34,280 nucleotides of DNA from Candidatus Zipacnadia bacterium (GTDB lineage: Bacteria > Armatimonadota > Zipacnadia > Zipacnadales > UBA11051): NCBI GenBank assembly GCA_029821145.1, contig JALGTY010000006.1:1-34280 (forward strand), read 5' to 3'. The position numbers and the translations under genes were made by a program. This document shows positions 1 through 34,280 of the stretch, one piece after another. Position 1 is the first letter of the stretch, and each line of letters opens with the position of its first letter. The notes below the pieces were generated by a model. The model was not told the origin of the DNA and searched no databases. It saw only the letters and a list, made by a program, of their open reading frames with translations.

Positions 1-123
1 CACGATGTGCTGAATTGTCGGGCATTGCCCGAGTGGAAGCAGTTCCTTGGGGATCGCGTATGTCAACGGATGCAGGCGCGTGCCCTTGCCGGCGGCAGGG
101 ATAACTGCGCACGTGGGTTTCAT
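1..123 (-). CDS. Partial nucleotidyltransferase (GalU / glucose-1-phosphate uridylyl- or thymidylyltransferase type), N-terminus only, cut by window edge
   Basis: Manual minus-strand translation from ATG at 123: [41 protein letters not shown]; matches the NTP_transferase signature PAAGxGTRxxPxTxxxPKxxLPL. Confidence 0.85.
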
Positions 124-198
124 AGACTCGCTCCCGGCTCAGGGAATTGACCAAACGAATACTAATGGCTGAGGAATACCTTCGCCACGGGCAGCAAG

Positions 199-222
199 AA
201 AACCTGTCTTCATAGACAGGTT
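199..222 (-). terminator. Rho-independent terminator downstream of the tRNA cluster
   Basis: AACCTGTCT-TCAT-AGACAGGTT perfect 9-bp hairpin (201-222); on the minus strand it is followed by TTTTC. Confidence 0.7.
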
Positions 223-240
223 CAGGAGGGTGGGAATGGG

Positions 241-316
241 TGGAGCCGACGACCGGAATCGAACCGGTGACCTGGTCATTACGAGTGACCCGCTCTGCCA
301 TCTGAGCTACGTCGGC
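241..316 (-). tRNA. tRNA-Thr(CGT)
   Basis: Minus-strand cloverleaf GCCGACG...CGTCGGC-T-CCA; anticodon loop CTCGTAA; T-loop GGTTCGATTCC. Confidence 0.93.
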
Positions 317-459
317 ACCCAAATTCATTGCAACAAAGGCAAGCAGCGTTCCCGGCTCTGGACAGGCTAGGAAGCCTATCCTACGCGAGAGGGGGATCGC
401 CCTTCACGTATAGCCCCGAAGGTACTCTGAGGCCGCTACCGAAGCCGTACAGACGAAAC

Positions 460-536
<77 letters not shown>

Positions 537-618
537 CCTGAGAGTGTGCCTGTTCGCCGGCTGATGCGCCGCCCGACACTTAGTCGCCGGCGCATCTGCC
601 GACCTAATGCGTGCTTTA

Positions 619-695
619 TGGTGGGCGGAGCAGGACTTGAACCTGCGACATCATGCTTGTAAGGCATGCGCTCTTGCCAGCTGAGCTACCCGCCC
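619..695 (-). tRNA. tRNA-Val(TAC)
   Basis: Cloverleaf GGGCGGG...TCCGCCC-A-CCA; anticodon loop CTTACAA. Confidence 0.94.
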
Positions 696-704
696 GAAAG
701 AATC

Positions 705-779
705 TGGTGGTCCCAACGGGATTCGAACCCGTGTCGCCGCCTTGAAAGAGCGGAGTCCTAACCCCTAGACTATGGGACC
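705..779 (-). tRNA. tRNA-Glu(TTC)
   Basis: Cloverleaf GGTCCCA...TGGGACC-A-CCA; anticodon loop CTTTCAA. Confidence 0.94.
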
Positions 780-790
780 ACCGGATAACC

Positions 791-866
791 TGGTGTGCCG
801 TGCAGGACTCGAACCTGCGACCCTCTGATTAAAAGTCAGATGCTCTACCACCTGAGCTAACGGCAC
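791..866 (-). tRNA. tRNA-Lys(TTT)
   Basis: Cloverleaf GTGCCGT...ACGGCAC-A-CCA; anticodon loop CTTTTAA. Confidence 0.94.
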
Positions 867-960
867 CCGCTAAACCGACTGCGCCACCGGTATCGTGGTA
901 GCGCCAGCGCGAATTATAGGCCAAAAATCCCCTGGGTGTCAATGCCGGGCCCGGTTTTGC

Positions 961-2247
961 TCAGATCTCGGCCCTGCGAATAGTCTGCGCGCGGCTGGGT
1001 CCCACCGAGATAAGCCCGACAGGGGTGCCGGCGACCTCCTCGATCAGGCTGATATAGTCGCGCGTCACCTGCGGAAGATCGTCATAGTCGGTAGTTGCGC
1101 CGAGATCACAGCCCCAGCCCGGCATCTCCTCGAATACCGGCTTGGCCTCGCTGAGTAGTTCGACGTTGGCCGGCATCATGCTGTAGTTCTTCCCACCGAT
1201 TTCGTAGGCTGTGCAGATATTGATGGTTTCAAATATGTCCAGCACATCCAGTAGCATCAGCGCAATGACGGTGGCGCCATTGATGCGTGCCGAGGCGCGC
1301 AGGGCTACTCCATCAAGCCATCCGCAGCGGCGTGGCCGGCCGGTGGTGGTGCCGTACTCCTGTCCCCTATCGCGGATCAGGTCACCGATCTCGCTGTCCA
1401 GCTCGGTCGGAAATGGGCCGGCTCCGACGCGGGTACTGTAGGCCTTGGTCACTATTACGACCGCGTCAATCATGGTTGGACCGATGCCTGTACCCAGGCA
1501 GGCCCCGCCGGCGATTGGGTGTGAACTGGTCACGAAGGGATAGGTGCCGTAGTCGAGGTCCAGGAACGTCCCCTGAGCACCCTCCAGCACAATGTCGGCC
1601 CCTGCCTCCAGCTTTTCGTAAAGCAGCGCCCGCGTGTCACAGATGTGGTCTGAGATTGTCTCTGCGTGCTGCCAGACTTGCTCCACCACGGCCTCAAGTT
1701 CCAGCGGCTCGGCGTCGTATAGTGCCTGTAGGATGATGTTCTTCTGGGCAAGCTGGCCCTCCACCCGCTCGCGCAGGGCGTCTTTGTCCAGCAGGTCCCA
1801 CATCCGCACCGGCAGCGGCTTACGGGCGGTCTTATCGGTATATACGGGCCCAATGCCACACCGGGTGGTACCGATGCTTCCGGCACCGCGCGCTGTCTCC
1901 TGGAGTTCGTCAAGCAGACGGTGATAGGGCATGATGACGTGGGCATTGCCGCTGACGCGCAGGTTGTCGCAGCTTATGCCACGTGCGAGCAAGCCTTCAA
2001 GTTCGCTCGCAAGGCCCTCGGGGTCAATAACGGTGCCGTCGGCCATGATGCAGAGAGTATCGGGGTGCAAGATGCCCGATGGTATCAGATGCAGCTTGTA
2101 CTCATCCCCGCCCACTACGACAGTATGGCCGGCATTATTCCCGCCCTGGTAGCGCACTACCACGTCGGCCTGCTCGGCCAGCAGGTCCGTGACCTTACCC
2201 TTTCCCTCATCGCCCCACTGGGCGCCCACGACAACTTTGACGGACAT
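961..2247 (-). CDS. purA: Adenylosuccinate synthase
   Basis: VVVGAQWGDEGKGKVTDLLA, GNNAGHTVV, GTTTGRPRRCGWLD; start set at MSVKVVVGAQWG rather than the longer ORF start at 2268. Confidence 0.97.
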   Translation of the reverse strand: MSVKVVVGAQWGDEGKGKVTDLLAEQADVVVRYQGGNNAGHTVVVGGDEYKLHLIPSGILHPDTLCIMADGTVIDPEGLASELEGLLARGISCDNLRVSGNAHVIMPYHRLLDELQETARGAGSIGTTRCGIGPVYTDKTARKPLPVRMWDLLDKDALRERVEGQLAQKNIILQALYDAEPLELEAVVEQVWQHAETISDHICDTRALLYEKLEAGADIVLEGAQGTFLDLDYGTYPFVTSSHPIAGGACLGTGIGPTMIDAVVIVTKAYSTRVGAGPFPTELDSEIGDLIRDRGQEYGTTTGRPRRCGWLDGVALRASARINGATVIALMLLDVLDIFETINICTAYEIGGKNYSMMPANVELLSEAKPVFEEMPGWGCDLGATTDYDDLPQVTRDYISLIEEVAGTPVGLISVGPSRAQTIRRAEI

Positions 2248-2451
2248 TTGACTCCACCACCTGCACACGCAAAAATAGCCCCACTGTGCGGGGGCCTGTT
2301 GTATTCACCTGATGTTGCGTAGTATGACGACCCTTTGGAGAAGTGTAGCACAGACGATATGAGGTGTCAAGGATGCCAGCACACGTCTAACATGAAAGGA
2401 AGCGGCCTCACAAGCTCCATCGAGGCTGTCCGGGATAGCACGGAATCCGCT

Positions 2452-3843
2452 TTACGACGATCCCTGGATGTCTTCGAGCTTTTTCGGCAGGTCCAGCAAC
2501 AGCATGTCGCTGATTGCATAGACCTGATCGCTTTCTGATGTTTGACAGTAGTGGGTGTCCTCGCCGTGGGCATAACCGATCTTTATCTTCAGCACCTCAT
2601 CTGTGTCAATGCTGTGGACTTCGATGATGTCATTGGGTATAGCCAGGCCGTATTGCTTGAGGTCCTCCGGTTTCTCAGCGACGTATTCGCGAGCTTCCAA
2701 CTGCACGAGGTCCCATAGGATATCGGCAACTTTCCCCGTATTGGCAGGGGCCTTGACGGGGCGGTCGAGATGCCAGCCGTCGGGCAGGCGCTTGATGGCA
2801 AATGACAGGCGCTTTTTCGACTGGACGCGTACATAGTTGATGTTCTGCTTATCCAACTCCACGATGGACTTGTCGCGCAGGTCAATGGGCTGCTTGAGCA
2901 ACTCATCCACATCCTGCGCAGCTACCAGCAGGATCTCATCGCGCCCCTCGACCTTCGCATACAGTAATTCCCCGCCATTCAATGAGGCTTCGGCGCGCTT
3001 GTCGGACTTTGCGCCGATGGTGATGGTGGCCTTGTTGCGCTCTTCGTCCACCACTTCAGCCAGCAGAGAGGGCTTGTCGAAGCCGTAGTCAACATCCTTC
3101 GCAGGCTTTTCGACAAAATCTTTGGCCTCGAGGCCCGCCAGTTTGGTGATAACCTGCGCGGTCTGGAACTCGTCCGCGCGGGCGTTTATCGGGGAGGTGA
3201 TGAACCATTTGTCTTTGTCGTCCTCAGGGCGGTTCTCGACCTTAATTGTTGTGTCGCCGTGGGTAAGGCTGAGAGAGCGAGCTTTGTCCGAGTCGATCTT
3301 AGCAAGCTTCTTTTCCCGCAGCTTATCCGGGTTCAAGTTGAGAGCGTTGAAGACGCTGGCTGAAAGGATGTAGAGGTCCTTGCGGCCCTCGATCTTGGCG
3401 TAAGCCTCGGAGCCGACCGGCGTCTTCTTTCCGATTAGCAGCTTGATTTCTTTGCCTTCTCCGTAGTCCAATACTGCGGTAAGGCGCGGCTCCTTGAGGC
3501 CGAACTTCTCGTCGTCGAGGTCAAGGTCGCTGCGAGTGCCGGATGGCTTTAGCTCAGTAATCGCCTTGATGCGTTTCTCGGCCTCGTCCTGATCCGCCAG
3601 CCCCTTGAATGGCTTTTCCACGTGCCAGGTGTCGTCACGCTTTTCAATGAGCAGGTCCAGGTTCGGAGCAGTGACCTGCAAGCGGCTGGCCTGCTCGACA
3701 TTCAGGCCGAATAATTCATCCTCATGAGGTACTCGTCCGCGCTCGGCGGTAAACACATAAACCAGCAGAGCAACGAATACCAAGGCGGCGGCAGTACTTC
3801 TCATGAAACCCTTCATGGTCTGCCAGCTTACCTCCTTCGCCAC
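2452..3843 (-). CDS. DUF4340-type protein, membrane-anchored accessory of a Gld-type ABC system
   Basis: 463 aa, N-terminal TM segment followed by repeated 'L.V..P..W.i..P....AD...v..l...L' DUF4340-like modules; adjacent to a GldG-like gene. Confidence 0.8.
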   Translation of the reverse strand: MAKEVSWQTMKGFMRSTAAALVFVALLVYVFTAERGRVPHEDELFGLNVEQASRLQVTAPNLDLLIEKRDDTWHVEKPFKGLADQDEAEKRIKAITELKPSGTRSDLDLDDEKFGLKEPRLTAVLDYGEGKEIKLLIGKKTPVGSEAYAKIEGRKDLYILSASVFNALNLNPDKLREKKLAKIDSDKARSLSLTHGDTTIKVENRPEDDKDKWFITSPINARADEFQTAQVITKLAGLEAKDFVEKPAKDVDYGFDKPSLLAEVVDEERNKATITIGAKSDKRAEASLNGGELLYAKVEGRDEILLVAAQDVDELLKQPIDLRDKSIVELDKQNINYVRVQSKKRLSFAIKRLPDGWHLDRPVKAPANTGKVADILWDLVQLEAREYVAEKPEDLKQYGLAIPNDIIEVHSIDTDEVLKIKIGYAHGEDTHYCQTSESDQVYAISDMLLLDLPKKLEDIQGSS

Positions 3844-5522
3844 CAGACGACGAGTCCGGTAACAAGCACCAGTAGCGGAACGATGACAGCCGATATCAGT
3901 ATAGCTAGATTCCTCTGCGCAGTAGCCAGTGTCATTGTGCGGTCCAGTGGCTCGTGCGGTGGAATGGTCACCAGTTTATCGTTCTTCGTCAGCCAGGCGA
4001 ATGAGCTGGTGGCCAGGAAGATGTTGCTGGGCAAAGGCCGGTACAGATCGTCACGGATAAAATCGTAATCGCCGATGGCCACGATCCGCGCCTTGCGCTC
4101 ATCAGATTCAGGTGGCGGCGGCGCGCCCGGGAATTGCGGCGGCGGCTCTTCGCGGCTCAGATCAATGGCAACAGCCAGTGCCAGGGGTCCGCTCATCTCA
4201 TCGGGGTCTTTGGACACCGGGCCGGAGGTGCTGGTCTCCAGCCAGGCGGAGCCGGTTGATTCAAGCATGGCCGTGGCTGGTGTGGGTGGAGGCGGCGGCG
4301 CTCCCGGGCCAGGCATCGGCGGCTCTGGGAACTCGACTTCAAAACCCACGCAGGTCGGCAGGGCAACCATCGCCAAGTTGTCCACGATGTCATGGCCCTG
4401 CGGCTGAACTACAGCTGGCACCGAGGGGTTGCCCTGAAAAGCGCGCGCTGGGTCCATCACCAGGCCGGTCAGCGGGCGAACCCCGTAAGGCTCCAGAATG
4501 TCGGCGAAATTCGGCGCTGGCGGTGATGCCAGCGCTAGAAACAGATTGCCCCCCTGCTCCAGATACTGTCCGATCGCCTCCGTTTCCTTTTCCAGCAAGC
4601 CCTGCTGCGCCCCGACAATGGCCAGCACCGCGCAGTCGCCAGGCACCTGTGGATCCTTCTCCGTGGACAGTGGGAGACTGGCGACCTCGTACTGCTCGTT
4701 TTCGAGATAGCGCTTCAGCACTGTAAGGCCCCGCTCGCCGAATGCATCAAGGTTCTGCTCGCCATGGCCGGTCAGGAAATATACCTTTGTCTTCTCGCCG
4801 GTTGTCACCGCTAGTATCGCGCTTGACATCTGCTCTTCGGTGCCGCCTTGCACCTCTTCCTTACGCTTCTCGGTCTCAACGAAGATGGTCCCATCGAAGG
4901 GCCGGTCGTACTCCTCAACCTTCTCCAGCGCCAGCTTCGGGTCGTAGATACGAAGCTCAATGCGCTTAGAGTGGATCTCATACTCATTGAGCATCTCGCG
5001 TATCTGGTCGGCGTTGTACTGCTCGGGAGAGATGAAGGCGGTGATCGTTACGTCTTCTTCGAGGTCTCTGATTATGTCCAGTGTCCCTGGGGCCAGGGAG
5101 TGGAGCTTTGCCTCCGACCAGTCCGCCCGGAACATGTGATGCCGCCCCGCGATGTAGTTGGCCATCACGATTATGCCGATCACAAAGACGGTGAACAGCA
5201 CGGAGTTCAGCACTGCCTGGAAGCCACGTGCCTGCACCTGTTTGACAACGGCCGTGATGTTAGTCACCAGCCAGAAAATGACACCAACCAGCCCCAGGAC
5301 AAGCAGCACCTTCGGCGCTGTACCCAGCGTCTTGGTGATGCCGGTCCAGAACAGACCTATCAACAGCGCCGCCAGACCAACCCATGCGGCGATCTTGCCT
5401 GCCAGCATCAGCGCGGATCCGGGCGCAGCTTCAGCAACAACCAGACGCGGGTCAGGAAGCTCCTGTCTGGCGGCATCGCCGTCCATACTTGAATCATCCA
5501 CATGGTTTTCCCGTTCGCCCAT
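3828..5522 (-). CDS. GldG-like ABC-type uncharacterized transport protein
   Basis: 564 aa; N-terminal TMs, 'VYFLTGHGEQNLDAFGERGLTVLKRYLENEQYEV', C-terminal TM 'LILISAVIVPLLVLVTGLVVWWRRR'; typical GldG_ABC_2 layout. Confidence 0.85.
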   Translation of the reverse strand: MGERENHVDDSSMDGDAARQELPDPRLVVAEAAPGSALMLAGKIAAWVGLAALLIGLFWTGITKTLGTAPKVLLVLGLVGVIFWLVTNITAVVKQVQARGFQAVLNSVLFTVFVIGIIVMANYIAGRHHMFRADWSEAKLHSLAPGTLDIIRDLEEDVTITAFISPEQYNADQIREMLNEYEIHSKRIELRIYDPKLALEKVEEYDRPFDGTIFVETEKRKEEVQGGTEEQMSSAILAVTTGEKTKVYFLTGHGEQNLDAFGERGLTVLKRYLENEQYEVASLPLSTEKDPQVPGDCAVLAIVGAQQGLLEKETEAIGQYLEQGGNLFLALASPPAPNFADILEPYGVRPLTGLVMDPARAFQGNPSVPAVVQPQGHDIVDNLAMVALPTCVGFEVEFPEPPMPGPGAPPPPPTPATAMLESTGSAWLETSTSGPVSKDPDEMSGPLALAVAIDLSREEPPPQFPGAPPPPESDERKARIVAIGDYDFIRDDLYRPLPSNIFLATSSFAWLTKNDKLVTIPPHEPLDRTMTLATAQRNLAILISAVIVPLLVLVTGLVVWWRRR

Positions 5523-5614
5523 TACGCTTCACCTGCCCGAAGGAGGTTGACACTCTGTTTGTACCGACAACGGGTACACGCGCGTCCAGTTCCCTTCGTC
5601 TTTGATTTACCAGT

Positions 5615-6328
5615 TCAGACTGTGCGACGGTTTTCTATGGCGCGTACACTCATGAACAAGAATATGATCGCCAGACTCACGAAGAAGAGCAAATTCTTGC
5701 CATCCACAATGCCGCGCGCAAAATCGCCGAAGTTTTCGTAGATAGAAATGCGCTTAGCGATATCGGTAACCCAGCTAGTGGAGGAATACCCCAGAAAGCC
5801 AACCAACCAGAAGAACAACAGAATTGTAGTACTGATAAGCCAGGCCGCGATCTGACTGTCGGTGACGGAGCTGGCGAAGGTGCCGATGGCCATGAAGGCT
5901 ATGCCACAGGCCAAGAGCCCAATATAGCCGGCGGCGATCATGCCCCAGTCAGGATTGCCCCAGATTTCGTACATTATGGGGAACTCCAGGGTCACTGCCA
6001 GAATTAAGCAATACACGGCGACGGCAGCGATGAATTTGCCCACGATCACTTCGGCGTCGCGTATCGGCTTGGTCATCAGCAGTTCGATCGAGCCGCTGCT
6101 GGTCTCCTGGGCGAGCAGCCCCATCGTCAAGACAGGAGCCAGGATCAGGCCGATGAAAACCATACTTCCAAACAGTGGCCCCATCTCCGCCGCTGTGTAG
6201 CCGGTGGCAATTGCCAGTGTGAAAATGAAGCCGCAGATAAACACGAAGAAGAATATGGCTACGTAGGCAAGCGGCGATACGAAATAGCTGCGGATCTCGC
6301 GGCCAGCAATGGTAATGATGTTGCGCAT
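5615..6328 (-). CDS. ABC-2 / GldF-like permease
   Basis: 237 aa, six hydrophobic segments, 'AQETSSGSIELLMTKPIRDAEVIVGKF' motif of ABC-2 permeases. Confidence 0.88.
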   Translation of the reverse strand: MRNIITIAGREIRSYFVSPLAYVAIFFFVFICGFIFTLAIATGYTAAEMGPLFGSMVFIGLILAPVLTMGLLAQETSSGSIELLMTKPIRDAEVIVGKFIAAVAVYCLILAVTLEFPIMYEIWGNPDWGMIAAGYIGLLACGIAFMAIGTFASSVTDSQIAAWLISTTILLFFWLVGFLGYSSTSWVTDIAKRISIYENFGDFARGIVDGKNLLFFVSLAIIFLFMSVRAIENRRTV

Positions 6329-6330
6329 GT

Positions 6331-7269
6331 CTAAGCTACACCCTTCTCCTCGGTCGTTAGGTAACGGAATACGTCTTCGAGACTCATGTCAATGGCGCGC
6401 AGTTCCAGCAGACCCCAATCGTTCTTGACAATGAACTTGGCGACCTCACTGCGCATATCCGCATCAATTTCGGTGTCCACATAGTATGTCCCGGCCTCGC
6501 CCCGCACCGGCTCTACTCCCGTTATCCCCTCCAAGTCACGCAGTAGGCGTGGCACAGCGTCTGAGGGTTCGCCGACCTTGACCAGTATCGTCTGAGCCTG
6601 GCGCAACTGTGCGGTGAGCGCTTCCGGGGTGTCCTCAGCGACGATCTCGCCGTGGTTGATAATGATTACGCGCTCGCAGGTGGCCTGTGCCTCCGGCAGA
6701 ATGTGAGTGGAAAGCATAACGGTGTGGTCGCCGGCCAGGCTCCTGATTAACTCCCGCACCTGCCTGATCTGGTTAGGGTCCAGACCGAGGGTGGGCTCGT
6801 CGAGGATAAGGATGTCGGGGTCGTGGATGAGTGCCTGGGCCAGGCAAACGCGCTGCCGGTAGCCCATCGAGAGGTGGTTGATGATGTCGTCGTACCGTTC
6901 CTCAAGCCCGCACGTCTCGACTACCCGTTCCCGCGCTTCCCTGATCTGTGCACAGGACATTCCGTACAACTTGCCGCAGAAGCTAAGGTACTGATTTACC
7001 CGCATGTCAGGATAGAGCGCCGGGGTTTCTGGCACATAGCCGATGTGACGGCGGGCCTCGACTGACTGGGTGTATATGTCGTAGCCCGCGATCTCAGCAC
7101 TGCCTGCCGAGCCGGGCATGAAGCCGGTGAGGATGCGCATTGTGGTGGTCTTGCCGGCGCCATTAGGCCCAAGGAATGCAACAATTTCGCCCGCACCCAC
7201 CTGGAAGGTCACATCGTGGATAGCCCGGTGCGCACCGTAGTACTTGGTCAGACCCTCAACGCGAATCAT
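6331..7269 (-). CDS. ABC transporter ATP-binding protein (GldA/CcmA type)
   Basis: Walker A GPNGAGKTTT, signature LSMGYRQRV, Walker B ILILDEPTLGLDP; start placed at MIRVEGLTKYYG (7269). Confidence 0.95.
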   Translation of the reverse strand: MIRVEGLTKYYGAHRAIHDVTFQVGAGEIVAFLGPNGAGKTTTMRILTGFMPGSAGSAEIAGYDIYTQSVEARRHIGYVPETPALYPDMRVNQYLSFCGKLYGMSCAQIREARERVVETCGLEERYDDIINHLSMGYRQRVCLAQALIHDPDILILDEPTLGLDPNQIRQVRELIRSLAGDHTVMLSTHILPEAQATCERVIIINHGEIVAEDTPEALTAQLRQAQTILVKVGEPSDAVPRLLRDLEGITGVEPVRGEAGTYYVDTEIDADMRSEVAKFIVKNDWGLLELRAIDMSLEDVFRYLTTEEKGVA

Positions 7270-7549
7270 ACTGCGGACCTCCTTGGACGATGGTGCCTGT
7301 CGAGGCTGCAAACGGTGTCGAGACCTCGGTCACGACAAATACCCACACGCGCACATTCTGCTTTATTGGGGATTTCAGCGCGCCTGAGTATAGCAAAGCA
7401 AGACCCTCGGGTCAAGCGCTTATGACTGGCTTGGTTGACGCTATTGCTGCGGAAATTGTTCACCACACACACGGCTTTCTGAAGCCGGAACGGAGACAAC
7501 ACGAGGAAAGACAGGACTGATTCCGGGGAATGTTTATGCCGAGAAACAA

Positions 7550-7591
7550 CTGAGCGCTGCCAGTGGCATCCGGGGCCCCTGCAGCGCTCAG
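7550..7591 (-). terminator. Hairpin downstream of the aspartokinase-like gene; terminator or structured leader
   Basis: Perfect 10-bp stem CTGAGCGCTG (7550-7559) / CAGCGCTCAG (7582-7591); no clear U-tract. Confidence 0.4.
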
Positions 7592-7668
7592 TGCGTCAAA
7601 GGGAGGGTTTCTATTCATAGCTTACCCAAGTGCTTGCTCATCGAAACCTGTGGATGGCGCCGATTTAC

Positions 7669-8535
7669 CTACTCCCTACACCTAATCAGTGTGCCGGACA
7701 GGTCAGGGTCGAATCCGCTGCGTATCCAGATATCTACGTGCCTTTCGACGGCGTATTCTACGGCCTCTCGCTGAATGATGCGTGGAAAAGGCTCCCAAGT
7801 CATCAGATCGTGCGCAGTCACCTCGTCAATCTTTTTCGCATCGTCAAAGGTGTTGGGGTCCTTGTCGTAGATGCCGTCAACATTGCTGAACATGATGCAA
7901 TCCGGCTGGGCCAGGGCGTCAGCCAGGGCCACCGCAGTCAGGTTGCTGCCACCACGCCCGAGAATTGATACCTCGTCGCGCTGCTCTTTTGCATCGTAGT
8001 AATAGCCCTGAAAGCCCGCGACTACGGGAACGATCTTCTTCTCCAGGAGTTCAGTGATGTGGCCTTTCTTAATCTCGGAGATTACCCCGTCCACAGGCCC
8101 GCTGGCGGTGACGATACCGGCTTCGCGGCCGGTCATGGACCGCGCTGGGATGCCGATCGCCTCCAGAGTTATGGACAACGCCGCATTGGCTCGTAACTCG
8201 CCGGACATCAGCAGCCGGGCGTACTCCCGTGGCGATGGGTCGGGGCTGATACAGGCGGCAAGTTGGCTGAGCTTGTCAGTGGCCCAGTCGAAGGCCGACA
8301 CTACTACTATCGGCGTCAGGCCCTTCCCATGAAGCGGGAGGATGAACTGGCGTGCGATCTGATGCAGCCGCTGGCTTCTGCCGATGTTGCGCCGTTCCGC
8401 AAGCAACCGATAGATGTCATTGACCGTTTCCTGCTGTTGGCAGTTTTCCAGGAGGCGCTGTTCGTCAGCGCCAAAACGCCTCAGGCCCTGGAGTGTCAAT
8501 CCGCCGAATTTCAGTACCGGAACCTGCTCTGCCAT
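7669..8535 (-). CDS. Aspartokinase-like amino acid kinase lacking ACT domains
   Basis: 288 aa; VLKFGG at N-terminus, VPVVAGFQG, ILGRGGSNLTAVALADAL, NVDGIYDKDP; ends directly after the kinase domain. Confidence 0.88.
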   Translation of the reverse strand: MAEQVPVLKFGGLTLQGLRRFGADEQRLLENCQQQETVNDIYRLLAERRNIGRSQRLHQIARQFILPLHGKGLTPIVVVSAFDWATDKLSQLAACISPDPSPREYARLLMSGELRANAALSITLEAIGIPARSMTGREAGIVTASGPVDGVISEIKKGHITELLEKKIVPVVAGFQGYYYDAKEQRDEVSILGRGGSNLTAVALADALAQPDCIMFSNVDGIYDKDPNTFDDAKKIDEVTAHDLMTWEPFPRIIQREAVEYAVERHVDIWIRSGFDPDLSGTLIRCRE

Positions 8536-8578
8536 AGTGCAAACTCCATTCTATGTCCTATCAGTGCTCTGTGTTGAC

Positions 8579-9571
8579 TTACTTTTCCTCGATGGTCTCC
8601 TCGACCTTGACCCCGAAATGCCGCCCGCTCTCCTCCAGCATGACCAGCACCTTGCTGCCGGCCATCAACTCGACGACACTGATCGGCTCGCCCTCTGGCG
8701 TGACCAGGCGAATAGTCTCGGCGTTCTGCAGGATGATGGACACCTCCGTGCCTTCCGCCTGAGCCTTGATAAGCAAGAGCGGCCGGCGCTCGACCTTCGA
8801 GCGACCCACGATAGTCGTCCGCGTCTTTCCGTTGTGGCCTACGATGAGCGCCTCGTCACCGCCGCGAACTTCTGAGAGGTACCTGGTCCTTGCACCCGGC
8901 ACGCGAATGTAGGCGTGAACCGGCCCCGCGTTGACGCGGAACGGCCGCTGCTCCACATACGGGTTGTCAACACACTCCGCGTGGATCAGGAACATGGCCG
9001 CACTGCTGTTACCCACCAGCATCCCCTCACCAACCGACATATTGCTGCAGGTGTCCACGCATACCCGGTCGCCCATACCAAGAACCTGTACCTCTGTGAT
9101 CTCCGCCACTTCAAGCGCGAGTTCTTCGGCCTCGCTCTTCAGGGCAGCGACCGTGCGTTTGATCTCCGCAGGATCATCAGTGACCAGCAGAACCCCGGCG
9201 GTTCCCTTTTCAAGGGTGCTTGTCGCCACCTGCGCCTCAGCCGCATTTGTTACCTCCGCGATCACCATTGCCCCCTCGGCAATCAGGTTTTCCAGCGGAA
9301 TAACGGTCCAGTCAGTCGCACGAACGATAACTGTCTTGGCTTGCCCCAAAGACAGCGCCAGGCGCTCACTCTCCTTGTCCGCAATTTCCACCTCCACGAC
9401 ATCCTCCCCCAGCCGTAGGTCTCCGTCAGGTGCCACGGTCTGGATAATGCCGAGGCTCTTGACCTCCGCGCTTTTCCCCTCGGGGACCAGGACTGCATCT
9501 GCGCCGGCCTCCAGGGCCGCGGTCACGAGGTCCTTCTGCCACGGATCAACCTTGACCCACACTTGTTTCAT
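8579..9571 (-). CDS. 3-dehydroquinate synthase II (archaeal-type AroB')
   Basis: 330 aa; MKQVWVKVDPWQKDLVTAALEAGADAVLVPEG, DRVCVDTCSNMSVGEGMLVGNSSAAMFLIHAE, PFRVNAGPVHAYI. Confidence 0.95.
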   Translation of the reverse strand: MKQVWVKVDPWQKDLVTAALEAGADAVLVPEGKSAEVKSLGIIQTVAPDGDLRLGEDVVEVEIADKESERLALSLGQAKTVIVRATDWTVIPLENLIAEGAMVIAEVTNAAEAQVATSTLEKGTAGVLLVTDDPAEIKRTVAALKSEAEELALEVAEITEVQVLGMGDRVCVDTCSNMSVGEGMLVGNSSAAMFLIHAECVDNPYVEQRPFRVNAGPVHAYIRVPGARTRYLSEVRGGDEALIVGHNGKTRTTIVGRSKVERRPLLLIKAQAEGTEVSIILQNAETIRLVTPEGEPISVVELMAGSKVLVMLEESGRHFGVKVEETIEEK

Positions 9572-9654
9572 ACCAGGTCAGTCCTCCCGCTTGTAGCCCA
9601 GCTACTGTGCCGGCAATAACCAACGCAGCAGCGTTGTTGTGGCTTGGGCTTGCG

Positions 9655-10470
9655 TCAGTCTTCCTCGAGGGTCTTTAAGGCCTCATCCACGCTCATCCCA
9701 CCATGCACCATTCCCACGATCGCGGCGACTATCTTCTCGGGCGTGCGGTGTTGGAACGCGTTCCTACCGATGGACACACCGGATGCGCCGCCGGTGAGGG
9801 CACCGTCCACCATTTCGAGTATCTCCCGGTCAGTTTCCATTTTCTCGCCGCCCGCGATGACCACCTTGATCCCTCCGGACTTGGCGCCACCACAGCCCTC
9901 GACCACCTCCTGGAAAGTCTCTGCGCTGCCGGTATAGTTGACCTTAACCAAATCCGCGCCCAGCTCCGCTCCAACGCGCGCGGCGTGCTTGACGACCTTC
10001 ACGTCGTATTCGCTCTCGATCTTAGCCCCCCGGGTATATACCATCGCCGCCAGCGGCATTCCCCATTCCTCGCACTTCATCGCCACCTCTCCCAAATCTT
10101 GCAGCATTACGCTCTCATCCGCCGCACCAAGGTTTATGTGTACGGAAACAGCATCAGCCCCGTACTTTATCGCCCGTTCAACGTGGCTCACCAGTACCTT
10201 CCGGTTCGGGTCAGGCGCGAGGCTGGTGCTGGCGGAAAGATGCAGGATCAGCCCGATATCGCGGCCATATCCCCGATGTCCCAGCAGCGGCAGGCCCACG
10301 TGCCCGAGCACTGCATCCGCGCCGCCCTCAGCAGCCTTGTTCACCGCGACCGGCATATCAATCAGACCCTCAATCGGCCCCAGCGTCACCCCGTGGTCCA
10401 TCGGCACGATCACCGTCCGGCCGTCCTCTCGATTACTGATTCGCTCCATCCGAATGGCTTTTCCCAGCAT
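9655..10470 (-). CDS. 2-amino-3,7-dideoxy-D-threo-hept-6-ulosonate synthase (DhnA / class I aldolase family)
   Basis: 271 aa; [38 protein letters not shown]; directly upstream of DHQ synthase II. Confidence 0.93.
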
Positions 10471-10653
10471 TATGCTCTCAACTCCTCAATGCGACTACCA
10501 GTGTTTCGTCCTCTCGAATACACCATCCAGTTCTCGGCCCATGCTCTGTCACAACTGCAATGGTTAACTCGAATTTAATTATTTCAACGAACCGGACCAG
10601 GATTCCTTCCCTTGTCACGTGTTAGCTTATGAAGGTTCGGGTCTGGTATTATG

Positions 10654-11244
10654 CTATTCATATAACTGCAGGCCGCCAAGCACCTCGTGAAAAAGTTCGG
10701 TACACTCAGGCATGGTCTCGGCGGGCGCGACCATCACAACTACATAGGCCTGCTGCTTGTACACGCAAAAGAGTACCAGGTTATCACCGTCCGCATTGGT
10801 GAAACCGACCATTTGCGCCGCTTCCCCGCAAAGCCTGACCTCCCTGTCCACCGGAAACCTCTCGATGGGCCAGTCTGCTGTGTAGCTGCGCACGAACCCG
10901 GATAGAGTGACACCCTTTGCTACAGGATAGACCTCGGCGGCAATAACCAGATGCTGGTCACCCACCGCCGGTCCGCGTAGGTAAAGGAGTACGCCGCCAT
11001 CTCTCCCTTCGCGCTCCGGCACCCGCTGCCATCCGTCAGGAATCGCGATCTGAAATGTTTCGAAGGTGGCCATACCGCCCGGCTCGGCGGCAACCGGTGC
11101 CGCCACGCTCGGACCGCCGGTCGCCTCGACGACGCTACGCTCTGCCAGCCGGTGCCACAAATACACGCCGCCCAGGGCCACACCAAGACCGATCAGCACC
11201 GCCACGGCCCAGTATATTTTTCGCAGCGACCTCACGTTTTTCAT
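10654..11244 (-). CDS. Membrane-anchored or secreted protein of unknown function with a possible DcrB/PsbP-like domain
   Basis: N-terminal TM 'IYWAVAVLIGLGVALGGVYLW' then 'FQIAIPDGWQRVPE...EVYP...'; start placed at MKNVRSLRK. Confidence 0.6.
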   Translation of the reverse strand: MKNVRSLRKIYWAVAVLIGLGVALGGVYLWHRLAERSVVEATGGPSVAAPVAAEPGGMATFETFQIAIPDGWQRVPEREGRDGGVLLYLRGPAVGDQHLVIAAEVYPVAKGVTLSGFVRSYTADWPIERFPVDREVRLCGEAAQMVGFTNADGDNLVLFCVYKQQAYVVVMVAPAETMPECTELFHEVLGGLQLYE

Positions 11245-11292
11245 AATATGCCCATGCCACATTAGCCTACATCACGCAACGACCTCGGGCTG

Positions 11293-11332
11293 CCCTTCGA
11301 CGTTGCTCAGGGCCGTGAGCCTGTCGAACGGG
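11293..11332. repeat. Imperfect palindrome, REP/MITE-like
   Basis: CCC-TTCGAC (11293-11301) / GTCGAACGGG (11323-11332) with nested GCTCA/TGAGC. Confidence 0.5.
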
Positions 11333-11337
11333 AAGCT

Positions 11338-11361
11338 GAGAACGCGATAAATCGCGTTCTC
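11338..11361. repeat. Perfect 11-bp inverted repeat
   Basis: GAGAACGCGAT-AA-ATCGCGTTCTC. Confidence 0.85.
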
Positions 11362-11362
11362 A

Positions 11363-11558
11363 CCTGACCTGCGCTAAGCGCAGTATCTGTTTAGCGTATT
11401 CAGCCAACTAACCTCTGACGCGTAGGTCGGCCAGAGCTTTGCGTTGTTGGCAAAGCTCTGGTGACATCTGCGCAAGCTTTGCTTGTGCAGATGTCAGCTT
11501 CCAGCCCGACTCGCCATCGGCAACCTCCACGCTAAACACATACTAAGCGCAGGTCAGG
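11363..11558. repeat. Multi-branched self-complementary element: long outer stem enclosing two abutting hairpins
   Basis: Outer arms 11363-11396 / 11530-11558 (ACCTGACCTGCGCT..AGTAT.TGTTTAGCG vs its reverse complement with a small insertion); inner CCAGAGCTTTGC/GCAAAGCTCTGG (11431-11461) and TGACATCTGCGCAAGC/GCTTGTGCAGATGTCA (11462-11496). Confidence 0.75.
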
Positions 11559-11588
11559 CCGAGCCACGCGTCTGGTGAATTATCCGGG

Positions 11589-12089
11589 TTAGTGTTGAGC
11601 AACGTACAGGTACACGTTCACCGGCCAGGCGATTAGGAAGAGCAAGAGAAGCCGGCGAGCGAATTCCGGGCTATGCAAAATACTTATCATGCGCCTCAGA
11701 CACGACATTCCCGGCAGCAGCGATAGTGCGCTTGCAAGTGCTACCAGTCCGGTTGCCGCCCAGAGTGGCGGCCCCAACAAGTGCGATTCGAAAGCCTCAA
11801 TGATCTGCCCGTGAGCCGTCAGCGTGAATGCCGTCGTCAGCCCACAGAGGGGACACGGAAGATGTGTTAGCGCATGAAAGAAGCATGGTAACATAAAAAG
11901 CTGGCGGTGTGTGCCATAGCCGCTCGCGTCGGGCGTTAGGGCCCTGCTGCCGATGATCACCGCTGCCGCAACGAACAGTATGATGAGACGGTCAGTCCTC
12001 GGCACCGTCCGCAACTGGTCAGACACGCCGGCCCGATGCCCTGGCGATGCCGCTCCTGTTGTTTGCTCTTGTGTCCTATCTGTCTGCAT
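11589..12089 (-). CDS. DUF2752-type membrane protein
   Basis: 166 aa; 'LPCPLCGLTTAFTLTAHG' motif followed by hydrophobic helices. Confidence 0.8.
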   Translation of the reverse strand: MQTDRTQEQTTGAASPGHRAGVSDQLRTVPRTDRLIILFVAAAVIIGSRALTPDASGYGTHRQLFMLPCFFHALTHLPCPLCGLTTAFTLTAHGQIIEAFESHLLGPPLWAATGLVALASALSLLPGMSCLRRMISILHSPEFARRLLLLFLIAWPVNVYLYVAQH

Positions 12090-14520
12090 CGGCCCGCACT
12101 ATCACTGCCATTTCGCCTTCGGCCAGGTCCAGGCGAACCAGCCGGCGGCCTTGCTTAACTTCCTGGCTCGCCTCTTTGGCAACCGCTCCGCCCTCGTTGC
12201 CGTACCAATAGACCTTCACTTGTGCATCATCGCCGAACGTGTAAGTGCCGGGAAGCTTCGTGAGAATCCTTTCTTCACCAAGCAGCCACCCCGAGTGAAG
12301 TTCGACCGGCGTGAAGGGAAACATGTGTTGCGTAATCGTCGGGGCAGGCTGGTCCGGACGTGCGTAGTAGTAATACACCGTCCCCAGGTCAAGCTTACTA
12401 CGGACATCGGCAATTAGCGTCGGCCAGTCCTTAACGGTCTTGTGGTCCCCCAGCGAGATAGGTGTGTAAAGGTGCGATCGAGCCGGGTACCAGCTTGCCG
12501 CGGTCTCGGCGAAGCGAGGGAAATGCAGCTTCGTCATCGTCTCACTCGTCGGACACGAATTGCCGATCAGCTTGCCCCTGCTCAGAATATACTCCGCCAA
12601 TTGGCGCTTCGCGTCAAGGCTTATCAGCCCGGTGTATGCGAATTTGCGAGTAACCTGGCCTTGCTCGTCAATCTCAACGCTGTAGCCGTCCCAGGCCTTG
12701 TAAGTGTATCGCGAAGAGCACCACGCCATCTCGTCCCAGTAGATGCCATGTGCGTGTATCTTGTTCTCATCCAGGCACATGTCCACCACTTCCTTCATGG
12801 CCTCGAAATAGCTGTTTTCCGGTGTCATGTAGAAGTAGGCAAACGGGATGCCGATGCGTTTAGTGTACCCCGGGTTGATATAGTGCTGTCCATCCGGGGT
12901 TATGAGGCGGGCCTCGGGATATCGTTCGGCCGCTGTCTCGTCGGTGTTGATGTAGCTATGTATATAGATGAGATACTTCACATCCGGGAACCACTCGCGC
13001 AATCTGGCCACGCCATCCTTGAGCCGCTGGCGCAGCTTTGTGGCTTTCAGCATGTGAGTGCCGTGATAGCACGGCACTTGCGCGTCTTTGCTCCTGTCAA
13101 ACCACACACCGCTGGACAATATCTTCACCCCACGCATGTCAAGCCACTTGTTCAGATCTTCCTTAGTCGAGTTAAGTATGCCCCCCGGCCCCGAGAACGA
13201 GAACCCGCCGGGAATGGTGAAGTTCACGTCTAGGTCGCGGCGGGCGAGATTGATCATGTCCCAGTAGTTGGCGCGAGCCGTCGGGTAAATGTTGAAGCGG
13301 AAGGTATGCGAAGTCCCCGCGGCGAGTCCGAAATGATTGCTGCGTATCCCGCCGCCGTCGGCATCGTAGTAAATGACGCCCTGATAGCGCGAAACGTCGT
13401 CCAGGGCCACGATGCCGCAGCCACAGTCTTCCAGCGCCAGGTACAGGGAAGTGTTCTCCAGGCCGCTTACACTGGTCTTACCCGGACTGTGGTCACCTCC
13501 CAGATAAGCGTCAATAACCGAACCTTTTGGCGCTTGAAGATGATTATCATACTTGATGCCAGTCACTTCGTTGCGCAAGTTCGTGAACGTGTCGGCAATT
13601 TCGATGTGGTCTGCAAGCAGCTTGATCATGCGCGTAAGCGAATAGGCCTTGCCCTCTGCAACGACCCTCGCCTCGCCGTCAGTTCTCTGCACCGTGATGG
13701 TGAAATCGTCTTCAGAGCGTTCGTCTGCGGGCCTGCCGATGTAGTTGTAGCCGCCACCGGGGTATGAAAGCCTGGTTGTGAACTTGAGTTCCGCACCCGG
13801 CAGTGCGATTTTCAGCGCCCCGTGTTTCCCTATGATACAAGCCTCTTGCACATCCGCCGGCTGTGGCGGGTCCACCATCAGCGTGTCGGGCGTGTGTCGG
13901 CTCATCTTCGCGGGAACTGAAATCGGTGGCTGATCCGAAAACTCGACCGAAAGCTCCGCCAGATAGAAATCCAGGGAGGGGTTATCCTTGAAATAATTGC
14001 GTAGGTTCATCGCCTCCCCCGCGTGGGCTAGTGCCAGCGTATTCCCCTCACCTCGCGTCACGAAATCCGTCACATCGAGCACCAGCTTGTACGGATCCAC
14101 ATCGAGTACCCTGCTGCCGCCCGCTTTTTCGCTTTGTACGGTGTCAAAATCCGGTGAATAGACCACACGCCATTTCGGGGAGCGGAACCACGTAAGCTTC
14201 AGGCCGGAGGCCATCTCAAAGTTCAAGGGCTTATTGAGCAGTCGGCTAGCTCTGCGGTTGATCTCGGGTGTGACCGGCTGGCCGTTCAACAGTATGGACA
14301 TGACATAGGTGCTACCGCCTGCAGAAGGATAATCCATGCGGGCACTGATGGTCAGCAGCACCGACTTGCAATCATCCGGCACCGCAATGGTGTACTCAAG
14401 TTCCCCGCCGTATTCCAGCTTCGTTTGGGCTTCAATCAAGGGCATTATCTCCGCGTTGACCACACCGATAGTGAACAATAGTGCAGCTAGTACCGGTGCC
14501 GGCCACAGCACAGTTCTCAT
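12076..14520 (-). CDS. Secreted putative glycoside hydrolase / TIM-barrel-like protein
   Basis: 814 aa with signal peptide; N-terminal beta-rich half; 'KIHAHGIYWDEMAW', 'SRGKLIGNSCPTSETMT' resemble barrel active-site strands. Confidence 0.55.
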   Translation of the reverse strand: MRTVLWPAPVLAALLFTIGVVNAEIMPLIEAQTKLEYGGELEYTIAVPDDCKSVLLTISARMDYPSAGGSTYVMSILLNGQPVTPEINRRASRLLNKPLNFEMASGLKLTWFRSPKWRVVYSPDFDTVQSEKAGGSRVLDVDPYKLVLDVTDFVTRGEGNTLALAHAGEAMNLRNYFKDNPSLDFYLAELSVEFSDQPPISVPAKMSRHTPDTLMVDPPQPADVQEACIIGKHGALKIALPGAELKFTTRLSYPGGGYNYIGRPADERSEDDFTITVQRTDGEARVVAEGKAYSLTRMIKLLADHIEIADTFTNLRNEVTGIKYDNHLQAPKGSVIDAYLGGDHSPGKTSVSGLENTSLYLALEDCGCGIVALDDVSRYQGVIYYDADGGGIRSNHFGLAAGTSHTFRFNIYPTARANYWDMINLARRDLDVNFTIPGGFSFSGPGGILNSTKEDLNKWLDMRGVKILSSGVWFDRSKDAQVPCYHGTHMLKATKLRQRLKDGVARLREWFPDVKYLIYIHSYINTDETAAERYPEARLITPDGQHYINPGYTKRIGIPFAYFYMTPENSYFEAMKEVVDMCLDENKIHAHGIYWDEMAWCSSRYTYKAWDGYSVEIDEQGQVTRKFAYTGLISLDAKRQLAEYILSRGKLIGNSCPTSETMTKLHFPRFAETAASWYPARSHLYTPISLGDHKTVKDWPTLIADVRSKLDLGTVYYYYARPDQPAPTITQHMFPFTPVELHSGWLLGEERILTKLPGTYTFGDDAQVKVYWYGNEGGAVAKEASQEVKQGRRLVRLDLAEGEMAVIVRADADR

Positions 14521-14550
14521 CGAGGCCTCCTCCTTGTCTCGACCGCCAGC

Positions 14551-16548
14551 TTAGAAGTAATTGAGCGGGTCGGCCAGACTTCGCCACCGCTCACTCATGA
14601 ATAACGCTACGATCTGCCACAGTAAGCTGACGGAAAACATCTGCCCCACGATCATCCCTATGAAGAAGGGCACCAGGTTGTTGTACAGCCGGATGCCGCC
14701 GACCTTCAGTATAACCCATTTGATTGCCCAGGCGGCCAGAAACGGCCCCCAGTAGGCATAGCCGTAAGGCAATGTCATCACCCAGCCCAGAGGGTGAAGC
14801 GGGAAGCGCAGATAGCGCATCCGAATTCCCACCAAAAGCAGCGTAAATACGAACGCGGCAATCGTGTAGCCGTTGCGATACCAATCGGGGTCAAGATGAT
14901 TGCCGTTCATGATGTCGCTGACTTCGCTCAGCTCGCGAACGGTGATGCGTACTTCGTAGCCGCCTTGTGTGCTACCTCCGCCGCCCAGGCCAAGGGTGTT
15001 GCCACCCCAGGTGTAGTATGTACTAACCGATACCCACAACATCACCGCGACGCCCACGGTCACGGCGAGCGTCATCATGCCCGCCATGTGCTTGGTGTTG
15101 AGACGGGCGTCGTGGCTGATCTTCAGCCCCTCAATCTGGTATGTCATGGTCTCCGGATACTCGCTGAAGTGCAGAAATATCAGACTACCAAGCATCGTCA
15201 GATTGGTGAAATTGTTATTGGGAGCCAACGGTCTGGAGCCGAGAAAGCTCTTAAGCTGCCGGCTCGCCTGCCAGAACGGGAAGGAAGAAAGAGACCCGAT
15301 GCCGGCCTCGGCACGACCGCGGGTGAAGATGGTAGCGAACAGGATAATAAGCGCGAAGAAGGCCGCAGGCACCCACCAAGTCATGCCGGCGAGTACATAC
15401 CAGACGCACAGAAACGCGAGGCCAAGTCCGGCCCCAATGGCAGCAAAGCGGTAGGTGAACGGCGCGTCGGGATCTGCAGCAGCAGCGCCTTGGCTGTCTT
15501 GCCCATACCATATATTTTGCCACAGACCGGTGAAGTACCCACGACCGGCCCAGGCATAATAGACTGCGATGCCCACGAAAGCTCCGGCAGCCTGCGCCCA
15601 GAAGAACGGAAAGCCGGAGGGCTGGCGAATACCTGTCCATCTATAGAAGAACATCAGCAGCTTGATGAGAAAGAAGAAGAAGAACATGGAAAAGCACAGG
15701 TCCTGCGGCGCAAAGTAGGCCAGCCCGGTTAGTGCCGGATTGAATATGAAACGGAAATATGGCCGAAATGCGTCCAGAGGCTTTTCGGTGAAGAACTGCC
15801 CGACGTCAAAGCTGGGCCCCAGCGTCGGCACTCCCGGATTGGCCGCATGGAGCATGATGGTGATGAAGTGGATGGTCACTAGCCCGGCTCCGGCCCACAT
15901 CAGCGGCTCATGCCAGATGGTCTTGCGCGGGCGGATGCGCTCAGGCGTGAGAGCCGTGATGTAAAGCGGGACCGTAACCAGGGGGAACGCCAGGCGTTCA
16001 TTCTCCACCCAATGGCGGCGCAGTAGCGTGCAGACGCATAATAAAGTGAACCAAAGCACGACAAAAAAGAGCGTCCATAGCGCCAGAGGTGCTATCCAGG
16101 GGCTGAGGTCAGGCTGCCCGATTGCACCTTCGTAGAATTGGCGGATCAATTCCCGGTCATGGGGCACGAACCACTCGGGGTAAAGATCAGCAATCGCAGC
16201 GAAGTTATTGTCCGGGGCGTAGAAATACTGGGCGGCTGTATAAACCGGCAGGAACCGTTGAACGCCGTCATAGACTCCGGTCGCGACGACAGCGAATACA
16301 TAGATATACAAGAGATCGCGCCGGCCCATCTTCAGCAGGCGTTCCATCAACGGCTCGACCAGCACCAGCAATACCAGCACGGCCAATCCGTAGTCAATGC
16401 TCGCGCCCCAGCGCACCATCCGACTATAGACCAGCAGCTTTACGCCCACAACGGCCAGCAGCACCGCGATAACCAGCGTCCGCAGCCGTAACGGGTAACC
16501 TCCTGCCGGGGCATCTTGCCTGTGCTCGGTCTCGGTCACGCTATCCAT
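14551..16548 (-). CDS. Polytopic membrane protein, DUF6785/DUF6784-like
   Basis: 665 aa, more than 10 hydrophobic segments; family recalled from PVC/Armatimonadota-type genomes. Confidence 0.6.
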   Translation of the reverse strand: MDSVTETEHRQDAPAGGYPLRLRTLVIAVLLAVVGVKLLVYSRMVRWGASIDYGLAVLVLLVLVEPLMERLLKMGRRDLLYIYVFAVVATGVYDGVQRFLPVYTAAQYFYAPDNNFAAIADLYPEWFVPHDRELIRQFYEGAIGQPDLSPWIAPLALWTLFFVVLWFTLLCVCTLLRRHWVENERLAFPLVTVPLYITALTPERIRPRKTIWHEPLMWAGAGLVTIHFITIMLHAANPGVPTLGPSFDVGQFFTEKPLDAFRPYFRFIFNPALTGLAYFAPQDLCFSMFFFFFLIKLLMFFYRWTGIRQPSGFPFFWAQAAGAFVGIAVYYAWAGRGYFTGLWQNIWYGQDSQGAAAADPDAPFTYRFAAIGAGLGLAFLCVWYVLAGMTWWVPAAFFALIILFATIFTRGRAEAGIGSLSSFPFWQASRQLKSFLGSRPLAPNNNFTNLTMLGSLIFLHFSEYPETMTYQIEGLKISHDARLNTKHMAGMMTLAVTVGVAVMLWVSVSTYYTWGGNTLGLGGGGSTQGGYEVRITVRELSEVSDIMNGNHLDPDWYRNGYTIAAFVFTLLLVGIRMRYLRFPLHPLGWVMTLPYGYAYWGPFLAAWAIKWVILKVGGIRLYNNLVPFFIGMIVGQMFSVSLLWQIVALFMSERWRSLADPLNYF

Positions 16549-16624
16549 TACTTCTGAGTTTCTCTGGACCTGGCAGCGGTTCCTTCACGAGCGCAGGCAG
16601 CGCCGTGACAGAGCTGGGCGCAAA

Positions 16625-19600
16625 CTACTTGCTCCAGGTTGCGCTCAGGTGAATCCTGTAAGCTTCGCCGGGTACCACATTATACACAACGCCCTTGTCG
16701 TACTGCTCTGGGTCAACGAAGCGCTCGATGAGCGTCATGTCGCCGATGGATATGGTGTTGTCGTCCCGAACAGCCATGATCTCATAGCTCGCATCAGAGC
16801 GCTCGGCATTATCAAATATGATATAGCGTCCGACCAGACCTTGTGCTGAGACGCCTTGGTCCTGCAGAGGCCGGTCGAGTTTAAGGACTACATCGTCCGG
16901 GTCAGAATCGTCAGCAGATACCAGTTTGCCGGTGAAAGCCGCCAGCGACTGAGACAAAGCAAAACCGCCGTATGCCAGCGAGGTTCCCTCCACCAGCTTG
17001 GCAAATACGACTCCACCTTCGGGACTCAGGCGCACGAAGCCGAACCGGCCATCGAGTGTCATATCTCCCGCCGTGATGACGCCAGGCTGCTCGGCCAGAA
17101 TCATCACATCGCGGTGGCCATCGGCCAGTTCCACTTGCACCGCCGCCACAAAGCCTTGCCCCTGGTGGCTGGCAATCGGCAGGGCCATGACATTCTTGAT
17201 GAACGGCTGTGCCTCGTATGGCTCATGCACGGTAACGAACTGGGTCTGCAGCTCATCTCCGAAGCGGGAGCGCATGATATAGCGCAGTGAATCGGGGTTG
17301 CCAGGGCTGTTGCGGGGGGGATCGCCGCTGGCAATGGCTACTTCGTCAACTTCGCTGAGGCAGTACATGCGCAGATGTGGGTCCTTGCCCTCGGCGATAT
17401 TGCCGCGCTTGTCCACGAGGTCCCAGTCAATCGTGAACGGCAGCGCCGCCTTTCCCTTTTCGACATCATAGAGGTACATGAAACCGGAGCCATCGTAGTC
17501 CCAATTCTCAGGTCCGTCATAGAACTCCCCGAATGCCACATCGGGCCCGGCGTAGGTCCCGGTTGCCTGCCTCTCCAGGGCTAGATTCGTGCAAGTGACG
17601 TCCGGTGCCGCGCCGTTGTTGATCATGCGGTGATTCGACCCGCCGCGAGCCCAAAACACGTCCAGGACATAGCTGTCGTCGTGGGAAACGTCTATGAGGC
17701 TTAGAGCGCGCTTGTAAGTGCTGACGTTGTCATACACATCTCCGCCGTCAGCGATGATGAGCCGCACCGGACCTTCGCGCTCAAACAGTTCGCTCTTGCC
17801 GCCCCAACCACGCTTCTGGCCCTTGTCGTTGACCATTACCGTGTTGTGGCTGACGGTGTGGCTTACCCATCCTATCCGTTTTGGCCAGTGGCCGGTGTAC
17901 TGCGGGTAGGCCAGGTCGGGGTTCATCACCACATGCTTGGACATGATTCCGAAGCTGAGGCGGTCTTCGTGACCGTGGAAAATGGAGCGACCGTAGTAGA
18001 GATATGCCGCGGTACCGTAATCCGCTTTCGCTGTCTGCAGCACTCCCAGGCCGTAGCCACCGGAATTAAAGCTGCGCAGGCGCCTATCGCGCTTCTTCCA
18101 CTCCGCTTTGACACGCTCGAGTATTGCGTCAGGCTCGGCATCATAGATGTCGCCGGCCAGGCGGGCTGGATCCCAGGAGCACGAAAAGCCGACGGCCATT
18201 GCGTTGGCCAGTTCGCCATAAACCCGGTATCCGGTCATAGACATTTTGAGTGGCAGTCCGCCGCCGCCGCTCCAGTTCTGCGTCTTGCCCGAATCTCCGA
18301 TCTTGGCGTTTACCTGGTCCAGCATCCGCGCCGCCTGGTTCATCGTGAAGCACTTCTTGAACTTCGGGAAATCTCGGTACATATCGTGCCGCTGGTACTT
18401 GCCGTATCTGTACAGCATATCCGCGGCGTTATACAGCGATCTGCCGGGAAGACTGCAATAGCCAATGCCCGCTTCATAGGACAGACCGTCGCGGCATATT
18501 ACATCGGTCAGCACGGTAGGTACCTCCCCGCCGTCGGGGGCAAACACCCAGTCCAGATACTGGGGTGTCAGGTCGGAGTCGTCCAAGGCTATAGCCGTGG
18601 CCACCATGGCCCGCTGGTGCATCCCGGCGTTGCCGTGAATGCGGCGGTCCTGGACGCTTATGGCAAATTCCACCAGCAGGTTCTGCTCGATATGCTTGCA
18701 GACATCGGCCGGGCCGCCCGTAAGCGCCAGCTTGTGTTCCTCAGCCATTCTGTTGCGGAAATCTGCCAGTTCCTGGTCGTCTTTGATCGCGTCATAGACT
18801 ATGTCATAGCCAAGGGCGAGCTCATCGGCCGTGAAACACTCCCAGATACAGCCCTGGATGCGCCCCTTGCCACTACCACCACAGGAAATGCAGAAGCCCT
18901 TCTGGTGCACCTGCGGGTTGTAGTCTATGTCAGGATACACATCGGCGATCCGGGCCAGTATTACGCCCGCCTTGTGGGCATAGGCCGCATCGTCAGTCAG
19001 ACTATAGGCTCTCGCCAGTGCGGTCACCCCGTGGATGCAATCCATCCACATCCGATAACCGTAATAGGCCGCAAAGTCCCAGCGCTTGTCGTCCTGCTTG
19101 TAGCCCAGCCCATCGTCCACCGCGTACATGTGTAGCGGGTCGTTGGGGTCCGGGTGGTCCGTGTTGAACAGAAGCGAGCGGTCGCCTACGCCATCCTGAT
19201 AGATATTGTGTTCGTCCAGACCTGACTTGTAGTATGCTTCAAAATCGTTTTTCGGGAAGACCTCGCCACAGTTGTTGCACTTCACCTTCCAGGGAAGATT
19301 CTCGAAGTCAATGAGCCAGTATGGCTGTTTGGTGAATTGCTCTTTGCCGCACTTGGGACAACCGATGCCTGTTCTGTTGACCTGAGCGTCGCGCGGGGTG
19401 TCTGGGCTCGGTACGAATTCCCATAGCTCCTCGTCCGATTTTTCCAGCCAGCGCTGGGCCCGGACCACTGCCCGGTCACGCTGCCTCTTCGCCCATTCAA
19501 AGCGCTCTGCGTTGGCCACAGCATTCTGCCGCATTTCCCGGGTCACCAGTATGCTTTCTTCCTTGGCCATAGCGTTGTGCACTCCCTCTGCCAGCAATAA

Positions 19601-19645
19601 TGTTATGAGCAGAATCCATACTGTTACAGAACTTCGCATGCGCAA
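16625..19645 (-). CDS. Heparinase II/III family polysaccharide lyase with Cys-rich N-terminal insert
   Basis: 1006 aa; signal peptide; 'GNAGMHQRAMVATAIALDD', 'YYGRSIFHGHEDRLSFGIMSKHVVMNPDLAYPQYT', 'SHNTVMVND'; CPKCG...CNNCG near N-terminus. Confidence 0.85.
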   Translation of the reverse strand: MRMRSSVTVWILLITLLLAEGVHNAMAKEESILVTREMRQNAVANAERFEWAKRQRDRAVVRAQRWLEKSDEELWEFVPSPDTPRDAQVNRTGIGCPKCGKEQFTKQPYWLIDFENLPWKVKCNNCGEVFPKNDFEAYYKSGLDEHNIYQDGVGDRSLLFNTDHPDPNDPLHMYAVDDGLGYKQDDKRWDFAAYYGYRMWMDCIHGVTALARAYSLTDDAAYAHKAGVILARIADVYPDIDYNPQVHQKGFCISCGGSGKGRIQGCIWECFTADELALGYDIVYDAIKDDQELADFRNRMAEEHKLALTGGPADVCKHIEQNLLVEFAISVQDRRIHGNAGMHQRAMVATAIALDDSDLTPQYLDWVFAPDGGEVPTVLTDVICRDGLSYEAGIGYCSLPGRSLYNAADMLYRYGKYQRHDMYRDFPKFKKCFTMNQAARMLDQVNAKIGDSGKTQNWSGGGGLPLKMSMTGYRVYGELANAMAVGFSCSWDPARLAGDIYDAEPDAILERVKAEWKKRDRRLRSFNSGGYGLGVLQTAKADYGTAAYLYYGRSIFHGHEDRLSFGIMSKHVVMNPDLAYPQYTGHWPKRIGWVSHTVSHNTVMVNDKGQKRGWGGKSELFEREGPVRLIIADGGDVYDNVSTYKRALSLIDVSHDDSYVLDVFWARGGSNHRMINNGAAPDVTCTNLALERQATGTYAGPDVAFGEFYDGPENWDYDGSGFMYLYDVEKGKAALPFTIDWDLVDKRGNIAEGKDPHLRMYCLSEVDEVAIASGDPPRNSPGNPDSLRYIMRSRFGDELQTQFVTVHEPYEAQPFIKNVMALPIASHQGQGFVAAVQVELADGHRDVMILAEQPGVITAGDMTLDGRFGFVRLSPEGGVVFAKLVEGTSLAYGGFALSQSLAAFTGKLVSADDSDPDDVVLKLDRPLQDQGVSAQGLVGRYIIFDNAERSDASYEIMAVRDDNTISIGDMTLIERFVDPEQYDKGVVYNVVPGEAYRIHLSATWSK

Positions 19646-19656
19646 GGCTTCGCCCC

Positions 19657-20580
19657 CTATTCGTCAGCGCCGTTGGCATTTACCTTCCAGCGCCGGTGCA
19701 GCCACAGCCACTGGTCCGGGTACTTTCTTATGTAGTCGCCGATGGCATCGTTAATGAGTTGCGTATTGGTGATGAGATCGTGCTCGCGGTCACCACTGTC
19801 CACCAGGTCGAGCGGGGGCAGGATTTCGATCTGCGTTGAGCCGTCTGGGTCGTAGCAACAGAAGGCCGGCACAACAGCGCAGCCGGTGCGTGCTCCGAGG
19901 TTGGCTGGGCCCGTGGCTGTCATTGCGGGCCGGCCCATGAAATCCGCTACGATCCCACCTTCAGCGACGTGCTGGTCGGGTAAGATACCCAAGATGGCGT
20001 TAGCGCGGAGGGCACGGAGCATCGCCCGGACATCTTCGCGCGCTATCACCCGTATGCCGGTGCTTTCCCGAGCTAGATTGACTACCCCGGCAGTGGCCGT
20101 GTGAGCCGCATCACGTGCGACCACCACCACGGGATAGCCCTGGGCGGCAATCCTTGCCCCCAGTAGCTCCCAGTTGCCGAGATGTGCCGTAATCACCAGC
20201 ACGCCTTTGCCGCGGGCAAGCGCCGCCTCAAGATGCTCCCACCCCTTGGCCGACACCCGCTCGATGATTTCCTCTCTGCTCATCGCCGGTAGGCGCAGCA
20301 TCGTCAGCATCGCACGGGTCAAGTTGCGGACGCACTTGCGACGGATCTCGCGCACGCGTTGGTCAGAGATACCCTCACCAAGAGCCTGTCTGATATTTTG
20401 CTCCGCGATAACCTGACGTCTCGGAGTAAAGAACACCAATAGCGCAGCAATAAGCCTGCTCAGGCCCCGCAGCCAGCTTCCGGGCATGCGCCGCACTGAC
20501 CAGGCTACTGCCCGAACCAGCCAGCTTGTGAGGATGTGCTTGATGCCACGGAGGCTGAAGCCGTACGGCTGGCCGCTCAC
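19657..20580 (-). CDS. Lipid A biosynthesis acyltransferase (LpxL/HtrB family)
   Basis: 307 aa; 'VITAHLGNWELLGA' (HX4D/E motif), 'PDQHVAEGGIVADFMGRPAMTATGPANLG'. Confidence 0.92.
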   Translation of the reverse strand: MSGQPYGFSLRGIKHILTSWLVRAVAWSVRRMPGSWLRGLSRLIAALLVFFTPRRQVIAEQNIRQALGEGISDQRVREIRRKCVRNLTRAMLTMLRLPAMSREEIIERVSAKGWEHLEAALARGKGVLVITAHLGNWELLGARIAAQGYPVVVVARDAAHTATAGVVNLARESTGIRVIAREDVRAMLRALRANAILGILPDQHVAEGGIVADFMGRPAMTATGPANLGARTGCAVVPAFCCYDPDGSTQIEILPPLDLVDSGDREHDLITNTQLINDAIGDYIRKYPDQWLWLHRRWKVNANGADE

Positions 20581-21728
20581 TGCAATACCTCCCTGGCCGA
20601 TGCAGGGGCAGATCTCGCCAGCGCGCAGATGCGTCGTAGGAGGTCTGCCATGGCCGTGTGACCTGCCTGAACGTCCAACGTGGGGTGCATCACGTACACG
20701 TTCAATCCCGCTGGCGGGTCGGGCATCTTCACTGCGTCTTTCGGGGTGGTGACGACCACCGTATGCTCACAATCTGCCGCCGAGGCGGCAATAGTATCCC
20801 AATCCGCGCTACTGTAGTCATGGTGGTCGGCAAACACCAGCTCGCTGACGGGCCGGCCGGCCAGCTTTGCTACATGACTGAAGAACGCCTCCGGATTGCC
20901 GATGCCGGCAGTCGCAACCACTGGCCATTCGCTCAGCACCTCAATGCCAACCGCCTCACCGTCCCAGGTCGTAAGCCGGTCCAGAGCGTGACTTGTAATC
21001 ACCACCGAGATGCCTGGCGCATACCGATGAGCAATTTTTTCGACACGTGCCAACTGCTGCTCAGAGGCGATATCGCTGTGAGTGATCCAAATGTCGCTAG
21101 CGCGCGACAGGTACGAGTACGGCTCACGCAACAGCCCCGCCGGGAAGAGCCAGTCCGAGCCCGATGCCGTGTACGCATCCAGCAATACCAGGTCAACATC
21201 GCGGGCCATACGATAGTACTGAAAGCCGTCGTCGAGCAATACTATCTGTGCTTCGGTGCCTTCGGCGATAAGCTTGACGGCCGCTTCACGCCGCTTGGCG
21301 ACAGCTACCGGACATTCAGGAAGCTGCTTGGCCAAGAGCCATGCCTCGTCGCCTGCCTGCTCAGCGGTCGCCACAATCTCACGGCCATCTGACACCAACA
21401 GCGCTCCCCTGCTTCGGCGCCCGTAGCCACGCAAGACGATTCCAGCTACCAGGCCGCTCTGCCCCAGTTCACGCGCCAGGTACATGCAGGTCGTTGTCTT
21501 ACCCGTTCCGCCGACGGATATATTGCCGACACTAACTACGGGCAAAACAGCTTTTCGGGAGTTCTTCATGCCCAGCCGGTACATGTGGTGGCTGGCCCAC
21601 ACGACAAGCCACCAGGGCACGGAAAGAAGCCACAATAGGGGGAACAATAGCCAGCTCCAAGGGCAGCGCCTTGCCACCATGGTACGCCAGCAGTTCTCGA
21701 TCGAGAAGTTGCCGGGCCCGTGTGACAT
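20577..21728 (-). CDS. lpxK: Tetraacyldisaccharide 4'-kinase
   Basis: 383 aa; 'PVVSVGNISVGGTGKTT', 'LLDDGFQYYRMARDVDLVLLDA', 'FADHHDYS'. Confidence 0.95.
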   Translation of the reverse strand: MSHGPGNFSIENCWRTMVARRCPWSWLLFPLLWLLSVPWWLVVWASHHMYRLGMKNSRKAVLPVVSVGNISVGGTGKTTTCMYLARELGQSGLVAGIVLRGYGRRSRGALLVSDGREIVATAEQAGDEAWLLAKQLPECPVAVAKRREAAVKLIAEGTEAQIVLLDDGFQYYRMARDVDLVLLDAYTASGSDWLFPAGLLREPYSYLSRASDIWITHSDIASEQQLARVEKIAHRYAPGISVVITSHALDRLTTWDGEAVGIEVLSEWPVVATAGIGNPEAFFSHVAKLAGRPVSELVFADHHDYSSADWDTIAASAADCEHTVVVTTPKDAVKMPDPPAGLNVYVMHPTLDVQAGHTAMADLLRRICALARSAPASAREVLQ

Positions 21729-21730
21729 CT

Positions 21731-23110
21731 CTACTGCTCACCTTCCGCCGTCCCGGCGTCCAGGAGCTGGGCCAATTCCAGTGCGCAGCGTTCAGAAGCG
21801 CCCGCGTACTTTTCAATCATGGTGGGGGCCTCAGCGGCCAGGCGAAGGAGCTCTTGTTCGTCGGTTAGGAGTTCGGCAATTTTCAGCAGCAACTCTTCGG
21901 CGTTGCGCACCTGAAAGGCCACATTTTCGCGCAGCGCGAGCTCACTTATGTCCTTTGTCTTATGCATGTGCGGGCCGAAGATCACCGGCTTGCCCTGTGC
22001 GAGCGGCTGCAGGATGTCGTGGCCGCCGATGTTGGCCAGGCTCCCGCCCACGAATACGACATCGGCGGCCGAGTAAAGCGAAGCCAGCTCACCGATGGTA
22101 TCCAACAAGCCGACGCGTGCGACGGCGGATTCGGCTACCAGCGGCACCGGCTCTGCGTCCTGGGCAAGCACGCGTGTGCGACGGACAACATCATAACCCA
22201 TCTCGCGAATGAGGGTTTCGACTGCATCACCGCGCTCCGGATGGCGAGGCGCAATGATCAACTGCAGGTCGCCAAACTCAGTGCGCAACTGCTGAAATAT
22301 GTGCAGGACCTGCTGCTCCTCGCCAGGATGAGTGCTACCGGCAAGCAGCACCTTGTCCTCCAGACCGAAGCCGAAGTCATGTTGCCATTTGTCCGCCTGC
22401 GCACTGGAGATGATCGGGAAGTTCTGGTCAAACTTAGAATTGCCGGCCACCACCACGCGCTCCTGCGCTGCTCCCAGCTTCACAAAGCGTTCGGCATCCA
22501 GCTCCGACTGCGCACAGATTACCCAGACACCGTCCAACATCCACTTGTACAAGCAACCCAGAAACCGTCCGCTATTCCATGACCGCCCGGAAAGTCGTGC
22601 GTTGACCATCGCAACCTTGACGCCTCGGCGGCGAGTCTCGGCCAGGGCATTCGGCCACAACTCGGTCTCCACCATTACGAAAAGGTCCGGTGCAATCTGT
22701 GAGAGAACCCGCTGCACCACAAAGGGCATGTCAAACGGGAAGTAGATGATGCCGTCCACATGCCCCTCGATCTTCTCCGCACGGGCCCGGCCGGTGGGTG
22801 TGATGGTGCTGAGGATGATGTGAGCCAGCGGCTCTTGCATGCGGAAGGCGGCGATTATCGGCTCGGCAGCCGCGACCTCGCCCACCGAGGCGGCATGGAA
22901 CCACACCACCGGGTCAGTGGTGTTACAAAGCTCCAGGATGTCCTCAGGCAGACTACCCAGACGCTCGGCCAGACCCTCCCGCGACTTCTTCCTGATCACC
23001 AGACGCCAGGCCAGCCACAACAGCAGCAGCGGTGATAGCAGAGCAAGCAGCAGATTGTAGAACCAGGTTTTGTAGGGCTTATAGGGCTGCTGTTGTGCGG
23101 GCGTATTCAT
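21731..23110 (-). CDS. waaA: 3-deoxy-D-manno-octulosonic acid transferase
   Basis: 459 aa; 'WFHAASVGEVAAAEPII', 'VETELWPN', 'GSTHPGEE', 'VFVGGSLANIGGHDILQPLAQGKPVIFGPHM'. Confidence 0.95.
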   Translation of the reverse strand: MNTPAQQQPYKPYKTWFYNLLLALLSPLLLLWLAWRLVIRKKSREGLAERLGSLPEDILELCNTTDPVVWFHAASVGEVAAAEPIIAAFRMQEPLAHIILSTITPTGRARAEKIEGHVDGIIYFPFDMPFVVQRVLSQIAPDLFVMVETELWPNALAETRRRGVKVAMVNARLSGRSWNSGRFLGCLYKWMLDGVWVICAQSELDAERFVKLGAAQERVVVAGNSKFDQNFPIISSAQADKWQHDFGFGLEDKVLLAGSTHPGEEQQVLHIFQQLRTEFGDLQLIIAPRHPERGDAVETLIREMGYDVVRRTRVLAQDAEPVPLVAESAVARVGLLDTIGELASLYSAADVVFVGGSLANIGGHDILQPLAQGKPVIFGPHMHKTKDISELALRENVAFQVRNAEELLLKIAELLTDEQELLRLAAEAPTMIEKYAGASERCALELAQLLDAGTAEGEQ

Positions 23111-23133
23111 TAGGCCTTACACCAATCTTGTGC

Positions 23134-24975
23134 CTACTCCGGGTTGGTGTCATGCAAGTCGTTGGGAGCGAGCAGTTCCTTGGTTTCGTACAGTTTGCGG
23201 TAGAGCCCGTCGCGCGCCATCAGTTCATCATGCGTGCCCTGTTCGACAATTCGCCCCTCGTCAATGACTATGATGCGGTCGGCGTCTCTGATAGTTGACA
23301 GTCGGTGGGCGATGATGATGGCAGTGCGGTCCCGCAGCAGTGTTTGCAGGGCGGCACGAATTGCGGACTCCGTCTCAGTATCGAGCGAAGATGTCGCTTC
23401 GTCAAGAATGATGATCTTCGGTGCTCGCAGCAGCGCGCGCGCAATTGCAATACGCTGTCTCTGGCCTCCGGACAGCATCACACCCCGTTCCCCGACCTGA
23501 GTATCATAGCCTTGAGGCAAGCCGCTGATGAATTCGTGTGCGCGCGCCGCTTTCGCTGCAGCAATGATCTCCTCTTCGATGGCATCTGACTTGCCGAAAG
23601 CGATATTGTCGCGAACTGTGGTGCTGAAAAGTGAGGTCTCCTGCGGAACGATACCCATGATGGACTTCAGGAAGGCATTGCGGAGTTTGCGGACATCCAC
23701 CCCATCAATTCTCACTGCGCCGTCGTCCACATCGTAGAGCCGGGGCACCAGGTTGGCGACGGTGGTCTTGCCGGCGCCGGAGGGGCCAGCGATGGCTACC
23801 TTCTCGCCCGGAGCGATCTCAAGGTTGAACTCCCTGAGCACCGGATACCCCTCACTGTAGCTGAACTGTACGTGTTCGAAGCTGATAGCGCCATTAACCT
23901 CTTCGACCTCGACGGCATCCTCGGCTTCGACGATATCCGGCTGTTCGCCGAGTATTTCGTATATGCGCCGGGCGGCCGCCTCTGCCTGTTGCAGGGCGAG
24001 ATACAGTCTGGAAAGCCGGTTTACATGGCTGCCCGTGCCCTGAAGCAGCAGGATGAAAGCGACGAGGGCCCCGGCGTCAGCTATGCGGCCTGCCACCAAT
24101 TCATAACCGCCAAAGACCAGCGCGGCACACAACGCCAGCCCAACCAGGCCCATCACAACAGGACTAGTCGACGCTTTAACCAGTGCGACTTTCATCTGTC
24201 CGCGGAATACCCCTTCGTTCTCCCTCCCGAAGCGCTCGCGAACCCGGGCTTCCAGACCGAAAACCTTTACCACACGCATCGCGCCCAGTGTCTCCTCCGT
24301 CGCTGACGTGAGGTCTGCCAGCTTCTCCTGGACGCGGAGAGCATACCGCCGGATATACCGGCCCACCACGACCGTCACCACGGCCACGACAGGGAGGGCG
24401 ACAGCCAGAGCCAATGTGAGGCGCCACGATATCTGTATCATGTAAATGCTCATGGCCAAAGCCGTCAGCGGTGTCACTATGAATTTCGTCAGATTAGAGC
24501 CAATAGTCCCCTGAATCAGTGCAGTATCATTATTGATCCGGGATATGAGATCCCCAATGCGGTGCCGATCGAAGTAGCCAAGTGACAGGGACTGGAGCTT
24601 GTCGAACAGCTTGCGGCGCAGTTCGAAAAGCACCCGCTGTCCTATCCAATTGCCAATATATAGCGCCACTCCGTTGGCAACCGCGGCCATCAGTACAATG
24701 GCAAACAGTTGAAGCGCCGCGCTAAGCAGGTCGGCCTTATACTGCGCCAATGTCGCTGCGTCAGTGATCGTTACGATACTCTCAAAAATGGGCTGGAATA
24801 CGTTCTTCGTATTGAACAAGACACTAGCATTAAGCCCCGCCGAAAGCCCCATTACCAGCAGAGCTGCCAGCAACGCCAGACTGACGCCGTGTAAGAACTC
24901 CCTCAGTTTCCAAAGCGCAGAACGTGATAGCATTATGAACACGTCTTCAACATCTGTATTCCGATCAGACGACAA
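23134..24975 (-). CDS. msbA: MsbA-type lipid A ABC exporter (fused TMD-NBD)
   Basis: 613 aa; Walker A GPSGAGKTT, LSGGQRQRIAIARALLR, IIILDEATSSLD; sits among lipid A genes. Confidence 0.93.
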   Translation of the reverse strand: MSSDRNTDVEDVFIMLSRSALWKLREFLHGVSLALLAALLVMGLSAGLNASVLFNTKNVFQPIFESIVTITDAATLAQYKADLLSAALQLFAIVLMAAVANGVALYIGNWIGQRVLFELRRKLFDKLQSLSLGYFDRHRIGDLISRINNDTALIQGTIGSNLTKFIVTPLTALAMSIYMIQISWRLTLALAVALPVVAVVTVVVGRYIRRYALRVQEKLADLTSATEETLGAMRVVKVFGLEARVRERFGRENEGVFRGQMKVALVKASTSPVVMGLVGLALCAALVFGGYELVAGRIADAGALVAFILLLQGTGSHVNRLSRLYLALQQAEAAARRIYEILGEQPDIVEAEDAVEVEEVNGAISFEHVQFSYSEGYPVLREFNLEIAPGEKVAIAGPSGAGKTTVANLVPRLYDVDDGAVRIDGVDVRKLRNAFLKSIMGIVPQETSLFSTTVRDNIAFGKSDAIEEEIIAAAKAARAHEFISGLPQGYDTQVGERGVMLSGGQRQRIAIARALLRAPKIIILDEATSSLDTETESAIRAALQTLLRDRTAIIIAHRLSTIRDADRIIVIDEGRIVEQGTHDELMARDGLYRKLYETKELLAPNDLHDTNPE

Positions 24976-25006
24976 GTCAACGTGCTGTTCAAAGGTGGCG
25001 AGTTGC

Positions 25007-26152
25007 TTATGTCATAGTAGCCAGGGCCAGCTCGGCGGCTCGCTTGGCTGCTCCGGGCGGCCCGAGTATCTCTCGCACCCCAGCCAGGCGTCTTTTCATT
25101 TCGAGACGCCCTGCCTCGTCTTCGATCAATTCCCCGATCATCGCCGCCAGAGCTTCCGCGTTTGTCTCGTCCGGTTTAATCGTTTCCGGTACGATCGTCT
25201 CGCCAGCAATGATGTTGGGCATGGCGAAGAATTCAGTCTCCAGCTTTGTCAAGCGCAACTGCAACCACATTGCCTGTGTGCCCCTGTATATCGCGATCAT
25301 CGGGCACCGGACAGCAGCAGCCTCCAATGTCGCCGTGCCGAAGGCCGTGACGATGAGATCCGCTGCCTGCATTATCTTCAAGCTGTCGTCCACCACGGTC
25401 ACCCGGTCGTCGAGTTGAGCCAGGTTGATATTGCGGTCAGTGCCCCCTGCCGCTGAGGGTGGCGGGGAAAAGAGCACATGCACCTCCGGATAGTGCTGGT
25501 TGAGCCGTGCCGCCGCCCCAATCATCTGCGGCGCCAGCAAGCGTCGCTCGATGACCCGCGAACCCGGTAGCAACCCGAGGCAGAAAGCCTCTTCAGGCAC
25601 CCCCAACTCTCTGCGCAGCGCCCCGACGTCATCTGCAGGCTTGACGCGGTCTATGACCGGATGGCCGACGAAATGTGCATTTACGCCCTGTTGGCGCAGG
25701 ATCTGCTCTGACCAGGGAAAGGGGGTGGCGACACAGTCGGTGAGCTGCGCCATGTCCGAAAAGTTGCGCGGCTTACGGCCCCAGGAGCCGGGTGGGAAGA
25801 AATAGAAACACTTCGACCTGCGTTCGGCGCCCAGACGTTTGAGCAACCGCATGTTGAAGGCGCCGAAATCCACCAGTACCAGTAGGTCGGGCGGCTGTGC
25901 AAGTAACCTGGCGACAACTCTACGCAAGCCCAGCCAGTACGTCGGCAACTTGCGCAGTGCTTCCGGTATGCCGACTGCACCCCAGCGACTGCTGTCTATG
26001 AATATGTCCGCCCCGACGGCCTTCAACCTGCCTCCGCCGACCGCTGTGATGGCAACATTGCCGCCAACGGTCAACTCTTCGGCCAGCAAAGACCCATGCA
26101 GGTCGCCCGACGGCTCACCGGTGACAATGAAAACCTGTGAGCGGTCTTTCAT
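25007..26152 (-). CDS. lpxB: Lipid-A-disaccharide synthase
   Basis: 381 aa; 'VTGEPSGDLHGSLLAEEL', 'FGAFNMRLLK', 'FVGHPVID', 'LLPGSR'. Confidence 0.95.
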   Translation of the reverse strand: MKDRSQVFIVTGEPSGDLHGSLLAEELTVGGNVAITAVGGGRLKAVGADIFIDSSRWGAVGIPEALRKLPTYWLGLRRVVARLLAQPPDLLVLVDFGAFNMRLLKRLGAERRSKCFYFFPPGSWGRKPRNFSDMAQLTDCVATPFPWSEQILRQQGVNAHFVGHPVIDRVKPADDVGALRRELGVPEEAFCLGLLPGSRVIERRLLAPQMIGAAARLNQHYPEVHVLFSPPPSAAGGTDRNINLAQLDDRVTVVDDSLKIMQAADLIVTAFGTATLEAAAVRCPMIAIYRGTQAMWLQLRLTKLETEFFAMPNIIAGETIVPETIKPDETNAEALAAMIGELIEDEAGRLEMKRRLAGVREILGPPGAAKRAAELALATMT

Positions 26153-26178
26153 CGGGGCTCTCCAGGTGAGCAGGCAGG

Positions 26179-26967
26179 CTAGTGGGGATCAATCTGTCGG
26201 CCGGCATAGCCGGCGTCCACGCGGCGGAGGAATTCGGCAAGATACACTATCTCATCGGTTTGCCTGAGTTCGCGCTCGATCACCGCTAGAGCGTCGCTGA
26301 TGTTATATTCCGAGCGGTACAGGGATCGGTAAGCCCTCTTGAGCTCGGCGCGATCTTCATCAGACACGCCGTGCCGCGCCAGCCCTCGCCAGTTCAATCC
26401 GCGCGGCTCAGCCGGGTTACCCTCCACTATCGTGTAGGGAGGCACATCGCGGACTATTCGCGACATCCCTCCCACCATCGCCATCGTGCCGATGGTCACA
26501 TACTGGTGCATTCCGACCAGACCACCGATGTTGACAAAGTCTTCGATGACGCAGTGACCACTCAGACCCGCCGAGTTGGCTATCAGGGTTCCGTTGCCGA
26601 TGCGGCAGTTGTGGCCGACATGAGAATAAGCCATCAGCATGTTGTCATCGCCCAGTATCGTCTCGGTGCCCTCTCCCGAAGCGCGGTGTATGGTTACATA
26701 CTCACGAATGACATTGCTGCATCCGATGATGAGCTTGGTCGGTTCGCCATGGTACTTGGCATCCTGAGGTGGTTCGCCCAGGACAGCACCGGTATGGACG
26801 TGCGTACTCTCCCCAACAATGGTGCCGGTGCGAATCACAGCGTGCGGGCCGACAACACATCCGTCCCCGATCTGCACCCCAGCCTCGATTATGGTAAATG
26901 GTTTGACCTCAACCCCGCTACCCAGCTCGGCTTGGTCCCCAACAAACGCCGTTGGATGAATGTTCAT
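26179..26967 (-). CDS. lpxA: Acyl-ACP--UDP-N-acetylglucosamine O-acyltransferase
   Basis: 262 aa left-handed beta-helix hexapeptide; 'NIHPTAFV', 'GEPPQDAKYHGEPTKLIIG', 'LMAYSHVGHNCRIGN', 'GNPAEPRGLNWRGLARHG'. Confidence 0.96.
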   Translation of the reverse strand: MNIHPTAFVGDQAELGSGVEVKPFTIIEAGVQIGDGCVVGPHAVIRTGTIVGESTHVHTGAVLGEPPQDAKYHGEPTKLIIGCSNVIREYVTIHRASGEGTETILGDDNMLMAYSHVGHNCRIGNGTLIANSAGLSGHCVIEDFVNIGGLVGMHQYVTIGTMAMVGGMSRIVRDVPPYTIVEGNPAEPRGLNWRGLARHGVSDEDRAELKRAYRSLYRSEYNISDALAVIERELRQTDEIVYLAEFLRRVDAGYAGRQIDPH

Positions 26968-27002
26968 ATGACTACTCTCTGCCTCGACTGATTTGATGCC
27001 TG

Positions 27003-27434
27003 CTATTCCTTCTCAATCAGAGCGAACAAGAATTCACCCTCAGCGGCTACTTCACCATCTACTGTGGCTACGACGCGCACCTTGCCGACGTCACTCTTGC
27101 GCCGAATGATGGTGGCCTCCAAGCGCAGTTGATCCCCGGGAATCACCTGCCGGCGGAACCGCACCTTGTCTAGTCCGCCAAACAGAGCGTTTCTGCCGGA
27201 GTCCTCGATAGCCGTCAGGAGCATGATGCCCCCGGTCTGCGCCATCGCTTCCAGTACCAACACGCCCGGCATCATCGGGTTTCCCGGCCAGTGGCCGGTA
27301 AACTGCGGTTCGTTGAAGGTCACGTTCTTGATGGCGACCGCCCGCTTACCGGGTTCCACTTCGATAACGCGGTCTATGAGCAGAAACGGATACCGGTGCG
27401 GCAGTATCTCCTGTATTTGTTTGATGTCCATCAT
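27003..27434 (-). CDS. fabZ: 3-hydroxyacyl-ACP dehydratase FabZ
   Basis: 'IQEILPHRYPFLLIDRV', 'FTGHWPGNPMMPGVLVLEAMAQTGG'; start at MMDIKQ with upstream GGAGG on the minus strand. Confidence 0.95.
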   Translation of the reverse strand: MMDIKQIQEILPHRYPFLLIDRVIEVEPGKRAVAIKNVTFNEPQFTGHWPGNPMMPGVLVLEAMAQTGGIMLLTAIEDSGRNALFGGLDKVRFRRQVIPGDQLRLEATIIRRKSDVGKVRVVATVDGEVAAEGEFLFALIEKE

Positions 27435-27933
27435 CGGCCTATGTTCCTCCAAGAATGGCATTTTTACCCAGTGACACAGCCAAGATGGTGCAAAGCGCTC
27501 GGTCGAAAAAGATGGGTTCTATGCTGTCACGTGCTACAGTCGGACACACTGCCTGGCTCCAAGTGCGGGCGCGGCGATTATAGCAAAGCGCCAATAGCGG
27601 TGTCAAACAGGCCCACATGCTGAAAATCCCGGCGCGCCAAACCTATCTCTCTTCGCCTTTGCGCAATATCTCCGATACTATGTGTCGTAGACTGGCATGA
27701 CCACAAAGACTTTGAGATCAGCTTTATCGGCCAACGAAACATCCCTCCCAGAAAGCCGACAGCAACTCCAGACTACGTACAATTTCACCTTATGCACCAA
27801 CTATCCTGCGGCCATTGTGCAACAATACGACTCTGTTCGCAAGCCTTGTCGCAGCAATGCCCCGTATTGGCGAGCGCCTCGTCGCTGTGTTCAGACGCTT
27901 GCTGTTGCCCTCGGACAACAACGGCCGAAGTGG

Positions 27934-27963
27934 TTGACTGTCGCCAGCGGCTTCATATATACT
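27934..27963 (+). promoter_or_regulatory. Candidate sigma70-like promoter for the secreted vWA cluster
   Basis: TTGACT (27934-27939), 18-bp spacer, TATACT (27958-27963), about 60 bp before GTG start at 28025. Confidence 0.5.
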
Positions 27964-28024
27964 GGCAAAGCGTGTAGCATCCCGCGACGTCGGTTTGCAG
28001 CGTTCATGGAAAGGGGCGTGGAAG

Positions 28025-29432
28025 GTGAGCGAGCGGATATTGGCTATTGTTGCCCTAATCAGCCTACTTCTCCCTGCCGTAGTGTTTTCCCAGCCCGGTG
28101 TCACTATCGGGCCGGCTCCCGATGACATGGCCAAATACCCCGGAATCGAGCCGTGGATGCTTAGCGGCGAAATCAACTTCCACCTCGAAGGCTGGTGGAT
28201 CGGCGGCTACAGCCAAAAGATGATGGTGAAGTGGGCCGACCACGATGTCTTCGTCAAGGACTTGACCCAGATGCAGAAGATGTACCTGTGGGAGAAGATG
28301 ACCCCGGCACAGCGGGCGCAGATGAGCGAGGTTTACGGCAGCACCTCGATGGGTGGCATGCTTGGGTATTTGAAGAACAGGCCCGCCGACTGGGGACCTG
28401 AACTCAATGAACGCATCGTCGAATACCAACGCGGAGTAAGCGGCTGGGCCGAGGTGCGCAAGAACGCCCAGCGCAAACATACGCCCCCAGAGGTCTTTCA
28501 ATTCCTGGATGACAAAGCTAAGTTCATTACGCAGAACAAGGACAAGCTGAAGCCCGAAGACATCACCAAGATTAACGAGGGCGCCGAAGCCGTGGAGAAG
28601 CTTGGGCAGATGATCGCCGTCCTCGAACTGAAGAAGATCGAGATCGCCGTGAAAGGCCTCTCCGGGGGTCTTATTGGCATAATCACCGATTACTGCACGG
28701 GCTTTGCTACCCACGGCGCGCATTACGTCAGTGACGCCATTGCCACTGTCGTGAGTAAGATTATTGATCTGGGCAAGAATGCCGCCAACAAGTCTCTATC
28801 GCCGGGAGAACAGATACAACTCATCAACCAGCAGCTTGACCTTGCCAGAGGTACACTCAAGCAGGAGATTGCGGATCAGCGCGCCATGTGGGCTGCATTG
28901 CTGGGTGAGGACCCTGCGGATGAGCCTCCGGCCGGCCCCGTCGAGCTCTCGATCCTGTTTCTGGTTGACTGCAGCGGGAGTATGGGCGGATCCAAGATCG
29001 AAGCAGCCAAGCAGGCCGTGGTTAACTCGGTGAAGCGGGAGTATGGGCGGATCCAAGATCGAAGCAGCCAAGCAGGCCGTGGTTAACTCGGTGAACCAGA
29101 CCAACGACGGCAAGACCGAATGGGCGCTACTCGGGTTCGGAGGCGGATGCACATGCTGGCAGGTTGTTCCCTTTACCACCGACGCTGGCGCAGTGCAGTC
29201 GGCGGCCAGTGGCCTTGACGCCGGCGGCGGCACGCCCCTCACCTACGCGATATATAAGGCCACAGCCTATCTCGTCAAGAACGGTCACGGGAAGACCGGG
29301 CGGCTGATCGTGCTTTGTGATGGTGAGAACAATTGTGGAGAGCGTGCGGAAGGTGGCCGCAGCGAGGCCGCGGCCGGGCTGCGCAGTATCATCAGCACGC
29401 ATAATCTGGCCGCGCCCGTTCAGCAGCCATGA
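28025..29432 (+). pseudogene. Secreted vWA-domain protein (paralog 1), frameshifted by a 61-bp tandem duplication
   Basis: Signal peptide VSERILAIVALISLLLPAVVFS; frame opens 28025-29086, then the vWA continues in another frame (ORF 29043-29432); removing 61 bp restores one frame that aligns end to end with paralog 2. Confidence 0.85.
28973..29095 (+). repeat. Exact tandem duplication, offset 61 bp (62-nt match)
   Basis: 28973-29034 is identical to 29034-29095 (AGCGGGAGTATGGGCGGATCCAAGATCG...AACTCGGTGAA). Confidence 0.97.
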
Positions 29433-29502
29433 ACGGCACTGACATCTGTACGGAATCTAGCAGTGAACATAAGTCACTTCCAATGCTAGCAAGGGGAGGT
29501 TC

Positions 29503-30810
29503 ATGATGAGCAGCCGAATCCCACAGTTGCTTATTGTGTTCTGCTGCCTGAGCCTGCCCGCTCCGGTATTCACACAGGGCGATACCACAATCGGCCCAGT
29601 AGATCCAAACGCGCCATCCGGTACTCCCCTTTGGATGTATAGTGACGAGATCGAGTTTCACCAAGAGGGTCTCGTCTTCCCTGGTCGCATAAGCACCGCC
29701 ATGATGGTTAAGTGGGCCGGCCACGATATCAAGATCAAAGACCTCACCCAGGAGCAGAAAACGTACCTGTGGAACAAGACGTCGCCCCAACAGCGCCAGC
29801 AGTTGAACAATGAGTATGGCAAGATCGGCTTTGGCATGGGCGGCTATTTGCAGCAGCGGCCGGACGAATGGGGCAAGATTATCAATGAATGTATGGCTGA
29901 GTATCAACTCGGCGTCAACGGTTGGGGCCAAGTCCGGCAGCAGAACCTCAATAAACACACGCCACCGGAAGTAAAGCAATTTCAAGACGATAAGGCTGAG
30001 TTCCTCAAAGAGAACCAGAAGACACTGCAGCCTGGGGATATCGGCAAGATCGAGAAGGGCGCCGAAGGCATCATCCAACTGGGGCAAATCATCGCGACGC
30101 TGCAGGCCAAGAAGGTTGCTGTGGCGGTGAAAGGCCTGTCTGGGGGCCTGTTGGGCATCATCACTGACTACTTCAGCGGCTTTGCCACCTCGGGGGCGCA
30201 GTACGCCAGTGACGCGATTGCCACGCTGGTGAGCAAGATTATTGACATGGGCAAGAATAGCGCCAACAAGTCTCTCTCCCCCGCGGACCAGCTCGCCCTA
30301 CTCAACAAGCAGATTGAAGCCGCTAAGCAAGCTCTGAACAACGAGATCGAGAAGCAAAAGAAGTTGTGGGCGAGCATGCTCACGGTCGAGATCTCCATGT
30401 GCTTTTTGGTTGACTGTAGCGGCAGCATGGACGGGCAAAAGATAGAGCAAGCCAAGGCCGCGTTGATAGACGCGGTCAACCAGACCAATGATGGCAGGCA
30501 CGAATGGGCCCTGCTGGGCTTTGGCGGCGATTGCATGTGTTGGGAAGTGGCCAGTTTTACCACCGATGCCGCGACGATGCGTTCAGCGGCTCAGGAACTT
30601 AGAGCAAACGGCTCGACCCCGCTAAGGCTCGCCGCATATAAGGCGACAACTTACTTAGTGAAGAACGGTAATGGCAAAGAAGGGCAGTTGATCATACTTT
30701 GTGACGGGGAGGATACCTGCCACGCTAACGCGGGCCAGGAAGACCCGGCGCGTACGCTGGTAACAATCACGAGTTACCACGATACCACTCGAGGTGGCCA
30801 ACAGCCATGA
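29503..30810 (+). CDS. Secreted vWA-domain protein (paralog 2), vWA fold lacking its C-terminal strand/helix
   Basis: 435 aa; signal peptide; MIDAS DCSGSM, GSTPL, CDGEDTC; ends '...ARTLVTITSYHDTTRGGQQP' before the usual 'I.tIGf' segment; RBS GGGGAGG upstream. Confidence 0.85.
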   Translation: MMSSRIPQLLIVFCCLSLPAPVFTQGDTTIGPVDPNAPSGTPLWMYSDEIEFHQEGLVFPGRISTAMMVKWAGHDIKIKDLTQEQKTYLWNKTSPQQRQQLNNEYGKIGFGMGGYLQQRPDEWGKIINECMAEYQLGVNGWGQVRQQNLNKHTPPEVKQFQDDKAEFLKENQKTLQPGDIGKIEKGAEGIIQLGQIIATLQAKKVAVAVKGLSGGLLGIITDYFSGFATSGAQYASDAIATLVSKIIDMGKNSANKSLSPADQLALLNKQIEAAKQALNNEIEKQKKLWASMLTVEISMCFLVDCSGSMDGQKIEQAKAALIDAVNQTNDGRHEWALLGFGGDCMCWEVASFTTDAATMRSAAQELRANGSTPLRLAAYKATTYLVKNGNGKEGQLIILCDGEDTCHANAGQEDPARTLVTITSYHDTTRGGQQP

Positions 30811-31457
30811 GAATACCAAACACTCTCGTGACCTCATTACTGGCGCTGCTTCTGTTTGCTGCGGTATGTGCGGCTGAGATTGTGGACCTGACGGCTCCCA
30901 ACGAGACCCTCGAAGATGCGATGAAGGAAGCGCAGGCGGCAATGGCCAACAGTTCGATGAAGATCAGTATTAACACCATCGGGTTCGACTTGACCCCCGG
31001 TTCGGAGGCCGAGAACTACCTGCAGGAGCTTTCGCAGATCGGCGGCGGGTCGTACTTCGCGGCGTCCGACAGCGGCCAACTGACCGCGGCAATGGCCGGC
31101 GCAGCGACAGGCCAGACCTCCACCTATGGGAACACACCACAAGTCACTAGCCCGACGAACGGTGAACAGGTCGGGCCCAGCACCCTGGTCATCGGCAGAG
31201 CCCAGCCGAACTCGGTTGTCGTAATCCAAACGGAGGTATATGACCAACTCGACGGCCAATTCATTAAGATGGTGCCCGGCCACCGCCATGCGCCCAAGCC
31301 AGACGGCAGCTTTGAATTGCTGATCGCCACACCGCTGGTGTCATTTGGCGAGAAGCGCCCACTGCGTTACGAGATCCATGTCTTCACTGTCACACGCGAT
31401 GGCGATAAGTCACCACACGCTATTATCACCGTACAGCAGAGGTCGCCAACACCTTAA
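30807..31457 (+). CDS. Secreted protein: vWA C-terminal segment plus beta-sandwich-like domain
   Basis: 216 aa; own signal peptide; 'MKISINTIGFDLTPGSEAENYLQELSQIGGGSYFAASDSGQLTAAM' is the canonical end of a vWA domain; ATGA overlap with the upstream gene. Confidence 0.85.
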   Translation: MRIPNTLVTSLLALLLFAAVCAAEIVDLTAPNETLEDAMKEAQAAMANSSMKISINTIGFDLTPGSEAENYLQELSQIGGGSYFAASDSGQLTAAMAGAATGQTSTYGNTPQVTSPTNGEQVGPSTLVIGRAQPNSVVVIQTEVYDQLDGQFIKMVPGHRHAPKPDGSFELLIATPLVSFGEKRPLRYEIHVFTVTRDGDKSPHAIITVQQRSPTP

Positions 31458-31534
31458 GCTTGCATCCGGCTAATACAAGCGTCGCACTGTGGCATCATTG
31501 AGATCCAAAGTCTCTAGAGAGGAGGACACCAAAG

Positions 31535-31972
31535 ATGAGAACCCGTTTTGTCGTGATGCTCACCTGCATTGCGGTGGCCATGTCAGTCGCCGTACGTGCA
31601 GCCGACACCACTGAACCGATAGCTAAGCTGCCTGCTGAGGGCGAGGCGCCAATCGTCAAGAGCCCCCAGAAAGGTGACACTATCGGTCCCAGTACTCTGG
31701 TCGTCGGCGTGGCTCCGCTCGGGTCGCTGGTTGTGATCCAAACCCAGATCTATGACACGCTGGATGACGCCAAATACTACAGAATGATCCCAGGTCATCG
31801 TCATAGAGTGAACCCTGATGGCACTTTCGCGCTGCTGATATCCACCCCGCGAGCGTTCTTCTGGGAACAGCGCCCGCTTCGCTACGAAATCCACACATAC
31901 ACAGTGACGGCGGACGGCAAGGAGTCGCCGCACGCGATCGTCGTCGTAAACCCTAAACCACCGACTCCATGA
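31535..31972 (+). CDS. Secreted single beta-sandwich-like domain protein, paralog of the C-terminal domain of 30807-31457
   Basis: 145 aa; signal peptide; shared 'GPSTLV.G.A...S.VVIQT..YD.LD....MIPGHRH...PDG.F.LLI.TP......RPLRYEIH..TVT.DG..SPHAI..V......PTP'. Confidence 0.85.
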   Translation: MRTRFVVMLTCIAVAMSVAVRAADTTEPIAKLPAEGEAPIVKSPQKGDTIGPSTLVVGVAPLGSLVVIQTQIYDTLDDAKYYRMIPGHRHRVNPDGTFALLISTPRAFFWEQRPLRYEIHTYTVTADGKESPHAIVVVNPKPPTP

Positions 31973-31997
31973 GCGGACAATTCGTGAGGACACAAGA

Positions 31998-32037
31998 CAA
32001 AGCGGCGAGGGCGATGTTGCCCCCGCCGTTTGTTTTC
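31998..32037. terminator. Bidirectional terminator between convergent genes
   Basis: AAAGCGGCGAGGGC-GATGTT-GCCCCCGCCGTTTGTTTT: GC-rich stem (one A/C mismatch) with A-rich and T-rich flanks. Confidence 0.75.
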
Positions 32038-32063
32038 TCTCGGGCTGCGATGCAGCCGACATG

Positions 32064-33368
32064 CTACAAGAGCTGGTCGGCGTTCTCGGCCACCTTCCTG
32101 TAGGCTGCCGCGTGCTCTTCAATTATCTCCGGCCAGTAGTGCTTGAACCACGGGATACCATAGACCCGGTCTCCTTCTGCCTCCGTGACCGGCAGGCTAC
32201 CTTCCGGCTCGCGCACGTCGCGGTCGGAATTGGCAATCCGGGTCGGCTTGCCGTGGCCGTAGATATCCGCCTCATTGAACAGTGGATGCACATGCAGCCT
32301 GCGCCGGCTGCCGGCACCGCAAATGGCACCTTCGGCGGCTACAGCTTCGGCGAATTTGTGGAGGTGCAGGCCGCCAAGCTCTTCGGCCTTGTAAATGCCA
32401 CGCGCGGCGTACCAGCCGCCCATCGTGCTGCCCGAATTCTTCGGCGGCCTGTGAGCCTGCAAGCCAGGCACGCCCTCGAGCAGGTCCCAGAAATAATTCA
32501 TGGCCTTCTGGATTTCCTCCATGCGCTCTTTGTAGTACTTCAATTGGACTCTAGCCACTGCAGAGGTAAGCTGGTGCATCCGGTACTTGTAACCGCCCCA
32601 GGGCATTCCCACAAAAGGCGTCAGGTCGGGCGCGGTGATGATCTGCTCGTCTAGTTCACCGGTCCATTGGGTGGCTACGGTGCGGCCGTGGTGCCCCCAC
32701 GCGGTAGCCTTCTCCCAGATGTACCTGTCGTTTGTTATCAGGATTCCCCCTTCGCCGGTTGCTAGCGCCTTGCCCGACATAATGGAGAAACATGCGACAT
32801 GACCAATTGTGCCAACCAGCCGGCCCTTGTACAGAGCCCCGTGGGCGTGAGAGACATCCTCGATTACCTTAATATCATGCTTCCCGGCGATCTCCATTAT
32901 CGGGTCCATATCGGCCGGGTATCCGGCCAGGTGCACCGGGACGATCGCCTTGGTGCGCTCCGTGATGCGGTGCTCTATGTCTCCGGGGTCAATGGTAAGG
33001 GTGTCGGGATGCACATCGGCGAAAACTACGGTGCCCTGCAGGCCGAATACCGGCAGTGCCGACGCCCAGTAAGTCAAGCTTGGCGTGATAATCTCATCGC
33101 CCACACCGACTCCACAGGCCCACATCGCCGCTTGCAGAGCAGCCGTGCCACTGCTGTGGCCCAGAGCATATTCCGTACCGTGCCAATCAGCATACTCCCT
33201 CTCAAACTTCATCGTGACATCTCTGCCCGACATCGCACCCCGGCGCAGCACTTCAAGGACGGCCTCCTCATCCTCTTTGGTGACGATCGGCCAGCCGGTG
33301 ATGTCCTTCTGATCCAGCGTAACGGCTTTCGGGCCGCCAAGCATAGCAAGCTGGGCAGTCTCTCTCAT
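32064..33368 (-). CDS. DegT/DnrJ/EryC1/StrS family PLP-dependent aminotransferase
   Basis: 434 aa; 'ALGHSSGTAALQAAMWACGVGVGDEIITPSLTYWAS', 'VIEDVSHAHGALYKGRLVGTIGHVACFSIMSGKALATGEGG'. Confidence 0.92.
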   Translation of the reverse strand: MRETAQLAMLGGPKAVTLDQKDITGWPIVTKEDEEAVLEVLRRGAMSGRDVTMKFEREYADWHGTEYALGHSSGTAALQAAMWACGVGVGDEIITPSLTYWASALPVFGLQGTVVFADVHPDTLTIDPGDIEHRITERTKAIVPVHLAGYPADMDPIMEIAGKHDIKVIEDVSHAHGALYKGRLVGTIGHVACFSIMSGKALATGEGGILITNDRYIWEKATAWGHHGRTVATQWTGELDEQIITAPDLTPFVGMPWGGYKYRMHQLTSAVARVQLKYYKERMEEIQKAMNYFWDLLEGVPGLQAHRPPKNSGSTMGGWYAARGIYKAEELGGLHLHKFAEAVAAEGAICGAGSRRRLHVHPLFNEADIYGHGKPTRIANSDRDVREPEGSLPVTEAEGDRVYGIPWFKHYWPEIIEEHAAAYRKVAENADQLL

Positions 33369-33551
33369 CAGTATCGCTCCTCTGGTGACACTCTGAAATC
33401 TGTGCGTTAGACCTGGCGCTTATCTGCGACAAAAGAGGTGTTAAAAGGGCAGATAGGCGCTTCCTGGATCGGCGTTCCTGCAAGGGTGGGAAGGTTTTGG
33501 TCCGTCAGGTAGCCGCAGCTAGTCGGTCGGCACCGCCTCGCCGAGAGCCCG

Positions 33552-33821
33552 TTACCGGGGCAGCCAGTATCTAACTGTCAGACTGGCGCCGCGTCCTTTG
33601 GGTGGCTCACTGACGATTGCGTCACGGTTCCGCATCTGATTGCGCATCACTGCGCAGCAAATCGGCATCCGGTGATTGCGCCCCGGATACCGGCCCACAC
33701 GCTCATGCAGATCACCGGCCCGGACCTCCAGGCTGCTCAGACCTTTGCTTTCCGCATCCTGGAGCATCTCAAGCAGTGCCGCTTCGAAAGCCGCCTTGTC
33801 AGGTATCAGCGCGTCGCTCAT
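33552..33821 (-). CDS. Small conserved-looking protein of unknown function
   Basis: 89 aa; 'VRAGDLHERVGRYPGRNHRMPICCAVMRNQM...PPKGRGASLTVRYWLPR'; start overlaps the upstream gene's stop by 4 nt. Confidence 0.65.
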   Translation of the reverse strand: MSDALIPDKAAFEAALLEMLQDAESKGLSSLEVRAGDLHERVGRYPGRNHRMPICCAVMRNQMRNRDAIVSEPPKGRGASLTVRYWLPR

Positions 33822-34280
33822 TGCGGTACTCCCCTTACGGGCGCGGAGAACAGCAATTCTTCATTCGCGTCCCAGAGCATCAGCCTGGGTTCGCCGTCCT
33901 TGCCCAGGATCAGCATCGCCCTCACCTCGCCGGCCTCATCACTGAGCAACAGCCCGGGTACGCCGCCCAGCACGCTCAGACTCGCCCCCGCCTCGCCGGC
34001 CTCAGCACTGAGCGACAGCCCGGGTACGCCGCCCATCACGCTCAGGCTCGCCCGCAACTCGCCGGCCTCATCATACAGCGACAGCCCGGGGTGGCCATTG
34101 AGCAGGCTCAGACTCGCCCGCCCCTCGCCGGCCTCATCATGGAGCATCAGCCCGGGTTCACCGCGCACCAGGGTTAGGATCGCCCGCACCTTGCCGGCCT
34201 CATCACACAACCCCAGCGCCGGTTCGCCCTTCACCAACCTTAGAGCGGCCCGCTCCTTCCCGGCTGCGTCTACCAACCGG
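33818..34280 (-). CDS. Tandem 22-aa repeat protein, truncated by the window edge
   Basis: Repeats of RAxLxLxxGxPGLxLxDEAGEx; the frame stays open to the window edge and upstream residues (RLVDAAGKE) still fit the repeat. Confidence 0.8.
   Translation of the reverse strand, partial: RLVDAAGKERAALRLVKGEPALGLCDEAGKVRAILTLVRGEPGLMLHDEAGEGRASLSLLNGHPGLSLYDEAGELRASLSVMGGVPGLSLSAEAGEAGASLSVLGGVPGLLLSDEAGEVRAMLILGKDGEPRLMLWDANEELLFSAPVRGVPQ
33885..34275 (-). repeat. 66-bp tandem coding repeats (at least five recognisable units)
   Basis: Recurring 'CTCGCC...CTCGCCGGCCTCATCA..GAGC..CAGCCCGGGT..GCC' on the plus strand, in phase with the 22-aa protein repeat. Confidence 0.85.

Follow-up and report, generated by a model that had tools for sequence, protein, structure and literature searches.

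Here, we describe a conserved natural split of a von Willebrand A (vWA) domain, in which two separately exported proteins would very probably rebuild a single vWA domain outside the cytoplasm. The pair is encoded in a 34,280-nucleotide stretch of a Candidatus Zipacnadia contig, referred to below as the window. ORF1 (P0001) supplies a variable N-terminal module and the N-half of the vWA domain, running from β1 to β4/α5 and including all of the MIDAS ligands, and ORF2 (P0002) supplies the C-half, from β5 to α7, together with an anchoring or binding module, namely an Ig-like domain in WS1-type Armatimonadota and a transmembrane helix plus an FHA domain in Acidobacteriota.

Both genes belong to an operon (Table 1) whose position is constant within the genus, with fabZ on one side and the DegT gene on the other, and whose remaining members, an ORF1 paralogue upstream (ORF1a) and a secreted protein consisting of the Ig-like domain alone downstream (ORF3), had been overlooked by the sequence-only reading that preceded this analysis. 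Orthologues of ORF3 sit behind ORF2 in G001-G004, and the Ig-like domain that ORF2 and ORF3 share occurs in the majority of the order's genomes as well as in a few of the class, mostly within other proteins. Two further observations concern the surroundings of the operon: in G002 (L056) it is followed by three consecutive DegT-type aminotransferase homologues, where the window has one, and a minus-strand ORF at the contig end (33818-34276) consists of imperfect ~25-residue repeats (GEPGLMLHDEAGE.RASLSL..).

Table 1. Features of the split-vWA operon, in coordinates of the window
Feature	Coordinates	Strand	Description
Operon setting		+	At window end, flanked by lpxB-lpxA-fabZ (minus strand) and a DegT-type aminotransferase gene; neighbours named by reading the sequence
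ORF1a, upstream ORF1 paralogue	28025..29432	+	Signal peptide, helical N-domain, vWA N-half
61-bp-period perfect tandem duplication	28973..29095	+	62 identical bases; copies begin at 28973 and 29034
ORF1 (P0001, 435 aa)	29503..30810	+	Signal peptide, helical N-domain of no known family, vWA N-half
ORF1 vWA N-half	30379..30807	+	β1, α1, β2, β3, α2, α3, β4, tail helix (α5)
ATGA start/stop overlap of ORF1 and ORF2	30807..30810	+	
ORF2 (P0002, 216 aa)	30807..31457	+	Own signal peptide, vWA C-half, Ig-like β domain
ORF2 signal peptide	30807..30875	+	Signal-peptide-like segment, aa 1-23
ORF2 vWA C-half	30903..31115	+	aa 33-103: extra helix, β5, α6, β6, α7
ORF2 Ig-like β-sandwich	31128..31454	+	Seven strands; lineage-specific, without a Pfam family
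ORF3 (P0003, 145 aa)	31535..31972	+	Signal peptide and the Ig-like domain of ORF2 alone; final operon gene

The upstream paralogue ORF1a is 55% identical to P0001 and its vWA segment ends at the same point. Its frame is broken because of a perfect 61-bp tandem duplication inside the gene, so that it appears as two ORFs (27995-29086 and 29043-29432), with GTG 28025 as the probable start. The orthologue is intact in G002 (467 aa, L056) and in G003, and the window and G002 give equal dN/dS before and after the duplication (0.19 and 0.20), which suggests that the repeat is an assembly artefact or a very recent change and that ORF1a is functional.

The division of the fold is apparent when the two proteins are compared with the vWA profile. 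As the sequence-only reading had claimed, the MIDAS of P0001 is complete, with D304, S306 and S308 in DCSGSM, T372 in GSTPL and D401 in LCDGEDTC all present, and the corresponding positions are invariant in a 13-row alignment of ORF1-type proteins (A1; D10, S12, S14, T77 and D106); because these metal residues are invariant, ORF1-type proteins probably keep metal and ligand binding. The same reading placed the end of the ORF1 vWA domain before its last strand and helix, and here the truncation stands, PF00092 covering P0001 at profile positions 3-117 of 174 only (with a score above the Pfam cut-off), while the missing part proves larger and comprises β5, α6, β6 and α7. A complete single-chain α/β fold is absent from ORF1, and the remainder is encoded by ORF2. 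When the two are joined in silico, PF00092 coverage extends from 3-117 to 3-169 and the score rises from 32.2 to 39.9 bits, whereas three control joins, made with two hand-made scrambled tails and one ORF2 Ig segment and thus not a formal shuffle series, score 30.5-31.1 bits and leave the coverage unextended. A second genome of the order shows the gain on joining as well (26.4 to 34.2 bits), as does an Acidobacteriota pair (54.1 to 61.6 bits). With the chimera as query, distant continuous vWA proteins span the junction (G086, 2-180; G056, 3-180; G062, 2-179), the match in G086 being one ORF of 448 aa. A profile of ORF2 searched against all PDB sequences with hmmsearch returned a single match, a 'VWFA domain-containing protein' aligned over the C-half only; single-sequence PDB matches to ORF2 had been discarded as nanobody noise. 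The N-domain of P0001 has no Pfam match, and among the PDB fold matches listed for this protein only the vWA part is aligned.

Both vWA halves carry export signals, judging by their sequences. The hydrophobic N-terminus of ORF2 reaches a 12-residue Kyte-Doolittle maximum of 2.98, compared with at most 1.74 in the rest of the protein, and a signal-peptide-like N-terminus is found on all 16 ORF2 proteins, 14 of 14 WS1-type and two of two from Acidobacteriota. In these respects (the ATGA overlap, the second signal peptide, and an ORF2 that opens with the end of a vWA domain and continues into a β-rich domain) the sequence-only description of the locus is borne out.

Homologue searches covered 101 relatives and then 291 Armatimonadota genomes. 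Of the 41 genomes of the WS1-like order, 14, spread over families f1, f2, f3 and f5, have the ORF1-type half, and exactly these 14 have the ORF2-type half. In every one of them the two halves are separate, adjacent ORFs in a fixed order and are broken between α5 and β5. No close match covering both halves in a single ORF was found in the 291 Armatimonadota genomes, the only continuous proteins being distant vWA proteins. For ORF2, dN/dS lies at 0.12-0.16, with 0.155 for the window against G002 (0.175 for its vWA part), and the adjoining lpxA gives a yardstick of 0.16; by these ratios, taken with those of ORF1a, purifying selection is shown to act on both halves. The mirror-tree correlation of the halves is modest (r 0.39, p 0.02).

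This distribution bears directly on whether the pair is simply a single vWA gene disrupted by a frameshift, a sequencing error or recent pseudogenisation; a simple frameshift had been discounted by the sequence-only reading on account of the signal peptide between the halves. The frame-breaking 61-bp duplication 400 bp upstream suggests that errors may be present in this region, but the identical break, with an intervening signal peptide, is conserved in 14 genomes and recurs in a second phylum, the frame offsets and spacers differ between genomes, and dN/dS stays near 0.15 to either side of the break. With no continuous close relative among the genomes searched and selection not relaxed, we take this explanation to be refuted and its residual probability to be negligible. 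The sequence-only reading had also pointed to homologous loci with the same breakpoint as a check, and these exist, each half having its own signal peptide; the continuous homologue that it had named as contrary evidence was not found among close relatives in the 291 genomes.

The form of the junction varies. The ORFs overlap by 1-4 nt in nine genomes (the window, G004, G005, G006, G024, G026, G029, G037 and G038) and are separated by a spacer of ~58-102 nt in five (G001, G002, G003, G012 and G013). The frame relation of ORF1 to ORF2 varies too, and in G012 (L076) the two share one frame across a 102-nt spacer with stops between. A ribosome-binding-like GGAGG precedes many ORF2 starts, and in several genomes the final codons of ORF1 (GGA GGT ...) look like they double as the ORF2 ribosome-binding site, which may account for the Gly-rich tails of ORF1 proteins. 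These features also weigh on recoding, whereby a programmed frameshift or stop read-through would yield one fused protein. Such a mechanism could draw on the ATGA overlap in the window and several relatives, and on the single frame shared by both ORFs in L076 and L080; against it, the frame relation changes among genomes, spacers extend to about 100 nt and can contain more stops (L076), the fused domain would enclose a hydrophobic signal peptide, and the GGAGG motif stands ahead of many ORF2 starts. A fused product is thus extremely improbable, and because junction type and frame relation vary between genomes, both a sequencing frameshift and conserved recoding are excluded.

Structure prediction was applied to a natural pair from the order, L076, which was submitted to AF2 as one chain with its stop codons (TAG) read as Q, so that the ORF1 half is followed by 34 residues, the signal peptide and ORF2. 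The alignment had 12 rows, of which one was the L080 read-through pair and the others were unpaired halves. The pLDDT is mostly 94-97 in the ORF1 half and 86-94 in the vWA half of ORF2, and 33-50 in most of the linker. The model places strands at 4-11, 40-48, 51-59 and 99-106 and helices at 19-34, 62-70, 80-94 and 120-132 in ORF1, followed in ORF2 by helices at 214-227, 245-257 and 268-280 and strands at 232-239 and 262-265. As WS1-type pairs have a helix both at the tail of ORF1 and at the start of ORF2, one of the two must be non-standard. Compared with the PDB by Foldseek, the composite aligns over ~290 columns, across the linker and both halves, onto single I domains (1mhp_A, TMt 0.76, 3.5 Å; 1mf7, TMt 0.76, 3.2 Å); normalised to the whole query the TM-score is only about 0.40, because the query also takes in the linker, the signal peptide and the Ig domain. 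The mature ORF1 of the window modelled alone, by comparison, contains the first four vWA strands only, at a pLDDT of about 70-93, and matches single vWA domains with a TMt of at most 0.58.

That an ORF2-type C-half completes the sheet of an ORF1-type protein is thus well supported by modelling, for a homologous pair folded as a single read-through chain, and in that model the C-half does complete the Rossmann-like sheet, contrary to the co-fold that the sequence-only reading had named as evidence against it. The difference between the L076 composite and ORF1 alone is what fold complementation predicts, in a model of one chain made by a network that knows the vWA fold. It counts against the assembly reading that a single chain raises the effective concentration of the halves and that AF2 would favour completing a known vWA fold, as do the modest mirror-tree correlation and the observation that the ORF1a paralogues are without a C-half of their own. 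Taken with the conserved split, the joint model lends computational support to the earlier proposal that the exported halves complement each other's fold.

A vWA domain cut at this same place also occurs in a second phylum. In a scan of one genome per species, the best six matches were four Armatimonadota of the order and, from the Acidobacteriota, the MAGs L080 and L081, all with an identical point of truncation. In L080, ORF1 (4597-6396) ends in '...LNLIVLSDGEETCEKPDAPAAAVRAINQ*', and ORF2 (6406-7194) consists of a signal peptide, 'KINLILVGYDIENN...' (β5 to α7), then a linker rich in glycine followed by a membrane helix and an FHA domain (PF00498, 58.6 bits). The gene after ORF2 is a Ser/Thr protein kinase, identified by reading the sequence, and L081 has a layout like that of L080 as far as the FHA gene. 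Directly upstream of the L080 pair there is a second vWA gene (L080:3426-4610), which is continuous and has a membrane helix. The C-halves of the two phyla align with an hhalign probability of 69 (E 4e-5), and the WS1 and Acidobacteriota split groups are adjacent in a tree built from 90 vWA N-halves, with a support of 97/74, just under the strict mark; a single origin plus transfer is favoured by the tree. No Acidobacteriota split pair beyond L080 and L081 was found in 396 evenly drawn genomes of the phylum and 119 relatives.

These results also allow us to weigh whether the halves are partners at all, since the vWA segment of ORF1 might be short yet self-sufficient and the ORF2 segment might serve otherwise, for example in binding another protein. 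The ORF1a paralogues of the window, G002 and G003 are indeed truncated with no C-half directly behind them, and truncated ORF1 passes the Pfam cut-off and gives a fairly confident model on its own. Nevertheless, we regard independence of the halves as improbable, given their co-occurrence in fixed order in 14 of 14 genomes, the exactly complementary PF00092 coverage, the complementary cut in a second phylum, and the fact that ORF1 alone is left without a sheet edge and scores below the composite against whole vWA domains.

Around the two halves, the attached modules are exchanged. The N-domain of ORF1 is helical in the window (ORF1 and ORF1a) and in the G002 and G003 orthologues, and coiled-coil-like in G012, G026, G037 and G038. 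In L060 and L061 it is a Zn_dep_PLPC domain (PF00882; 39.4 and 38.3 bits, cut-off 26.8), a family not matched in ORF1 of the window, and the Acidobacteriota ORF1 proteins look phospholipase-type, as judged by eye only. The vWA C-half of ORF2 is constant and is partnered either by the Ig-like domain or, in Acidobacteriota, by a membrane anchor and FHA domain. In G024 (L064 ORF2, minus strand, 46-720) the C-half is joined to a different β-rich domain that is not Ig-like, which means that the anchor portion of ORF2 also varies. Two ORF1 genes precede one ORF2 in the window, G001, G002 and G003, and the homologue search detected no other C-half in the window's genome.

The simplest reading of the preferred assembly is a dock, with ORF2 as the socket and ORF1 as the plug, in which the MIDAS of the completed vWA domain may bind a ligand. 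Translation of ORF1 and ORF2 would be coupled through the ATGA overlap, and both halves would cross the membrane via Sec and be processed. Their association would be non-covalent, since the mature ORF2 of the window has no cysteine, and it would finish the sheet beneath the MIDAS such that ligand is bound by the assembled pair only. ORF2 could then act as a constant socket for alternative ORF1 plugs, of which some operons have two, and the Acidobacteriota dock would signal to the cytoplasm via its FHA domain. As a more specific and tentative model, we suggest a modular plug-and-socket system in which one ORF2 receives interchangeable ORF1s and the MIDAS becomes ligand-competent only once assembled, so that docking is sensed, the Acidobacteriota ectodomain being wired through the membrane helix to the FHA domain and the neighbouring Ser/Thr kinase. 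We infer that a docking or sensor role is more likely than simple adhesion, because the Acidobacteriota version has transmembrane and FHA parts. Within the same assembly, complementation might be purely structural, with a MIDAS that binds nothing exchangeable and a split that ties an ORF1 enzyme or stalk to the ORF2 anchor. The varied ORF1 N-domains (Zn_dep_PLPC in L060 and L061, coiled-coil or helical elsewhere) beside a constant ORF2, and the membrane anchoring of the Acidobacteriota ORF2, would suit this sub-case, but ORF1 proteins preserve each of the five MIDAS positions, which speaks for a metal and ligand function that is still in place, and we consider the sub-case possible but rather unlikely.

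If the assembly reading is true, the pair would be a switch of natural origin in which two proteins assemble into a metal-dependent binding domain outside the cell, and would be usable as a fold-complementation model and tool, such as a two-part reporter or dock; some 'truncated vWA' annotations may then be one half of a pair. We found no description of a split vWA of this kind in the open-licence literature. A vWA domain ordinarily folds as one unit, and the joined halves share fold, element order and MIDAS with the canonical vWA/I domain (PF00092/PF13519; integrin α I domains 1mf7 and 1mhp; bacterial VWA_2), from which the window pair differs in being two proteins, each with a signal peptide, cut between α5 and β5. 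In chaperone-usher pili, donor-strand complementation completes the incomplete sheet of a secreted protein extracytoplasmically with part of another protein. The predicted ORF1/ORF2 assembly resembles this in that the sheet of one secreted protein is finished by a second, but donor-strand complementation involves a single strand, an Ig fold and a polymer, whereas two strands and two helices of a Rossmann-like domain would be contributed here in a predicted one-to-one pair. Calcium-channel α2δ subunits are encoded by one gene and cut proteolytically outside an intact vWA domain, and in archaeal ArnB the vWA domain is whole, within one protein. The α2δ arrangement, with two chains from one gene and the vWA domain intact, contrasts with that of the window, where there are two genes and the vWA domain itself is split. 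It nonetheless provides a case of a vWA protein existing as two chains (PMC9901441, PMC5043047). ArnA (FHA) and ArnB (vWA) are presented as interacting proteins (PMC6509490), a partnership of vWA and FHA domains that may be compared with the FHA-bearing ORF2 of Acidobacteriota.
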